From Alloscardovia macacae (GTDB lineage: Bacteria > Actinomycetota > Actinomycetes > Actinomycetales > Bifidobacteriaceae), in the NCBI RefSeq assembly GCF_002259705.1, contig NZ_MWWT01000005.1:372001-436000 (forward strand): 64,000 nucleotides of DNA, written 5' to 3'. The position numbers were made by a program, and so were the translations under genes. Below are positions 1-64,000 of this stretch, piece after piece (the stretch's first letter is position 1; the number at the start of each line of letters is the position of its first letter). Under the pieces are notes generated by a model. It saw nothing but the letters and a program-made list of their open reading frames with translations, was not told the DNA's origin and made no database searches.

Positions 1-57
1 GGTCAGGCTCTCGCATTTGCTCGCGTAGAAGTGGGTAAGGGCGAAGACGCTGAGTAG
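1..57 (+). CDS. tsf: C-terminal end of probable elongation factor Ts (partial)
   Basis: The window opens inside a reading frame that ends with ALAFARVEVGKGEDAE and a TAG stop. This matches the conserved closing strand (FARVEVG) of actinobacterial EF-Ts, the nucleotide exchange factor for EF-Tu. Only 18 codons are visible, so the call rests on this short tail and on the strong terminator that follows. In related genomes tsf is normally followed directly by pyrH; here pyrH lies 57.5 kb downstream. Confidence 0.6.
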   Translation, partial: GQALAFARVEVGKGEDAE

Positions 58-70
58 TCTTGAGCTGAGA

Positions 71-105
71 ATGGCGGTTATCTCTCGCAGGTAGCCGCCA
101 TTTTT
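71..105 (+). terminator. Rho-independent terminator after tsf
   Basis: A 12-bp stem (71-82 pairs with 90-101, two G-U type pairs) with a short loop is followed directly by TTTTT. This is a textbook intrinsic terminator closing the upstream tsf transcript. Confidence 0.85.
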
Positions 106-186
106 CGTATCTTAGGCCAATTCTTCCTCTCTTTTCACTCCGCCTTTTTCGAAAGTCCATCAAAGAGTCTTTGCAGTACTCAAAGT

Positions 187-215
187 GGCGGAATTATGCG
201 GTTTTCAGGTATAAT
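187..215 (+). promoter_or_regulatory. Probable promoter of the adhesin gene
   Basis: A perfect TATAAT lies at 210-215, 63 bp before the proposed ATG at 278. The -35 region (about 187-192) is a poor match to TTGACA, so the promoter may need an activator or be weak. It lies between the tsf terminator and a palindrome in the predicted 5' leader. Confidence 0.5.
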
Positions 216-234
216 GATAGGGTACTTTGTTCCT

Positions 235-255
235 TCATAACTACGGTAGTTATGA
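235..255. promoter_or_regulatory. Perfect palindrome in the adhesin leader, candidate operator
   Basis: TCATAACTAC and GTAGTTATGA form a perfect 10-bp inverted repeat around one central G. It begins about 20 bp after the TATAAT, inside or just after the expected transcription start, so it could be a repressor operator or an mRNA hairpin. The ribosome-binding site (GAGAGGG, about 262-268) follows it. Confidence 0.5.
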
Positions 256-367
256 GTCGAAAGAGAGGGCAGTGGACATGGTATTTACGAGAAGAAGGAT
301 GCGTGTACTCCTCGCGAGTACACTAGCGGTGGCACTCAGTGCCGGCATCATGATGACATGGAAAGCA

Positions 368-374
368 GGGGGGG
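368..374 (+). repeat. G7 homopolymer at the signal-peptide junction
   Basis: Seven G's lie between the signal-peptide frame (from 278) and the adhesin body frame. As written the protein stops at 383. One extra G would give an uninterrupted precursor reading AGGGEALA-AEPAEAP, with a normal signal-peptidase site. I noticed no other G run this long in the window. Confidence 0.8.
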
Positions 375-3300
375 TGAAGCGTTAGCAGCAGAACCGGCAG
401 AAGCTCCAGAGCTGAGCGCAGCACCACTTACTGCAGACCAGCAGAAGAATCATTTTACGCAGTATCAGGATTCGAATACGAAGAGGAATAAGAATCTTGA
501 TGATTTGAAAAATCAGCTCTACTTCATAGACTGGTCAGATACATCCGCCGTGACGGGACTAGGAGAGGTAGTCACGCATGGCTCATATGCCGGACCTGAG
601 CTCCTTGTGGGATCCACATGGAAAAAGGAAATAGCACCTGACTATGTCGTTACGGTCAAAGTAGTGAAGCTAAAGAATATTGAAGGAGAGGATAATGGTG
701 TTCTCCTTAATCCGGGTAGTGAGAAGTACACGAAGATCAAAGATGCTGGAGGAAATCCCGATGCGCGCTATAACTCTAAAGTCTTAGCGTATAAGGGCGA
801 TTATAATCTGTATTCTGCAGCTGAAGCATATGGGCTTCAGCTCCCAGGACTATCCTCTCTCTCAGGAGAGATAAATAATCTCGGATGTAACCAGTGTTCG
901 GGCGAACTTCTGAATGTGGGAGTGTCCTATGAGATAAGTGCCACGTATCGTGGAAAGCCGGTAAAGCCCGCGTTCTTTGCTCTGTCTGCTGAAGAAGCGA
1001 GTGAAAAAGAAGCCGAGATTTATAAGACGAATGGCAAAGCCTGGGAGCTCTTAACGGAGCTTTCGGGGGAGAGTACATCACAGAGTTTTAATGCGAATGA
1101 TGGTGGCTGGATTCATAATAATCTCGCTACAGATATATATAAAAATGCGGGATATGATCCTGCTACCGTAGCAGATAAAATAGATAAATTGTCTAACGCG
1201 ATAGTGAATAAAAAGATAACGACGGAGACGGTGTCTGTCGTCCATCCGGGGCGCTCCACTATGGCTGCCGACGGACTAGGAACACAAGTCTTCGGGCCTG
1301 TAGCGAATAAAAAGAACAGATATTCCACGCCTATCATCGTCACGCGTGGTGCTACACAGGTCGATACCTATCTTATATCTGCGGGATCGCAGGCCTTCGC
1401 CTTCGGTGTCATCGCCCTCGATGAGGGAGATGCGCCAGTATCGTACGGTACTGCAGCACACGTCATCACTCCAGGTCTTGATAATAAGACTGTGCAGCCA
1501 TTCATCGGTTCGCAGGAAGCAGATATCGATGAGAAGGATCTGGCGAGCACTCTTCCAGACTGGACTCGCGATGATCAGACAGGCGAGCCAGCAGATGAGG
1601 GTGCAGTCCAGCTCATGGGTGAGTCTGTGAAGAAGAATGAGAACTATACGCTGCATCATGCGAATGATAAGACGTATGAGCTCGAGATTCTCGCAGATCC
1701 GCACGGGAACTCTACGTCCTATGTGAGGGCATGGGTGGACTTTAATAATGACGGAAAGTTCGCGGATGATGAAGCGTCGGACATCGAAGAGGTGAAGGCG
1801 GCAGGGAAGCTAACAGTGAAGTTCCCGAACGTTCCACAGAATGTGGACCCGAGCGTCGAAAAGCTCGGCATGCGCGTGCGTACTGCTATAAAGCGAGCAG
1901 ACATAGAAAAGCCTACGGGCTTCGCCTTCTCGGGTGAAGTGGAAGACTTCCAGATTCAGCAGACCGTGCTACCGCGTGGCTCGACGCTGACGACGAAGGA
2001 AGCCCAAGGGGTGACACAGTCTGGACAGATCGCCTTCACATCCTATGCGCAGACAGACTACGAGACTGCGAACACAGCCATCGACACGAGTGTGAAGCCA
2101 GTCATGCTGACGAAGGATGGTACAGAAGTCAAGGACTCGGATCTGGACGCAGACGGGTATTACATCGTCAAAGGTCAGGGTAAGTATAAGATTACTTCAC
2201 CTGCGAGCGCGAAGGACGTCTCCGTCGAGTTTGTCCCAGACCCTGATTTCGTAGGAAAAGCGGATGGCATCAGCGTACGCCGCGTGGATACGAATGGAAA
2301 GAGCACTGGCTGGGGGAGAAATGGGAACGCCATAGTAGGTGGCGAGTTCCTCGCTACGAGCGCAGCACTTGATACCATGGATGGCTCCTTCATTCCAGAA
2401 GTGACTCCAGTAGGTGTCCACGGCACAGATGCGCAGTCGAAAGGCATGCAGGGCGCTCCACAGGAAGGAACAGTGACCTTTGCTCCAGATACAGATGCAC
2501 CTGAGGTAAAGGCTCTCTTCACACCGAGTGGCACGTATCCAGCCAAACTCGTGGACCCTGAGACAAAGGAGCTGAAGGATCAGCTTGATGTGAAGGATGC
2601 TACGGGTAAGACAGTAGGTACCTACACCATCGAGCCAGCCACAGGAAAGGTCACTTTCCAGCCAGTTCCTACCTTCACGGGTAAGCCTCTTCCGGCCACA
2701 GTCCAGTTAGAAGCTCCAGTGGGTCAGGATAAGGATGGAAAGCCGATCCTGGCCACAGCTACAGCCATCTATCAGCCAGAGGTGAAGGGAACCACCTTTA
2801 CGGTCGAGCCAGCGGTGTCTGAGGATCAGCAGGGAGCTGTGCAGACAGGCATGCCGAAGTTTACCCCGGTAAATGAGCTCGGAGACGTAGGAAAGCTCAC
2901 CTACTCTCTCGTAGACCCAGCTGCGGATACGCTCACCACGGATCCGGTGATAGTGAATGATGAAGGTACGTATACTATTAACCCAGACACGGGCGAGGTG
3001 ACCTTTACTCCAGTGGCCAGCTACGTAGGTACACGCAGCATTTTCGTGCGCGCTACGACCTCGACGGGAGTGGTTTCCGAAAAGGCAGAGTATAAAGCCA
3101 CTGTCACTCCTCTCGAGGTGACCTCCGAGCCAGACATATCTCAGGGGCAGAAGGGTGAGAAGCAGAAGGGCACGCCGAAGTTCACTCCACCTCAGGCTCC
3201 AAAGGGTACCTCCATCAGCGCCACGCCAGTCTACGCATTCGAAGATGGTACCACCGAGAAAACAGTGGACAATCAGGGTACTTTTACTCTAGATGCGAAG

Positions 3301-4205
3301 ACGGGTGACGTGACCTTCCAGCCAGTACCAGAATTCGTCGGATCGGCAGATCCCGTCACGGTAAAAGCCACTTACACGCTCACGGCTGTGGATAAGACCA
3401 CCGCGCCGCTGATGGCTACCGCCACATACACTCCGAAAGTCCTTCTCCCGCGCCTGAAAGGCAGTGACGAGACCTCGAAGGACATTCAGGGCAGAAAGCA
3501 AGAGCGCACCGTTACCTTCACGACGGAGGATGGTTCACTCATCACGCCGTCGGCGCAGTATCCAGCGAAGCTCGTGGATCCACGAACTAGCGAAGCTACG
3601 GATGAATTGACCGTCGACGCTCTGGACGGCGAACGAAAAATCGGTACGTATACTATAGAGCCGAGCACGGGACACGTCATTTTCCAGCCGGACGTCACGT
3701 ACGCGGGCACGCCACAGTCAGCGCGTGTCAGCCTGACGGCGAAAGTGGGCGAGGATAAGGACGGACAACCGGTGCTCGCGGAGGAAGCGCGCGGCACGTA
3801 TCAGCCGGACGTCATCCCGGTGGCGCTCGCGCATACGGATAAAGAGACGAGCGGCGTACAGGGGACTGTGCAGACGGGACGTCCTGAGTTCAGCGCTGAG
3901 GATGGTGACGGTCATGTCGTAGGCTTTACGCGCTACGCTCTGCTCGACCCGTCCACGGGCACGGAAGTTCCTGCTTCTGCTCCTGTGACGCTCGACGGCG
4001 TGGGCACGTATCGCATCGACCCAGCGACGGGCGAGGTGACGTTCACACCTGTGGCCGCGTACGTGACGGCTACCGACGGATCGAATACCACGCATGTGAC
4101 TGTTCGCGCGTTTACGGCGACCGGTCTGAGCGAGGATGCCGCCTACACACCGCGCGTGACGCCGCTGGTGGCTTCTGGTTCGTCTGCGTCTTCGGAAGGT
4201 CCGCA

Positions 4206-4210
4206 GGGGG
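4206..4210 (+). repeat. G5 run causing the second frameshift in the adhesin
   Basis: With four G's the sequence reads GPQGSSQSGAPEFSAPS, which aligns exactly with the earlier repeat opening GVQGTVQTGRPEFSAED. With the five present the frame ends at 4233. The run is short for slippage, so a sequencing error or a fixed mutation is also plausible. Confidence 0.75.
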
Positions 4211-4835
4211 TCTTCTCAGAGCGGCGCGCCTGAGTTTAGTGCTCCGAGCGTGCCGGATGGTCTCACGCTTTCTCGGCCAATTTTCGCTTTTGCTGATGGA
4301 TCTGTGCGCATGTCTGTCTCTGGTGAAGGCGTCTATGAGCTGGATCCAGCCACAGGGAAGGTCACGTTCACTCCAGAAGCGCGCTTTATGGGCGCAGCGA
4401 AGGGCGTGGCAGTGGTGGCCACCTTCATGCTGACCGGTGCTGACGGTTCTACGGCTCCAGTCGTGGCGAGTGCTGAGTACGTACCGAGCGTGTACATCAT
4501 CACGGACTTCGTCGATGAGTCGGGTAAGCCACTTGTGGACCGTAAGAAGGGTGACGTTCCAGCACAGGACATCCCAGGCTACGTGCTGAAGAAGACTACG
4601 AAGGATGAATTCGGGAATATTACACACCATTATGCGAAGGTCGTAGCCGTGATTCCTCTGAAGAAAGCCCCGGCGAAGAAGCTCTCGAAGACGGGTACTG
4701 CAGTCCTGAGCATTCTGGTCGTGTCCGCGCTCGCTACTGCGGGCGGGGCAGTGAGCCTCCTCCTGCGGAAGAGGTCAGAAAAATAAGGGTAGCTGACGAG
4801 GAGAAGAGGCCACGTCAGTGAATGAGGAAAATGGG

Positions 4836-4876
4836 TGGGCATCGTGTGCGAGCGCGGTGCCCATCTCCGTCTTTTC
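4836..4876 (+). terminator. Possible terminator after the adhesin gene
   Basis: TGGGCATCG (4836-4844) pairs with CGGTGCCCA (4855-4863), a 9-bp stem with one G-T pair. A CTTTTCT stretch follows eight bases later, so the U-tract is not adjacent and the call is tentative. Confidence 0.35.
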
Positions 4877-4879
4877 TGG

Positions 4880-5001
4880 AGGAGTGAGCTTTTCGGTACG
4901 TTTCACTGTCGGTCGACCAGTAGGACAGAGATGAAAACCGCAGAAAAACGCCAGTTAAGTTTTCGAGTAGAGGGTGGGTACGTCCTGAAAAGCTCACTCC
5001 T
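4880..5001. repeat. 122-bp element with 15-bp terminal inverted repeats
   Basis: AGGAGTGAGCTTTTC (4880-4894) reappears as its exact reverse complement at 4987-5001, with 92 bp between. The interior has no convincing ORF but contains the palindrome GGTCGACC. It fits a small MITE-like insertion or a structured RNA. No target duplication is obvious. It lies in the roughly 320-bp gap between the adhesin and the ATPase gene; the rest of that gap holds the repeats at 5056-5111. Confidence 0.5.
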
Positions 5002-5055
5002 GCGGGGAGAGCGGGGAGAGTGGAGAGAAGCGAAACTCTCGACCGAGAATAGGCG

Positions 5056-5111
5056 TAGAAGTATACTTCTATAAAACGTTATTAAGTCCGAATTGTAGAA
5101 GTATATTTCTA
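5056..5111. repeat. Two palindromes 40 bp apart at the 3' end of the ATPase gene
   Basis: TAGAAGTATACTTCTA (5056-5071) is a perfect 16-bp palindrome. TAGAAGTATATTTCTA (5096-5111) is a one-base variant exactly 40 bp later and covers the stop codon of the minus-strand ATPase gene. They could be protein-binding sites or a weak terminator. Confidence 0.6.
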
Positions 5112-6341
5112 TAACTTTCCGAGTAACCAGTCCACGAGATTCACGGTGCGAATGCCGTCGTACGACGTGAGGAAGTCGCGGTCCATAGACAGTACGATCT
5201 TCTCATAATTATCCCGGATGCTCTGAAGAGGCCGCAGCTCGCGCGCTCGAGTGTCCGGGGTCTGCAGGCTTTCCGTGACTTGGATGTACAGCTTTTCGCT
5301 CGGTTTTTCCGCCACGAAGTCCACTTCAGTAGTCCCAATTTTTCCTATATACACGCGATATCCTCGGCGAAGTAGCTCGAGATACACGATGTTTTCGAGG
5401 ATATGACCGCGGTCTGCATCGCGGTATCCGAGCAGCATATTACGGAAACCCATGTCGCAGATATAGTTCTTTCCGAGGGTCTTGAGCAGCTCTTTTCCTT
5501 TAATGTCGTAGCGGCTCACTGAGTAGAAAATGAAAGCGCTATTCAGCATAGAGATGTAGCGCTGGACTGTAGGACCTGTAGAACGCGAGCTCGTGTGAGA
5601 TAACGAGTTTTCGTGTGCGAGCATGTTCCCTATGTTATTCGGAGAGGTTATACTTCCTAGGGTAGATGCAAGAAAGAGAGATATCTTCTGGAGAATATCC
5701 TGGTTTGCAGTGGGGTTTCTTTGCAGGATATCTCGCAGAACTACAGTAGAGTAAATGCCTTCCAGAGCTTGATGGCTTAAGTTTTCATCAAAGTGATATT
5801 CACGCAGTACAGGCATGCCACCAAACTGCAGGTACTTCTGGAATTTTTCGTCAAGCGAAGTGCCTTCAGCAAAAGGAGAGAAGTCGATAAACTCACGGAA
5901 AGATAACGGAAGCATACGGATTTCTACAAAGCGTCCAGAAAGGAGAGTAGAGAATTCCGTGGAGAGTAAGTACGCATTTGATCCTGTAATATAGATGTCC
6001 ACATCGAAATCGAGGCGGAAAGACTCTATGGCCTTTTCCCAATGCTCTACTACCTGGAGTTCGTCGAAAAGGAGATATGTAGTGCCAGACTGAGGAATGC
6101 GTGCACTCACATAATCATACAGGTCGAGGTAGGACTGAATCTCTCGAAAACGTAAGGATTCGAAATTTATATGCAGGATATGGGCATCATCCACTCCTGT
6201 CGCGCTCAAGTGCTCGTGAAAGAGGTCGAGGAGCGAGGATTTACCGCAGCGACGAATGCCCGTAATAATCTTGACGAGGTCTACGTTCTGATGTGCTATG
6301 AGTTGGTTCAGATACTGTGGGCGATTAATCATCTTAGACAT
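5109..6341 (-). CDS. AAA-family ATPase with C-terminal DUF4143 domain
   Basis: This 410-residue protein has a Walker A (GIRRCGKSS, residues 28-36) and a Walker B (YLLFDELQ, about 89-96) in an N-terminal AAA fold. A C-terminal DUF4143 region contains TEVDFVAEK and QVTESL, a PD-(D/E)XK-like core. Such proteins are common accessory ATPases whose substrates are unknown; many sit in mobile or defence regions. The ATG at 6341 is preceded by AAGGAG at good spacing. The gene stands alone, is AT-richer than its surroundings, and has 40-bp-spaced repeats at both ends. That suggests acquisition as a unit or local autoregulation. The function is unknown. Confidence 0.85.
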   Translation of the reverse strand: MSKMINRPQYLNQLIAHQNVDLVKIITGIRRCGKSSLLDLFHEHLSATGVDDAHILHINFESLRFREIQSYLDLYDYVSARIPQSGTTYLLFDELQVVEHWEKAIESFRLDFDVDIYITGSNAYLLSTEFSTLLSGRFVEIRMLPLSFREFIDFSPFAEGTSLDEKFQKYLQFGGMPVLREYHFDENLSHQALEGIYSTVVLRDILQRNPTANQDILQKISLFLASTLGSITSPNNIGNMLAHENSLSHTSSRSTGPTVQRYISMLNSAFIFYSVSRYDIKGKELLKTLGKNYICDMGFRNMLLGYRDADRGHILENIVYLELLRRGYRVYIGKIGTTEVDFVAEKPSEKLYIQVTESLQTPDTRARELRPLQSIRDNYEKIVLSMDRDFLTSYDGIRTVNLVDWLLGKL

Positions 6342-6364
6342 TCGTGCTCCTTAAAAGTTTCTTT

Positions 6365-6373
6365 TATCATAGC
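6365..6373 (-). promoter_or_regulatory. Extended -10 promoter of the ATPase gene
   Basis: On the minus strand TGCTATGAT gives an extended -10 (TGn-TATGAT) about 25 bp upstream of the ATG at 6341. No clear -35 is present, as is usual for extended -10 promoters. The site overlaps the first of the 40-bp-spaced GCATGAAAC repeats. Confidence 0.45.
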
Positions 6374-6460
6374 ATGAAACTATGTAAAAATAAAAAGTTT
6401 TCACTTTCGAAGCACGAAACTTTCTAAAATTATAATTTTTCTTGCGACGACGCATGAAAC
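6372..6460. repeat. Three direct repeats with exact 40-bp period upstream of the ATPase gene
   Basis: GCATGAAAC (6372-6380), GCACGAAAC (6412-6420) and GCATGAAAC (6452-6460) recur every 40 bp in an AT-rich stretch. The first two are followed by A/T-rich segments and CGA. Forty bp is close to four helical turns, so a protein binding all three would lie on one face of the DNA. They probably form an operator array for the adjacent minus-strand promoter. Confidence 0.6.
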
Positions 6461-6465
6461 TTTAA

Positions 6466-6503
6466 GGGCGCGCCGCCAGAGAAAACCCTCCAGCAGCACG
6501 CCC
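6466..6503 (-). terminator. Possible terminator after the esterase gene
   Basis: GGGCGCGCCGC (6466-6476) can pair with GCAGCACGCCC (6493-6503), with two G-T type pairs and a 16-nt loop. It lies downstream of the minus-strand esterase gene. There is no U-tract, so the call is weak. Confidence 0.3.
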
Positions 6504-6573
6504 CTCACAGTTTTATGCAGGTCGTACCGTTCTACGTTTCGTCCGCCTACCGCGCTCTACCGCACGCTACCGC

Positions 6574-7578
6574 CTACCGCACATACGCCCGGCAGAACTG
6601 AGCGATATCCTCTATGGCCTCGCTCGCCTCACGCGCAGAAGGATCTCCCGCCTGCACGATGTGGAAGACGTGTCCCAGAGCGCGCTCGCGGCCGCGCGGC
6701 CACACCTTGAGCGCATGGTCGCGGTGGCGTGCGTGGAAGATACGCGCGAGCTCATAGGTATTATCCGCTATGAAATCTTCCACGCTTGTCATCATGAAGA
6801 CCGGTGGGAAGCTCGCCCCCGCATCCACGATGAGCTTATCGAGGTCGAGGTACGGCTTCATGAGGATGTGGTCGCGCGGAGTCTGGAAGTAGCCCTCGCC
6901 GTAGTAGCTCAAGGCTGTGGCGTGGACGCCTCCAGTCAGGCGGAACATACCGGAGGTGACCACGAGTCCGCGCACATCCACGCCGGATACGCTGGACGCG
7001 CCGGATACGCCGGATGCTTCGGACGCTCCGCTCACTCCACCTACCGTCCCCAGTCCGAGCGCCCCGGCGAGCGCGGCGGAACTATTTGCCGCGCAGAGAT
7101 ACAGTGCGAGAGCACCGCCCGCCGAGTCTCCGGTGACGAAGACGTTCTCGAGGTCGAAGCCGTATTCGTCCGCATGGTCGCGGATCCATACGAGGGTGCT
7201 CATGGCGTCCTGCAGCTGAGTGGGGAAGCTCACCTCCGGCACGAGGCGGTAGTTTGCGTTCACCACGGCGAAGCCCTTTTCTGCCAGACGCATGTCGCGG
7301 CAGGCGTTATTTTCTTTCGACCCGTAGTACAGGCCGCCGCCGTGAAAGTCGAGGATGACGGGCAGGGGGTGTTCAGCGGCTACGTCAGCGGGACGGTAGA
7401 CGTCGAGCATCTGCTCGCTCAGAGATGCCCCCTCTGCGGAGGAGACATACGCCACGTCGCGCGTGACGGATACGGCGTCTGGCCCGGGCAGGACTTGCGC
7501 GGCGAGATGGGGTGCGTCGCCGGCTGCCATGGCGGCGCGGTTTGCGGCGAAGAGGTCGAGTGCGTTCTGTGAGATCAT
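6574..7578 (-). CDS. Alpha/beta hydrolase (HSL-type esterase)
   Basis: This 334-residue esterase of the alpha/beta-hydrolase-3 (hormone-sensitive lipase-like) family has the oxyanion motif HGGG (79-82) and the nucleophile elbow GDSAGG (150-155, Ser152). A late His (ALGHVFH, near 308) can complete the triad. A low-complexity loop of GVSGAS-type repeats (about 180-200), coded by GCCGGATAC-like repeats at 6981-7030, is unusual for the family. It is the third gene of the minus-strand operon transporter - S15 hydrolase - esterase. It probably acts in the cytoplasm on a small ester brought in by the transporter; the substrate is not evident. Confidence 0.85.
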   Translation of the reverse strand: MISQNALDLFAANRAAMAAGDAPHLAAQVLPGPDAVSVTRDVAYVSSAEGASLSEQMLDVYRPADVAAEHPLPVILDFHGGGLYYGSKENNACRDMRLAEKGFAVVNANYRLVPEVSFPTQLQDAMSTLVWIRDHADEYGFDLENVFVTGDSAGGALALYLCAANSSAALAGALGLGTVGGVSGASEASGVSGASSVSGVDVRGLVVTSGMFRLTGGVHATALSYYGEGYFQTPRDHILMKPYLDLDKLIVDAGASFPPVFMMTSVEDFIADNTYELARIFHARHRDHALKVWPRGRERALGHVFHIVQAGDPSAREASEAIEDIAQFCRAYVR

Positions 7579-7596
7579 GATGTGTCCTTTACTGAG

Positions 7597-9258
7597 TTAT
7601 AGGCAGGATATAGGCAGAATGACGCGCGAGGCGCCGGTGTAGACGGTCTGCTCGGCGAGTACGGTGTGCGCTTGCTCGCTCCACAGGCCGGCTGTGTTCG
7701 TGTGAATGCTGTACGCCGGGAAATTCGACGAGCTGACGTCCACGCGCAGGCGGCTTCCGGCGGGCAGTGTCCAGCAGATGTCCCAGAAGTCGAGCGTGAG
7801 CGTGCGCTTTTCGCCCGGCGTGTACGGCGCGTCGTGGGCGAGAGTGGCGATGCTTGAACGGTAGTTGCGCACGGTGCCGTCCGCATCCACCTGCAGGAGC
7901 GTGGCCGTGAAGGCGCTGTCTTCGGCGCTGGAAGAGATCTCGAGTTCGAGCCGCGCCGCTCCCTGCACGCGCAGGTCGCGCGTCAGCGTTTCGCTCGTGA
8001 AGCTCAGCACGTCCGCACGGTATCCGGCTTCCTTCTGCTTTTTACTGCCAATTTCCTCCATACTTGTCAGCAGCGCTTCTCCACCGTGGGTCGGCACAGG
8101 ATGTTCAGGGTCGTACGTGTAGTGAAGCTGACCCTCGGATGCGCTGGCCTCGAGGGAGCCCTCCTCGGTGAGATACCAGCTGCTCTCGCTCGTACCCTCA
8201 GTAGGAGGCCACGTCTCAGCGCGATGCCACGTGTCCTCGCCGATGGCATAGTAGTCCACGCGACGCTCAGGAGTCTTTCCCTGCTGGAGAGTAAGGTCGA
8301 ACCATTCGAGAGCAGCAGGAAGTTCACGCGCGTCCAGATGCTCGGGCTCGAGTCCTTCGAGGGGATTCGCGAAGAAGTGATTCCAGCAGCCTATCTTCAG
8401 CCAGGAGTGCGCCTTCGTCTCTTCGGGAAGGCGTGCATAGCTCGTCAGAGCGCTTCCGAGATGGTGGTCGAACCAGCCTTCGTGGATGAGCATGGGCACG
8501 CGTACGCGAGACGGAATCCTCGCGAGCATACCCCAGAATCCTTCATCCCAGTAGGGGTCTTCGCGCTGAGGGTGGCTGATCCACTCGCGATACCAGTCGA
8601 GGTGTACTCCCCAGAGATCTTCGTCCACGCGCATCTGGGGACGATACGCTGCAGACTCGAGATAATCCGCATCCACAGGCTTACCGGCATTCTGCATGGC
8701 CCAGCCAGTGAGTACATCCGGGCGGAAGGCGCCCTTCTCGTAGGCGGAGGAGAAGCGGTCTGTACCATAGTGGTTTGCGCAGATAGACTTCACTTTCGGG
8801 GTCACGATATCTGCCACCGCCCAGCAGGTCAGCGCCAAGTACGACGTACCCCACAAGCCCACGGCGCCCACCCAGTCCTGCTCTTCAAGCCAAGCGAGAA
8901 GGTCGGCACCGTCGGAGCGCTCGTGCACATTTGGCTCCCAGACACCCTCGGAAGTGTGTGTACCGCGACACCACTGGACCACGAGAGCGTAGCCCCTGCG
9001 AGTGAGCTCCTCACCATGCATATCCCATAATCCTTCCTGGATAGGGTACGGGCATCGGGCCACGATGGTAGGCACAGGGCCTGTAGCAGTAGTCACAGGC
9101 TTCCAGACATCGGTAGTGAGCAGCACGCCATCGCTACACGCGAGGTGATGGGTCGTTTTCTCTCCGGCCGGTAAGGTAGCGGGAGAATTGACAGCAGCGT
9201 CATACTGTGCACGCACTCCCGCCACATAGCGCGCGACGAAATCATCCAGATCAGACAT
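7597..9258 (-). CDS. CocE/NonD-type hydrolase (X-Pro dipeptidyl-peptidase S15 family)
   Basis: This 553-residue serine hydrolase has an alpha/beta N-terminal half with the nucleophile motif GTSY (137-140, Ser139) and early WCRGT and DGADLLAW signatures of the S15/CocE family. The C-terminal jelly-roll domain contains PAGSRLRVDVSSSNFP. Relatives cleave cocaine and other acyl esters or X-Pro dipeptides. The start at 9258 follows the transporter stop directly (TAAATG), with GGAGG inside the end of the transporter gene, so the two are translationally coupled. Together with the esterase downstream this suggests sequential hydrolysis of an imported ester or peptide. Confidence 0.88.
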   Translation of the reverse strand: MSDLDDFVARYVAGVRAQYDAAVNSPATLPAGEKTTHHLACSDGVLLTTDVWKPVTTATGPVPTIVARCPYPIQEGLWDMHGEELTRRGYALVVQWCRGTHTSEGVWEPNVHERSDGADLLAWLEEQDWVGAVGLWGTSYLALTCWAVADIVTPKVKSICANHYGTDRFSSAYEKGAFRPDVLTGWAMQNAGKPVDADYLESAAYRPQMRVDEDLWGVHLDWYREWISHPQREDPYWDEGFWGMLARIPSRVRVPMLIHEGWFDHHLGSALTSYARLPEETKAHSWLKIGCWNHFFANPLEGLEPEHLDARELPAALEWFDLTLQQGKTPERRVDYYAIGEDTWHRAETWPPTEGTSESSWYLTEEGSLEASASEGQLHYTYDPEHPVPTHGGEALLTSMEEIGSKKQKEAGYRADVLSFTSETLTRDLRVQGAARLELEISSSAEDSAFTATLLQVDADGTVRNYRSSIATLAHDAPYTPGEKRTLTLDFWDICWTLPAGSRLRVDVSSSNFPAYSIHTNTAGLWSEQAHTVLAEQTVYTGASRVILPISCL

Positions 9259-10557
9259 TTAAGCCTCCTTCGAAGCAGCCGGACGCAGCATGTACGCGGC
9301 GATGGCGCACGCGGCGGCGAGAACGTAGAACGCCACGTTCGCGCCGAGCGACGGCAGATAGGAGCCGAACGCGTCGAACACCATGCCGTGCAGCGTGTTC
9401 GCCACGGCACTCGCGACGCTTCCTGCCACGGATACGACGGACAGAATCATAGCGTAATCCTTCACGCCGAAGAATAGGCGAATCATCCATGGCAGCGAGA
9501 TGAGCACGACACCCTGACCCACGCCAGCGAGGAAGCCCGCGCAGGCAGCGAGAGCCGGAACGGTAGTCAGCGCCATGAGCGCCCAGCCAGCCAAACCCAC
9601 AGCAGCATACAGCGCGATAACCACCTGCGTCTTCATCTTATCGAGCAGAATGCCGATGGTGGCCTTACCCACGGCCGCGCCAAACATGATGCCAGACACC
9701 ACGAGCGAGCCCTGCTCGAGAGTGAGGCCCTGAGCCAGCTCCATACCCGAGACGTGCTGAACGAGAGCAGCCACAGACTGCAGGAGAACGGACACGAGGA
9801 TGAGCAGTGCGAATGACTTCGTACGCGCAGCCTGACGCAAAGTCAGGCCTTCTGGCTCGGTCGGTTCAACGGTATCCTTCTTTACGGTCTCGGACGCACC
9901 GACCTCATGGCCGTACGCATACTCGCCCTTCTCAGCGAGCGGACGGTACTTAAAGACGAACAGGGAGAATGGCAGAATGCAGGCGAGGATGATGAGCGCG
10001 GTGATGCGGTAGGACATGCGCCAGCCGAACGTGGTAATCCACGAGGAGACGACCGGGTTAAACACCATGCCGCCCAGGCCGCTGATGCCGAGGGCTATGC
10101 CCATGGCCAGGCCCAGCTTTTTCTCGAACCAGTTCGCCAGAAGAACGCTCGGAGCGAGGGCTATAGGGATGACGAAGGCCACGCCCATGAGCGCGAAGGA
10201 GACGTAAAACTGCCACAGCTCGGTAAAGAGCGACTGGGCGAAGAAGAGCGCCGAGCAGGCTGCGATACACACGGAGATGAGGATGCGCGAGTCGATGCGC
10301 TTCATAATGCTTCCGGCCACGAGAATGGTAGGGATGGACGCGAGCGTGAGCACCGATGCGGCGGATGCTACCTGTGCGCGGGTGGCGCCGAGCTCCTCGC
10401 CGAGTGGCGCGAAATACAGGCCCATCGTATTTACGATGAACGCGAATCCGATGAAGGATAAGATACAGCAGCCGAGAAAGACGAGCCACGGCTTCCAGTT
10501 TTTCGGCTGGGTTTGTGTTTGTGCTTGCGCTGGGTGTTTCGCTGGGGTAGCGGTCAT
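9259..10557 (-). CDS. Major facilitator superfamily transporter
   Basis: This 432-residue MFS protein has about twelve membrane segments and a central cytoplasmic loop (about 215-245) rich in charged residues. It resembles the oxalate/formate antiporter-like group (KKLGLAMGIALGISGLGGM in the N-half). It is the first gene of the operon opposite the TetR regulator, with a strong GAGGAGG site before its ATG. It probably imports the substrate of the two hydrolases or exports a product. The regulator and palindromic operator upstream suggest induction by that substrate. Confidence 0.85.
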   Translation of the reverse strand: MTATPAKHPAQAQTQTQPKNWKPWLVFLGCCILSFIGFAFIVNTMGLYFAPLGEELGATRAQVASAASVLTLASIPTILVAGSIMKRIDSRILISVCIAACSALFFAQSLFTELWQFYVSFALMGVAFVIPIALAPSVLLANWFEKKLGLAMGIALGISGLGGMVFNPVVSSWITTFGWRMSYRITALIILACILPFSLFVFKYRPLAEKGEYAYGHEVGASETVKKDTVEPTEPEGLTLRQAARTKSFALLILVSVLLQSVAALVQHVSGMELAQGLTLEQGSLVVSGIMFGAAVGKATIGILLDKMKTQVVIALYAAVGLAGWALMALTTVPALAACAGFLAGVGQGVVLISLPWMIRLFFGVKDYAMILSVVSVAGSVASAVANTLHGMVFDAFGSYLPSLGANVAFYVLAAACAIAAYMLRPAASKEA

Positions 10558-10622
10558 GAGAACCTCCTCGTTCGTGACGGCGCTGCGTTCTGTGCAGCTG
10601 TCGTCAATTTTTCCTTGTCTCG

Positions 10623-10646
10623 TAGTAAGTAAGTGCTTACTTACTA
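10623..10646. promoter_or_regulatory. TetR-type operator between the divergent tetR and transporter genes
   Basis: TAGTAAGTAAG (10623-10633), TG, then CTTACTTACTA (10636-10646) is a perfect inverted repeat with 11-bp arms. It sits in the 194-bp divergent intergenic region, where promoter-like elements for both directions occur (for example CATAAT near 10670). This is the natural binding site of the adjacent TetR protein, which would repress both genes. Confidence 0.85.
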
Positions 10647-10751
10647 AGGATGGTTCTTATCATAATACGCGACACGCCGGGTGTGAAGCGACTGGGAAAT
10701 CCTGCTCGGAGCGGGGCGTGCGCTAGAATAAATGCAGGACGATGAGGAGGT

Positions 10752-11387
10752 ATGCCTGTGGCAGTGCGGATGCAGCGAGACGAGCGCATCGATGACATCG
10801 TGCGCGTGACGACCGAGCTGATAGGAAAAAAGGGATACTATGGCACGAGTATCCAGGAGATAGCAGATAACGTGGGTCTGAGCCAGGCTGGCGTACTCAA
10901 GCACGTGAAGACGAAGAAGAATCTGCTCGAGCTCGTCCTCGCCCAGTATGACGGGGATGATAGTGATAACCAAGCGAATGGATACCTGAAGAAAAAGCGC
11001 GAGCTTTCCGAGGAGGAACTCGAAAAAAGCCCAGCTTTACTTCCTGAGTGGTACCGAGAGATAGCGCGGTATAACGCGCAGAATCCGTTCTTTACTCGTG
11101 CGTATCTCGTACTTCGTGCTGAAGCACTGGACGAGTCTCATCCGGCCCATGACTACTTCGAGCAGCGTGGGCGCCGACTGCGTGCTTTCGTCTCCGCCGT
11201 TCCCTGGAAGCTACCGCCAGAGTATGCGACGCCAGAGAGCAAGGCAGTGCTGTCCATGGCGGTGGGCTCTGCCATGGAAGGTCTCGAGTCGAGGTGGCTG
11301 GGGGAAGAGGGGATAGACTTCCTCGAGTACTGGGGCAAGTATGAGGATATACTTTTCCCGCTTCCACACTGGGAGGGGTACCGGTAG
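10752..11387 (+). CDS. TetR/AcrR family transcriptional regulator
   Basis: This 211-residue repressor has an N-terminal helix-turn-helix (about 14-60: IVRVTTELIGKKGYYGTS, IQEIADNVGLSQAGVLKHVKTK) and a ligand-binding C-terminal half. GAGGAGG precedes the ATG. It is divergent from the transporter-hydrolase operon, and the palindrome between them is its likely operator. The ligand is probably the operon substrate; this is inference from position. Confidence 0.88.
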   Translation: MPVAVRMQRDERIDDIVRVTTELIGKKGYYGTSIQEIADNVGLSQAGVLKHVKTKKNLLELVLAQYDGDDSDNQANGYLKKKRELSEEELEKSPALLPEWYREIARYNAQNPFFTRAYLVLRAEALDESHPAHDYFEQRGRRLRAFVSAVPWKLPPEYATPESKAVLSMAVGSAMEGLESRWLGEEGIDFLEYWGKYEDILFPLPHWEGYR

Positions 11388-11425
11388 GTGTGTGAGCTGC
11401 GGAGGGCATGGTAGAATTGGCCTTT

Positions 11426-12373
11426 ATGAACGACCCCTCTTCAGATGGCCTGCTGCCTGACGGCATGACGCTCGACGACGTCTCCATGCGCCAGGCTCAC
11501 CATATTCTCGCGACGACGCGCATGCAGCTCGAGGTCGCACAGCGCACGTATGAAGCGGCGCGTGAGCTCATGGATAGAAAGCTACGCAGTATCGAGGATA
11601 AGCGCGACCTGGCCATCAGCATGAGCGATGCTCTCAGCGCCATACGTCCGGATAAAGCGCGGATGCTCTATAACTTCGGACTGACCTCGGACTATGCATT
11701 CGGACAGATAACGAAAGCGGACCTGCTCGCGCTGCCGAAAATCGGCGCGAGTACGGTGCGGGATGTAGAAAACGCGGGCATTCAGTTCGCGGACGTTACG
11801 ACGCTCGAGAAAAACTCGTGGCTCATCGAGGTAGCATATGACTCGTTTATCGACGACTCGCCGATAGCGCGTGAGCAGGCGGAGCTCGCCGCACCGATGA
11901 CTGCTCGGAATCTCGCGCGGTACGGCCATGTTCGGCATTACCGCGCATCGCGTCTCCTTCATGCGCCGAAGGAACTGAACTTCTTCGAGCTGGCGAACGC
12001 GGCTATCCAGTCTCTCGGGTATGAAAATAACGCTCCGCATGCCTTCTTCCTCGATGGACAGGCATGGAGTCCCGCAGCTGCATACTATCCAGGAATTTTG
12101 AGCGAACAGGGCTTTACGGGTGTGGGAACGACGGAAGATACGCCGCTGACTGTGCTGAAAGAAGGGCAGGAGTTCCTTCTCGTTTTTGATTTCGCAGACG
12201 AATGGCATTTTAGGTGCCGTGTGAAGAGCGAGACTTTCGGTACTCCTGACCTCGAGGAGGGGATCTGGGTGGCGAATGAATCGGGCTGGATGCCGCGGCG
12301 GCCGGGGTATGGGCCGGGCGTAGCGATCAATGAGCTGGGCGAGCCTGGTAGGTCTGGTGGGAGCAGGTTATAA
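11426..12373 (+). CDS. Helix-hairpin-helix / pRiA4b ORF3-like protein, paralogue 1
   Basis: First of three tandem paralogues. The N-terminal third is helical and charged (probable coiled coil). It is followed by an RNA-polymerase alpha-CTD-like helix-hairpin-helix segment (ARMLYNFGLTS, ADLLALPKIGASTVRDVENAG; roughly residues 75-120) and a C-terminal pRiA4b ORF3-like (IS1096 TnpR-like) domain (NFFELANAAIQSLGY, HAFFLDG, LVFDFADEWHFRCRV; about 175-275). ATG 11426 is chosen: an in-frame ATG at 11408 has its only SD-like sequence immediately adjacent, whereas TAGAAT at 11412-11417 could be the -10 of a leaderless mRNA starting at 11426. The function is unknown; the fold pairing suggests nucleic-acid binding. 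Confidence 0.75.
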   Translation: MNDPSSDGLLPDGMTLDDVSMRQAHHILATTRMQLEVAQRTYEAARELMDRKLRSIEDKRDLAISMSDALSAIRPDKARMLYNFGLTSDYAFGQITKADLLALPKIGASTVRDVENAGIQFADVTTLEKNSWLIEVAYDSFIDDSPIAREQAELAAPMTARNLARYGHVRHYRASRLLHAPKELNFFELANAAIQSLGYENNAPHAFFLDGQAWSPAAAYYPGILSEQGFTGVGTTEDTPLTVLKEGQEFLLVFDFADEWHFRCRVKSETFGTPDLEEGIWVANESGWMPRRPGYGPGVAINELGEPGRSGGSRL

Positions 12374-12384
12374 GGAGGAGCAGT

Positions 12385-13506
12385 ATGACGCACATGTCAC
12401 TCGAGCAGATGGATGCTATCGCAGATGCTGTCGATCGTATCACTCCTGAAGAGATGATGCACGGCGTGGAGAGTGCTATCAGTATGGCGGATATGCCCGA
12501 TATGCTGCAAGGGCCACTAGCTGGGCAGGATATGAGTATCCTCCGCGATGATGAATACTCCATGAAAAAGGACGAATATATACGGTATCTGCATGCACAT
12601 ACACGTGTCGATACGCAGAATGCTGAGGATCTCTATCGTCTCATGGCTCTCAAGCTCGTTCAGATGGGAGTGCTGAGGCAGGAGTTTAACGTTCTTCTCG
12701 ACATTCTGAACGATGTATTTGCTGCGGAAGATGCTGAGTACGAGCAGGCACTATCCGAAAGCCCGCTTCTTCAGGCAGTCCCAAGCAAGCAAGCGCGTAT
12801 CCTCTATGAGTTCGGTCTCATCGCGAAAGATGACTTCGAGAAGGCCACGGAGCAGGACGTTCTCGCACTCGATGGAGTGGGAAAGACCACTGTGGAGAAG
12901 CTGAAGAAAGCCGGAGTACACTTCTCGGATACATCGCGTCTCGAGCATAATACGTGGGATATTAAAGTGACCTACGAGGAGGATGAGATTCGCGAGTTTA
13001 TGCGTGTGCATCAGAAATCTCCTGCTCCAGCCTCTACGAGTGCTGTACGCGTGCTGCGCGTCCCGAAGTCCTTGACTCTCGAGGAACTGGCGAGTGAGAT
13101 TCTCTTTGCTTTTAACTTTGTGGACGACCAACCACATGCTTTCTTCATGGATACTGAGGATCCGGAAAAGGGGCCGGTGTATTACTCGAAGGATGCCGAG
13201 CGCGAGGAGGACTTTGCTCAGCAGGGCAAGAGTGCGAGGAAGAAGTCAGGAAAAAAGTCGCGAAAACAGAAGAAAGCTAATCCGACCTCTGCGGACATTA
13301 CCCTGGAGACCTTGAGAGTGAAGCAGAAGTTTACTCTGCTGTTCGACTTCGAGGATGAGTGGATATTTGATGTAGTGGTACGGCGCAGTCAGTACTCGGG
13401 AAGGAAACCAGACGTAGAGCTGATATCCTCTTTGGGGGATGCGCCGGTGCAGTATCCGGAGTACGATGACACTCTCCTCGACGAGCTGTTCGACGAGAAT
13501 GAGTAA
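12385..13506 (+). CDS. Helix-hairpin-helix / pRiA4b ORF3-like protein, paralogue 2
   Basis: Second paralogue, 373 residues, starting 11 bp after the first with AAGGAGG before the ATG. It repeats the layout: a helical N-terminus extended by about 60 residues, the helix-hairpin-helix (ARILYEFGLIAKDDF, DVLALDGVGKTTVEKLKKAG), the sentence LEHNTWDIKV shared by all three, then the pRiA4b ORF3-like domain (LTLEELASEILFAFNF, PHAFFMD, LLFDFEDEWIFDVVV). A lysine-rich insert (KSARKKSGKKSRKQKK) interrupts the last domain where the other two have a short loop. The C-terminus is acidic. The tight spacing indicates one operon. Confidence 0.78.
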   Translation: MTHMSLEQMDAIADAVDRITPEEMMHGVESAISMADMPDMLQGPLAGQDMSILRDDEYSMKKDEYIRYLHAHTRVDTQNAEDLYRLMALKLVQMGVLRQEFNVLLDILNDVFAAEDAEYEQALSESPLLQAVPSKQARILYEFGLIAKDDFEKATEQDVLALDGVGKTTVEKLKKAGVHFSDTSRLEHNTWDIKVTYEEDEIREFMRVHQKSPAPASTSAVRVLRVPKSLTLEELASEILFAFNFVDDQPHAFFMDTEDPEKGPVYYSKDAEREEDFAQQGKSARKKSGKKSRKQKKANPTSADITLETLRVKQKFTLLFDFEDEWIFDVVVRRSQYSGRKPDVELISSLGDAPVQYPEYDDTLLDELFDENE

Positions 13507-13537
13507 TCAGGAATAAGTAAAAGAGGACAGTACGAAT

Positions 13538-14341
13538 ATGACCCGCATGACTATAGAGGAATTAGCTGAACATATGCTCACTGGTAAAGAGATTCCGTTT
13601 GACGAGATGACTCCCGAAGAAATGCGAGAATTGCACGCTGAACTGAAGAAAGCAAACGCGAAAAGGAAGGAAGAAATGGATCTTCAGGCTGCTCAGAAAG
13701 CAGAAGACGAGCGTCTCTTCGAGCAAACTCTCGCCACCTACCCAGCGTTCGCAGCGCTCGTGAAACCTCAAGCGAGACTGCTCTATGATTACGGCTTCCG
13801 CACTCTCGAAGATCTTCAGAAGGCCACGCGTACGGATCTTCTGAATCTCCAGGGCATCGGGCAGGGGACTATCACGCGTCTGAAGAATGCGGGCGTAGAG
13901 TTCGCGAAGAGATCCCAGCTTCCGAAGAATAGCTGGGAGATTTACGTGATGTGGAAGGGGCAGGGGCGGACGGTCACGCGTTTCATCAGCGTGCCGAAAT
14001 CTGCGAGTCTCGCGCAGCTCGCCGATATTATTCTGTGGGGATACGACTTTGAGAATGACCATGCGCACGCTTTCTTTATGGACGGTCAGCCATGGAGCAA
14101 GAATGCTTACTTTACTCAGGCGATGCACGGGGAAGGGCTGAAGGGTCTCGGCCCTGCTACTCAGGAGGTGAGTCTCGAAGGTCTCCAGCTGAACGATACG
14201 TTCCTCATGCTCTTCGACTTCGGAGCGGAGTGGCGCTTTACTTGCAAGGTAAGCGGGGAGCGTTTTAGCGGGGATCCAGCGAAAGTGCAGATGATTATGT
14301 GGACGGGGCAGTCGCCTCAGCAGTATCCGGACGAGTACTGA
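13538..14341 (+). CDS. Helix-hairpin-helix / pRiA4b ORF3-like protein, paralogue 3
   Basis: Third and shortest paralogue (267 residues), 31 bp after the second, with an AAGAGGA-like site. A charged helical N-terminus (about 1-60) is followed by ARLLYDYGFRTLEDL and DLLNLQGIGQGTITRLKNAG (helix-hairpin-helix), LPKNSWEIYV, and the pRiA4b ORF3-like domain (SLAQLADIILWGYDF, HAFFMDGQPWS, MLFDFGAEWRFTCKV). It ends in a short acidic tail before a strong terminator. The three genes have diverged well beyond recent duplication, so the array is old or assembled from related copies. Confidence 0.78.
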   Translation: MTRMTIEELAEHMLTGKEIPFDEMTPEEMRELHAELKKANAKRKEEMDLQAAQKAEDERLFEQTLATYPAFAALVKPQARLLYDYGFRTLEDLQKATRTDLLNLQGIGQGTITRLKNAGVEFAKRSQLPKNSWEIYVMWKGQGRTVTRFISVPKSASLAQLADIILWGYDFENDHAHAFFMDGQPWSKNAYFTQAMHGEGLKGLGPATQEVSLEGLQLNDTFLMLFDFGAEWRFTCKVSGERFSGDPAKVQMIMWTGQSPQQYPDEY

Positions 14342-14365
14342 TCGCGGAGACGCAGAAAAGTAATT

Positions 14366-14407
14366 TTTAGCGGGGACGAGCACATCATCGTGCGTGTCCC
14401 CGCTAAA
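14366..14407. terminator. Bidirectional terminator between the paralogue array and the thi operon
   Basis: TTTAGCGGGGAC (14366-14377) and GTCCCCGCTAAA (14396-14407) form a perfect 12-bp stem. The loop contains a further GCAC/GTGC pairing. T/A runs on both sides (TTTTT at 14364-14368) let it serve the plus-strand array and the minus-strand tenA end. Confidence 0.85.
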
Positions 14408-14434
14408 TCCTTCTTTTCGCGAGATCCCGCGGAC

Positions 14435-15163
14435 TTACTCCCCGCGGCTGGCCATCTGCCAGAAGTACAGCTCATGGAGCGACCCCTGACGGTAAATCTC
14501 CCGCAGTCGCGCGAGCCGCTCCTCAGGAAGCCCAGCGCACACGCGGTCGGTAAGCTCGCTCCACACGCGGCAGATGTCCCCATACTTCTGTGACGTATAG
14601 TCCGCCACGAGCGGCCCATAGTACGAGTCCAGCACAGCAGGATAGCGTTCGAGAACCTTCTGGAAGACGGCATAGTAGCCGGCCGCGCATGGCATGACCG
14701 CGGCGAGAATTTCCGGCACTCCGGTCGTGGAGGCGTCCGTCGCGTCAGCCCCCGAGGCGTCCGCGCTCGCAGCATCCGACGAAGCATCCGACGCAGCTTC
14801 CGACGCCACCTCCAGCAAAAACTCAGTATACGCTGCGCATTCCGGCAGCTTCGCGCGCTTCTCTACATCCGCATCCGTCAGGCCGAAGTCAGCGAGATAA
14901 TCCAGTCGAGTGGTATTCTCCACGTCGTTAATCGCACCGATTCCCGCCCCGAAGATCTGCATATCCGCGAGCGTCTCGCTGGCTATGAGCCCGTACGCGT
15001 ACGCGCGCGCATAATCGCGCAGATAGAGGCTGTCCTGGATGATGTAGCTGCAGAAGCGCTCCTTGTCGAGCCGGCCTTCGCCCATGTCCGTGAGGAAACT
15101 CACGCGCGAGCTGTCCTCCCATATGTCCGCCGTCAGCGCGTGGACGTCTGTCATAAATGTCAT
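14435..15163 (-). CDS. tenA: TenA-family aminopyrimidine aminohydrolase (thiaminase II)
   Basis: TenA hydrolyses 4-amino-5-aminomethyl-2-methylpyrimidine (from thiamine breakdown) to hydroxymethylpyrimidine for salvage. This 242-residue protein has the family core (FCSYIIQDSLYLRDYARAYA), the active-site Cys in VMPCAAGYY (Cys159) and a C-terminal Glu in SLHELYFWQ. A Ser/Ala/Asp-rich insert (about 120-148), coded by 12-bp repeats at 14771-14806, lengthens a loop relative to typical TenA. It is the last gene of the riboswitch-led thi operon, 25 bp after thiD. Confidence 0.88.
   Translation of the reverse strand: MTFMTDVHALTADIWEDSSRVSFLTDMGEGRLDKERFCSYIIQDSLYLRDYARAYAYGLIASETLADMQIFGAGIGAINDVENTTRLDYLADFGLTDADVEKRAKLPECAAYTEFLLEVASEAASDASSDAASADASGADATDASTTGVPEILAAVMPCAAGYYAVFQKVLERYPAVLDSYYGPLVADYTSQKYGDICRVWSELTDRVCAGLPEERLARLREIYRQGSLHELYFWQMASRGE
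14771..14806. repeat. 12-bp tandem repeat inside tenA
   Basis: AGCATCCGACGA, AGCATCCGACGC and AGCTTCCGACGC follow one another and encode four-residue Ala/Ser/Asp units in a surface loop of TenA. The repeat is in frame, so copy-number change would not break the gene. Confidence 0.8.
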
Positions 15164-15188
15164 GTGTAGTCCTTTGTGTCGTGTGCGT

Positions 15189-15995
15189 TTATGCTTCTTT
15201 CGCGTACTCGCCCGTGAGCGCGAATGCGTGATTCATCGGCCCGCTACCGTGCCCGAGGTCGAGCATGGCGGACAGGGCTCCGGAGATGTATGCTTTGGCG
15301 CGACGGATGGCCTCGGTCAGACTGTAGCCTTTCGCGAGATTCGCGGCGATGGCGCTCGAGAGCGTGCAGCCCGTTCCGTGCGTGTTCGGGTTTGCGATGC
15401 GCTCGCCCTCGAACCACGTGACGGTTCCGTCTGGGCTGACGAGGACGTCATTCGCATCGTTCACGCTATGTCCGCCTTTGCACAGGACCGCGCAGCCGAG
15501 CCTTTCGGCGATGTTCCGCGCGGCGTCCACCATCTCCTCGCTCGTGCGAATGCTGCGCCCCGCGAGGACTTCCGCTTCCGGTATATTCGGCGTGATGACG
15601 CTGGCCAGCGGCAGCAGCTGGCTCGTCAGCGCGTGAATGGCGCCGTCCGCGAGTAGCTTCGCACCGCTCGTGGCGACCATGACGGGATCGACCACGACGT
15701 TTTGCGCTTCATATTCTGCCAATTTTCCCGCTATCACTCCTATGAGCTCCTCGGAGGAGACCATGCCTATCTTCACAGCATCGGGACGGATATCTGTAAA
15801 GACGCTGTCTATCTGGGCTGCGAGGAACTCAGGTGTCACATCCATAATGTCTGTGACACCGAGTGTGTTCTGCGCTGTCAGAGCAGTGAGTGCACTCATG
15901 GCATAGACACCATTCATAGTCATCGCTTTGATGTCTGCCTGAATGCCAGCGCCTCCGCTGGAATCACTACCCGCTATGGTTAATGCAGTCTTCAT
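15189..15995 (-). CDS. thiD: Hydroxymethylpyrimidine / phosphomethylpyrimidine kinase
   Basis: ThiD phosphorylates HMP twice to HMP-pyrophosphate, the pyrimidine half of thiamine phosphate. The 268-residue ribokinase-fold protein starts with ALTIAGSDSSGGAGIQADIKA and carries the GTGCTLSSAIA anion-hole motif near the C-terminus. The ATG at 15995 lies 29 bp inside the HAD gene upstream, so the genes are coupled. It works with ThiM and ThiE in the same operon. Confidence 0.93.
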   Translation of the reverse strand: MKTALTIAGSDSSGGAGIQADIKAMTMNGVYAMSALTALTAQNTLGVTDIMDVTPEFLAAQIDSVFTDIRPDAVKIGMVSSEELIGVIAGKLAEYEAQNVVVDPVMVATSGAKLLADGAIHALTSQLLPLASVITPNIPEAEVLAGRSIRTSEEMVDAARNIAERLGCAVLCKGGHSVNDANDVLVSPDGTVTWFEGERIANPNTHGTGCTLSSAIAANLAKGYSLTEAIRRAKAYISGALSAMLDLGHGSGPMNHAFALTGEYAKEA

Positions 15996-16620
15996 ATCTA
16001 TTCTCTTCTACGTAATATGTGCTGATATCTTTCAGCGCAGCCTGATTCGGCTCGGATGTATCTGGTACGCCGACCACGGTGAAGCCATCTCGCGTAGCGG
16101 TCTGGGCGGCGTGGAGAGCATCCTCGAAGACGAGGGTCTCGTTTCTTTTGGCGTTCAGACGGCGGAGAGCTTCGCGGTAGATGTCTGGCTCGCGCTTATT
16201 CGTCCCCACATCGGCGCTCGTGACGATAGTGGCGAAGTAGTGGGCGAGACCGCAGCGCTCGAGAGCGAGCTCGATGAACTTCCGATCCGTGGCTGTGGCT
16301 ATGCCCATGCGCACACCCTGGAGGGCGAGGCTCTCGAGAAACTCAGGGATGCCTGGCTTCGGGAGAACCTCACAGCGATACGCGTGGTCGATGCGCTCGT
16401 GGATGTCTGCGAGAATCTCGTCCACGCTTTTCGTCACTCCATACTCACTGCGGAAGTACCGTGCGGCATCCTCGAGACTCATGGTCACCACTGCATCCTC
16501 AAGGTCTGCGTGTGGCGTGATGCCGAGGGAGAGCAGATAGCTGCTACTCAGGTTCTCCCAGATGGGCATCGAGTCGAAGAGGGTGCCGTCGAAGTCGAAA
16601 ATGGCTGCGCGGATGGTCAC
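15967..16620 (-). CDS. HAD-superfamily phosphatase in the thi operon
   Basis: This 217-residue HAD hydrolase has motif I DFDGTLFDS (9-17), a cap domain, the conserved Lys region (GTNKREPDIYREAL) and motif IV (VFEDALHAAQTA). It resembles beta-phosphoglucomutase-like phosphatases. It starts with GTG at 16620, overlapping the thiE stop (GTGA), and overlaps thiD at its end. A plausible role is dephosphorylation of a thiamine-pathway intermediate such as thiamine phosphate or HMP phosphate; nothing in the sequence fixes the substrate. Confidence 0.8.
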   Translation of the reverse strand: MTIRAAIFDFDGTLFDSMPIWENLSSSYLLSLGITPHADLEDAVVTMSLEDAARYFRSEYGVTKSVDEILADIHERIDHAYRCEVLPKPGIPEFLESLALQGVRMGIATATDRKFIELALERCGLAHYFATIVTSADVGTNKREPDIYREALRRLNAKRNETLVFEDALHAAQTATRDGFTVVGVPDTSEPNQAALKDISTYYVEENRYEDCINHSG

Positions 16621-17243
16621 GAGAGTTTTTCTCTGAGCTCGCGTGTGGCTACGGGAATGTCCGGAGCTGCGAAGATGGCGCTGATGACAGCTATGCCTGC
16701 TATCCCAGAGCCTTTCAGCTGCTCGACGTTCTCCGAGCTAATCCCGCCGATGGCCACCACAGGGATATCCACCGCAGCGCAAATCTCCGTGAGAGTCTCG
16801 TGCGTCACCTCCGTGGCATCTGCCTTCGAGCCGGTAGGGAAGACTGCTCCCACGCCGATGTAGTCTGCACCGCACTCCTGAGCCAGCAGTGCTTGCTGGA
16901 CAGTCTGGACTGATACGCCCAGAATCTTCTCTGGCCCGAGAATCTCGCGCACGTGTCCCGCTTCCATATCACTCTGACCCACGTGCACGCCATCAGCGCC
17001 CACCTTATGCGCGAGCGCGACGTTATCATCGATGAGGAAGGGCACGTCATAGCGAGCGCACAGATCTTTCAGGATGCGCGCTTCCTTCTCGAAGCTCTCC
17101 TCATCGAGGTCTTTTTCTCTCAGCTGCACGCAGGTGACTCCCGCCTCGAGAGCCTGCTGGACATGGTCTTCGAGACGCGCGCCGTTCAGCCAGTGCCGGT
17201 CAGTGACTGCGTAGAGCAGCAGATCTTCCTTAGAGAATCTCAT
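16617..17243 (-). CDS. thiE: Thiamine-phosphate synthase
   Basis: ThiE joins HMP-pyrophosphate and thiazole phosphate into thiamine monophosphate. It is a TIM-barrel protein with LYAVTDRHW, CVQLREKD, VDGVHVGQSD and VGAVFPTGSK motifs. ATG 17243 (MRFSKEDLL) is preferred over an in-frame GTG nine codons earlier, because it gives the usual N-terminus and a 14-bp overlap with thiM. The stop overlaps the HAD start. Confidence 0.9.
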   Translation of the reverse strand: MRFSKEDLLLYAVTDRHWLNGARLEDHVQQALEAGVTCVQLREKDLDEESFEKEARILKDLCARYDVPFLIDDNVALAHKVGADGVHVGQSDMEAGHVREILGPEKILGVSVQTVQQALLAQECGADYIGVGAVFPTGSKADATEVTHETLTEICAAVDIPVVAIGGISSENVEQLKGSGIAGIAVISAIFAAPDIPVATRELREKLS

Positions 17244-18051
17244 ACTTCGCCCATTCGTCCAGCTGTTCACCAGTCATGTGATACATGGCATCGATGATGC
17301 GGTTTCGGTAGGTGGCATTCCCATCACCCGGCTGCATGAAGGTCCAGCCTATCTCACCAGCTACTCCCATAGCGCACACGGCCGCTGCAGTGGCCTCTAA
17401 GATAGAGGAAGAATTGGCAGAAATGAAGGATGCCAGCAGGCCGGACAGCTGACAGCCCGTACCGGTGATGCGGCTCATCTCGGCGCGGCCGTTTCGGATG
17501 ACGTAACACGTATCCGCGTCGGCTACGAGGTCGATGGCGCCCGTAATGGCCACCACGCAGCTGTGCGCGGCCGCAAAACTCTTCGCGAACGTGACCATGG
17601 ACTCGAGGTTCTGATCGGTCACAGCATCCGCGGCATCTGCATCCACGCCCTTCGTCGTTCCGCCGGTCCCAGCGAGCGACTTAATCTCCGAAACGTTCCC
17701 GCGGATGACGTCGAACGGAATTTCGCTGAGCAGACGCGCGCACACCTCATCGCGGTACCGGCTCGCACCCGCGCCCACCGGGTCAAGCAGGGTAGGGTGG
17801 CCGAGCTCAGCCGAACGGCGGCCCGCGATGGACATGGCCTCGACGGTGATGGAATTCAGCGTACCGATGTTTATATTCAGACCGCTGCAGATGGACGTGA
17901 TGTCATAAACGTCCTCAGGGCCGTCCGACATGATAGGACTCGCGCCGCACGCGAGAACCATGTTCGCCACGTCATTCACCGTGACATTATTCGTGATGTT
18001 ATGAACTAACGCTGACCTCTGACGTAGAGTATCAAGATATACGCCCAGCAT
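17230..18051 (-). CDS. thiM: Hydroxyethylthiazole kinase
   Basis: ThiM phosphorylates hydroxyethylthiazole for condensation by ThiE. The 273-residue ribokinase-like protein contains VHNITNNVTVND, ANMVLACGASPIMSD, DPVGAGASRYR and the catalytic RITGTGCQLSGLL. It is the first gene after the TPP riboswitch, whose 3' end overlaps the Shine-Dalgarno region (GGAAAGGAAG). The operon contains only salvage enzymes; no thiC, thiG or thiL is visible here. Confidence 0.93.
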   Translation of the reverse strand: MLGVYLDTLRQRSALVHNITNNVTVNDVANMVLACGASPIMSDGPEDVYDITSICSGLNINIGTLNSITVEAMSIAGRRSAELGHPTLLDPVGAGASRYRDEVCARLLSEIPFDVIRGNVSEIKSLAGTGGTTKGVDADAADAVTDQNLESMVTFAKSFAAAHSCVVAITGAIDLVADADTCYVIRNGRAEMSRITGTGCQLSGLLASFISANSSSILEATAAAVCAMGVAGEIGWTFMQPGDGNATYRNRIIDAMYHMTGEQLDEWAKYEIL

Positions 18052-18061
18052 ATACTACTTC

Positions 18062-18142
18062 CTTTCCTTACGCTGGCATTACCCAGATCAAGTACGGTCG
18101 GAGCTCCGTGCTCCCTCTCAGCCACGCTGTGGCTCCCGAGTA
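18062..18142 (-). promoter_or_regulatory. TPP riboswitch (THI box)
   Basis: Read on the minus strand, the leader contains the conserved aptamer pieces in order: GGCTGAGAGGGAG, GACCGT, then TGATCTGGGTAATGCCAGCG followed by TAAGGAA. The 3' end runs into the thiM ribosome-binding site about 10 bp before the ATG, and no separate terminator hairpin is seen. Ligand control of translation initiation is therefore the simplest reading. Confidence 0.93.
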
Positions 18143-18301
18143 GTTTTGAGTCTAGCGGAGGGTGTGGTCGTCTGGGTGGTGGGGTCGTGTCGTGGGATCT
18201 GGGCCGGTCGGAGGCGGTGAAGAAAGCCGGCGCTGACGGCGCGTGACGGTATACTAGTGAGGAACTTCCGTAGAGGGCACATGACTGAGGGGAGTACGCG
18301 C

Positions 18302-18994
18302 ATGACCGGAATGACACTCGTGGCCGTGAAGCTTCTGGTAGGCTTCATAGGACTCATCATCGTGATAAACGTCACGGGTAAGGGGAATCTCGCGCCGAAA
18401 TCCGCGAGTGACCAGATACAGAACTACGTACTCGGTGGCATCATCGGTGGCGTCATCTATAACGATGACATTCATGTGGAAGCCTTCATTATCATCCTGG
18501 CCATCTGGCTGGCACTCGTGCTAGGCTTGCGCGTGCTCAAGCGACGCTCAGTAATCGTGAAGCACCTCGTGGACGGTCGAGCGCTGACCGTGATTCGCGA
18601 CGGGAAGATAGACATACGCAACTGCCGCCGCGCGGGACTGTCTGCGAATGAGCTGTCGTTTAGACTACGCGCCGAGAAGATTTACTCGGTCCTCGACGTG
18701 CGTCGCGTTATCGTGGAGCAGAATGGCGAATTCATCATCGTGCGGCGTGGTGAGCAGACCCCACGCTTCCCAGTCATTACGGACGGGCAGATCCACCACG
18801 ATATCCTCGACATCATAGGGCGTGACGAGCAGTGGCTGCGTGCGGAACTCAAAACGCAGGGCTTTAAGCGCCCACGCCAGGTCTTCCTCGCGGAATACGA
18901 AAGCGGAGAACTCTTCTGCGTGGGCTATTCTACGCAGGAGGACGCGCAGGAGAACGCCCTTCGCGCGTTTATGCGGCGCGGGCGGCGGGGGTAG
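18302..18994 (+). CDS. DUF421 (YetF-like) membrane protein
   Basis: This protein of about 230 residues has three N-terminal membrane helices (LVAVKLLVGFIGLIIVINV; YVLGGIIGGVIYND; AFIIILAIWLALVLGLRV) and a cytoplasmic alpha/beta domain (VLDVRRVIVEQNGEFIIVRRG). That is the YetF/DUF421 arrangement, of unknown function in vegetative cells. ATG 18302 is chosen because GAGGGGAG lies eight bases upstream; in-frame ATG 18281 and GTG 18257 are less well supported. It is divergent from the thi operon. Confidence 0.85.
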   Translation: MTGMTLVAVKLLVGFIGLIIVINVTGKGNLAPKSASDQIQNYVLGGIIGGVIYNDDIHVEAFIIILAIWLALVLGLRVLKRRSVIVKHLVDGRALTVIRDGKIDIRNCRRAGLSANELSFRLRAEKIYSVLDVRRVIVEQNGEFIIVRRGEQTPRFPVITDGQIHHDILDIIGRDEQWLRAELKTQGFKRPRQVFLAEYESGELFCVGYSTQEDAQENALRAFMRRGRRG

Positions 18995-19063
18995 GGGGAT
19001 ACGCCTTTCTGTAGTATAGAAGGTATATATCTTTTCGTCGCTCACCCCAGAAAGGCCCGCCCC

Positions 19064-19393
19064 ATGTCCCTCACCGTAAACCTCCAGTACACCGGCTCGA
19101 ACGGCAGCGCCCGCAAGTTCGTCGAGGAGATGGAATCCTCCGGCATCGCCGCAGCTATTCGTGCCGAAGAGGGGAATGAACGCTATGATTACTACCAGTC
19201 TCTCGCCGACCCAGAAACCGTCCTGCTCATCGACCAGTGGCGCGACCAGGAGTCTCTAGACGCTCACCACGCCTCACCTATGATGGCTCAGCTGGCTGAG
19301 CTTCGCGAGAAGTATGACCTGCACATGCATGTGGACCGTTTTACGCCTCTGGACATGCCTGAAGATCACGACGCTCAGTTCCTGCGCCGTTAG
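19064..19393 (+). CDS. Antibiotic biosynthesis monooxygenase (ABM) domain protein
   Basis: This 109-residue single-domain protein has the ABM/YgiN-like ferredoxin fold pattern: VNLQYTGSNGSARKFVEEM, YDYYQSLADPETVLLIDQWRDQESLDAHHASP, DLHMHVDRF. Family members are quinol or haem oxygenases, or small stress proteins. AAAGGCC precedes the ATG. A promoter-like TATATAT at about 19023-19029 lies nearby. The specific activity cannot be told. Confidence 0.8.
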   Translation: MSLTVNLQYTGSNGSARKFVEEMESSGIAAAIRAEEGNERYDYYQSLADPETVLLIDQWRDQESLDAHHASPMMAQLAELREKYDLHMHVDRFTPLDMPEDHDAQFLRR

Positions 19394-19426
19394 ATTAGCT
19401 ATAGATCACGCTAGCCCACACTAGAC

Positions 19427-19458
19427 CACGCTCGACCTCCACCACACTAGACCTCCAC
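19427..19458. repeat. 16-bp direct repeat in the leader of the YdcF-like gene
   Basis: CACGCTCGACCTCCAC and CACACTAGACCTCCAC are adjacent, two bases different. Similar CACGCTAG/CACACTAG units lie just before them. They fill the short gap between the ABM gene and the YdcF-like gene. Confidence 0.6.
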
Positions 19459-19480
19459 CGCGCCACTAGTAAGGACCTCC

Positions 19481-20497
19481 ATGTTTTCCGCCGTCTCCCT
19501 CTACACCATCACCCTCGTTCTCATCATCACCTGCGCCTTCAGCATGTGGCGAGATAACCGCAGCCTCTTGAATCCACTCCTCTTTATGGTGTAGGTCTTC
19601 TTTGGCTACCTGTCCATCGCCTCGCTCGCCTCGGAGAATGGTTTTGAGGCCACGTATACGACGCTGTTCGTCGCGGCCTTCATAGGTGGCCCGCTCCTCG
19701 TCTTCCTCAGTGGCTTCTTTCTCATCTATAACGGCATCGTGCTGCTGCGCCGCGAAGGCTTCTCAAAAGCAAACGTGCTGTCCGGTGCGCTCGGCCTCAT
19801 CATCATCGCCTTCTACGCGCTCGCCTACGTGCGGATGACGAGTCGGGCGAATGCGGTGGCACAGAGTCCGCTGCTGAATTCTCTGTCCATTCTCGCGTTC
19901 TCGTCCTACCTCATCTTCGGTTTCGCATTTCTGGCTTTTATGCTCTATTCCATCCTGTATGCGTTCATTCCGAAGCGCAAGCACTATGATTTCATCATCA
20001 TCCATGGCGCCGGCTTGCTCGGCGGCGAGCGCGTGACTCCGCTTCTGCAGCGCCGTATCGAGAAGGCTGTTCAGGCGTGGCGGCCTGGGATGCGTATTAT
20101 AGCCAGCGGTGGTCAGGGTGCGGATGAGAAGGTCTCGGAAGCGCGTGCTATAGCGAATTTTCTCTATGAGCACACGGTCATTCCCCACGACGCTATTCTT
20201 CTGGAAGAGAGGTCCACGACTACGCGAGAGAATCTCCTGTATTCGAAAGAATTGGGAGAAAAACTCGTGGAAAACCCGCGCTTTCTGTTCGTCACGAACG
20301 GATATCACGTCTTTCGTACGAGTGCCTACGCGCGCAGCGTGGGTATGAAGGGAGACGGGCTGGGCTGCACGACGGCACGCTACTATATTCCGTCGGCGTT
20401 TATCCGCGAGTTTGTGGCGGTGTGCGTGCGCTGGAAATGGCTCTTTATCGTGTACTATGCCATCATTATCCTCGGGCTTTTGATTTCGTACCTGTAA
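19481..20497 (+). pseudogene. YdcF/DUF218 membrane protein with in-frame TAG at codon 38
   Basis: The natural start is ATG 19481 with AAGGA at good spacing. Reading is continuous to 20497 except for TAG at 19592-19594, inside the first or second membrane helix; the next usable start is about GTG 19739. The protein would have four membrane segments and then a DUF218 domain (FIIIHGAGLLGGERVTPLLQ, IIASGGQGADE, SEARAIANFL, EERSTTTRENLLYS, FVTNGYHVFR), as in YdcF/SanA-like envelope proteins, plus a final helix. Everything else is conserved, so the stop looks recent, suppressed, or a sequencing error. Confidence 0.8.
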
Positions 20498-20585
20498 AAG
20501 AGTATAATTATAGTCACGTTATTCGCGTGCTGGCCGCATTCGAGCGGGTGGCGCGCGAATTTTCTTTCATCGAGGAAGGACTGCC

Positions 20586-21446
20586 ATGGGTAACGCAGTA
20601 AGTGCCCCGCGCATTCGCCGCCACGTGGCTGCGGCGAAGACTCCCCGCGCGCATATGGGGATTATAGGAAGCTTCATAGGAATTCTGCTGATCGGCGCCA
20701 TCACCATGTACGTGTGGCCGACGGATGGTTTGGGTTCCGGCATGCTCATCATCTACATGCTCTATCCGGGTGTGGCGCTCATTTACGGCGTGATGACGGG
20801 CTTGGAGAACTACTGGGGAGTGTGGAATCTTCTCGAACCGGCTGTGATGGGTGCGCTGATGGCGCTTATTCTCACTGCTGTGCATGAATTATACTGGTAC
20901 ATCGTGTATCGCGAATGGTCCGCCACGGAGTACGGTTTTACGTTCTTCATAGGGCTCATCGCGGGTGCCGTGGGTCTGCTTATAGGCCTGGCCGTGCGCT
21001 CGGTGCGCGTGAAAGACCGGACTGCTGCTGTGGTGGGCCCGTGGGTCGGGGTCTCGGTGCTGGGAGTGATTCTGTACTGGACGTCCGGTCAGGATCCGTT
21101 CGTATTCGTCGTGCTCTTCTTTAGTACGGCTCTGCCCGCGCTGGGAGCGGTGACGGGATTCCTCGTGGGGCGTATGTGCTTCGCTGAGCGATACCGCTGG
21201 TGCGCGGTTCCGGCTGTGGGCGTGCTGTTCCTGCTGAACGTGGGGGTGACGGATTATCTGCGTCTGGCGCTGCACGGTCCGCAGTACTGGCACTGGGCTG
21301 GGTACTGGGAGGGTCCGCTCATCTGGGCGTGTGTGACCATGGCGCTGTGTGCTCTCGGCGTTTTTGTAGGTCAATTCTTCGATCAGCGCATCAGTAACCG
21401 CATCGCTGGCACATCGAAGTCCTCCGGGGAGAACTCTACGAGCTGA
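20586..21446 (+). CDS. Polytopic membrane protein of unknown function
   Basis: I do not recognise this 286-residue protein. It has about eight hydrophobic segments (for example GSFIGILLIGAITMYVW, FTFFIGLIAGAVGLLIGLAV, FVFVVLFFSTALPALGAV), a basic N-terminus (RIRRHVAAAKTPRAH) and a Ser/Lys-rich tail. A GAGGAAGGA site precedes the ATG. Its last 64 bp overlap the convergent cyclo-ligase gene on the other strand. Confidence 0.75.
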   Translation: MGNAVSAPRIRRHVAAAKTPRAHMGIIGSFIGILLIGAITMYVWPTDGLGSGMLIIYMLYPGVALIYGVMTGLENYWGVWNLLEPAVMGALMALILTAVHELYWYIVYREWSATEYGFTFFIGLIAGAVGLLIGLAVRSVRVKDRTAAVVGPWVGVSVLGVILYWTSGQDPFVFVVLFFSTALPALGAVTGFLVGRMCFAERYRWCAVPAVGVLFLLNVGVTDYLRLALHGPQYWHWAGYWEGPLIWACVTMALCALGVFVGQFFDQRISNRIAGTSKSSGENSTS

Positions 21447-21919
21447 ATATCTCGGTATGCCGTGATGAGAGTGGAGCCTGTATACGAGGCGAGGAAGCGG
21501 TCGTAGTAGCCCGCGCCATAGCCTATGCGGTAGCCTCCTGTATTTACTGCTACTGCGGGGACGTGGATAAGGTCTATCTCGTTCAGTGGGACGGCCGGAG
21601 CATCGAGTGAGGGCTCGAGAAGGCCGAAGGATGTGCGCGTAAGATTCTCAGGATCATACGCGCACATCTGCATGCTTCGGTCCGTTTTTCTCGTGCGGGG
21701 GATGAGCACGCGCTTACCATCGGCGAGTGCGCGGCGGATGACCAGACTCGTGTCGAACTCGTGTGGCAGAGCCATGTAGGTGGCGAGAGTGCAGGCGCTC
21801 TGGTACTCGTCCGTGGCGGTGAGGTCGGCCAGGAGGAGAGCGTCGAGTCGGGCTTTTGTCGTCCTGTCCTGTTCTGTGAGCGCGGTGAGGACGTGGGTGC
21901 GGATGGTGCATTTCTCCAT
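21383..21919 (-). CDS. 5-formyltetrahydrofolate cyclo-ligase
   Basis: This 178-residue enzyme converts 5-formyl-THF to 5,10-methenyl-THF with ATP. The signature GYRIGYGAGYYDRFLA is near the C-terminus, with the RALADGKRVLIPRT region before it. The reading frame is open far upstream, but ATG 21919 (MEKCTIRTHVL) gives the normal family length. TACACT seven bases before this ATG fits a leaderless transcript. It converges on the membrane protein gene with a 64-bp overlap and is divergent from recQ. Confidence 0.9.
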   Translation of the reverse strand: MEKCTIRTHVLTALTEQDRTTKARLDALLLADLTATDEYQSACTLATYMALPHEFDTSLVIRRALADGKRVLIPRTRKTDRSMQMCAYDPENLTRTSFGLLEPSLDAPAVPLNEIDLIHVPAVAVNTGGYRIGYGAGYYDRFLASYTGSTLITAYRDIQLVEFSPEDFDVPAMRLLMR

Positions 21920-22000
21920 AGTGCTTAGTGTACTCGTACAGACGTCATCCACAGCGCTATGATAGAGGGGCGAAATAGGCGGATGGAGATGGAGAGCAGT

Positions 22001-23872
22001 ATGCAGGCCAAAGAGCAGATACTCAAAGACGTGTATGGGTACACGAGCTTTCGCCAGGGACAGGCAGAGATTATCGACACCATTATCGAGGGCCGCGACG
22101 TTCTGGCCATCATGCCCACATCCGCAGGAAAGTCTCTGTGCTACCAGATTCCAGCGCTTATGCTTCCTGGTATCACGCTCGTCATCTCGCCTCTCATCTC
22201 CTTGATGAAAGATCAGGTGGATTCGCTGCGCGGAAATGGCATCCAGGCGAGCTTTCTGAACAGCACCCTGGCTGAGGATGAGGTGCGTGCCATTTACCAG
22301 AGCCTTCGCGCAGGGGCTACCCGCATTCTCTACGTGGCTCCCGAACGCCTCACGAACGCGGACTTTCTGGACTTTATCGCCAGTTTTCCGGTGAGCTTTA
22401 TCTCTGTGGATGAGGCGCACTGTATCTCCAGCTGGGGGCATGATTTCCGCCCAGCGTACCGCTCTATCCTCGGCTTCATCGAGGCCCTCAGCGCTCGCAT
22501 CGGCTACCGTCCGCGCATAGCCGCCTTTACGGGGACAGCCACGAAAGAAGTGCAGAAGGACATCGTCCAGCAGCTGAATATGAGCGCGAACCATGGGGAA
22601 GTGGTCTTAAGCTTCGACCGTCCAAATCTCTACTTCGCTGTGGAGGAACCGCGTAGTGGGGCGGAAAAATTGGCCAGAATAAAAGAGCTTCTCGGGCCGA
22701 ACCCCGAGCCGACCATCATCTACTGCCGCACGCGACGCGCGGTCGAAAGCGTGGCCGCGAAACTGCAGAAAGCCGGATATAATGCAGACTTTTACCACGC
22801 GGGACTCGAGCCGGACGAACGCAGCCGCATTCAGGACGCCTTCCAGTACGGGGAGGTGGACGTTATGGTGGCCACGAATGCTTTCGGTATGGGCATCGAT
22901 AAGCCGGACGTGAGGCAGGTCATCCATTATGGCATCTCGGACAGTCTCGAAGCGTACTATCAGGAGGCGGGGCGCGCGGGGCGAGACGGCCAGAAAAGCC
23001 GGTGCACGCTCTTTTACAGTGGCGCGGACGTGGTGGACGCGAAACGGCGCATCTCCATGGAGAACGACCCTCTCGCTGCCAGCAAACTCGATGCCATGCT
23101 GCGCTACACGCAGACGGCTGGCTGCCTGCGCCGCTGCATCCTCGAATACTTCGGCGAGGAAACGCGCGAAGACTGCGGTGACTGCTCGAACTGCCTCGAC
23201 GAGGGCGAGCGCATCGACATCTCGCTCGAAAGCCGGAAAATCCTCGCCTGCGTGTACCGCATTAAGGAACGTTTCGGATACTCTGTCGGCGTGGGAAAGG
23301 TGGCAGCCGTGCTGAAAGGAAGCACAGCGGCGGATATTCTCAGCAAGCACTTCGACGAGGTCTCCACCTATGGCATCATGAGTGAGGAGAGTGAGGCGAC
23401 CATCCGCCAGTACATTCAGGTGCTCGTGGCCTCGGGGTATCTGCAGGTCAGCGGCGAGTATGCTGTCCTGGAGCTGACACCGCGCGGATATGAGCAGTTT
23501 AGCGTGCGCGCGCCTATAAAGATACGCAAGCGGCCGGAACGCGGTGCTGCTGCAGCATCGCGCGGGGAGCACAGGGAGCGTCCGGAGCGCTCGATAGGAG
23601 CTCGAGCGAAGTCTGGAGCGGAAGAACTGACCTCAGACTATCCAGAAAGCCTCTACGACGCCCTGCGCGCGAAACGTCTCGAAGCGGCACGTGAGGTGGG
23701 ACGCCCGGCGTTCATGATCTTCTCGGATAAGACGCTCCAGGACATGGCCGCTCGCCAGCCGCTAACTGAAGCGGAATTTAGCGAGGTGTACGGCGTGGGA
23801 GCGCAGAAGACGAAGCAGTATGCGGCCGCTTTTACTGCGGTCGTAGCAGAATGGAAGCATGAGAATGAGTAA
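22001..23872 (+). CDS. recQ: ATP-dependent DNA helicase RecQ
   Basis: This 3'-5' helicase of about 623 residues has roles in recombination and fork repair. It shows a Walker A-like MPTSAGKSLCYQIPA, SVDEAHCISSWGHDFRP, and the C-terminal helicase motif QEAGRAGRDGQ. Next come the RecQ zinc cluster (CLRRCILEYF, DCGDCSNC), the RQC region, and an HRDC domain at the end (YDALRAKRLEAAREVGRPAF). ATG 22001 is preferred because GGAGAG lies just before it; ATGs at 21959 and 21983 are also in frame, and TATGAT at 21958 may be the -10. It overlaps mntH by 14 bp. Confidence 0.93.
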   Translation: MQAKEQILKDVYGYTSFRQGQAEIIDTIIEGRDVLAIMPTSAGKSLCYQIPALMLPGITLVISPLISLMKDQVDSLRGNGIQASFLNSTLAEDEVRAIYQSLRAGATRILYVAPERLTNADFLDFIASFPVSFISVDEAHCISSWGHDFRPAYRSILGFIEALSARIGYRPRIAAFTGTATKEVQKDIVQQLNMSANHGEVVLSFDRPNLYFAVEEPRSGAEKLARIKELLGPNPEPTIIYCRTRRAVESVAAKLQKAGYNADFYHAGLEPDERSRIQDAFQYGEVDVMVATNAFGMGIDKPDVRQVIHYGISDSLEAYYQEAGRAGRDGQKSRCTLFYSGADVVDAKRRISMENDPLAASKLDAMLRYTQTAGCLRRCILEYFGEETREDCGDCSNCLDEGERIDISLESRKILACVYRIKERFGYSVGVGKVAAVLKGSTAADILSKHFDEVSTYGIMSEESEATIRQYIQVLVASGYLQVSGEYAVLELTPRGYEQFSVRAPIKIRKRPERGAAAASRGEHRERPERSIGARAKSGAEELTSDYPESLYDALRAKRLEAAREVGRPAFMIFSDKTLQDMAARQPLTEAEFSEVYGVGAQKTKQYAAAFTAVVAEWKHENE

Positions 23873-25241
23873 GAGCATGAGCGAACGTACGGCCGAACGT
23901 ACAGATGAACGCACGCAGCGCGTCTCCCTGTCCGAGGTAAACCAGAGCATCAGCGTCCCGCAGACGGACAGTTTCTGGCGGAACTTTTTCGCCTTCCTCG
24001 GGCCGGGCGCGCTCGTGGCGGTGGGATACATGGATCCGGGGAACTGGATTACGAGCGTGGTGGGCGGCGCCACGTATAAATATGCGCTGCTCAGCGTCAT
24101 TCTCCTGTCCTCACTTGTGGCCATGCAGCTGCAGCACATGAGCGGCAAACTCGGCATGGTCACGCGCCAGGATCTCGCGCAGCATACCGCTCGCCGTGCG
24201 CCGAAGTGGGCGCGCTGGATTCTCTTTATTATCATCGAGCTGGCGCTCATCGCCACGGATTTCGCGGAAGTGCTCGGCTCGGCCATCGCGCTACATCTGC
24301 TTTTCGGCATTCCACTGCTCGTGTGCATCATTATTACGGTGCTGGACGTGGTGGTACTCCTCGGCTTGATGCACCTCGGATTCCGTAAGATAGAAGCCAT
24401 CGTGGCGCTCCTCATCCTGACTATCGTGCTCATCTTCGGCTACCTTGTGCTGCTGGCTCGCCCAGACATGGGCTCTCTGCTGTGGGGCTACGTGCCGAGC
24501 GCGGATAAGGTCAGCGGGCTTTCGGCCACGGACGCGCGCACCATGCTCGCGCTGGCTCTCGGCATCATCGGCGCCACGGTCATGCCGCATAACCTGTATC
24601 TGCATTCGTCCATCGTGCAGACGCGCCGCGTGGACGTGACTGACGAGAGTTCGCTCGAACGCGGTGTGCGCTTTATGACGTGGGATTCGAACGTACAGCT
24701 CAGCATCGCTTTTGTGGTCAATTCTCTCCTCCTCGTGGTCGGCGCGGCCATATTCTATGGCCATTCCAGCGATGTGACTGCTTTTAAAGACATGTATAAC
24801 GCGCTAGCGGACCCGTCCATCGCGGGCGTCATAGCGAGCAAGCTCCTCGCCACGCTCTTCGCGGTGGCGCTGCTGGCCAGTGGTCAGAACTCCACCATTA
24901 CGGGCACGCTCACGGGGCAGATAGTACTGGAAGGATTCCTGCACGTCTCAGTACCGCAGTGGATGATTCGCCTCGGCACGCGTGTGATTACTCTCGTGCC
25001 AGTGGTCATCATCGCTCTGCTCAGTCACGGGCACGAGCAGACGCTCGATGATATGATCGTGTACTCGCAGGTGTTCCTGTCGCTGGCACTGCCATTCTCC
25101 ATATTCCCTCTCATTTACTTTACGTCGAAGCGTTCCATTATGGGGAAGTATGCGAATGCGCGGTGGAATACGGCGCTGGGCTATCTCGTGGCTGGCGTGC
25201 TCACCGTGCTGAATGTGCAGCTGATTCTGACCGTGTTTTAG
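23859..25241 (+). CDS. mntH: NRAMP-family divalent metal transporter (MntH-like)
   Basis: This 460-residue proton-coupled Mn2+/Fe2+ importer has eleven or so helices. The metal-binding DPGN motif sits in helix 1 (VGYMDPGNWITS) and MPHN in helix 6 (IGATVMPHNLYLHS). It starts inside the recQ end, so it is co-transcribed. No MntR or Fur site was recognised upstream, as expected for an internal operon gene. Confidence 0.92.
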   Translation: MRMSKSMSERTAERTDERTQRVSLSEVNQSISVPQTDSFWRNFFAFLGPGALVAVGYMDPGNWITSVVGGATYKYALLSVILLSSLVAMQLQHMSGKLGMVTRQDLAQHTARRAPKWARWILFIIIELALIATDFAEVLGSAIALHLLFGIPLLVCIIITVLDVVVLLGLMHLGFRKIEAIVALLILTIVLIFGYLVLLARPDMGSLLWGYVPSADKVSGLSATDARTMLALALGIIGATVMPHNLYLHSSIVQTRRVDVTDESSLERGVRFMTWDSNVQLSIAFVVNSLLLVVGAAIFYGHSSDVTAFKDMYNALADPSIAGVIASKLLATLFAVALLASGQNSTITGTLTGQIVLEGFLHVSVPQWMIRLGTRVITLVPVVIIALLSHGHEQTLDDMIVYSQVFLSLALPFSIFPLIYFTSKRSIMGKYANARWNTALGYLVAGVLTVLNVQLILTVF

Positions 25242-25300
25242 GGGCGGGGCGGGGCTGCTCGGCGCGGGGCTGGACTGCTGCTCTCAGCTGCCGGGCGCGC

Positions 25301-25387
25301 AAAAATGCGACTTTTCTAGAAGTCTGTGGATTTTTTAGCCTGTGTGGCCTCGAAAAATCGATGAACTTCTAGAAAAGTCGCATTTTT
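25301..25387. terminator. Long perfect inverted repeat, bidirectional terminator between mntH and the GH3 gene
   Basis: Arms of 23 bp (25301-25323 and 25365-25387) are perfectly complementary, begin with AAAAATGCGAC and contain TCTAGA. The 41-nt loop can itself fold (GATTTTTTAGCC against GGCCTCGAAAAATC). A/T runs at both ends suit termination in both directions for the convergent genes. The stem is unusually long for a plain terminator. Confidence 0.8.
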
Positions 25388-25409
25388 TGTTTTCGCGGTG
25401 GCGCCCAGC

Positions 25410-27770
25410 CTAGTCCGTCACAGCGAAGACTGCACGCTTGAGGTCGCGGCGGCGTGACGAATGGCCGAGGAGCACTTCGAATTCTCCGTTCTCCACCACG
25501 CGGTTCGCCTCCGCGTCCACGATGCTGCATGCGCTGACTGGAATCTCGAAGGTGACTGTGCGCGTCTCGCCTGCAGCGAGCTCCACGCGCTGGAATGCCT
25601 TCAGCTCACGGTTAGTCCAGCTCACCGAAGTGACGAGGTCGCCGATGTAGGCCTGAACCACTTCCACACCCTTGAGCGAACCAGTATTTGTCACGTCGAT
25701 GCTCACGCGCACGGTGTCGTCATGACCATAGGCAGGAATCATGACTGCCGGTGCATCGGATTCGTCCTGCGCATCTGCAGAGCCCATGGTCCACACGGAC
25801 GTATCCACATCCTCGACGCTTTCGACCTCGCGCGTCACATTCTCGAAGCGTACGTCTCCGTAGGAGAATGTCGTGTAGGACAGCCCTTCGCCGAAGGCGA
25901 AGGCTGGATCCTGGGTGAGGTCGGCGTAACGGTCTCCATGCTGGCCGCGAATCTGGTTATAGTACACAGGCAGCTGGCCGGCGTGGCGTGGGAAGCTGAT
26001 AGGCAGGCGGCCCGATGGGCTGACCATGCCCATGATGATCTCCGCGATGGCCTGGCCGCCCTTCATGCCTGGGCTTGGCGCCCAGAGCAGTGCAGCTGCG
26101 TCATGTAGAACGCTGTCTGGCAGAATCTGTGGTTTGCTGGACATGAGGACCACGACGGTAGGAGTGTCGGTGGCTATGACGGCGTCCAGCAGTGCATTCT
26201 GTCCGCCGAGCAGCTCGAGAGTAGCGGTAGAGCAGCCTTCACCGATGAGCTGAATCACATCACCCACCACGACCACAGCCACATCTGCAGCCTGTGCCTT
26301 CGCTACAGCCTCACGGATAAGCGCATCGTCCACTGGGGCACTCTGGCCCACATATGGACGTGGCTGGCCATCTGGGTAGAACTCGCCAGCAGGGTCTGGC
26401 ACGAGGTCCACGATGCGTGCGCCTTCGGCAGTGGTCAGTGTCCAGTCGTGTGGCATGAGACGCTCGAAACCATCCTGCACGGTGGTGATGGTGGAGCGTG
26501 GATGTCCGTCTGGCATCCACGAGACCTGGCCGGAATTTCCTGCCCAGTCTCCCAGCTGTGTCTGCGCGTCATCGATGAGCGGTCCGATGAGTGCCACCTT
26601 ATGCGCTTTATGTGGCAGCGGAAGGGTGCCATCATTTCTCAGGAGGGCGACCGACTCGCGAGTCAAGTCTAAATTGGCAGCAGAATGCGCGGCATTCCCT
26701 ATGACCTTCTTCGCCGCCGCTGCATCAGGCAGACGCGGATCTTCGAACAAGCCGAGGCGGAACTTCAGCGCGAGAATGCGCGACACTGGCGCGTCGAGCT
26801 CGTCCTCAGTGAGCAGACCGCGTTCCACAGCCTCGTACGCAGCATCGTAGAACTCCGGCGAGGTCATAATGAGGTCGTTCCCCGCGCGAACAGCCGCCAC
26901 AGCAGCGAGCACAGGATTCGGCAGCACGCGCTGCTCCCAGACGAGACGGCTCACATTCGCCCAATCAGTGATAAGCGTGCCGGTGTAGCCCCACTTGTCG
27001 CGCAAAACGTCGTTTAGCAGCCACTTATTCAGCGTAATAGGCACGCCTTCGATGGACTCGTAGCCGAGCATAAACGTGCCGATGCCTTCCTTCGCCACGC
27101 GCTCGAACGGCGGCAAAAGCCACGAGGTGAGCTTACGGCGAGACAGGTCTGCTTCCGAGGCGTCGCGTCCGCCTTGCGTCTCGGAGTATCCCGCGAAATG
27201 CTTCGCCGTGGCGAGGATATTCTTCTTTCCGAGAGTCGCCTCGCCCGTCAGGCTTCCACCCTGATATCCGCGCACCATAGCGGAGGCGAGCTCGCCGATG
27301 AGGTACGGGTCTTCGCCGAAAGTCTCGCCCACGCGGCCCCAGCGCGTGTCGCGCGCGGCGTCGAGCACAGGGGAGAAGGTCCACTGGACGCCCGTCGTGA
27401 CGGCTTCTCGCGCCGTAATCTTCGCCGCGCGTTCTATCTTCGCTGCGTCCCAGCTGACCGCCATGCCGAGCTGCTCAGGAAAAATGGTCGCACCCGGGTA
27501 GAAAGAGTAGCCGTGGATGAGGTCGTCGCCCACGAGCAGTGGGATGCGCAGCCGCGTGGCCTGCACGAGTTCGTTCGCGCGCGGGAGGTCGTCCGGTGAG
27601 GTGTGGAGGATAGAGCCCGCGGTTTTGTTTAGGACCGTGTCGTCGAGGTTCGTTCGTGCGTCCAGCTGCAGCATTTGGCCAATTTTCTCTCTCAGCGTCA
27701 TGCGCCCGAGCAGGTCGCGCACGCGTTCCTCTACGGGCAGAGTAGCATCCCAGTATGCTTCATTCGTCAT
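25410..27770 (-). CDS. Glycoside hydrolase family 3 beta-glucosidase
   Basis: This 786-residue beta-glucosidase-type enzyme has an N-terminal TIM barrel with RWGRVGETFGEDPYL, AKHFAGYSE and the nucleophile Asp in TGTLITDWANV (about residue 270). An alpha/beta sandwich follows (GVEVVQAYIGD belongs to the C-terminal FnIII-like domain). There is no signal peptide, so it acts in the cytoplasm on imported beta-linked oligosaccharides or glycosides. AAGGAGG precedes the ATG. It stands alone, with no sugar transporter or LacI regulator next to it. Confidence 0.92.
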   Translation of the reverse strand: MTNEAYWDATLPVEERVRDLLGRMTLREKIGQMLQLDARTNLDDTVLNKTAGSILHTSPDDLPRANELVQATRLRIPLLVGDDLIHGYSFYPGATIFPEQLGMAVSWDAAKIERAAKITAREAVTTGVQWTFSPVLDAARDTRWGRVGETFGEDPYLIGELASAMVRGYQGGSLTGEATLGKKNILATAKHFAGYSETQGGRDASEADLSRRKLTSWLLPPFERVAKEGIGTFMLGYESIEGVPITLNKWLLNDVLRDKWGYTGTLITDWANVSRLVWEQRVLPNPVLAAVAAVRAGNDLIMTSPEFYDAAYEAVERGLLTEDELDAPVSRILALKFRLGLFEDPRLPDAAAAKKVIGNAAHSAANLDLTRESVALLRNDGTLPLPHKAHKVALIGPLIDDAQTQLGDWAGNSGQVSWMPDGHPRSTITTVQDGFERLMPHDWTLTTAEGARIVDLVPDPAGEFYPDGQPRPYVGQSAPVDDALIREAVAKAQAADVAVVVVGDVIQLIGEGCSTATLELLGGQNALLDAVIATDTPTVVVLMSSKPQILPDSVLHDAAALLWAPSPGMKGGQAIAEIIMGMVSPSGRLPISFPRHAGQLPVYYNQIRGQHGDRYADLTQDPAFAFGEGLSYTTFSYGDVRFENVTREVESVEDVDTSVWTMGSADAQDESDAPAVMIPAYGHDDTVRVSIDVTNTGSLKGVEVVQAYIGDLVTSVSWTNRELKAFQRVELAAGETRTVTFEIPVSACSIVDAEANRVVENGEFEVLLGHSSRRRDLKRAVFAVTD

Positions 27771-27971
27771 CGAAAGCCTCCTTGCGTGGGTGGGTTTTGA
27801 GTCTATGGTAGCGCGGGAGGTAGAACGATGTACCCCTGGTGTGGCGTGGGATGGAGTGTGGGAATCTCACTATGTGACACGCCGAGATGTGCATATTCGC
27901 GAGTGTGTGTTAGCGTAGCACTCAAGACTTTACTCCCCGCTGAAGCGGGCTGATACAGAAAGGAGCACAGC

Positions 27972-28046
27972 ATGCAGCATCTGTCCCACGCAGTAGTTCT
28001 CACGAGCTGGCGTAGCTGGCGCGCTTGGCGTACCTGGCAGGGATAG
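27972..28046 (+). CDS. trpL: Tryptophan leader peptide (attenuator) upstream of trpB
   Basis: A 24-codon ORF with an AAAGGAG site ends in SWRSWRAWRTWQG, so it has four Trp codons, each three codons apart. Two terminator hairpins follow before trpB. Ribosome stalling on these codons when charged tRNA-Trp is scarce would favour readthrough, the classical attenuation design. The roughly 200 bp before it (27771-27960) show no ORF worth calling and presumably hold the promoter. Confidence 0.9.
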   Translation: MQHLSHAVVLTSWRSWRAWRTWQG

Positions 28047-28061
28047 AGCGTGTCTGTGCAG

Positions 28062-28117
28062 CACATAGATACGTATCCATCACAGAACGTATCTATGTGA
28101 GACAAAGTCTTTTTTTT
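28062..28117 (+). terminator. Attenuator hairpin 1 after the trp leader peptide
   Basis: CACATAGATACGT (28062-28074) and ACGTATCTATGTG (28087-28099) form a perfect 13-bp stem, starting 15 bases after the leader stop. A small GAGAC/GTCTT hairpin and a run of T's (28109-28117) follow. This arrangement allows pause, antiterminator and terminator alternatives. Confidence 0.8.
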
Positions 28118-28123
28118 CGACCG

Positions 28124-28157
28124 AATCTCATCTAGATATCTAGGTGGGATTTTTTTA
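28124..28157 (+). terminator. Second terminator hairpin in the trp leader
   Basis: AATCTCATCTAGAT (28124-28137) pairs with ATCTAGGTGGGATT (28138-28151), with a few G-T pairs, and runs straight into seven T's. A second intrinsic terminator so close to the first is unusual and suggests two decision points. Confidence 0.8.
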
Positions 28158-28185
28158 TACCTCATTTACTAGAAAGGAGCTTCCT

Positions 28186-28224
28186 ATGAAGCGATGGCGC
28201 ATCCTCGTAGCCCAGGAAATGTGA
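28186..28224 (+). CDS. Possible second 12-residue leader peptide before trpB
   Basis: ATG 28186 has a strong AAAGGAG site and a 12-codon frame, MKRWRILVAQEM, ending at TGA 28222. It contains one Trp codon. It lies between the second terminator and trpB (start 28261). It may couple or regulate trpB translation, or be fortuitous. Confidence 0.4.
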   Translation: MKRWRILVAQEM

Positions 28225-28260
28225 CGAGAAAAATAGACAAAAAATAAAGGAAAAAATACC

Positions 28261-29490
28261 ATGACGAACCAGACCACTCCAGAAACCACTCCAGAGACCA
28301 CTCCAGAAACCATCGGCTACTTCGGACAGTTCGGAGGCAGCTTCGTTCCCGAGCCTATCCAGAAGCTGCTCGACGAACTCGAAGAAACTTTTAACCGCTA
28401 TAAGGATGATCCCGAATTCCTCGCCGAATATCACGCCTATCTGAAGGATTATGCAGGACGCGAGACCCCGCTCTACTACGCTGAATCACTGACGAATTAC
28501 CTCGGTGGAGCGAAGATATACCTCAAGCGCGAAGACCTGAATCATCTCGGCTCGCATAAGCTGAATAACGTCCTCGGTCAGATTCTGCTCGCCAAGCGCA
28601 TGGGAAAGACGCGTGTCATAGCAGAAACCGGTGCAGGTCAGCACGGTGTGGCCACGGCTGCCGCAGCAGCGCGATTCGGTATGAAGTGTGACATCTACAT
28701 GGGTGCTGTGGACGTGGAGCGCCAGAAGCTGAACGTCTTTCGTATGGAGATGATGGGAGCCACCGTCCACGCCGTCGAAACGGGGACAGCCACGCTGAAG
28801 AACGCAGTGGATGCAGCCTTCGGCGCATGGATGAATGACCTCGACGCCTTCTATGTGCTGGGTTCTGCAGTGGGTCCACATCCTTACCCGACCATCGTGC
28901 ATGAATTCCAGAAAGTCATCTCTGTAGAGTCGCGCCGTCAGATCCTCGAAAAGGAAGGACGACTGCCGGATGCAGTCATCGCCTGCGTGGGTGGAGGGTC
29001 GAACGCCATCGGCGCATTTTCTCAGTATGTGGACGACGAGTCGGTGAAGCTCATCGGCGTAGAAGCCACAGGTAAGGGACTGGATACTCACCAGCATGCA
29101 GCCACCATGGAAAAGGGGCGCATCGGTGTGGTCGATGGTATGAAGACCTACTCCCTGTTTAACGAGGACGGAAGCGTAGCAGAAGTATACTCCATCTCTG
29201 CAGGCCTCGACTACCCAGGCGTAGGCCCAGAGCACGCCTTCTTCAAGGACAGTGGTCGCGCCGAATACACGGGAGCCACAGATGATGAAGCAGTCAAAGC
29301 ACTGCTCCTGCTCTCGAAGACCGAGGGCATCATCCCAGCCATAGAAAGCTCGCACGCGCTCGCAGAAGTAATCAAGCGAGCACCGACGATGAGAAAAGAC
29401 CAGATCATCATCGTGAACGTCTCCGGTCGTGGAGACAAGGATGTGGCATCCATCAAGGATTACCTTCAGGAGCATCCAGAACTGGCATAA
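28261..29490 (+). CDS. trpB: Tryptophan synthase beta chain
   Basis: TrpB condenses indole with serine to tryptophan using PLP. The 409-residue protein carries [12 protein letters not shown], the PLP Lys in [37 protein letters not shown] and [10 protein letters not shown]. It is the main TrpB1 type by sequence. The first 16 residues contain a TPET repeat (12-bp units at 28273-28308). No trpA or other trp gene is adjacent, so this attenuator controls trpB alone or trpB plus the genes that follow. Confidence 0.95.
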
Positions 29491-29616
29491 GGTCAGAACA
29501 CAAGGGGCTAGGGGCGCGTTCGAGAGATAGAGAGAAAGAGCGCGCACTCTAGCCATATATTCAGTGTATCGAATTTTTTGACGGTGTGCATATGCATGCC
29601 CAGAATGAGAACCACC

Positions 29617-29979
29617 ATGAACCATACCTTCCATACCTTCGAACTGTCCACGCTGAAAGTGGAAGTCATAGAAACCGGACGCCCCTTCGTATGCAGCCAC
29701 CACGTGGGAGACTACTTCCTCGTCGAGGGAGAAAATCTCATCTTCGAGCAGACTCGCTCCTTCTCCCTGTACGCGCTCGCGGCACTGCTCCCACTCCTAC
29801 CAGCTAAGCAGCGGCCACTGCAGAAAGCAGACTGGATGCTTTCAGATAGCATCATCGCGTGCCCAGACCCCCACTGTGGAGCTGCCTTTCAGATAACGCG
29901 CATCACCTCGCGCACCTTTACCCATGAAGAGACCACCGTCGTGCCTGTGGCAGGGGTGGATGAGGAAGAATTGGACTAA
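29617..29979 (+). CDS. TIGR04076-family small protein
   Basis: This protein of about 120 residues follows the TIGR04076 pattern: LKVEVIETGRPFVCSHHVGDYFLVEG, then SLYALAALLPLLPAKQ, and a second Cys pair region (IACPDPHCGAAFQIT). Family members are small, Cys-containing and uncharacterised; they are often next to aldo/keto reductases, as here (6 bp downstream). The start could instead be ATG 29605, in the same frame; neither has a clear ribosome site. Confidence 0.7.
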   Translation: MNHTFHTFELSTLKVEVIETGRPFVCSHHVGDYFLVEGENLIFEQTRSFSLYALAALLPLLPAKQRPLQKADWMLSDSIIACPDPHCGAAFQITRITSRTFTHEETTVVPVAGVDEEELD

Positions 29980-29985
29980 AGAAAA

Positions 29986-31218
29986 ATGGAGAGAACAGAA
30001 CTGACACCCGGATACAGCATCTCGCGCGTCCTGAACGGCCTATGGCAGCTCTCGCCCGGCCACACGCTCTCCGGACGCCTCGATACCGCGGACATCCTGC
30101 ACGCCTTCCACGAGCTGACCGAACGCGGCATGACCACCTTCGACCTCGCGGACATCTACCTCGGCGCGGAAGACGTGCTCGGAGCGTTCCTGCGCGAACT
30201 GCGCGGTTCGAAAGGCGAGGGAGCGCTCACGTCCGACGATATCCAAATTCACGAAAAATACGTGCCGGATTACGACATCCTGAAAACCGTCAGCTTCGCG
30301 GACACGGAACGCATCATCGACCGGAGCCTAAGAAAACTCGGACGCGACTACATCGACCTCATTCAGTTCCACTGGTGGGATTACGAGGTGGACCGCTACA
30401 TCGAGGTCGCGCAGAACCTCGTGAAACTGCGCGATAAAGGAAAAATCCGACACATAGGCGTGACGAACTTCGACACCGCGCACCTGGCAGCACTCGTGGA
30501 CGCCGGCATCCCCGTCATCTCCTGCCAAAGCCAGTACTCGGTCTTCGACAGGCGCGTGGAGCGGGCGATGGTCGAGTACGGGACGAGCCTGGATACGAGC
30601 TCCGAGGCCGCGCGCGGCGAGGGTAGCGCCGGACAGGGAGAGGGCGGCGCCGGGCGGAACATGGGCGGCGCCGGACGGAGCGCGCACATCCAGCAAATCT
30701 GCTACGGAACGCTCGCCGGCGGACTGCTCAGCGAAAAATATCTCGACATTCTTCGTGCGGGCGCAAACGTGACAGAAAGTTTCGTGGACATCCAGCCGGA
30801 AACGCGCTCGCAGGTCAAATATCTCCAGATTATCGACGCAAGCCTCGGAGCGGACGGATACCTGCGCATCCTCGAACTGCTGAACGACATCGCGCGTGAG
30901 CACGGCGTACAGATAGCCCAGGTCGCGACGCGGTACATTCTGCAAAAAACTGGCGTGGCAGCCACCATCATAGGCATTCGCAATTCGCGCCACGTGGCGG
31001 AGAACGCGCGCATCGGCACGCTCTCGCTGAGTGCCGACGACGTGGAACGCATCGACGCTCTGCTCGCGCAGTACCCGACTGTTCCGGGCGAACCGTACGA
31101 ACTCGAGCGCGACCCGCACTCCATCTTCCGCTCCATCATTCGTATGAATGAGGCGGAGGGAGGGGATCGCGAAGCTCAAGCCGATGGTGATGCTCAGAAC
31201 AGCAAGGAAGGGAAGTAA
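29986..31218 (+). CDS. Aldo/keto reductase
   Basis: This 410-residue TIM-barrel oxidoreductase has MTTFDLADIYLGAEDVLG (catalytic Asp/Tyr region), RDYIDLIQFHWWDY (catalytic His region), IGVTNFDTAHLAAL and a C-terminal AATIIGIRNSRHV NADPH-binding segment. A Gly/Ala-rich insert (three 21-bp repeats at 30619-30681) sits in a loop after VFDRRVERAM. It is sandwiched between the TIGR04076 gene and an NhaC-like antiporter with gaps of only 6 and 3 bp. The substrate is unknown. Confidence 0.88.
   Translation: MERTELTPGYSISRVLNGLWQLSPGHTLSGRLDTADILHAFHELTERGMTTFDLADIYLGAEDVLGAFLRELRGSKGEGALTSDDIQIHEKYVPDYDILKTVSFADTERIIDRSLRKLGRDYIDLIQFHWWDYEVDRYIEVAQNLVKLRDKGKIRHIGVTNFDTAHLAALVDAGIPVISCQSQYSVFDRRVERAMVEYGTSLDTSSEAARGEGSAGQGEGGAGRNMGGAGRSAHIQQICYGTLAGGLLSEKYLDILRAGANVTESFVDIQPETRSQVKYLQIIDASLGADGYLRILELLNDIAREHGVQIAQVATRYILQKTGVAATIIGIRNSRHVAENARIGTLSLSADDVERIDALLAQYPTVPGEPYELERDPHSIFRSIIRMNEAEGGDREAQADGDAQNSKEGK
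30619..30681. repeat. 21-bp tandem repeat in the aldo/keto reductase gene
   Basis: Three consecutive 21-bp units, each containing GGCGCCGG or AGCGCCGG, encode seven-residue Gly/Ala-rich units (EGSAGQG, EGGAGRN, MGGAGRS). They keep frame and sit in a loop of the barrel. Confidence 0.85.
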
Positions 31219-31221
31219 ACT

Positions 31222-32844
31222 ATGACTACTCAGACTACCGCGACCGTCCAGCCGGACGCGCAGCCGACCGTCCAGCCGGCCACGCAGACAGGCGGGAAAC
31301 CGACCATCCGCTTTTACGGCGGCCCGCTCGTCGCGCTCCTCCCACTGGCCGTTTTCCTCGGATTCTGCATAGAATTCTTCGTCGTGCTCAAAGCATTCGA
31401 CATGGGCGTGCTCGCCATGGCCGCGCTGAGTGCGCTGCTCGTCACCGCGCTATTCGTGCGGACGGACGGCGGTACGAAGCAGGACGGGGCAGTGACGCAG
31501 GACGGCGCGACGAAGCGAGATGACAGGGCGGCGAAGCGGGACGGCGCAGCATCGTCCCGCGCACACTACTGGAACGCGGTCTATGCGGGCGTGCGCGAAG
31601 CCACGCCTATCGTCATCCTGCTACTGGCCATCGGAATGTTTTCCCAGCTCATCAAATCCGCGAACCTTTCCGGCGGTTTCCTCTGGATAGCGCAGCACGT
31701 GGGTGTCTCGGGTGGGCTGCTCAGCGCGCTCATCTTTCTGTTCGTGTGCATCATCGCCACGGCCACAGGTTCCTCGCTGGGCACGATGTTCACCGCTTTT
31801 CCTATTTTCTATCCGGCTGGCGTGCTGCTCGGCGCGCATCCAGCGTTCCTCGCTGCAGCTATCGTGGGCGGCGCTATTTTCGGCGATAATCTCGCGCCGA
31901 TTTCGGATACGACCATTATTTCGGCGTCCACGCAGCATTATTCTGGTGATCGCCGCTCTACGGCCGACGTGGGCGGGGCCGTTCGCACGCGCTTCAAGTA
32001 TTCGGCCGTCGCGGGCACGGCGACCTTCCTTCTGCTAGCACTGTTCGGCGGAAGCGGGAGCGGGAGTGTCGCGGGTTCTGTGGGTTCTGCGGGAGGCGAT
32101 GGAATGACAGGCGGCGCTGCATTCGCCAATTCCGCGGTCGCAGCAGATCCGAAAACCCTCCTCATGCTCCTTCCGGTCGCGCTGATGCTCGGTGCCGTCG
32201 TACTGACGAAAGACCTTTACCTGAGCATCATCCTCGGCATCCTCAGCGGCGCAGGCGTGGGGCTCGCCGCCGGCATTCTGGGCGTGCAGGACATCGTGTC
32301 CGTGAAGGACGGCGCTCCTGCTGGCTTCCTTTTCGAGGGTGTCAATTCTATGATGAGCACAGTGATCCTCGTCATCGCTGTCTATGGCATCATGGGAGTG
32401 CTACAGGCGGCTGGACTTCTCGACGCTCTGCTGTCTCGTCTCGGAAGGTCGCGTTTCGGGGCGAGTGCTCGTGGCACCGAACTCATCATTATGGTGGGAA
32501 TCACTGTGACGACGCTCCTGTTCGGTGGTGTGACCTCAGCGTCCATGACCACATTCGGTAAAGTCTGTGACGGTCTCGGCCAGCGTGCAGGACTTCACCC
32601 GTACCGCCGCGCAAACCTGCTCGACGGCTTCGCGAATGGTCTGGCTGTGTGTATTCCTTTCCTCAGCGTCTTCGTCTTCATCGGGTCGAGCTTGACGAGT
32701 GGATATGCAGAAAATGGAGTAGCAGCAGTGAGCGTGGTAGAGCTCAGCGCCCACATGGTCTACCCAGCTCTGCTCTTCCTCGTGCTTCTCGGTTCCGTGC
32801 TCACAGGCTGGGGGCGAATATACGAGCGGGGGAGAGGAGAATAG
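31222..32844 (+). CDS. NhaC-family Na+/H+ antiporter
   Basis: This 540-residue membrane transporter has about twelve helices. The family hallmark IFGDNLAPISDTTIISAS lies in the middle, and ATATGSSLGTMFTAFPIF and GGVTSASMTTFGK further mark it as NhaC/Na+:H+ antiporter-like. Two low-complexity cytoplasmic loops are odd: TKQDGAVTQDGATKRDD near residues 85-110, and GSGSGSVAGSVGSAGGDG near 275-290. It begins 3 bp after the aldo/keto reductase gene and would exchange Na+ or a charged metabolite for H+. A terminator follows. Confidence 0.88.
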   Translation: MTTQTTATVQPDAQPTVQPATQTGGKPTIRFYGGPLVALLPLAVFLGFCIEFFVVLKAFDMGVLAMAALSALLVTALFVRTDGGTKQDGAVTQDGATKRDDRAAKRDGAASSRAHYWNAVYAGVREATPIVILLLAIGMFSQLIKSANLSGGFLWIAQHVGVSGGLLSALIFLFVCIIATATGSSLGTMFTAFPIFYPAGVLLGAHPAFLAAAIVGGAIFGDNLAPISDTTIISASTQHYSGDRRSTADVGGAVRTRFKYSAVAGTATFLLLALFGGSGSGSVAGSVGSAGGDGMTGGAAFANSAVAADPKTLLMLLPVALMLGAVVLTKDLYLSIILGILSGAGVGLAAGILGVQDIVSVKDGAPAGFLFEGVNSMMSTVILVIAVYGIMGVLQAAGLLDALLSRLGRSRFGASARGTELIIMVGITVTTLLFGGVTSASMTTFGKVCDGLGQRAGLHPYRRANLLDGFANGLAVCIPFLSVFVFIGSSLTSGYAENGVAAVSVVELSAHMVYPALLFLVLLGSVLTGWGRIYERGRGE

Positions 32845-32893
32845 TAATTTTCTCTGCTTTTCTGCGGGCCGAGGGCTGTGAACTGAGGGCTGA

Positions 32894-32938
32894 GGGCGGA
32901 TATGGCTAGACGTGATGGCCGTATCCGCCCGCGTGTTT
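32894..32938 (+). terminator. Terminator after the NhaC-like gene
   Basis: GGGCGGATA (32894-32902) pairs perfectly with TATCCGCCC (32922-32930), extended by GG/CC across a one-base bulge. TGTTTTC follows four bases later. Confidence 0.65.
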
Positions 32939-33022
32939 TCGAGAGGTGTTCGTAGTGGGCTGTGAGTAGAATGGAACGTCCCAGTACAGGGCGGGGATAG
33001 CAGAAAGGCGAGGAGGTGACTC

Positions 33023-33487
33023 ATGGTAAAAGTGAATAAACAGAACGTCGCAGGCTGGTTTCTAGGACTCATCGTGCTCGTGGCAGCTGTGCTCGCACTT
33101 ATGGCTCTGTACGGGCCAGTCCATCTCGAAGCGAGTCGCCTGAGCTTCACCTCGCTCAGCCAGCTGGATGCGCGTTCGCGCCAGATACTCCTTTATATAG
33201 GGTACGATGCGGCAGTATTCAGCACACTCGCCTTCGTCCACTATGCCATAGATAAGGGCATCGCTGTGCGAAATGGAAAGCGTTCTCGGCTGAAACGCGA
33301 GTGGCGACGTACTCCCGAAGCAGTGCTTCTCGCCGAGTCCCTTCTCGGAGGAGTAGTGGGGGCTAGTTTGAGCATGCTTATCTTCCACCATAAAGTGCAT
33401 ACATGGTATTTTGTGTGGGGACAGGTGGCTTTCTCCCTGCTGCATGTGGCGCTCCTCGCGTATGCACGCGCGGCGGGCTGGCTTTAG
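33023..33487 (+). CDS. DUF1294 membrane protein
   Basis: This 154-residue protein has about four membrane helices. The C-terminal half shows the DUF1294 pattern: YAIDKGIAVRNGKRSRLKREWRRTPEAVLLAESLLGGVVGAS (split here), SMLIFHHKVHTWYFVWG. GAGGAGGTG precedes the ATG. The function of the family is unknown. It lies just upstream of rlmH. Confidence 0.82.
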   Translation: MVKVNKQNVAGWFLGLIVLVAAVLALMALYGPVHLEASRLSFTSLSQLDARSRQILLYIGYDAAVFSTLAFVHYAIDKGIAVRNGKRSRLKREWRRTPEAVLLAESLLGGVVGASLSMLIFHHKVHTWYFVWGQVAFSLLHVALLAYARAAGWL

Positions 33488-33539
33488 AATGCTTTCGAGA
33501 GCCTGCCGTAGAATGGTGTGAAAACGAGCAGGAGAAAAA

Positions 33540-34019
33540 GTGAGAATAAAAATACTCGCCGTCGGGAAATTGAAAGAAAAGTTCTGGAAGCAAGCCGTGG
33601 AAGAGTATGCCAAGCGGCTGAGCGCATACTGCACGTTCGAGATAGTAGAGCTCGCGGATGAAAAAACGCCGAATAATGCTAGCGCGAAAGAAGATGCTCT
33701 CATTCTCGAGAAGGAAGGCGAGCGCATCCTCGCGAAAATAAGCCCCGACGAGTACGTCATCGCTCTGGCCATCGAGGGGAAACTCGTCACGAGCGAGCAG
33801 CTCGCGCAGACGATAGAGCAGTGCGGGCTGCGTGGACACAGTAAAGTGACCTTCCTGATAGGAGGCTCACTCGGGCTGGCTCCAGAAGTGAAGAAGAGAG
33901 CTGATGAACTCATCTCCTTCGGACGCATTACCATGCCGCACCAGCTGGCGCGCGTGGTGCTCAGTGAGCAGATTTATCGCTCGTACCGCATCATGAACCA
34001 TCAGGCGTACCATAAGTAA
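33540..34019 (+). CDS. rlmH: 23S rRNA pseudouridine-1915 N3-methyltransferase RlmH
   Basis: This 159-residue SPOUT methyltransferase acts on pseudouridine 1915 in helix 69 of 23S rRNA. It begins IKILAVGKLKEKFW and has the trefoil-knot SAM site FLIGGSLGLAPEV and the C-terminal ARVVLSEQIYRSYRI...YHK. The start is GTG after GGAG. The length is exactly that of the family. Confidence 0.95.
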   Translation: MRIKILAVGKLKEKFWKQAVEEYAKRLSAYCTFEIVELADEKTPNNASAKEDALILEKEGERILAKISPDEYVIALAIEGKLVTSEQLAQTIEQCGLRGHSKVTFLIGGSLGLAPEVKKRADELISFGRITMPHQLARVVLSEQIYRSYRIMNHQAYHK

Positions 34020-34068
34020 AAGCACATACTTCGCGAGGAATCATAAGGGAGAGGAGAGCATACGAATC

Positions 34069-34707
34069 ATGACGAACGTCACCATCATAGGAGCCACCGG
34101 CTCGCTCGGACGCGTAGTTACGCGCGCTCTGCTGAAGAAGACGGATGCGCATCTGACGCTCTTTTCCCGTACCGCCTTAAGTCTCGTAGCTAATCTGCGC
34201 GTGACGAGAATGAGCGCGTCCACAGATAACGCAAGCGCTCTGGAGGACGCTGTGCGCGATGCGGATGTGGTCTTCGTGGCTCTTTCTGGAGACCTTCCCT
34301 TCATGGCAGGCCAGGTGGTGGCCGCCATGAATCGCGTGGGCGCTAGGCGCATCGTCTTCGTGAGCGCGTACGGGATTTACGGGGAAGTGGCGGATGAGCG
34401 TGATGGTAGGCAAAGCCGAGACGTACGGGGAAGCGAGAGTCCGGGAATCCCAGACATTCTCCTGCCGTATCTGCGTGCTGCAGACATCATCGAAAGCTCA
34501 GGTCTCGACTATACGATTCTGCGTCCAGGCTGGTTTAAGGACAGTGCAGATGGAGAGCCAGGACACTACCAGCTCATCCCGAAAGGGCGGCTGGTTCACG
34601 GGCATGACGTCGCACGAGAGTCCATAGCAGACGTGGTGTGCCGCGTGGTGGAGAATCCGTATGAGCTTTCCGGTGAGAACGTGGCCATCATCGACGTCCA
34701 GGAGTAA
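34069..34707 (+). CDS. NAD(P)-binding atypical short-chain dehydrogenase
   Basis: This 212-residue Rossmann protein has the dinucleotide motif TIIGATGSLGRVVT at the N-terminus, VFVALSGD, RIVFVSAYGIYGE and DYTILRPGWFKD, typical of NmrA/SDR-a5-like oxidoreductases (YwnB-like). It lacks the classical YxxxK catalytic pair in clear form, so it may sense or reduce small quinones or flavins. GAGAGGAG lies upstream. The VanZ gene follows after 14 bp. Confidence 0.8.
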   Translation: MTNVTIIGATGSLGRVVTRALLKKTDAHLTLFSRTALSLVANLRVTRMSASTDNASALEDAVRDADVVFVALSGDLPFMAGQVVAAMNRVGARRIVFVSAYGIYGEVADERDGRQSRDVRGSESPGIPDILLPYLRAADIIESSGLDYTILRPGWFKDSADGEPGHYQLIPKGRLVHGHDVARESIADVVCRVVENPYELSGENVAIIDVQE

Positions 34708-34727
34708 ACGAGAGGAGATTTTTGCGT

Positions 34728-35855
34728 ATGCTGAGCGCGTATACTATGCCTATTCAGACGGCTTTTCTGTTCTTTCCAGCCATAGCGGCTGTGCTCGTGC
34801 TGCCCGTATACATCTACCAGTACCGCAAATTCGGTTTCATGAACATGTGGCGCTTGGCTGCCATCTACGCGTTCGTGCTGTACCTCATGTGCGCGTATTT
34901 TCTCGTGATTCTGACGCTTCCGCCCACGCGAGACATTATCTCGCTGCTCGGCACGCACCGTCAGACTTATTACCTCGTCCCCTTCTCGTCCATCATGGAT
35001 ATCATCCGCGAGACGCAGGTGGTACCGAGCAGGCCGAGTACGTATCTGCACCTGCTCCGTGAGCGCGCTTTCCTTCAGGTGGCCTTTAACCTCCTGCTCA
35101 CCGTACCGTTCGGCATGTTCTTACGCTACTTATTCCGACTGAAACTCGGCGCCACTACCCTTATCACGTTCTGCCTCACGCTTTTCTTCGAGACGAGCCA
35201 GCTCACAGGTCTTTTCGGTATCTATAATGCGCCGTACCGTCTCTTCTCCGTGGATGATCTTATGCAGAATACGCTCGGAGGAATGCTCGGGTATGCGCTC
35301 GTTCCTGCGCTTCTGTGGTTTATTCCGTCACTCGATAGCGTGGATACGAAGAAGCGCTCGGAAGTGATGACGCGCGGAGTAGGCGTGCTGCGTCGGTGCG
35401 TCGCGCTCCTCATCGACTGAGTGGTGCTCGACCTGGGCATAGGTTTCGTGAACGGCATCGTGCGTGTGAATGGTGTGCACTGGCTTATTACGGCTGCGGG
35501 TATCGCGCTGTATTTCGTGCTTCTTCCGTATATGACACGCGGATATACGCTCGGCAAATGGCTGGTGCGTGTACGCCTCGTGAGCGCGGATGGCAGCGCG
35601 CCTACTCTACGCGCGCTGGCTGTACGTGCTGGCGTGTTCTACGGCACCATCCTCGGTATCAACGGCGTGCTGTCTACTGCTATGAATCTGAACTCCGAAA
35701 GCGCTCTCGTCCTTGTGGGCTGCTTGCTGTTCTTTGCGCTTGTGAACCTGCTGCTCGTGGTGAATTTTATCGCGAATATTCGTTCGCGCTCCTTCTTCCA
35801 CGACCGCGTATCTGGTGTGGTCAATTCTCCTGTGCAGGCGGTTTCACGAACCTGA
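34728..35855 (+). pseudogene. VanZ-RDD fusion membrane protein interrupted by in-frame TGA
   Basis: One frame runs from about 34728 to 35855 except for TGA at 35418-35420. The first part is VanZ-like (IYQYRKFGF, LVPFSSIMDII, NLLLTVPFGMFLRYLF, TSQLTGLFGIYNAPYRLFSVDDLMQNTLGGMLGY). The second is an RDD domain (RRCVALLID-stop-VVLDLGIGF, then YTLGKWLVRVRLV). The stop falls just after the RDD Asp, where many family members have Trp, so TGG to TGA is likely. VanZ-RDD fusions are known in actinobacteria. It is a recent mutation, readthrough or error. A TTG start at 34722 has better SD spacing than ATG 34728. Confidence 0.82.
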
Positions 35856-35943
35856 TGTGGCGCGCCACGCCAGTGGGAAAATTGGCATAGATTCTTGCTA
35901 AAGTGAGGGCGTAAAACCGTGATGCGAGCGGAAAGGCAGAAGG

Positions 35944-37254
35944 ATGGAAGAGCACGCCCTCCCCGAACCCCGAACCGACCATGCTGACGCGTACGAGGCG
36001 TCGGATGTTATCTCGAACGAACCCGCGCGAATGAAAACCGGCTGGATAGCCGCATTTCTTATTCTCGCGGGTCTTATTATGCGCGCGCCTATCGTGGTGC
36101 TCCCGCTGTACATCGAACCGATGTCGCGCGAGATGGGACGCGACCCGGGCAGTTTCGGAATTCTCACGAGCCTGCCACTGCTCATGTTCGTTCTCGTCTC
36201 GCTCATCGTGCCATGGCTGGCCGATAAACTGAACCTTACGCGCACGCTGCAGCTGGGCATGTGGCTCATCGTCGTGGGGAGTCTGATGCGTTTGCTTGTG
36301 ACATGGAACACCATGCTTGTGGCCACGGGACTGATCGGAGCGGGGATAGCCATACTAAACATAGGCATGCCTACTCTCGTCACCGAAGTCTTCTCCGAAA
36401 AGCCTGGTCTGTATACCACAAGTTACTCGACGGGCCTCGTCTTCGGATCCGTGCTGCTCGTCTTCATAGACCCGCTCATCACTGCTGCTTTCGGCTGGCG
36501 TGCAGGAATCTGGGTGATGGCTGGGATGGCGCTGATTCCAGCGCTGATTAGCATGATGATGCCGCCGATCCGCGTGGCAAGTGGGGCAGATGCATCGCCG
36601 CAAACGGGGTCGCGAACCGAGAATCGTTCCGGCGCAAAGCTGCGCTTCCTGCGTGACATTCGCACGTGGCTTTTCGTGGGTATGTTCGCCGGACAGGCTT
36701 TCCTTTCCTACACTCTCAGTGCGTGGCTTCCTGTCATGCTCGGGGCGTCACATATCTCTGGCATGCACTACACGGGAATCATGGTGCTTTTTAATCTCGC
36801 TGGACTGCCGGCGTCTTTGATTATTCCGATGTTTTTGGCGAGGACCAAGCGCGTGTATCACCTCTGGTTCGTCGTGTGGGTGACGCTCGTGCAAGTGGCT
36901 GTGGTGGCTTTGTATCCAGTGCGCCCGATGGATGCGCTGTGGGGACCAGTCTACTGGTATGTCTTCGGTGGCGTGAGCTGCTTCTTCTTTACGGCCATCT
37001 TCGTGATGGTGCTCACGTTCTATCCGCTGAAGGCGGCCACATCTGCAGATGCGGCGGACCTATCCGGTCTGTCCCAGTCGTTCGGCTACCTCATCGCTGC
37101 CGCGGGGCCTTTGCTCTATGGTTTTGTCTACGGTGGCCAGCATATGCCAGGCGTCTCCTTCGCGTGGGCTATGACTCTCGTGGTACTGCTGAATGCATGG
37201 TGTGCCTGGCATGTGGTGCGTATTAATAAGTTCGGACTGGAGACGCTGCGATGA
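35944..37254 (+). CDS. CynX/NimT-type MFS transporter
   Basis: This 436-residue MFS protein has an N-terminal cytoplasmic extension (about 35 residues) and twelve helices. GLIMRAPIVVLPLYIEPMSREMG, LGMWLIVVGSLMRLLV and IGMPTLVTEVFSEKPGL match the cyanate/nitroimidazole transporter (CynX/NimT) subgroup. AGAAGG lies just before the ATG. The stop overlaps the DUF1653 start. The substrate is unknown. Confidence 0.85.
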   Translation: MEEHALPEPRTDHADAYEASDVISNEPARMKTGWIAAFLILAGLIMRAPIVVLPLYIEPMSREMGRDPGSFGILTSLPLLMFVLVSLIVPWLADKLNLTRTLQLGMWLIVVGSLMRLLVTWNTMLVATGLIGAGIAILNIGMPTLVTEVFSEKPGLYTTSYSTGLVFGSVLLVFIDPLITAAFGWRAGIWVMAGMALIPALISMMMPPIRVASGADASPQTGSRTENRSGAKLRFLRDIRTWLFVGMFAGQAFLSYTLSAWLPVMLGASHISGMHYTGIMVLFNLAGLPASLIIPMFLARTKRVYHLWFVVWVTLVQVAVVALYPVRPMDALWGPVYWYVFGGVSCFFFTAIFVMVLTFYPLKAATSADAADLSGLSQSFGYLIAAAGPLLYGFVYGGQHMPGVSFAWAMTLVVLLNAWCAWHVVRINKFGLETLR

Positions 37255-37535
37255 GCGAGATGAGTGATACGCGTGGGGCGAGTCGGATGAGTGGAGACGC
37301 GGAAGAACGGCACGTCGAGGTGCATGCCGTCTACCGCCACTTTAAAGGCCATTATTACTATGTCGAAGCTCTCGCCACAGATAGTGAAACGCTTGAGGAC
37401 ATGGTGGTGTACCGCAAACTCTACGGCGACGGCGGTCTCTGGGTGCGGCCAGCTCGTATGTTCCTTTCTCCAGTGGATACCGTGAAGTATCCGGATGCAT
37501 CGCAGAAGTGGAGGTTTGAGCGAGTGGAGCTGTAG
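37251..37535 (+). CDS. DUF1653 domain protein
   Basis: This 94-residue protein has the complete DUF1653 signature: VYRHFKGHYYYVEALATDSE, DMVVYRKLYGDGGLWVRP, FLSPVDTVKYPDASQKWRFE. It starts in the last codon of the transporter gene (ATGA), so it is translationally coupled. The family is small, soluble and of unknown function. Confidence 0.88.
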   Translation: MSEMSDTRGASRMSGDAEERHVEVHAVYRHFKGHYYYVEALATDSETLEDMVVYRKLYGDGGLWVRPARMFLSPVDTVKYPDASQKWRFERVEL

Positions 37536-37553
37536 CTTGAGGCGAAAAGTTAA

Positions 37554-37629
37554 GTTGTTTGTAAATCATCTCACAAATGAAGCTCATGAGAGGAATGACG
37601 AGCCTAAAATGAGATGATTTACAAACAAC
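37554..37629. repeat. Inverted-repeat element copy A, left end of the nuclease cassette
   Basis: GTTGTTTGTAAATCATCTCA (37554-37573) and its exact reverse complement (37610-37629) enclose 36 bp. The right arm ends one base before the stop codon of the minus-strand nuclease-like gene. The same 20-mer pair recurs on the other side of that gene (38902-38988). Confidence 0.9.
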
Positions 37630-37630
37630 G

Positions 37631-38806
37631 TCACTGAGTTCTAAGAAGTTTTTGGCGTTCTATTTTCTCCTCTTCAGGAATCTCAGGGACCCCAGCTAAC
37701 TTCATCTTCCGTATCATCGACGCACCATCGTTGACGAGTGCCTCGATGAATTGAACGTGCACGACGCGGCAGCCTACGAGGTGGAGAGCCTCATCGCGGT
37801 CATGGTCTCGCAAAGCTACCTCTGCAGAATTCTGGACATGGATGGATTTCAGCATGTCTTCATCCGTATATTTAATGAGCCCATCCACTTCCATGACGAG
37901 ATGCGGCTGAGGAGTATTCGGGAACACATTTGTCCATTCAAAATCCGTATACATGCTCTTCTCGTTATACAGTGTACGAATCCGCGAACGTTCTGGTGAG
38001 TAGAGGAGATTCTCATGCTGTGTCTGCAGCTGAGGAGCCTGGAAACCAGCAGCGAGAAGACGCGCACGAGCGAATGACTCTGCGTGACTAGGAGAATTCA
38101 GATCCATAAGCGAGAGCTTATAATCCACCGACTCTGTACGCCAGTAAGGATTCGTGGCATGGAGATACTCCCGAATATCCTCCACACTATGGCGGTAGAA
38201 GCGTGCGAGAAACTCGCACACAGGAAGCGCTATCTCGAAAGGAACTTCACGGAATATGTCTATGACTATCTGTGAGATACAGGTAATGAGTAGACCACTG
38301 ACTAAACAGTAATCTTCATTGATCACCTTAAACCTGAACGCCAGCTTTTCCGGAAGGAGAAAGATAGGATAATCCGCCTTCTTCCCATACCATCCGAGCC
38401 TTTGCGTGACGAGTTCATCGGGGAGTGGGTGGGGATTATGGCGAAAATCCACAAGCATCGTTTTGCGGACGCTCTTCGAAGATAATCGGTTATAGGAAAA
38501 ATGCGTAATTTGGCAGTACTTGTAGTACTCCGGATACTCAGGTACAGCACCCAGTACGAGCGCGGCAGACATTCCGCGCAGTGGCCACTTCGGGTGTGAG
38601 CGTGCATAGGCATACGTTTTTGCTAAGGTCTGCTCATAGGGTGTCAGCGAATTCCATACGTCAGGCTCAGCGTAGTACCCTGGGATAGGCTGGAGAAGAG
38701 TGCCTTTAGCGGCGTATCTGCTCCATGCACAGCGCTCAGCATGAGTGGCTGGTTGCATCAGCGGTGGGTCTATAGCTTGTTTCATGTTTCCAGTGTGATG
38801 CCTCAT
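37631..38806 (-). CDS. AbiEi-like / DUF559-type nuclease-fold protein bracketed by inverted repeats
   Basis: This protein of about 391 residues resembles actinobacterial proteins with an AbiEi-like N-terminal half (HPKWPLRGMSAALVLGAVP) and a Vsr/DUF559-like PD-(D/E)XK C-terminal half: YTDFEWTNVF, HLVMEVDGLIKYT, then ALRDHDRDEALHLVGCRVVHVQF. The Asp and Glu-x-Asp positions fit a metal-dependent nuclease core. ATG 38806 (MRHHTGNM) is taken as start; TTG 38833 and ATG 38785 are alternatives, none with a good ribosome site. It has its own flanking repeats on both sides and lies between unrelated housekeeping genes, which suggests a defence or selfish cassette. The activity is unproven. Confidence 0.72.
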   Translation of the reverse strand: MRHHTGNMKQAIDPPLMQPATHAERCAWSRYAAKGTLLQPIPGYYAEPDVWNSLTPYEQTLAKTYAYARSHPKWPLRGMSAALVLGAVPEYPEYYKYCQITHFSYNRLSSKSVRKTMLVDFRHNPHPLPDELVTQRLGWYGKKADYPIFLLPEKLAFRFKVINEDYCLVSGLLITCISQIVIDIFREVPFEIALPVCEFLARFYRHSVEDIREYLHATNPYWRTESVDYKLSLMDLNSPSHAESFARARLLAAGFQAPQLQTQHENLLYSPERSRIRTLYNEKSMYTDFEWTNVFPNTPQPHLVMEVDGLIKYTDEDMLKSIHVQNSAEVALRDHDRDEALHLVGCRVVHVQFIEALVNDGASMIRKMKLAGVPEIPEEEKIERQKLLRTQ

Positions 38807-38901
38807 GATGAAAATGTCACGCGTGAAAAGCAATTGTTAGCAGATGTGGATAACCGTGTCGCGAGCGTGCATGTTGGGAGGACGAATACTGCTTTCATGA
38901 A

Positions 38902-38988
38902 GTTGTTTGTAAATCGTCTCATTTCGTCGGCTATAGGAGGGGTTGAAACGGGTAAATACCTGTAAGGATGAGATGATTTACAAACAAC
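38902..38988. repeat. Inverted-repeat element copy B, right end of the nuclease cassette
   Basis: GTTGTTTGTAAATCGTCTCA (38902-38921, one base different) and the exact 20-mer reverse complement (38969-38988) enclose 47 bp. The element lies about 95 bp upstream of the nuclease-like gene. The outer arms of copies A and B face each other, so the 1435-bp segment 37554-38988 has 20-bp terminal inverted repeats. Confidence 0.9.
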
Positions 38989-39018
38989 TCCTGAACCTTT
39001 CGATGGGGCGCACGCAGA

Positions 39019-39058
39019 AAGGGCTGGTGACGCATCCACATCAGCATCCCCAGCCCCT
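39019..39058 (-). terminator. Possible terminator of serA
   Basis: On the minus strand GGGCTGG and CCAGCCC (about 39050-39056 and 39020-39026) form a GC-rich 7-bp stem with a long loop, followed by TTTCT. It lies about 60 bp beyond the serA stop. Confidence 0.4.
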
Positions 39059-39116
39059 CAGTGCCCTGTGCCTAGCCCCTCAGCGCCAGCCCAGCACCCA
39101 GCAAGCACACACGTCC

Positions 39117-40424
39117 TTACAAAATATGCACGCGCACAGTGCCCGGAATATCCTGCACTGCCTGCACATCCTCCTCAGAAAGCACGCCAGCCACGTCTGT
39201 AATCACGTAGCCGAGGTCGCCTTCGGTCGCCAGCGACTGAGCCACGATGTTCAGATTCTTCGCGGACAAAACGTTATTCAGTTTCGCGAGGATGCCCGGA
39301 AGATTCGTATGCAAGTGAGCGATGCGCGCGAGTCGAGCGTGTGCCGTCGCCCCGATAGCACCGGACCCGATAGCACCGGCCCCGACAGCACCGCCTGCGC
39401 CCGCACTACCAGCACCAGCCCCCGCCCCAGAGCCAGCCACCGCGCTCACATTCAAATTCGGCATATTCACCGACAGTGAGGTATTTCCGTCCACGAGATA
39501 GTCGTAGAGCTTATGCGAGACGAATTCTCCGATGGCTTTCTGCGCTTCGAGTGTGGATCCGCCCACGTGCGGCGTGAGGATGACGTTCGCTATTTCGGTC
39601 AGCGGCGTGTCGAATTCGTCGCCCGTCGCTTTCGGTTCGGTAGGGAAGACGTCCACGGCTGCTCCACTCAGATGGCCGGACTTCAGATGGTTATACAGCG
39701 CCTGCACGTCGATGATGAATCCGCGTGAGAGGTTCATGAAGACCGCGTCCTGCTTCATCATGCTGAAGTACCGTTCGCCGAAGATGCCCGCGTTCGACGC
39801 ACGCCCGTCTATGTGCAGCGTCACAGCGTCCGAGATGCGCAGCAGCTCCTCCATAGAGTTCATGCGGGTGGCGTTTCCGAGAGCGAGCTTTTCCTCGATA
39901 TCGTAAAAGACCACGTTCATTCCGAGCGCTTCGGCGAGGATGGACACCTGAGAACCGATGTTCCCATATCCCACGATTCCGAGCGTCTTTCCGCGGACCT
40001 CGTGCGATTTTTTCGCCGTTTTATCCCACGTATGTGAGCGGATGGAGAGCGTGTGTTCCGGCACGCGTCGCATGAGTGCGATGATATCCGAGATGACCAA
40101 TTCCATCACAGAGCGCGTATTCGAATACGGAGCGTTAAACACGGCTACGCCTTTTTGCGCAGCAGAGCCTAGATCCACCTGATTCGTGCCTATGGAGAAG
40201 CAGCCCACGGCCTCTAAGCTCGGGCACGCTTCGAGGACGCGCGCGGTCACCTGTGTCTTCGAGCGTATTCCCAGAAGGTTCACGTCGTGCTCGGTGACTG
40301 CTGAGATGAGCTCATCCTCATCCATAGCTCCGGCGGCAGTCATAACGTCGATGCCACGGCTACGCAGAAAATCTGCTGCCGTGGCATGAATATTTTCGAG
40401 AAGAAGTGCTGTAGTCATAGTCAC
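39117..40424 (-). CDS. serA: D-3-phosphoglycerate dehydrogenase
   Basis: SerA makes 3-phosphohydroxypyruvate, the first step of serine synthesis. The 435-residue protein follows the E. coli-type layout: substrate domain, Rossmann domain (TLGIVGYGNIGSQVS), catalytic NLSRGFIIDVQAL and LTPHVGGSTLEAQ, and a C-terminal ACT domain (about 365-435) for serine feedback. Between the catalytic part and ACT there is an unusual linker of about 25 Gly/Ala residues (GSGAGAGAGSAGAGGAVGAG), partly coded by 15-bp repeats. It is 60 bp downstream of helD on the same strand. Confidence 0.93.
   Translation of the reverse strand: MTMTTALLLENIHATAADFLRSRGIDVMTAAGAMDEDELISAVTEHDVNLLGIRSKTQVTARVLEACPSLEAVGCFSIGTNQVDLGSAAQKGVAVFNAPYSNTRSVMELVISDIIALMRRVPEHTLSIRSHTWDKTAKKSHEVRGKTLGIVGYGNIGSQVSILAEALGMNVVFYDIEEKLALGNATRMNSMEELLRISDAVTLHIDGRASNAGIFGERYFSMMKQDAVFMNLSRGFIIDVQALYNHLKSGHLSGAAVDVFPTEPKATGDEFDTPLTEIANVILTPHVGGSTLEAQKAIGEFVSHKLYDYLVDGNTSLSVNMPNLNVSAVAGSGAGAGAGSAGAGGAVGAGAIGSGAIGATAHARLARIAHLHTNLPGILAKLNNVLSAKNLNIVAQSLATEGDLGYVITDVAGVLSEEDVQAVQDIPGTVRVHIL
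39351..39395. repeat. 15-bp tandem repeat in the serA linker
   Basis: CCCGATAGCACCGGA, CCCGATAGCACCGGC and CCCGACAGCACCGCC follow one another. On the coding strand they give five-residue Gly/Ala/Ile units just before the ACT domain. A less regular GCACCAGCC stretch continues to about 39440. Confidence 0.85.
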
Positions 40425-40484
40425 ATTCTACTCAGAGGGGACTCCTCCACGTGCAGGTGTCCACCTAGCGATACTGAACCTGCA

Positions 40485-42782
40485 TTACAGCGCGATGCGT
40501 GCACTATCCTCTTCAGTCTGGACGATGACAAGCTTTTGCGTCGGGCGCGTCATGGCCACATAGAGGTCAGCAGCAGCGGATAGGCGAGACGCGCTGTTTT
40601 GTGCTATGAGGCCTGGCTCGCACAGGACCACAGCATCAAATTCGAGTCCCTTCACATCCGTCGGCACATAGACGCCCACCTGGGCATCCCATGCGGGCTG
40701 GGAGGTGAGACGTGCGAACTCTTCGTCGCTCACATCCTCAGAATTCTTCATGGATAGGCGTAGCTGCTTATCGATGCTATCGCGCACGGAAGGGTCACAA
40801 ATGAGTGCCACGCGCCCCGTCCCGTCCGAGGAGACATACGCTCCCATAAGATTAATGGTATGGCGTATAGCAGAGTCCACCGCAGTGCTCATATCTGAAA
40901 CGTGGGAACGCTCCACAGACCCCTCCACAGCGCGCACTGCGGAGACTGTAGAGATATACAGTCCCTCGGAAGCGGCGAATTGGCCGGCGATGTCCGAGAC
41001 TTCCTGTGGATTACGGTAGTCGATGGTTAGTTCATTCAGGTCCCAGCCATCGGCTCCGAAGAACGGATTCAGCATGGTCTTCCAGGAATGGGTACCGCCG
41101 AGGGCAGTGGTCTGCGCCACATCCCCCACGATAGTAAAGGAGCGCGATGGGCAGCGACGAAGAAGCATGCGCCAGTCCATCTGGGTCAGTTCCTGTGCTT
41201 CATCGACGACCACATGCCCGTAGGTCCATTCGCGGTCTGCTCCCGCACGTTCGGACAGAGTCAGGTCACTGGAATCATTCATGTGGTCGAGCACAGTGCG
41301 TGCAGAGACGCCAGACCCAGAAAGTCCCATAGATGCCATCATGTCATTCACATAGCTTTCGTCGGCGCTTTCTGCATCGTCACGTGCTGATGAACGCTGC
41401 TGTTCGTGAGGATCCGGGCCGAGAAGCTCGAAAGCTTCATCGAGCAGTGGAACATCGGACACAGTGAAAGGTGAGCCAGATGGTCGCGTGAGCGCAGACA
41501 CTTCGTTATCCTTCAGCCACGGTGCGAACTGACGTATGCGGTGAGGCTTTGAAAGCATGTCATTCACGAGCCATGGCGCATTCATAGGTAGCCATGCTGT
41601 GTTCAGTACGCGGCGCAGCGTGTCGCTCATCTGCAGGGTACTGCGCGCTCCGTCGAGTTCAGTAGCTTCTGGCTCATAGTCCAGTGCTTCACGATAACGA
41701 ACCATGAGCAGGGAGATCATGGACTTGACGAAGGTGTTTCGCGCGAGGTTATGGGGCTGGCGGCTACGGCGAGCATTTCCTTGAGCTTCTTCGATGTCAG
41801 CACGCGTGATAGGAACACGCACACCGTTCACAGGAAGCACGGGAAGCTCGGATGGAATGCGCACGCGCGAGGCCACAGCATTCGCGATGGCCTTCGCCAT
41901 GCGCTTGCTTCCCTTGACACGTGCTGCGAATGGCTCGTCTACGGCTGTGGCGTGAATGCCAGGAATGAGGTCTCCCAGCGTCCGCGAGATGACACCTGTC
42001 TCGCCGAGAGACGGCAGTACCTGGTCGATGTAGTGCAGGAATGCTGGAGATGGCCCCACGATGAGGACGCCTGAGTTCTGGAGTGTGGAGCGGTGGGTGT
42101 ACAGCAGATAGGCTGCGCGGTGTAGCGCCACGGCAGTCTTTCCTGTGCCTGGTCCACCCTGAACGACCAGCGGCCTGGTCAGCGGGCTTCGGATAATGCT
42201 GTCCTGCTCGCCCTGAATGGTAGCCACGATGTCTGTCATTTTACCGGTACGGCGCGTAGACAGGGAGGCGAGTAGAGCGCCCTCGCCAGTGAGTGTACCG
42301 GATTCGGAAGCGCTGGCCACGTGCTCGGAGTCCACGTCGAGAACTTCGTCTTCGATGGCTACGACGTCGCGGAATTTCAGGGTGATATGGCGACGCATCG
42401 AGATGTTCCCACGATGGCGTGGGGTCGCTTCGTAGAACGGACGTGCGGCTTCAGCGCGCCAGTCCACGAGAATGGATTCGTGATTTTCGCTCTGCAGACC
42501 GATACGTCCGATGTGATGCTGCTTGTCGTCATCCGTGTCGATGCGTCCGAAGACGAGACGGTCTTCCACCGAGCGCAGCTGATAGAGCCTGTCTTCGTAC
42601 ATGGTGGCGAACGAGTCGCGCTCGGAACGCTGCGTAGGTGAGCCGTGCGCCCCGCGTCCGCGCACGTCAGCGAGACGTTTTTTCGTCAATTCGCGGATTT
42701 CGTCGAGACGTGCATAGGCGGCGTCCACCATGGACTGCTCTTGACGAATCTGCTCTGAATAATCGGTCGAATGCTCAGTCAC
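40485..42782 (-). CDS. helD: HelD-type RNA polymerase recycling ATPase (UvrD-like helicase)
   Basis: This 765-residue superfamily 1 protein has a long N-terminal helical arm (about 1-80, YSEQIRQEQSMVDAAYARLDEI) and ILVDWRAEAARPFYEATP, typical of HelD. Walker A is GGPGTGKTAVALHRAAYLLY (209-228) and motif II VVDEAQELTQMDWRML. The C-terminal PTDVKGLEFDAVVL and YVAMTRPTQKLVIV complete the helicase core. HelD removes stalled RNA polymerase, and in actinobacteria some forms protect it from rifamycins. The start is GTG 42782. It is divergent from mraZ. Confidence 0.88.
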   Translation of the reverse strand: MTEHSTDYSEQIRQEQSMVDAAYARLDEIRELTKKRLADVRGRGAHGSPTQRSERDSFATMYEDRLYQLRSVEDRLVFGRIDTDDDKQHHIGRIGLQSENHESILVDWRAEAARPFYEATPRHRGNISMRRHITLKFRDVVAIEDEVLDVDSEHVASASESGTLTGEGALLASLSTRRTGKMTDIVATIQGEQDSIIRSPLTRPLVVQGGPGTGKTAVALHRAAYLLYTHRSTLQNSGVLIVGPSPAFLHYIDQVLPSLGETGVISRTLGDLIPGIHATAVDEPFAARVKGSKRMAKAIANAVASRVRIPSELPVLPVNGVRVPITRADIEEAQGNARRSRQPHNLARNTFVKSMISLLMVRYREALDYEPEATELDGARSTLQMSDTLRRVLNTAWLPMNAPWLVNDMLSKPHRIRQFAPWLKDNEVSALTRPSGSPFTVSDVPLLDEAFELLGPDPHEQQRSSARDDAESADESYVNDMMASMGLSGSGVSARTVLDHMNDSSDLTLSERAGADREWTYGHVVVDEAQELTQMDWRMLLRRCPSRSFTIVGDVAQTTALGGTHSWKTMLNPFFGADGWDLNELTIDYRNPQEVSDIAGQFAASEGLYISTVSAVRAVEGSVERSHVSDMSTAVDSAIRHTINLMGAYVSSDGTGRVALICDPSVRDSIDKQLRLSMKNSEDVSDEEFARLTSQPAWDAQVGVYVPTDVKGLEFDAVVLCEPGLIAQNSASRLSAAADLYVAMTRPTQKLVIVQTEEDSARIAL

Positions 42783-42890
42783 GCGCTTTATTCCCCTGTA
42801 CTTCCGGTATCTCTCCTACAGCCAAAAACTGCCATACAAATCTACACCGAGGTCTCTACAAACAAATTTCTTAAAATTTCTCCGACATAG

Positions 42891-42930
42891 TGGGGCAAAG
42901 TGGGGGAAAATGGGGTAAAGTGGTGAATAC
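42891..42930 (+). promoter_or_regulatory. MraZ operator: four boxes with 10-bp period
   Basis: TGGGGCAAAG, TGGGGGAAAA, TGGGGTAAAG and TGGTGAATAC are consecutive 10-bp direct repeats, 46 bp before mraZ. They match the AAAGTGG/TGGG-type MraZ boxes of other bacteria. MraZ should bind here as a ring and autoregulate the division cluster. The promoter probably overlaps the boxes. Confidence 0.9.
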
Positions 42931-42975
42931 GTTTGATAGAGGGAAAATTGACCTCAGAAAAGAAAGGAGGGGAAG

Positions 42976-43497
42976 ATGGCAGACGAATCGGCGAAAAATC
43001 TTCCTCTCCCGGACCTTCTTCTCGGTACGTACGAGCCGAAACTCGACAGTAAAGGACGTGTGGCCATCCCCGCGAAAATGCGTACGCAGCTCGGCGCGGG
43101 CTGTGTGATGGCGCGCGGGCAGGAGCGGTGCGTCTACTTGCTACCGAACGATGAATTTCGCCGCATCGCCCAGCAGATTCAGCAGGTCTCCCTCAGTAAT
43201 CGCGCTGCGCGGAACTATCTGCGCGTCTTCCTGTCTGGCGCTGTCGTTCTCGAACCGGATAAGCAGGGGCGCGTCATGATCCCGCAGATGCTGCGCTCGT
43301 ATGCGAATCTCGCGGACGACGTGGTGCTTATCGGTGTGGGCACGCGCGCGGAGCTGTGGAATAGGGAAGATTGGGAGACGTATTTGCACGATCAAGAAGA
43401 GGATTACAGCACGATGTCCGATGATATTCTGCCGGTGGCGCCGCTCATGGGTGGAGGCACAGATGGAGCAGCAGGAATGGGTGTGATGCCATGGTAG
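42976..43497 (+). CDS. mraZ: Transcriptional regulator MraZ
   Basis: This 173-residue protein has two SpoVT/AbrB-like MraZ repeats: GTYEPKLDSKGRVAIPAKMR (about 16-36) and LEPDKQGRVMIPQMLRSYA. It binds tandem boxes upstream of its own gene and controls the dcw operon. It starts after AAAGGAGGGG. The C-terminus has a Gly/Met-rich tail beyond the usual 145-150 residues. It overlaps rsmH by 7 bp. Confidence 0.95.
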   Translation: MADESAKNLPLPDLLLGTYEPKLDSKGRVAIPAKMRTQLGAGCVMARGQERCVYLLPNDEFRRIAQQIQQVSLSNRAARNYLRVFLSGAVVLEPDKQGRVMIPQMLRSYANLADDVVLIGVGTRAELWNREDWETYLHDQEEDYSTMSDDILPVAPLMGGGTDGAAGMGVMPW

Positions 43498-44564
43498 ATG
43501 TGAGCACTATTCATAAGCCAGTACTCTTCGACGACTGTGTGGAGCTCGTCACAGCCAGTGCGCGTGAGAGTGCTCGTCGTGCAGGACGCGCGTATCCGGT
43601 GATCGTGGACTGCACACTCGGGCTGGCGGGGCACACAAGTGGATTCCTCAGCACACTGGATGATGTGCACGTCATCGGCATCGACCGTGACCCGGAAGCT
43701 TTGGCTCTCGCCACGAAGCGTGTGAACGACCAGGGATATGGTGAGCGCTTTATCCCTGCACATGCTGCCTTTGACGAGTTTACGCAGGTGCTCGAGCGTG
43801 CTGGTGTGGACCAGGTGGATGCGGTCTTTATGGACCTCGGACTCTCGAGCCTGCAGATAGATGAAACAGAACGTGGATTCTCCTACTCGCATGACGCTCC
43901 ACTGGACATGCGCATGGATACCACGCAGGCGCTGACCGCACAGGACATCCTCGCCACGTATGAGTACGGCGACCTTGTTCGGATATTTAAAGAGTATGGG
44001 GAAGAGCGTTTTAGTGGGCCGATAGCGCGAGAAATAATCCGCATGCGCGAATCTGGCGAACCGGTCTCCACATCCTTCCAGCTCACTGAACTGGTGGACA
44101 GGACCGTGCCGAAAGCAAAGCGTCCTGCCGGGAACCCTGCCAAGCGTGTCTTCCAGGCGCTGCGCATAGAAGTAAACGGTGAGCTCGCGAAGCTGGCGGA
44201 CACGCTTCCGCAAGCATTACGCGCACTAGGACCAGGTGGGCGCATAGTGGTGGAGTCCTACCACTCGCTGGAAGACAAGTGCGTGAAGAAGTTCTTCGCT
44301 CGCGGGCTTACAGCCGACGTTCCACCGGGGCTTCCTGTCATCCCCGAAGATGCCCAGCCATACTTCAGGGATATTACGCACGGAGCTATGAAGGCGGACG
44401 AGGCTGAGATAGCGAGGAACTCGCGCTCTGCATCGGTGCGTCTGAGGGCTGTGGAAGTGACGCGGCCAGTTCCAGACAGAGCGTTTAAAGAATCGGCGAA
44501 TACGCTGGCGAAAAACAAGACCATGAGCAAAAACGCGAGGAGAGCACATTATGGCCGCCGCTGA
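43491..44564 (+). CDS. rsmH: 16S rRNA N4-cytosine-1402 methyltransferase RsmH
   Basis: RsmH (MraW) methylates C1402 in the ribosomal P site. The 357-residue protein shows HKPVLFDDCVELV, VDCTLGLAGHTSGFL (SAM motif), AVFMDLGLSSLQIDETERGFSY, RVFQALRIEVNGEL and ESYHSLEDKCVKKFF. Its end overlaps the FtsL-like gene by 14 bp. Confidence 0.95.
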   Translation: MVDVSTIHKPVLFDDCVELVTASARESARRAGRAYPVIVDCTLGLAGHTSGFLSTLDDVHVIGIDRDPEALALATKRVNDQGYGERFIPAHAAFDEFTQVLERAGVDQVDAVFMDLGLSSLQIDETERGFSYSHDAPLDMRMDTTQALTAQDILATYEYGDLVRIFKEYGEERFSGPIAREIIRMRESGEPVSTSFQLTELVDRTVPKAKRPAGNPAKRVFQALRIEVNGELAKLADTLPQALRALGPGGRIVVESYHSLEDKCVKKFFARGLTADVPPGLPVIPEDAQPYFRDITHGAMKADEAEIARNSRSASVRLRAVEVTRPVPDRAFKESANTLAKNKTMSKNARRAHYGRR

Positions 44565-45039
44565 AGCAGCACGTATATCCACCCGTCCTGAGGTACGAAT
44601 GGCACGTCCAGTACGCACCGAGCGCATAGAGCGTACAGGGCGCACAGTACGCACCGAGCGCACAGGGCGCGCGGCGCAAGCTCAGCTAGAATTATCCCCG
44701 AGCACGCGTACGTCTTCGAGTGCTCAGGCTCGCCAGCGTCCCCTCGTCGTTACGCACGTCCAGAGCCTCGCACAGAACCGACGTAAGGCTGTAGTCGTAT
44801 TTGTATTTTCTGTAACATGTTTGATAGGAAGCTTGCTCGGAGCGCTCGGACTGCGTACGCTCATGACGGAAAATGCTTTTAGCATCGCTCAGACGCAGTC
44901 CAGCGTGAGCAAACTGAAGCAGGATGTGCAGCAGGATAAGGCGAAGCTGAACGAGCTGCAGACATCACTGCCAGAACGTGCTTCTCAGCTGGGTATGCAG
45001 CAGGGAACGAGCTCCATGACCATAGACCTCGCGAACTAG
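44551..45039 (+). CDS. ftsL: FtsL-like cell-division protein
   Basis: This 162-residue protein has a basic, repetitive cytoplasmic tail (VRTERIERTGRTVRTERTGR), one membrane helix (VVVFVFSVTCLIGSLLGALGL, about 88-108) and an extracytoplasmic coiled coil (SSVSKLKQDVQQDKAKLNELQTSL, broken here). Size, topology and position between rsmH and ftsI mark it as FtsL, the septal partner of FtsQ and DivIC. Sequence identity in this family is low, so the call rests mainly on context. A 16-bp sequence in the tail repeats at 36-bp spacing (44611 and 44647). Confidence 0.75.
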   Translation: MAAAEAARISTRPEVRMARPVRTERIERTGRTVRTERTGRAAQAQLELSPSTRTSSSAQARQRPLVVTHVQSLAQNRRKAVVVFVFSVTCLIGSLLGALGLRTLMTENAFSIAQTQSSVSKLKQDVQQDKAKLNELQTSLPERASQLGMQQGTSSMTIDLAN

Positions 45040-45114
45040 GGAACTGGCGAGTTCAGGAACTGGGGAACGTATCCAGACGAAACTGGTTCCCACGTTACCT
45101 CATCACCTTAGCCA

Positions 45115-45150
45115 CCAGTCATAGAGACCAGTCATAGCCACCAGTCATAG
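45115..45150. repeat. 13-bp tandem repeat upstream of ftsI
   Basis: CCAGTCATAG occurs at 45115, 45128 and 45141, an exact 13-bp period, within the 142-bp gap before ftsI. Irregular GAACTGGGGAAC-like repeats precede it. The gap may hold an internal promoter. Confidence 0.7.
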
Positions 45151-45181
45151 AGACGCCGCGAACTAGAGGAAGCGCTTACTT

Positions 45182-47077
45182 ATGCCACGTAGGATGCCCC
45201 AGGGGACAGCACAGAGAATGCCACACGCGCCGAAAAAATATGATGCAGCCCATGCGCATACCATCCGCCGCCGTACACTCGTCATCATCGTCGCGTGGGC
45301 GCTGGTTCTGGCTGGGTGCCTCTATAAACTCGTGGATATTCAGCTCATCCGCGCAGGTGGTCTCGCCACAGAAGCACAGAATTCTCGCACGGTCACCGCT
45401 CGCGTACAGGCCATGCGTGGAAGCATAGTGGATACGAATGGGGAGACTCTCGCTCAAAGTGTAGAAGCGTATAAGATTTATGTGGACCAGGTGGGAGCGA
45501 AAATCTTTAAGCCGGTGTCCTGCACTCCTGAGCGCAAGCGTTCCATGACGGATGCGGACTATGAAAAAGCGAAGCAAGACCTCAAAACCACGTGTCACAG
45601 TGTGGATGGAAAAGATGTGCCTGGAAAAGGGCCATCTGCAGTAGCGAGGATCCTCGCGCCAGTGCTGAACCTGAATGTGCAGGAACTGGGCGCGAAGCTG
45701 GCAGGAAAGTCCCGCTACGTGGTCGTGGCAGATAAAGTCACTCCAGAGCTGAAGCGTAAGGTGGATGCTCTTCACCTCTCTGGCGTGGTGGGAGCTGAGC
45801 TCATGAGCGAGCGCGTCTACTCGAATCCTACGCTTATAGGTTCCATCCTCGGTGGTGTGAATAATGAGAACACGGGCGTCACGGGTATAGAAGCCATGGA
45901 AGATGGCTCACTTAAAGGTGTGGATGGTGTAGAAACCTACCAGCAGATGAATCCTGTGCGTGGCACGGCGAAGATTCCTGGCACGGAAGAAGTCGAGTCT
46001 GTGGCGAAGCAAGGTGGAACAGTAAAGCTTACCATAGATGCAGATGTGCAGTGGTTCCTTAATAAAGAGCTTAAAGAGCGCGTCCAGGACCAGAATGCCG
46101 CATGGGGCATAGGCGTGGTTCAGGAAGTAAAGACGGGGAAGATCCTCGCTATAGCGGATTCGAACCAGTATGCTGCGAACTCTACAGATGCCCTCACGAA
46201 GGGGTCGCTGGCCATGCAGGCCACCTTCGACCCTGGTTCTACGGGTAAAGTCATCACCGCATCCGGTGTTATCCAAGAGGGGCTACATAAGGCGACCGAT
46301 CAGTTTACTGTGCCTTACAGCCTGGAATATCAAGGCCAGACGTACCATGATGCTCTCCCGCATCCCGATGAGCACCTTACTCTGGCAGGCATCCTGTACC
46401 ACTCGTATAACACAGGTACCATCATGACGGCGTATAATTACTCGCTCGAAAAGCGCTACCAGTACATTACTGCTTTCGGACTCGGCCAGCCGACGGGTAT
46501 AAACTTCCCGGGTGAATCTACGGGCCTGCTCGGTCGCTACGACCAGTGGGATACGCGCACTCAGCAGACGGTTCTGTTCGGCCAGGGCTATACGGTGAAT
46601 GCTCTGCAGATGACGAATGTCGTGGCCACCATAGCGAATGGTGGCGTGCGCCTGGGCCAGAAGCTCGTGGAAAGTTCCACAGATGCGGATGGAAAGGATA
46701 CTACTCCTGCCGTGAATAAGTCCGAGCGTGTCGTCTCCGAAGAGACTGCCGGTACTGTGCTGAACATGATGGAGAATATCGGTGAGGAGTATGCGAAGAC
46801 GGCCGGCGTGGAAGGCTACCGTATAGCGGGAAAGTCCGGTACGGCAGAAGTAGCGGGAAGCGATGGGCGCCTTACGAGCATCGTGGGAGATTATATCGCC
46901 GTGATCCCTGCAGATAATCCTACCTACGTTATTTCCGTCTTCCTGAAGGACGCGAAGGCATATTATGGTGGTGCTACTGCTGGTCCTGTGGTAAAAAACG
47001 TCGCGCAGTTCCTCATGCAGAAGTATCAGATTCCGCAGTCGCAGCCGCGCACGAACGCTATTCCTATTACGTGGTAG
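45182..47077 (+). CDS. ftsI: Septal penicillin-binding protein (FtsI/PBP3)
   Basis: This 631-residue class B PBP cross-links septal peptidoglycan. It has a short cytoplasmic N-terminus, one membrane anchor (TLVIIVAWALVLAGCLYKLV), a pedestal domain (RGSIVDTNGETLAQS) and a transpeptidase domain. The active-site SxxK is STGK (Ser near 353), SxN is SYN (near 406) and KSGT is near 550. AGAGGAAG lies upstream. It works with FtsW, FtsL and FtsQ, all in this cluster. Confidence 0.94.
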   Translation: MPRRMPQGTAQRMPHAPKKYDAAHAHTIRRRTLVIIVAWALVLAGCLYKLVDIQLIRAGGLATEAQNSRTVTARVQAMRGSIVDTNGETLAQSVEAYKIYVDQVGAKIFKPVSCTPERKRSMTDADYEKAKQDLKTTCHSVDGKDVPGKGPSAVARILAPVLNLNVQELGAKLAGKSRYVVVADKVTPELKRKVDALHLSGVVGAELMSERVYSNPTLIGSILGGVNNENTGVTGIEAMEDGSLKGVDGVETYQQMNPVRGTAKIPGTEEVESVAKQGGTVKLTIDADVQWFLNKELKERVQDQNAAWGIGVVQEVKTGKILAIADSNQYAANSTDALTKGSLAMQATFDPGSTGKVITASGVIQEGLHKATDQFTVPYSLEYQGQTYHDALPHPDEHLTLAGILYHSYNTGTIMTAYNYSLEKRYQYITAFGLGQPTGINFPGESTGLLGRYDQWDTRTQQTVLFGQGYTVNALQMTNVVATIANGGVRLGQKLVESSTDADGKDTTPAVNKSERVVSEETAGTVLNMMENIGEEYAKTAGVEGYRIAGKSGTAEVAGSDGRLTSIVGDYIAVIPADNPTYVISVFLKDAKAYYGGATAGPVVKNVAQFLMQKYQIPQSQPRTNAIPITW

Positions 47078-47089
47078 GCTTGAAGCACT

Positions 47090-48136
47090 ATGTCTAGCGT
47101 GAGTGAATCTATTTCTGAGCACCTTACTTTGGGGGATATTCGGCGGCGGTATGGGATTAGCGCTGTCGGTGCGCATCATGATGCCGTGACGGTTACGTCT
47201 GTGGCCGACGCGCTGGAGGACATTACCCCGGGTGCTCTGTACATCAGTTCGGCGCGGGAGTATGATCCGCGCATAGTCCATGCGGCAGCCCGCCGTGGCG
47301 CGTATGCTATCGTGTTCATGCGTGCGGAGAGTGTCAGCGAGTCTGTGGAGGATTCCGCGGTGACATCCGCGCTTCCGTTAGATGCGGAGATACCCGTTTT
47401 GTTTGCCAATTTACATAATGATGAACGTGCGCGCATCGCCGCAGACATGGCAGGATATCCTTCCGCGTCTCTAGCAGTCTTCGCCGTCCAGGGGGATAGG
47501 TCCGGTAAGCTCGTATCTGCTCTGTATAGTGTGCTGCACTACTTGGGTAATCCTCTCGGCGTTATCGATGCGCGAGGAGGGCACAGTCTCGAGCGTGAGC
47601 TGAACATGAACACACCACTGTCCCCACTGGACATCCAGAGCATGCTGTTCGTCATGGCTGAGGATGGAGCCACGTCCGTTATTCTTCACATCGATGATTC
47701 CGTTCTCGAAGCACTTTCCTTAACGAGCGTGACCGTGGACGTGTATACGAATACGTCGCGTGAGTCGTATAACGTTCCTGAACTGAGCCCTCATGTCTCG
47801 GGCATGATGGAGACTCTCGGCCTGGATGATGCTCCAGCTTCGACTTCGAAGCGTCCTAGTTTCCTGCGCTCTCACGCGCAGAAAGATGATGCCGACGAGC
47901 TGCGACGAGTGGCTCGCCAGGATGTCCAGGCATATGGAGCGGAGATAACTGATCAGACTCTGTGTGTGGAAACGAGTCAGGATGCGAAAGATCTCGTGGA
48001 TGAAGTCCTCGGTGCTGAAGCATCCGAACGCGAGCAGGAGCTCGCCACCGCAGTCACTATGGTCCTCGCTGCAGGAGTAAAACGCAGCAGCATAAAAAGC
48101 GCTCTGCGCTTAGCCTACGAAATGAAAGATAGATAA
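47090..48136 (+). CDS. Degenerate MurE-like protein
   Basis: This 348-residue protein occupies the position of murE. The first part is like the MurE N-terminal domain (VTVTSVADALEDITPGALYIS, DPRIVHAAARRGAYAIVF, FANLHNDERARIAADMAGYPS). Where Mur ligases have the ATP-binding GTNGKT it reads QGDRSGKLVSALY (about 132-144). The central catalytic domain is then cut short and replaced by an acidic segment and a helical tail (ATAVTMVLAAGVKRSSIKSAL). It probably cannot ligate and may be a scaffold or regulator. It lies between ftsI (12 bp) and murF (3 bp), so it is co-translated with them. Confidence 0.75.
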   Translation: MSSVSESISEHLTLGDIRRRYGISAVGAHHDAVTVTSVADALEDITPGALYISSAREYDPRIVHAAARRGAYAIVFMRAESVSESVEDSAVTSALPLDAEIPVLFANLHNDERARIAADMAGYPSASLAVFAVQGDRSGKLVSALYSVLHYLGNPLGVIDARGGHSLERELNMNTPLSPLDIQSMLFVMAEDGATSVILHIDDSVLEALSLTSVTVDVYTNTSRESYNVPELSPHVSGMMETLGLDDAPASTSKRPSFLRSHAQKDDADELRRVARQDVQAYGAEITDQTLCVETSQDAKDLVDEVLGAEASEREQELATAVTMVLAAGVKRSSIKSALRLAYEMKDR

Positions 48137-48139
48137 GTC

Positions 48140-49639
48140 ATGATTTCTACATCGCTACACGAACTTCTCGACGCTCAGCTGGGAGACCTGTACATTCAGG
48201 GAACTCGGGTAGAGACTTTAGAGAAAAAAGATGATGTTCAGATGACGTCTGTCGTGACGGATTCTCGTCAGGCTCAGGCAGGCTCCATCTTCGTAGCTAT
48301 AGCAGGGGAGCGAGTGGACGGTCATGACTTCGTGACTGGTCTTTCTGAAGATGTAGCTCTGGCTGTAGTGGACCACCTCATCGTCGGTGCTGCAGTGCCA
48401 CAGCTGCTCGTAGAGAATACTGTGCGGGCTCTAGGGGACATAGCACGCTTAAATATTCAGAAGCGTCGCGCTTTCGCTGCTCGAGGCATGAATGAATTCA
48501 CCATCATAGGCATTACCGGATCCGTGGGAAAGACCACGACGAAGGACATGCTGCACGCAGTACTCTCGCGCCTGGCACCGACAGTGGCTCCACAGGGGTC
48601 GTTTAATAACGACATCGGTCTTCCACTGACTGCCCTCCAGGTAGACGAGAAGACGCGCTTCTTCGTGGCAGAGATGGGAGCATCCGCGAAAGGTGAGATA
48701 GCATACTTGACGACCATAGCGCGTCCAGACATCTCCATCGTGCTGAAGGTGGGAGTGGCACACCTGGGAGGCTTCGGTAGCGTAGAAGGAATACGTGACG
48801 CGAAGTCTGAGATAGTGCGCGCGCTGACCAGCTCTGGCGTGGCTATCCTGAATGCGGATGACTCCTATGTGCGTACCATGGCGGATATGACGAAGGCATC
48901 GAGCATCATCTGGTTTAGCCGAGAAAATGCGCAGCAGCAGCCGAAGCCGAAGGTGTCCGGCATGGTCTCCTCCGTCATCGTGCGTGGTACGGATACGCAA
49001 GTGGATGAGGATAATCGCGCGAAGTTCAGTGTCCAGCTGCCCGATGGAACGAGCTTCGACCTGCGCCTGGGCATCCGTGGCGAGCATAATGTGTTTAACG
49101 CACTAGCTGTGCTCAGCGTGGTCTATAGTCTCGACATCCCTGAGCACATCGCTGCCAGCGTGCTTTCCCAGATGAGTACTATAAGTGCTCACCGCATGCA
49201 CGTGGCTGAAGTGACGAGAGGAGAGACCAGCTTCACCGTCATAGACGATTCCTTTAACGCGAACCCGGACTCTATGCGTGCAGGCCTGAAAGCCCTCGCA
49301 TCCTATAAAAAGGCAGATGAAGGACTGCTGCGCATCGCGGTCCTCGGAGCCATGCTGGAACTCGGCAGTGGAGAAGAGGATGCTCACAGGAGAATTGGCC
49401 TTTATGCAGCTGAGCATGCAGACGCGGTCATAGCCGTCGGCTCGAGCGAGGACGAAAACCTCACGCGTCTGGCGGCATGCCTCGCAGACGGTGCAGGTCA
49501 GAAAGCGCAGCTCGTCGCGAACGCTCACGAGGCGAACGCTCTCGTGGAAAAGCTCGCCCAGCAGCATCACGCTGTGGTTCTCCTGAAGGGGTCGCACGCA
49601 TCCGGACTGAGCGCACTCGCATCCGAGTGGATACACTAA
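48140..49639 (+). CDS. murF: UDP-N-acetylmuramoyl-tripeptide--D-alanyl-D-alanine ligase
   Basis: MurF adds D-Ala-D-Ala to the UDP-MurNAc tripeptide in the cytoplasm. The 499-residue protein has the N-terminal VTDSRQAQAGSIFVAI, the ATP loop GITGSVGKTTTKDML (about 120-134), GSFNNDIGLPL, the ligase His/Asn region (IRGEHNVFNALAV) and FTVIDDSFNANPDSM at the third domain. It starts 3 bp after the MurE-like gene. Confidence 0.95.
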   Translation: MISTSLHELLDAQLGDLYIQGTRVETLEKKDDVQMTSVVTDSRQAQAGSIFVAIAGERVDGHDFVTGLSEDVALAVVDHLIVGAAVPQLLVENTVRALGDIARLNIQKRRAFAARGMNEFTIIGITGSVGKTTTKDMLHAVLSRLAPTVAPQGSFNNDIGLPLTALQVDEKTRFFVAEMGASAKGEIAYLTTIARPDISIVLKVGVAHLGGFGSVEGIRDAKSEIVRALTSSGVAILNADDSYVRTMADMTKASSIIWFSRENAQQQPKPKVSGMVSSVIVRGTDTQVDEDNRAKFSVQLPDGTSFDLRLGIRGEHNVFNALAVLSVVYSLDIPEHIAASVLSQMSTISAHRMHVAEVTRGETSFTVIDDSFNANPDSMRAGLKALASYKKADEGLLRIAVLGAMLELGSGEEDAHRRIGLYAAEHADAVIAVGSSEDENLTRLAACLADGAGQKAQLVANAHEANALVEKLAQQHHAVVLLKGSHASGLSALASEWIH

Positions 49640-49658
49640 AGGGAGGGGAACTGTCATC

Positions 49659-50753
49659 ATGATAGCGGTACTTATAGGGCTTATCGTGGCGCTCGTGGTC
49701 ACCTTCGTGGGAACGCCGGTAGTCACGTCCGTCATCACGAAGCTGCATTACGGGCAGTACATCCGCCAGGACGGCCCACAGTCCCATCAGGTGAAGCGTG
49801 GCACGCCGACTATGGGAGGAGTAGTCATAAACCTCGCCATAGTGCTCGGCTGGCTCGCATCCGCACTTTACCGGAACATAACTCTCGGCACTCCATTCTC
49901 AGCGAACGCCATGCTCGTCCTCTTCGTGATGGTGTCGATGGGAGTACTCGGTTTTATCGATGACTTCGCGAAAGTGGCGAAAAAACAGAACGAGGGCCTG
50001 AGCATTCACGGAAAACTCATCGGCCAGATAGCCTTCGCCACTATTTATGCCGTCCTCTCACTTACTCTTCAAGCGCCAGACGGGAAGGTGAGCGCACATT
50101 CGGGCATCACCTTCATCGAGCGCCCGTTCATAAACTTCGAAAGCTTCGGCGCGGTGGTCTCCACCATCCTCTTCGTCATCTGGGTGAACTTCCTGCTGGC
50201 AGCGTGGACGAATGCGACGAACCTCACTGACGGTCTCGACGGTCTGGCTTCAGGAAGCTCTATGGTGGCATTCCTCGGCTTCGCCATCATAGGCATGTGG
50301 CAGAGCTACCATCAGATTCCGCAGATGAACTCGCATGCGTACACTGTGCAGGACCCTCAGGACCTGACCATCATCGCCCTCTGTGCAGTGGCTGCATGCT
50401 TCGGATTCCTGTGGTATAACTCGAACCCAGCCACCATCTTCATGGGAGACACGGGGTCTCTAGCCCTGGGAGGTCTCTTCGCAGCTCTATCCATAGCCAC
50501 TCATACGGAAGTACTTGCTGTCCTACTCGGCGGTCTCTTCGTCTGGGAGACCGTTTCGGACGTGATACAGATCTTCTCCTTTAAAGTCTTCCATAAGCGC
50601 GTCTTTAAGATGGCGCCTATCCACCACCACTACGAGCTCAAAGGCTGGACGGAGAATAAAGTAGTCGTGCGTTTCTGGATGATCGAGATGGTCTGCGTTA
50701 TAGCAGCGCTCGTCATCTTCTACCTCGACTGGGTCATTCGCTCGGGGCTGTAA
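49659..50753 (+). CDS. mraY: Phospho-N-acetylmuramoyl-pentapeptide transferase
   Basis: MraY transfers phospho-MurNAc-pentapeptide to undecaprenyl phosphate, forming lipid I at the membrane. The 364-residue protein has ten helices and the catalytic LGFIDDFAKVAKK (Asp pair), NATNLTDGLDGLASG and FMGDTGSLALGG, plus the cytoplasmic PIHHHYELKGWTE loop. An AGGGAGGGG site lies before the ATG. Confidence 0.96.
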   Translation: MIAVLIGLIVALVVTFVGTPVVTSVITKLHYGQYIRQDGPQSHQVKRGTPTMGGVVINLAIVLGWLASALYRNITLGTPFSANAMLVLFVMVSMGVLGFIDDFAKVAKKQNEGLSIHGKLIGQIAFATIYAVLSLTLQAPDGKVSAHSGITFIERPFINFESFGAVVSTILFVIWVNFLLAAWTNATNLTDGLDGLASGSSMVAFLGFAIIGMWQSYHQIPQMNSHAYTVQDPQDLTIIALCAVAACFGFLWYNSNPATIFMGDTGSLALGGLFAALSIATHTEVLAVLLGGLFVWETVSDVIQIFSFKVFHKRVFKMAPIHHHYELKGWTENKVVVRFWMIEMVCVIAALVIFYLDWVIRSGL

Positions 50754-50819
50754 AGAAGAACAGTAGTAGCTTAAGTAGCTTAGTAGTAACTCACCAGTAA
50801 TTCAGAAATGAAGGACATT

Positions 50820-52277
50820 ATGGCATCATATCTCGTCGTAGGACTCGGAGTATCCGGACAGGGCGTCGTTAGCGCGCTGACTGAGCGTGGGGACTCAGTC
50901 CAGACCGTGGACGATAAAAAGCCAGCAGATTACACTCTGGCTGATATAAATGCAGAATCCTTCGACTTTACACGTTTCGACGCTGTTATTACCTCTCCAG
51001 GCTTTAAGCCGTCCACACCTTTCGTGACCCATGCGCGCGAAGCTGGCGTCGAAGTGATAAGCGACGTAGAACTCGCATGGCGCTGGCATCATGCAGACGT
51101 GCAGAGCTGGATAGGCATCACTGGAACGAATGGAAAGACCACGACCACCGAGATGACCACTTCCATCATGCAGCATGCTGGTAGTAAGGCTGCAGCAGTG
51201 GGGAATATAGGGCATGCCATCACCACGGCGAGTGTGGATCCTCAGGTGGACACTCTCGTGGCTGAGCTCAGCTCTTTCCAGTTGCACTATACGTCGAGCC
51301 TGGCACTGACCTGTGCGGCTATAACGAATCTCGCGGATGATCACCTCGACTGGCATGGCGGCTTCGAAAACTATGCTGCAGATAAAGCGAAGATATATCG
51401 CGGTGTGCAGCGCGCTGTGGTCTATAACGCGGATGATGCACGTGTAGTAGAGCGAGCTTTGGCCGCTCGAGACGCTGGCCAGGCAGCGTCCAGCGCCATA
51501 TTCGTAGGCTTTACGCTGGGGGCTCCTGAAGAAGGCCAGGTAGGTGTAGAAGATGGCTGGATAGTGGACCGCAGTGCTTTGTCTCTGGGGCAGCAGGACG
51601 GACAGAGCGAGGATGTGTCGGCCGTACAGCAGCGCATCGCACCTATATCGCGCTTCACGCATCTCACGGAGCCAGATGGAACCGTGTACCCACATCTTCT
51701 CGCCGACGCTCTGTGTGCATACTGTCTCAGCCGTGGTGCTGGAGTATCTGCTGAGGATGCCATCGAAGCTCTCGCACAGTTCGCGCCGAGTGGCCACCGC
51801 ATCCAGACGGTAGCTGAGACGAAGAGTGCCATCCGCTTCGTGGATGATTCGAAGGCGACGAATGCGCATGCTGCTGCAGCGTCCTTAAGTAGTTATCCTG
51901 CCGGCCGCGTTATCTGGATAGCAGGAGGACTCGCTAAGGGCGCAGAGTTCGGCGACCTTATAGCCGAACAGAAAAACCGTATGAAGGCAGCCGTGATTAT
52001 AGGTGTAGACCAGCGTCCTATGCTCGAGGCACTGGATGCGCACGCGCCAGAGCTCCCACGTACTGTTATCCAGCCGGCTGATTCGGGAACGACCGATTCC
52101 GCTGCGGAGCCTATTATGCGCCAGGCCGTCGAAGCGGCAGCAGCGTATGCTCAGCCGGGGGATGTGATTCTTATGGCCCCAGCCTGCGCGTCGATGGATC
52201 AGTTCGTCTCGTATGCCGACCGTGGCGACCAGTTCGCCACCTACGCTCAGGAATGGGTGGCTGCACATGGTGAGTAG
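50820..52277 (+). CDS. murD: UDP-N-acetylmuramoylalanine--D-glutamate ligase
   Basis: MurD adds D-Glu to UDP-MurNAc-L-Ala. It shows the N-terminal YLVVGLGVSGQGVVSAL, the ATP loop GITGTNGKTTTTEM (near residue 100), NLADDHLDWHGG and the C-terminal RFVDDSKATNAHAA. ATG 50820 has AAGGA just upstream and is preferred to ATG 50808. A 9-bp repeat (AGTAGCTTA twice, 50765-50782) lies in the leader. The end overlaps ftsW. Confidence 0.94.
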   Translation: MASYLVVGLGVSGQGVVSALTERGDSVQTVDDKKPADYTLADINAESFDFTRFDAVITSPGFKPSTPFVTHAREAGVEVISDVELAWRWHHADVQSWIGITGTNGKTTTTEMTTSIMQHAGSKAAAVGNIGHAITTASVDPQVDTLVAELSSFQLHYTSSLALTCAAITNLADDHLDWHGGFENYAADKAKIYRGVQRAVVYNADDARVVERALAARDAGQAASSAIFVGFTLGAPEEGQVGVEDGWIVDRSALSLGQQDGQSEDVSAVQQRIAPISRFTHLTEPDGTVYPHLLADALCAYCLSRGAGVSAEDAIEALAQFAPSGHRIQTVAETKSAIRFVDDSKATNAHAAAASLSSYPAGRVIWIAGGLAKGAEFGDLIAEQKNRMKAAVIIGVDQRPMLEALDAHAPELPRTVIQPADSGTTDSAAEPIMRQAVEAAAAYAQPGDVILMAPACASMDQFVSYADRGDQFATYAQEWVAAHGE

Positions 52278-53736
52278 AGACCCGCGTGCGCGTTCGTCTC
52301 GTTCTGTGAACTCGGCGAACTCGGCGAACTCGGCGAACTCGGCGAACTCGTCTACTGCGTCTTCGAAGAATGGCTTCGTGCGTGCAGTATACTCTCTGCA
52401 TGACCGTCTGACGCAGTCGCGCCTCGCGCGTTCCCTCAGCCGCCGCGTGGATAATGCCATATCCTGGCTCACACGAGGTTCGCGTTTCGAGCATGGAGCC
52501 AGTGAGTTCACTGCGCGCTCTGGACGAGGAAGTGCACAGAGGGCAGGCGCATCGCGCATCCGCGAAGACTACTCCGGATGGCGTTTCCTGTTCAGCCCGC
52601 TCGCGAGCTACTGGGCTCTGACATCGAGCGTGGTCGTGCTCACTCTTATCGGTCTCGTTATGGTGTTTTCCAGTCGTACGGCGGATATAGCCGATGAGAG
52701 GGCCTCCATATTCAGTATCATGTGGCAGCAGGGCCGTTTTGCACTGTTCGGATGTGCTATATTCATAGGCCTCCAGTTCATGAAGGCGCGGTCTATCCGA
52801 AAGCTAAGCGGTCTCGCATTTCTCGTTGCTATGTTTCTTCAGGCGCTTACGCTCACACCACTGGGCTCGAGTGCTGGTGGTAACGCGGGATGGCTGGTCT
52901 TCGGGTCTCTTCGTTTTCAGCCTGCAGAGGTGATGAAGTTCGCTCTGGCCGTCTGGTTACCGCATATTCTTCTTGCTGCGCGTAAGCAGGCACAGGAACA
53001 TCGCCTGCATAAACTGAATTTAAAACCGTACATTCTCCCTGGTGTGGCTTTCATCGCGGCATTCGGCCTCGTTATGGCGGGTAAGGACTTGGGTACCGGT
53101 ATAGTCATCGTGCTTATCGGTGTGGGAGCGTTTTTCCTCGCTGGTTTCCCAGTGACATATCTGCTCAGCGCTGCTCTGCTAGGCGGTGGTCTACTCTTCA
53201 TCGTCCTCGTGAGAGGGAACTCGAACCGCTGGGACCGCATTATGGCCGCGTATGGTGGATGCTCCACGCGTCAGGCTGCGCTGTCGGATAAGCTCTGCTT
53301 CCAGACCCTGCATGGAGACTACGCTTTAGCTACCGGTGGACTGACTGGCGTAGGTCTCGGAAACTCGCGCGAAAAGTCCTACCTTCCTGCACAGGATAAT
53401 GACTTTATCTTCGCCATCATCGGCGAGGAGCTCGGATTTATCGGTGCGCTGGCCGTGATTCTGTGCATAGCCGTGATGGCGTGGTCCATCATTAATCTGT
53501 CGCTTCGCCACCAGAGTGTCTATATGCAGATGGTGCTGATGTGCTTCGGCATCTGGTTTACTGCGCAGTCGCTCATTAACCTCGCTGTGGTGCTGGGACT
53601 TCTTCCTGTTATGGGACTTCCGCTTCCGTTTATATCATCGGGAGGATCCTCGCTCGTCATGTGTCTGGCCGGCGCCGGCGTGTGTGTGCGTTTCGCCCGT
53701 GAACAGGAGGATGTGCGCGCGAGCCGTGGCCGCTGA
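52267..53736 (+). CDS. ftsW: Septal peptidoglycan glycosyltransferase FtsW
   Basis: This SEDS-family polymerase and lipid II glycosyltransferase of about 489 residues is the partner of FtsI. It has ten helices with GLVMVFSSRTADIA, FQPAEVMKFALAVWLP, AGKDLGTGIVI, the catalytic-loop region after GGLTGVGLGNSREK, and PVMGLPLPFISSGGSSLV. The N-terminal cytoplasmic extension of about 110 residues is long for the family and contains a NSA repeat. The ATG overlaps the murD stop. The frame is open upstream, but the overlap start is preferred. Confidence 0.94.
   Translation: MVSRDPRARSSRSVNSANSANSANSANSSTASSKNGFVRAVYSLHDRLTQSRLARSLSRRVDNAISWLTRGSRFEHGASEFTARSGRGSAQRAGASRIREDYSGWRFLFSPLASYWALTSSVVVLTLIGLVMVFSSRTADIADERASIFSIMWQQGRFALFGCAIFIGLQFMKARSIRKLSGLAFLVAMFLQALTLTPLGSSAGGNAGWLVFGSLRFQPAEVMKFALAVWLPHILLAARKQAQEHRLHKLNLKPYILPGVAFIAAFGLVMAGKDLGTGIVIVLIGVGAFFLAGFPVTYLLSAALLGGGLLFIVLVRGNSNRWDRIMAAYGGCSTRQAALSDKLCFQTLHGDYALATGGLTGVGLGNSREKSYLPAQDNDFIFAIIGEELGFIGALAVILCIAVMAWSIINLSLRHQSVYMQMVLMCFGIWFTAQSLINLAVVLGLLPVMGLPLPFISSGGSSLVMCLAGAGVCVRFAREQEDVRASRGR
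52308..52350 (+). repeat. 9-bp tandem repeat (GAACTCGGC x 4.8) at the 5' end of ftsW
   Basis: Four perfect copies of GAACTCGGC plus seven bases of a fifth encode NSA units in the cytoplasmic tail of FtsW. Perfect identity suggests recent expansion. Changes of whole units keep frame. Confidence 0.95.
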
Positions 53737-53762
53737 GACAAGCCCTCGCGCATAATAGAAGT

Positions 53763-54944
53763 ATGGAGACTATGGAACCGTTACATATCGTTCTGGCTGG
53801 CGGTGGTACTGCTGGCCATGTAAACCCTCTGCTGAGCATAGCGCAGCAGATTCGTCAGATGGAGCCGGACGCTCAGCTGTCCGTCATCGGCACGGCGCAG
53901 GGCCTGGAGGCGCGCCTCGTGCCGGATGCTGGCTTCGAGCTGGATACCATCGAGAAGGTTCCGTTCCCGCGTTCCCTGAATGCGCGGACCGTCGCTTTTC
54001 CTGGTCAATTCCTCCGCCAGCTACGCTCAGTCTCTCACATATTCGAGAAGCGTCATGCAGATGTCGTCGTAGGAGTGGGAGGCTACGCCTCTGCACCAGC
54101 CTATGTGCAGGCTCACCGCCACCACATTCCCATCATTATTCATGAGCAGAATGCTCGTGCAGGCATGGCGAATAAGCTCGGTGCCCGCTGGGCATCCTAC
54201 GTAGGACTCACGTATGAGGACAGTGGCATTCACGCTGGGAAAACGACGCGAGTAGAGCGCGTGGGACTTCCCCTGCGCGATGCTATATCCCAGCGCGCAG
54301 CGGCTCTGGAAGTAAACCGCGCGGAAGCGAAGAGGGAAGCAGCTCTCGAGCTCGGCCTCGACCCGGATATTCCCATCATAGCCGTCACGGGTGGCTCGCT
54401 CGGGGCTCTGAGCCTGAACCGTGCTGTAGCGCAGGCTTCGCGAGAGCTGCTCACTATGGCACAGATAGTCCACGTGACAGGGCGCGGAAAGATAGATGAG
54501 GTACGAAAGACAGTCTCTGAGCTGGCTGGTGAGGATATCCTCACAGACCTCGGTAGTTTCACGAAGGGGGACTACCACATCGCTGAATACTGGGAAGGTA
54601 TGGATGCCATTATGGCAGCAGCGGATGTGGTCATCTGCCGCTCTGGGGCAGGAACGGTAGCAGAGCTCACAGCCCTGGGAGTGCCAGCTATCTACGTTCC
54701 TCTGCCTATAGGAAATGGCGAGCAGATATATAATGCTCAGCCTGTGGTGGATGCAGGAGGCGGCATCATCGTGCATGACGATGACCTGAATGCACAGTGG
54801 ATACGCGACCACGTGGTGCCACTGGTGGAAAAGAAGGAAGAATTGGACTCGATGAGCCAGGCAGCGTGGAACTACGGAAAGCGAGACGCCGCACAGAAGA
54901 TGGCACAGACCATCCTCGATATAGCGAGACTCGCACGAAAGTAA
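53763..54944 (+). CDS. murG: UDP-GlcNAc:lipid I N-acetylglucosaminyltransferase
   Basis: MurG makes lipid II at the inner membrane face. The 393-residue GT28 protein has IVLAGGGTAGHVNPLLSIA at the N-terminus, GVGGYASAP, HEQNARAGMANK, VTGGSLGALSLNRAV and CRSGAGTVAELTALGVPAI. ATG 53763 or 53775 could be the start; CATAAT and a short leader just upstream may be an internal promoter. Confidence 0.95.
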   Translation: METMEPLHIVLAGGGTAGHVNPLLSIAQQIRQMEPDAQLSVIGTAQGLEARLVPDAGFELDTIEKVPFPRSLNARTVAFPGQFLRQLRSVSHIFEKRHADVVVGVGGYASAPAYVQAHRHHIPIIIHEQNARAGMANKLGARWASYVGLTYEDSGIHAGKTTRVERVGLPLRDAISQRAAALEVNRAEAKREAALELGLDPDIPIIAVTGGSLGALSLNRAVAQASRELLTMAQIVHVTGRGKIDEVRKTVSELAGEDILTDLGSFTKGDYHIAEYWEGMDAIMAAADVVICRSGAGTVAELTALGVPAIYVPLPIGNGEQIYNAQPVVDAGGGIIVHDDDLNAQWIRDHVVPLVEKKEELDSMSQAAWNYGKRDAAQKMAQTILDIARLARK

Positions 54945-54953
54945 GGACAGCAC

Positions 54954-56495
54954 ATGACATTAGACCCGACGTACCAGCCGATAGACTACGCAGCAGCAGA
55001 CATCAGCACGTGGAAGCGCGTGCACTTCATAGGCATAGGCGGATCTGGCATGAGCGTGCTGGCGGACATGCTTCTCGAACGAGGTGTGCAGGTGAGCGGA
55101 TCAGACGCGCAGGCGAACGCGAAAACGGAGCATCTCGCCCAGCTCGGCGCCACCATCTACCTCGGTCAGAAAGCCGAAAATGTAGAAGGCGCATCCATAG
55201 TCGTCTACTCGTCGGCCATTAAGCCGGATAATCCGGAGATTATCCGAGCCACCGAACAGGGAAGCATCCTCATGCACCGCTCGGACATCCTCGCTACGCT
55301 CCTGGCACACGGCACATCTATAACCGTAGCCGGAGCGCATGGGAAAACCACGACGAGCGCCATGATAGCGCAAATCTTTACCAGTGCAGGAACGGGAGAG
55401 CTCGCAGACCCGAGCTACGCCATCGGTGGATCCATCCACACGCCAGAAGGTCTGCGCGATGGCGGACATGCAGGACGCGGACGCATCATCGTGGCTGAAG
55501 CGGATGAATCCGACGGCAGCTTCCTCAAGTACACGCCGAACATAGCCGTTATAACGAACGTAGAACCCGACCACCTCGACCATTATGGAGACCGCCAGGC
55601 TTTTATGCAGGCGTTCATCCAGCATGCTCAGCATGCTACAGGACATGTGGTGGCTTGCGCTGATGATGAGGGAGCACTGTCGGTAGTACGGTCTCTCAGC
55701 GATGACGAACGTAAGCATGCTGTGGTGTATACCACCTCGCCGTCCCTGTCTGTCACGTATGGGCAGGTCGTGAGAGTGTATACTGAGGCTGCACGTACTG
55801 GTGACGGTGGTCAGGACTTCAGCGTGGTGTGGTCAGAGCGTCTCGGCGAGCAACCACTGCATGCGCACATCCGCGTACCAGGCATCCATAACGTGCGAAA
55901 TGCTGCCGCTGCGCTTATCGCGTCCATCCTCGCAGGAATGGATCCTGCGGATGCGGCCCGCGCACTGGATGACTTTAGGGGAGCGGCTCGTCGCTTCGAT
56001 GTGAAGGGCTTTGTAAACGGGGTTACCGTAGTGGATGACTACGCGCACCATCCTACGGAAGTATCTGCGCTGATGGACGCCGCACGTGTGCGCTATCCAG
56101 ACGCGCGCATTCGTGTTCTCTTCCAGCCACACCTCTTCTCCCGCACACACTTCTTCGCACGAGAATTCGCTATGGCTCTCGAAAAGGCGGATGAAGCACT
56201 CGTGAGCGCCATCTATCCAGCGCGAGAATTCCAGAAAGACTGGCCGGATATTAGTGCAGAGACTATTCCTGCGGCGGCTTCGGGTGCTGGGTCTGGCGTT
56301 GCTTCTTCTGTGGCTTCGGTTAGAGGAGGCGCAGGCTCAGTGCGCGCCTTCGAGGATATGCACGAGGCGGCCGAATACCTCGCTCGTACAGCCGAACCGG
56401 GGGATGTCCTCTTTACTGTGGGGGCAGGATCCATTACTGCCATGGCAGATGTCATGGTGGATGCTCTGCGTGAGCGCTTCTCTGAGGGAGAGTAA
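54954..56495 (+). CDS. murC: UDP-N-acetylmuramate--L-alanine ligase
   Basis: MurC adds L-Ala to UDP-MurNAc, the first peptide step. The 513-residue protein has HFIGIGGSGMSVLADMLL, the ATP loop VAGAHGKTTTSAMIA, EADESDGSFLKY, VEPDHLDHYG, IPG-type VPGIHNVRNAAAAL and VDDYAHHPTEV. A Gly/Ser/Ala-rich insert (AASGAGSGVASSVASVRGG, near residues 440-460) lies in a C-terminal loop. It is followed after 5 bp by ftsQ. Confidence 0.95.
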   Translation: MTLDPTYQPIDYAAADISTWKRVHFIGIGGSGMSVLADMLLERGVQVSGSDAQANAKTEHLAQLGATIYLGQKAENVEGASIVVYSSAIKPDNPEIIRATEQGSILMHRSDILATLLAHGTSITVAGAHGKTTTSAMIAQIFTSAGTGELADPSYAIGGSIHTPEGLRDGGHAGRGRIIVAEADESDGSFLKYTPNIAVITNVEPDHLDHYGDRQAFMQAFIQHAQHATGHVVACADDEGALSVVRSLSDDERKHAVVYTTSPSLSVTYGQVVRVYTEAARTGDGGQDFSVVWSERLGEQPLHAHIRVPGIHNVRNAAAALIASILAGMDPADAARALDDFRGAARRFDVKGFVNGVTVVDDYAHHPTEVSALMDAARVRYPDARIRVLFQPHLFSRTHFFAREFAMALEKADEALVSAIYPAREFQKDWPDISAETIPAAASGAGSGVASSVASVRGGAGSVRAFEDMHEAAEYLARTAEPGDVLFTVGAGSITAMADVMVDALRERFSEGE

Positions 56496-56500
56496 GGTTC

Positions 56501-57451
56501 ATGTCTCAAACGCAGGGGGATAACGCTCGGGGTAAGGACAGGCGCGCATCTCGCACTGCGCGGTCGGCACGGTCAGTACAGTCGTCGCAGCCGTCTCGCG
56601 TCGTGCGCGCATCCACTCTGGTGAAGCAGAACGAGCAGGATGCTTCTTCTCAGGACATCGCCGCTCAGCTGCGAGAGAAAGTGACTGTGCGCCCGAAGAC
56701 CATAGACTTCGACAAGCGCAGAAAAGAACAGAAAAGTGCTAGACGCCTCTACTGGGCGAAACGTGTGAGCATCCTAGTCGGCGTGCTCGGCGTGCTGGCG
56801 TTCGGTGTCTGGGCTCTGCTCTTTTCCTCCTGGCTAAAAGTAGAGTCTGACCAGATACGAATATCTGGGGCAGGGACGTGGGCGAGGATAGAAAAAATTC
56901 AAGCCCTGACGAATGCTCAAGTGGGTCGCTCACTTCTGCTTGTCTCCGACGCGCAGCTGGCTACTCAGCTTGATGCTATCCCAGGCGTGGCGAGTGCGGA
57001 CATAACGAAAGACTATCCCCACGGCCTCATCGTGCGCATAACAGAAGAAACACCTACGGCGCAGCTTCTGGCACAAGATACGAAACAGTACACGGCCGTG
57101 GACGCTCAGGCTCAGCAGATTACCACGTATAAGGACGCTGCTGCGGGGATCCCTGTCATTACAGTGCCGACGACGCGTTCGGGTCTGAAGAATCAGGCAG
57201 TGCTCGAAAGCATCGCTGTACTTTCGGATATGGATGCTGGGATGCGCGGGCAGGTGACGCAGACCACTGCGCGCACTCAGGACTCTATTACGACCGCACT
57301 GAACTCTGGATATACTGTCGTATGGGGGAACTCTTCGTCTATGAGTACGAAGCGTGCTATCGTGGCGAAAGTTATTCAGCAGCTTCAGGCGGAGGGAACG
57401 AACAGTGGGACCATCGATGTCTCAGCGCCATCGAGGCCTATTATTAAATAA
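56501..57451 (+). CDS. ftsQ: Cell-division protein FtsQ
   Basis: This 316-residue bitopic protein has a long basic cytoplasmic tail (about 1-83), one membrane helix (VSILVGVLGVLAFGVWALLF) and an extracytoplasmic POTRA domain (LKVESDQIRISGAGTWARIEKI) followed by the FtsQ beta domain. It links FtsL/DivIC with FtsW-FtsI in the divisome. It is the last gene of the division cluster here; ftsZ does not follow, as in bifidobacteria. Confidence 0.9.
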   Translation: MSQTQGDNARGKDRRASRTARSARSVQSSQPSRVVRASTLVKQNEQDASSQDIAAQLREKVTVRPKTIDFDKRRKEQKSARRLYWAKRVSILVGVLGVLAFGVWALLFSSWLKVESDQIRISGAGTWARIEKIQALTNAQVGRSLLLVSDAQLATQLDAIPGVASADITKDYPHGLIVRITEETPTAQLLAQDTKQYTAVDAQAQQITTYKDAAAGIPVITVPTTRSGLKNQAVLESIAVLSDMDAGMRGQVTQTTARTQDSITTALNSGYTVVWGNSSSMSTKRAIVAKVIQQLQAEGTNSGTIDVSAPSRPIIK

Positions 57452-57519
57452 CCAGTGCAGACGTGAACACAGCACGGCCTCGAATGTAGGGGCGAAACGG
57501 TACACTTGAAAGCAATTTA

Positions 57520-57553
57520 CAGCCTGAATATTCAGCCTGACTTATCAGCCTGA
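57520..57553. repeat. 13-bp tandem repeat in the pyrH leader
   Basis: CAGCCTGA occurs at 57520, 57533 and 57546, an exact 13-bp period, ending just before the GAAAGGAA ribosome site of pyrH. The period equals that of the unrelated repeat upstream of ftsI. Confidence 0.75.
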
Positions 57554-57569
57554 CGAAAGGAACGTCATA

Positions 57570-58286
57570 GTGAGCACACAGCGTCGCGTTTTGTTAAAGC
57601 TTTCCGGTGAAGCTTTCGGTGGTGGATCCGTAGGCATCGATACCACCGTGGTTCAGCGGGTCTCGCGCGAGATTAAGTCTGCGGTAGATCAGGGCGTTCA
57701 GGTGGGCATCGTCGTGGGTGGAGGAAACTTCTTCCGCGGTGCGGAGCTCAGCCAGGCTGGACTCGAACGCAGCCGTGCAGACTATATGGGTATGCTCGGA
57801 ACGGTCATGAACTGCCTCGCACTGCAGGACTTCCTCGAACAGGAAGGTCAGCCTACTCGCGTTCAGACGGCCATTACCATGGGCCAGGTAGCCGAACCAT
57901 ACATTCCATTGAAGGCTATCCGCCATATGGAAAAGGGACGTGTGGTCATCTTCGGTGCTGGTGCTGGAATGCCATACTTCTCCACGGATACTGTCTCCAT
58001 CCAGCGTGCGCTGGAGATAGGATGCGATGAAGTGCTCATGGGGAAGAATGGCGTGGATGGCGTCTACTCGGCAGATCCACGAAAGGATGTGAATGCGCAG
58101 TTCCTTCCACAGCTGTCCTTTAACCGCGCACTCGTGGATAATCTCGCAGTGATGGATGCGTCCGCACTTTCCATGGCTCGAGATAACGACATGCATATCC
58201 GCGTCTTCGGCCTCGAAGGCGAGGGGAATGTGACCTCGGCACTGCTGGGAGAAAACATCGGCACTATCGTGTCGAATGAAGAATAA
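57570..58286 (+). CDS. pyrH: Uridylate kinase
   Basis: This is UMP kinase of the amino-acid kinase fold, making UDP for nucleotide and wall precursor pools. The 238-residue protein has [44 protein letters not shown] and [17 protein letters not shown]. The start is GTG with AAAGGAACG upstream. It lies 118 bp after ftsQ and 56 bp before frr. Confidence 0.95.
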
Positions 58287-58342
58287 GTGTCCGTAAGTTT
58301 AATAATCTGAGTAATCGTAGTAACCATTAAAGGAGATTCGTT

Positions 58343-58897
58343 ATGGCTAGTGTCATCGATGCAGCTCGCGACCAGATGAAGAAGACTGTGGAGTCCACGC
58401 AGGAGAACTTCTCTGGCATTCGTACAGGACGTGCAAACCCAGCATTCCTGAACCCTATCGTCGTGGATTATTATGGCGCACCGACACCGCTGAAGGCTCT
58501 GGCTACTATCGGTGTGCCAGATGCGCGCACTCTCGCTGTCACTCCATTCGACGTATCCCAGGCGAATGCCGTGGAGAAGGCCATCCGCGACTCGGATTTG
58601 GGCGTAAACCCACGCCGCGACGGAAACGTCATTCACGTGACCATGCCAGAGCTGACTGAAGAGCGTCGTAAGGATTACGTAAAGCTGGCTCGCCAGAAGG
58701 CTGAAGATGGTAAGGTCGCTGTGCGAAACATTCGTCGTAAGACGAAGGAAGGCATCGACGCTGCCATTAAGGACGGCGAGTACGGTGAAGACGAGGGCAA
58801 GCGCCTGCTGAAGGACCTCGACGACGTAACGAAGAAGATTACGGACGAAATCGATGCCATGCTGGCAGCGAAGGAAAAGGACATTCTTTCCGTCTGA
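58343..58897 (+). CDS. frr: Ribosome recycling factor
   Basis: Frr (184 residues) splits post-termination ribosomes with EF-G. It has the three-helix bundle pattern with RTGRANPAFLNPIVVDYYGAPTPLK and NVIHVTMPELTEERRKDYVK. AAAGGAG precedes the ATG. The stop is TGA, which shows that TGA is a normal stop in this genome. Confidence 0.96.
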   Translation: MASVIDAARDQMKKTVESTQENFSGIRTGRANPAFLNPIVVDYYGAPTPLKALATIGVPDARTLAVTPFDVSQANAVEKAIRDSDLGVNPRRDGNVIHVTMPELTEERRKDYVKLARQKAEDGKVAVRNIRRKTKEGIDAAIKDGEYGEDEGKRLLKDLDDVTKKITDEIDAMLAAKEKDILSV

Positions 58898-58934
58898 CGG
58901 CAGGCTGTTATTCTCGAGGGTAGGTGTTATCTAA

Positions 58935-58986
58935 ACAGGACTCGTGCCAGGGCGTGAAAGCCGGGGTAGGAGTCCTGTGCTTTTCA
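58935..58986 (+). terminator. Terminator or attenuator between frr and cdsA
   Basis: ACAGGACTC (58935-58943) and GAGTCCTGT (58970-58978) form a perfect 9-bp stem over a 26-nt GC-rich loop, followed by GCTTTTC. It ends about 17 bp before the cdsA start. Confidence 0.65.
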
Positions 58987-59002
58987 GGCTATGAGGAGAG
59001 CG

Positions 59003-59986
59003 ATGTCAGATACGAGTGGACAGGAAAAAAAGAGCATGCTGGACTCGCTACGTTCTACGATGGATGCTATTAATAAGCGTACTGGCCGTAATATGGTTCA
59101 GGCTGTGGGAACGAGCATCGTACTCATCGCTCTAATCGTGGCGAGCCTCGTGTTTTATGCCCAAATCTTTCTGTGGCTGGTCATAGCATTCGTATGTGTG
59201 GCTCTGTGGGAGCTGCGCATCGACTTTGCGACCATAGGTATTCGTATCCCCATCGTGGCTCTGTGGATTATGACGGTGGGCACATTCCTCGCCATTTATT
59301 ACATCCCTGTGCGCTCCTCGCACACGGTCGTAGCAGCCATAGGATGCGTGCTGACTGCGGCCGTGGTGTCTCTCGTAGCTACTATCAAGCGAGAGAATCA
59401 TTACCGCGTCGAGCGTGCTGTGGCGAAGAAGATGGGTGCTTTGGAGGAGGACTTCGAGTCCTGCTCCCATCATGACTACCGCCTGACCCACGTGGGCGCG
59501 TCTTTGCTCGCTGTCTTTTACGTGACGGTACTGGCGAGCTTCATCGTCTTGCCACTGACTCGTGACCATCCCGTAGCATTCGAGTTTATGATTCTCTTCC
59601 TGCCTTCGCTCGGAGATATCGGTGGACTTACTTTCGGAGCGGCTTTCGGTAAGCATAAGCTTTCTCCGCGCATCTCGCCGAAGAAGAGTGTAGAAGGCCT
59701 CATCGGCTCTGTTCTTTTCGCTGTGCTCGGCGCGGTAGGTATAGGCTTCTTCACGTATGACACGGATACGCTCGTTCGCCATCTGCCCGCTCTGCTCATC
59801 ATGGGCGTGTGCGTGGGCATCGTGGGCCTTTTCGGCGACCTGTGCGCGTCTATGCTGAAGCGCGACATGGGGCTGAAGGACATGGGGCATATCCTCGCTG
59901 GCCATGGCGGCGTCCTCGACCGCGTGGATTCTATCCTCATGTGCGCTCCGGTTATCTGCATGTTTGTTATGGCGTTCGGCCTGTAG
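59003..59986 (+). CDS. cdsA: Phosphatidate cytidylyltransferase
   Basis: CdsA makes CDP-diacylglycerol for phospholipid synthesis. It has about eight membrane helices and the C-terminal signature SPKKSVEGLIGS, GDLCASMLKRDMGLKDMGHILAGHGGVLDRVDS. ATG 59003 is chosen because AGGAGAG lies just before it; ATG 58991 is in frame. The protein is about 327 residues. Confidence 0.93.
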   Translation: MSDTSGQEKKSMLDSLRSTMDAINKRTGRNMVQAVGTSIVLIALIVASLVFYAQIFLWLVIAFVCVALWELRIDFATIGIRIPIVALWIMTVGTFLAIYYIPVRSSHTVVAAIGCVLTAAVVSLVATIKRENHYRVERAVAKKMGALEEDFESCSHHDYRLTHVGASLLAVFYVTVLASFIVLPLTRDHPVAFEFMILFLPSLGDIGGLTFGAAFGKHKLSPRISPKKSVEGLIGSVLFAVLGAVGIGFFTYDTDTLVRHLPALLIMGVCVGIVGLFGDLCASMLKRDMGLKDMGHILAGHGGVLDRVDSILMCAPVICMFVMAFGL

Positions 59987-60037
59987 ACTGCTCTTCTTTT
60001 CTGCCAATTCTTCCACTCCCGACGAAAGACTCTTCTC

Positions 60038-61255
60038 ATGACTACTTCACCTTCTTCCCTTCACATCTCGAGTGAGCTCGAGAAAGACGCCGACAGCGGC
60101 ATTACCGCGGGAGATAAGAGCGCATTTCGCGATGTTCTCTCGAAAGACCACGCACGTCGAGGAAAGGCGCCTCTCCACCTCGTGGATATGACCGACGAAG
60201 AACGCAAGGAGCATGCGAAGGAGCTCGGCATGCCAGCTTTTCGTGTCAAGCAGCTCGCACAGCACTACTTCGCTCACTTCGACACGAATGTCTCGGAATT
60301 CTCGGACTTCCCATCCTCTCTCGCGCAGACTGCGAAGGACGCGTTCTTCCCGGATCTCATCACTCCTGTCCTCGAGCAAGAAGCAGATAAGGGTGAAACC
60401 ATTAAAACTCTGTGGAAGCTTTTCGACGACTCGCGCATCGAGTCCGTCCTTATGAAGTACCCGCAGCGCGTGACTCTGTGCATATCTAGTCAGGTGGGCT
60501 GTGGCATGGACTGCCCATTCTGCGCGACAGGACGCTTAGGGCTTACGCGAAATATGTCTGCGGGTGAGATTCTCGAGCAGGTACGCATCGCTGCCCTGCA
60601 GTGTGAGAGTGGACGTCTGCCCGGTGGACCGACGCGCCTGAGTAACATCGTTTTCATGGGCATGGGTGAAGCCCTCGGAAACTATAAAGCGATGATGAAG
60701 GCTATCCGCCAGATTAGTGCGCTTCCTCCAGAAGGATTCGGCATTTCTGCACGAAATATTACTCTGTCTACCGTCGGCGTGGTGCCAGGCATTCGAAAGC
60801 TCATTACTGAGCATATTCCTGTACGTCTTGCTGTATCTCTGCACGCACCGAGTGATGAGCTGCGCGATGAACTCGTGCCTATGAACCGTCGTTTTAATAC
60901 GACACAGGTACTCGACGCTGCGCACGATTACTACCTCAGCTCGAAGCGTCGAGTCAGCATCGAGTACGCTCTCATGCGGGGTATTAATGACCAGGCGGAG
61001 CATGCGCAGCTGCTCGCGAAGCGCTTGAATCATTATGGGGATGACTGGGTTCATGTGAATCCTATTCCGCTGAACCCTATAGAGGGATCTCGGTGGACGG
61101 CCTCGAAGCCAGAAGACGAAGCCCAGTTCATCGATATCCTGCGCAAGGCAGGCATCTCTGCCACACTCAGGGATACGCGTGGAAGTGACATCGATGGGGC
61201 ATGCGGGCAGCTGGCTGCGAAAGAGCTGGCGCAGGACCTCGTGCGTCGCTCGTAG
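60038..61255 (+). CDS. rlmN: Dual-specificity RNA methyltransferase RlmN
   Basis: RlmN is a radical SAM enzyme that C2-methylates A2503 of 23S rRNA and A37 of some tRNAs. The 405-residue protein has the cluster motif CGMDCPFCATGRLGLTRNM, VFMGMGEALGNY, and the C-terminal catalytic Cys in TLRDTRGSDIDGACGQLA. An N-terminal extension of about 60 residues precedes the usual start of homology. Confidence 0.95.
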   Translation: MTTSPSSLHISSELEKDADSGITAGDKSAFRDVLSKDHARRGKAPLHLVDMTDEERKEHAKELGMPAFRVKQLAQHYFAHFDTNVSEFSDFPSSLAQTAKDAFFPDLITPVLEQEADKGETIKTLWKLFDDSRIESVLMKYPQRVTLCISSQVGCGMDCPFCATGRLGLTRNMSAGEILEQVRIAALQCESGRLPGGPTRLSNIVFMGMGEALGNYKAMMKAIRQISALPPEGFGISARNITLSTVGVVPGIRKLITEHIPVRLAVSLHAPSDELRDELVPMNRRFNTTQVLDAAHDYYLSSKRRVSIEYALMRGINDQAEHAQLLAKRLNHYGDDWVHVNPIPLNPIEGSRWTASKPEDEAQFIDILRKAGISATLRDTRGSDIDGACGQLAAKELAQDLVRRS

Positions 61256-61285
61256 CGAGAGACAGATACTGGAAAAGGAGCACAC

Positions 61286-62062
61286 ATGGCATTAGCCGTA
61301 CGCGTTATCCCGTGCTTAGACGTGGACGCCGGTCGCGTGGTCAAGGGCGTGAACTTCGAGAATCTGCGCGATGCAGGAGATCCTGTCGAACTCGCGCGCG
61401 AGTACTACCGGCAGGGTGCAGATGAGCTCACCTTCCTCGATGTGACTGCGTCGAGCTCTGGTCGCGAGACCACGTACGACATGGTACGCCGTACTGCTGA
61501 GGAGCTCTTCATCCCACTGACCGTAGGAGGTGGAGTGCGCACACCCCACGACGTCGACATGCTGCTGCGCTGCGGCGCAGATAAGGTGGGTGTGAATACT
61601 GCAGCTATACAGAATCCAGACCTCATCAGCGAAGTAGCAGACCGTTTCGGCGCACAGGTCCTCGTCCTATCCATCGATGCACGCCGCTGCACGGAGGAAA
61701 GTGACCATCAGACAGAATCGGGCTACGAGGTGACCACCATAGGTGGAAAACACCGCACAGGCATCGATGCTCTGGAATGGGCTGAAAAGGCCGCTGAACT
61801 CGGGGCGGGAGAAATCCTCCTGAACTCCATGGACGCGGACGGTACGAAGAATGGCTTCGACCTGCCGATGATTCGCGACGTGCGCAGCGTCGTGGACATT
61901 CCTCTCATTGCTAGCGGAGGAGCAGGGCGACTCGAGGACTTCCCTCCGGCCATAGAGGCTGGCGCTGATGCCGTTCTGGCTGCTTCTGTCTTCCACTTCG
62001 GCGAGATGACTGTGACAGACGTGAAGACGACTCTGAAAAATGCGGGATATGAGGTGCGCTAG
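61286..62062 (+). CDS. hisF: Imidazole glycerol phosphate synthase subunit HisF
   Basis: HisF is the cyclase half of IGP synthase and pairs with HisH. The 258-residue barrel has [19 protein letters not shown] (catalytic Asp), [24 protein letters not shown], and the second catalytic Asp in [22 protein letters not shown] lies before the ATG. Only hisF and hisI are here; the other his genes are elsewhere. Confidence 0.96.
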
Positions 62063-62065
62063 GAC

Positions 62066-62449
62066 ATGAGTGATATGCATACACTAGACATGGCTCACAT
62101 CCTTCCACGTCTGAAGCACGACGAGCAGGGACTCGTCGCGGCCGTCATTCAGCAGTATGACTCTGGTCGTGTGCTCATGGTGGGGTATATGAATGATGAG
62201 GCGCTACACCGCACGCTGACCGAGGGGCGAGTGACCTTCTGGTCGCGCTCTCGCCAGGAGTTCTGGCGTAAGGGAGACACGTCCGGGCACGCGCAGTACG
62301 TGAAGAAGGTGGAGCTCGACTGTGATGGAGATGCTCTGCTCATTCAGGTCGACCAGGTGGGGGCAGCCTGCCACACGGGCGAGTATTCCTGCTTTGATGC
62401 GGGCGGCGAGCTTCCTGCACGCGTGGGACATGTCCCGGAGAAGGAATAG
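62066..62449 (+). CDS. hisI: Phosphoribosyl-AMP cyclohydrolase
   Basis: This single-domain HisI (127 residues) opens the adenine ring of PR-AMP in histidine synthesis. It has [31 protein letters not shown] and the metal-binding LDCDGDALL and [12 protein letters not shown]. It starts 3 bp after hisF. There is no fused HisE domain. Confidence 0.95.
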
Positions 62450-62484
62450 TCTGCTCACTGTAGACGAATTAAGGAGGATTCAGG

Positions 62485-63579
62485 ATGAACTTAGCATACA
62501 TTCCGTCGCCATCGATATCGAGTTTTTCGCTCGGACCGCTGACCATCCGTTTTTACGCGCTGGCTATCCTCGTGGGCATCGTCGTGGCTGTCTGGCTCAC
62601 GAGCCGCCGCTGGATAGCGCTGGGTGGCTCGTTCGACCAGATTCTCGACATCACCATCGTCGCGGTTCCGTCCGGCATCGTAGGCGCGCGGCTCTACCAC
62701 GTCATAACGACGCCGGAGCTCTATTTCGGCTCTAATGGCAATTTTTCTGATATTTTCAAGATTTGGAACGGCGGACTTGGTATCTGGGGAGCGGTACTTC
62801 TGGGAGTGCTCGCCGTATGGGCATGGGCACGCTATAAGAAGTATTCCATCGCTATGCTCGTGGATGCTGTGGCTCCAGGGCTGCTCATCGCACAGGGCAT
62901 AGGCCGCCTCGGAAACTGGTTTAACCAGGAGCTGTACGGTTCTCCTACCACGCTTCCGTGGGGTCTGAAGCTGAATGAGTCCACTAACGCCATCGGCTCG
63001 AGCGAGTCCTGCTACACGGGACAGTCCTGCCCTACAGGAGTGCTCTACCATCCGACCTTCCTCTACGAAATGATCTGGAACTTTATCGGAGCAGCACTGC
63101 TTCTGTGGCTCGGCGCTCAGATTACCAAGCGCTTTAAGGCTGGAAGTCAGTTCGCTCTGTACGTCATGTGGTACACGGCTGGACGCACGTGGATAGAGAT
63201 GCTGCGCATCGACCGTGCCCACGAGTTCCTCGGCTTGCGCGTGAACGTGTGGGTTTCTCTCATCGTCTTTGTCCTGGCAGTGGTCGCCTTCGTGCTCATC
63301 CAGCGTTCGGGCAAGAGCACTGCGGAGCTGAAGGAAGAATTGGACTACGTCACAGACCTCGAAAAGCAGGTCGAACTCGGCGTCCTGACCTCACGCCAGC
63401 TGCGCGATAAGCTCACGGATGAAGCACGTGCTGCTGCACGCGAAAAGCGAGAAGAAAAGCAGGCTCTCAGCGAGGAAAAGAAAGCGCACGAAAAGAGCGA
63501 AAAGGATCTCTACGAGGAAGCGAAGGCTCTCGTGGCGAAAGCGCATAAGGATCAGAAGGCCGAGTCGGACGAGAAGTAA
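62485..63579 (+). CDS. lgt: Prolipoprotein diacylglyceryl transferase
   Basis: Lgt attaches diacylglycerol to the lipobox Cys of preprolipoproteins. The 364-residue membrane protein has seven helices and the signature GRLGNWFNQELYG, plus RFYALAILVGIVVAVWL and the C-terminal AGRTWIEMLRIDRAHEFLGLRVN. A charged coiled-coil tail of about 85 residues (AELKEELDYVTDLEKQVELG, then REKREEKQALSEEKKAHEKS) extends beyond the catalytic part. AAGGAGG precedes the ATG. Confidence 0.95.
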   Translation: MNLAYIPSPSISSFSLGPLTIRFYALAILVGIVVAVWLTSRRWIALGGSFDQILDITIVAVPSGIVGARLYHVITTPELYFGSNGNFSDIFKIWNGGLGIWGAVLLGVLAVWAWARYKKYSIAMLVDAVAPGLLIAQGIGRLGNWFNQELYGSPTTLPWGLKLNESTNAIGSSESCYTGQSCPTGVLYHPTFLYEMIWNFIGAALLLWLGAQITKRFKAGSQFALYVMWYTAGRTWIEMLRIDRAHEFLGLRVNVWVSLIVFVLAVVAFVLIQRSGKSTAELKEELDYVTDLEKQVELGVLTSRQLRDKLTDEARAAAREKREEKQALSEEKKAHEKSEKDLYEEAKALVAKAHKDQKAESDEK

Positions 63580-63616
63580 CGCCGCCCGTCTCCTACACAC
63601 CCTAAAATGAGGAACT

Positions 63617-64000
63617 ATGAGTATACAAATAGCACCAAGCATTCTTTCCGCAGACTTCGTGAACCTCGAGCGCGAGCTGCAGGCCATCTCCACAGCTGAC
63701 CTCGTCCACGTGGACGTCATGGATCATCACTTCGTTCCGAACCTCACGCTCGGCGAGCCTATCGTCAAGCGCATCTGCGAAGTAAGCCCTATCCCGGTGG
63801 ATGCACACCTTATGATAGAGGACCCTGACCGCTGGGCTCCTGAGTTCGCGAAGGCAGGAGCTGCATCGGTCACCTTCCACATGGGAGCTGCACACGCTCC
63901 AGTGCGCTTGGCACGCCAGCTGCATGACATGGGCGTGAAGGCATGCTTTGCTGTGCGTCCAGCTGAACCAGTGGAGCCTATCTTCGACATCCTCGATGAG
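63617..64000 (+). CDS. rpe: Ribulose-phosphate 3-epimerase (partial, runs off the window)
   Basis: The first 128 codons of Rpe are visible. It interconverts ribulose 5-phosphate and xylulose 5-phosphate, in bifidobacteria feeding the phosphoketolase pathway. The start APSILSADFVNLERELQAI, VDVMDHHFVPNLTLG and VDAHLMIEDPDRW are diagnostic and include metal-binding His and Asp. GAGGA precedes the ATG. TAAAAT at 63602 may be a -10 element. Confidence 0.95.
   Translation, partial: MSIQIAPSILSADFVNLERELQAISTADLVHVDVMDHHFVPNLTLGEPIVKRICEVSPIPVDAHLMIEDPDRWAPEFAKAGAASVTFHMGAAHAPVRLARQLHDMGVKACFAVRPAEPVEPIFDILDE

Follow-up and report, generated by a model that had tools for sequence, protein, structure and literature searches.

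A nuclease gene set between two copies of a dispersed hairpin element in Alloscardovia macacae: a probable REPtron-like system with an unrelated enzyme

Introduction

REP elements and their RAYT enzymes are the one well-known case in which a single-copy bacterial enzyme is kept together with a dispersed population of palindromes. The RAYT protein spreads and maintains its own repeats by a chemistry unlike that proposed here (PMC8266576), and the resulting REPINs have conserved inverted ends, a spacer kept by length rather than sequence, compensatory changes and tandem clusters (PMC3116915). The locus studied here, in a 64,000-nucleotide stretch of the Alloscardovia macacae genome (contig NZ_MWWT01000005.1, positions 372,001 to 436,000; hereafter the window), raises the question of how a single nuclease-like gene is related to the four copies of a 20-bp sequence around it. 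The original prediction, made from the sequence of the window, treated gene and repeats as a 1435-bp cassette that could be excised, inverted or mobilised in trans. Here, we asked which unit is repeated, whether repeats accompany homologues of the gene, and what the protein may do with them.

Architecture of the locus

The 20-mer had been reported as two inverted pairs flanking one gene, and it lies at 37554-37573 (+), 37610-37629 (-), 38902-38921 (+) and 38969-38988 (-). Three of these copies are exact and the one at 38902 has a single mismatch (GTTGTTTGTAAATCGTCTCA); the four-site arrangement had no counterpart in shuffled sequence. The features of the locus are as follows.

37554..37629, no strand: hairpin element A, 76 bp, with arms 37554-37573 (+) and 37610-37629 (-) and a 36-bp interior
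37631..38833, minus strand: nuclease gene, AbiEi-like N-half and PD-(D/E)XK (Vsr/DUF559-type) C-half; stop codon 37631-37633
38844..38852, minus strand: DnaA-box-like motif TATCCACAT, directly upstream of the nuclease gene and kept upstream of homologues
38902..38988, no strand: hairpin element B, 87 bp, with arms 38902-38921 (+, one mismatch) and 38969-38988 (-) and a 47-bp interior

The nuclease gene, which has a DUF1653 gene and a serA-like gene as neighbours, probably starts at TTG 38833 (400 aa) or ATG 38806 (391 aa). Element A lies between the stop codons of the convergent DUF1653 and nuclease genes and ends 1 bp from the latter, and element B, which separates the stop codon of serA from the nuclease gene, is 68-95 bp upstream of the two likely starts, which agrees with the predicted placement of one pair at the stop codon and the other in the promoter region. 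Both elements fold strongly when taken alone (z -7.3 and -10.0 on the two strands for A, -7.2 and -7.1 for B), and the 64-kb window has only four hairpins of comparable quality, A and B included. A separate AAAAATGCGACTTTTCTAGAAGT hairpin with an inverted partner occurs at two distant sites of the genome (25301-25387 of the window and 508-601 of locus L120) and probably represents another dispersed family. The window also has an ordinary TPP riboswitch (RF00059) at 18048-18149 on the minus strand.

A dispersed element family

A genome-wide search, as the original prediction had proposed, revealed that the 20-mer is not confined to the gene: this 1.9-Mb genome has 7 exact copies and 59 with at most three mismatches, against none for the reversed control. 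Almost all copies form inverted pairs with spacings of 56, 57 or 67 bp, and these yielded 36 elements, 34 of them distinct. Every element is intergenic, and nearly every one lies downstream of at least one gene; according to gene calls from a simple codon-usage script, 19 lie between tandem, 11 between convergent and 2 between divergent genes, and 4 were untyped. Tandem arrays are also present, with arms every 67-69 bp. In the stem, 9 of the 20 pairs have changed on both sides and 96.7% of cells are paired, values that none of 500 shuffles matched. Identity within the family is 85% in the arms, 48% in the interiors (45% when shuffled) and 30% in the flanks, and interior lengths are restricted to 36-37 or 46-48 bp. 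Interiors so little alike mean either that copying took place long ago or that the arms are preserved for some other reason. The two length classes differ by about 11 bp, which is near one helical turn. Arms start with GTTG, GTTA, GTTC or GTAA, and with GTAG in one element only. Identical element pairs occur on the ends of contigs C15 and C17 (L073 and L079) and reflect either duplication of the region or overlap of the two contigs in the assembly.

The family appears to be private to this genome. A strict 20-mer pattern had no match in 85,000 species genomes (a set from which this genome is possibly excluded) and, among 189 genomes of the family Bifidobacteriaceae, matched this one only, while a covariance model of the element retrieved no more than a weak single copy from each of three other genomes, two of them congeners. 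No target-site duplication was obvious by eye beside 11 element copies. The unit repeated in the genome is the single 76- or 87-bp hairpin and not the 1435-bp cassette, of which no second copy was seen. The original prediction had also named a widespread general terminator as the finding that would count against it; copies of the 20-mer are indeed scattered, yet they belong to a REPIN-like element of this genome and not to a general terminator.

The nuclease and its family

The gene belongs to a family that joins an AbiEi fold to a Vsr/DUF559-type nuclease and has about ten paralogues in this genome. The window protein has some nine further matches in its own genome, at about 23-32% identity, and several in the congeners G001 and G003, with none in G002 and G004. 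Pfam and NCBIfam named no domain in it, a PDB sequence search returned chance matches only, and PADLOC gave a weak AbiEi match (E 0.048). Another homologue has AbiEi_4, AbiEi_1 and REase_MTES_1575 domains. The structural model of the Bifidobacterium callimiconis homologue is confident (pLDDT 92), and that of the window protein is weaker (pLDDT 74). Residues 2-195 of the homologue model align with the AbiEi antitoxin 6y8q (Z 9.9), and its C-terminal part aligns with the DUF559-like putative endonuclease 3hrl (Z 7.3), TnsA (5.5) and Vsr (5.2), the last three being weak taken alone as their Z is below 8. These fold statements come from a second structure aligner, Foldseek alone having given no significant match. 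They bear out the two halves that had been proposed for the protein. In addition, E252, D297, E315-x-D317-G, K321-Y and R346 are common to the window protein and 19 Bifidobacterium homologues, so that the PD-(D/E)XK core (acidic E252, D297, E315 and D317; lysine K321) is conserved in the window protein.

Values of dN/dS in close homologue pairs (0.09-0.19) indicate that the homologues are under purifying selection. No AbiEii-type partner gene adjoins the nuclease gene, the window protein had no match in plasmids, and a homologue had none in phages. Two paralogues differ in makeup. The open frame at 2356-4116 of L121 (G000, contig C19) runs on into a LuxS domain (PF02664, E 1.2e-46 in one member of the alignment), a fusion read from the translation. 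The paralogue at 2927-4189 of L122 (G000, contig C1) seems to be without the E-x-D-G-K-Y active-site part in the alignment; its repeat is nevertheless dispersed over about 15 places of the genome.

Private repeats of individual genes

The window 20-mer is absent beside homologues, and the notion that gene and repeat are therefore unlinked was dropped when homologues were each found with arms of their own. A de novo hairpin search detected, at many homologues, hairpins of other sequence on both sides, with the same arms across one gene. The original prediction had regarded homologues without any flanking repeats as evidence against it; many do carry such repeats, of their own type only. Examples are given below.

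Beside C20:151288: own repeat CTACTTTTTGCTAATCGG
Beside C1:248707: own repeat TTTGTAGTCACGAATGAC
Beside C16:508256: own repeat starting TTTTGGGCG
Beside genes in G001 and G003: own repeat starting TTTTTTGCA

The hairpins on the two sides of the paralogue L116 match each other almost exactly in inverted orientation. In a joint BLAST query, the repeats of four paralogues occurred at about 9 to 15 places each in this genome, counts that are lower bounds (as for all repeats other than the window 20-mer), and gave nothing significant in four congeners. Including that of the window, five repeat families are thus dispersed genome-wide here. In three of the paralogue types, the arms are about 91% alike and the interiors 74-89%, compared to 20-38% for the flanks, which marks the whole element as the copied unit. 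Arms of the TTTTTTGCA type number 0 and 2 in congeners without the gene, and 6 and 20 in those with 2 and 7 genes, respectively.

Recurrence across the order

Of 248 genomes of the order (one per species), 161 have a gene of the AbiEi/nuclease type, as do 63 of 86 genera. At 19 of 36 Bifidobacteriaceae loci, the gene is flanked on both sides by hairpins with the same arms (10 or more of 12 bases alike), an arrangement seen in none of 390 random control windows, and a looser test placed 31 of 56 loci above their own shuffles. A strict test of 20 named Bifidobacterium loci was passed by 4 and scored 0 in 12, many having a hairpin on one side; several homologues (L119, L120, L123, L132) are without a clear flanking repeat. 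Outside Bifidobacteriaceae, the two flanks of the gene match each other as an inverted repeat scoring at least 18 at 25 of 30 loci from other families of the order (99% of the null at 17; largest null value 87, from a pair of related loci), and as a direct repeat at 4. That test had been redone, as in its first version L248, L258 and L259 gave signals that arose from overlapping flanks at contig ends. Thresholds and flank lengths were set in the course of the work, and these tests are successive variants on overlapping loci rather than independent trials. Dispersal also recurs: a 400-kb sample of an unrelated genome (G057) has 21 exact copies of its cognate core, 16 of them outside the flanks of the gene, against 0 for the reversed control.

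Loci with more similar proteins have more similar repeats (Mantel r 0.60, 46 loci; 0 of 5000 permutations), also within the other families alone (r 0.55, 26 loci; 0 of 5000 permutations), although the test does not remove shared host ancestry, from which the correlation could partly come. The predicted link between gene and repeat extends well beyond the window, with a different repeat for each homologue. None of the nuclease gene, the adjoining DUF1653 gene and the MFS gene had a match at the serA loci of congeners, which left no clean empty site to read, and close Bifidobacterium pairs revealed no clean gain or loss of an element.

A further conserved feature is a TAT[CT]CACAT-like motif, which is close to a DnaA box and precedes 16 of the 18 homologues in the genus, against an expectation of 0.26. 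In other groups, TCCACA/TGTGGA is common upstream of homologues and rare downstream, and a DnaA-box-like motif is kept upstream of most homologues across the order.

Possible roles of repeats and protein

The association of gene and repeat is well supported, and its best explanation, to which we assign a probability of roughly 0.6, is a REPtron-like system in which an unrelated nuclease is the enzyme. The Y1_Tnp domain of RAYT (PF01797) was detected in none of five genomes of the genus, compared to 5 of 14 control genomes, which makes the nuclease the obvious candidate enzyme. As the link recurs and the repeats vary along with the proteins, the earlier suggestion that the protein recognises these sites is plausible; that it binds the arms, cleaves there and mobilises the hairpins is inferred. 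Most likely, the protein would use its AbiEi-type DNA-binding half together with the nuclease half to recognise the ~20-bp arms of its cognate palindromic element, and would cut or nick at them. Inverted arm pairs (the 76- and 87-bp REPIN-like elements) would then be non-autonomous units, spread by the protein to some 34 sites between genes and with arms that it holds under selection, while the nuclease gene itself would stay put between two of its own elements.

The main rival, which we consider unlikely, is that the repeats are fixed binding sites with a host role in chromosome organisation, replication-linked control or gene-end regulation and are not mobilised by the protein. Conserved arms with drifting interiors, a spacing that falls into two classes differing by about one helical turn, a location mostly at gene 3' ends and the DnaA-box-like motif upstream of the nuclease genes would all suit such sites. 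They are harder to reconcile with the whole elements of three paralogue families, which look copied (interiors 74-89% alike, flanks unrelated), with repeat sets private to one species and with the retention of catalytic residues.

The remaining alternatives are all improbable. A defence nuclease of abortive-infection or restriction-like type, for which its own sites would label or shield self DNA, is suggested by the AbiEi-like and REase-like domains, the weak PADLOC match (E 0.048) and the AbiEi_4, AbiEi_1 and REase_MTES_1575 domains of a homologue, yet AbiE does not feature dispersed private repeats, no AbiEii-type gene lies alongside, and neither plasmids (window protein) nor phages (a homologue) gave a match. 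Slightly less probable still is the 1435-bp cassette as a mobile or invertible unit: its outer arms are inverted, as are the near-exact flanking hairpins of L116, but the repeated unit is the hairpin, and paralogues only about 23-32% identical to the window protein leave no recent cassette copies. The least probable reading has the hairpins act as RNA, by terminating transcription, forming the 3' ends of mRNAs or serving as hairpin RNAs to which the protein binds. It accords with strong predicted folding, covariation and a position mostly downstream of genes; however, the stems are not followed by a T-run, REPINs are placed alike without needing an RNA function, and the possession of an own repeat by each gene would be left unexplained.

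If the REPtron-like reading is right, an unrelated enzyme follows REP/RAYT logic and such partnerships arise repeatedly. We lean only slightly towards the broader claim of a second, independently evolved class of REP-spreading enzymes, AbiEi fused to a Vsr/TnsA-like PD-(D/E)XK nuclease, in most sampled genera of one actinobacterial order, where each gene lineage would keep and spread a private palindromic repeat, often with several pairs per genome. A function would then be at hand for a very common orphan actinobacterial gene family, and many natural nuclease-repeat pairs are offered for specificity testing.

Relation to described systems

The open-access papers searched (subscription papers and preprints not covered) held no description of the gene-repeat association, and none relevant that ties DUF559, AbiEi or MTES_1575 to repeats. 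CGTC-type REPs (PMC3733652) are likewise dispersed palindromes without a RAYT, but no partner gene is reported for them, whereas each repeat has one here. The AbiE toxin-antitoxin system shares the antitoxin fold of the N-terminal part (6y8q, Z 9.9 for the homologue model) and differs in its adjacent AbiEii nucleotidyltransferase gene, in place of which a nuclease domain is fused here. DUF559/Vsr/TnsA nucleases (3hrl, 1vsr, 1f1z; Pfam REase_MTES_1575) share the C-terminal fold and the E-D-E-x-D-K residues; they are described for mismatch repair, for Tn7 cut-and-paste or as of unknown role, and without private dispersed palindromes.

The closest likeness is to REPIN/RAYT systems, or REPtrons (PMC3116915, PMC8266576). 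Common to both are inverted doublets of a short conserved sequence around a variable spacer of set length, compensatory changes, dispersed intergenic placement, tandem clusters, and cognate copies beside an enzyme gene (here on both sides) that is not itself amplified. The enzyme is an AbiEi/PD-(D/E)XK protein here and a Y1 HUH transposase there, and the 20-bp arms are not palindromes themselves and are without the conserved GTAG foot, which occurs in one window-family element only. As the Y1 enzyme and the GTAG foot, two defining features, were tested for and are lacking, the system is not a REPtron, though it would work like one.
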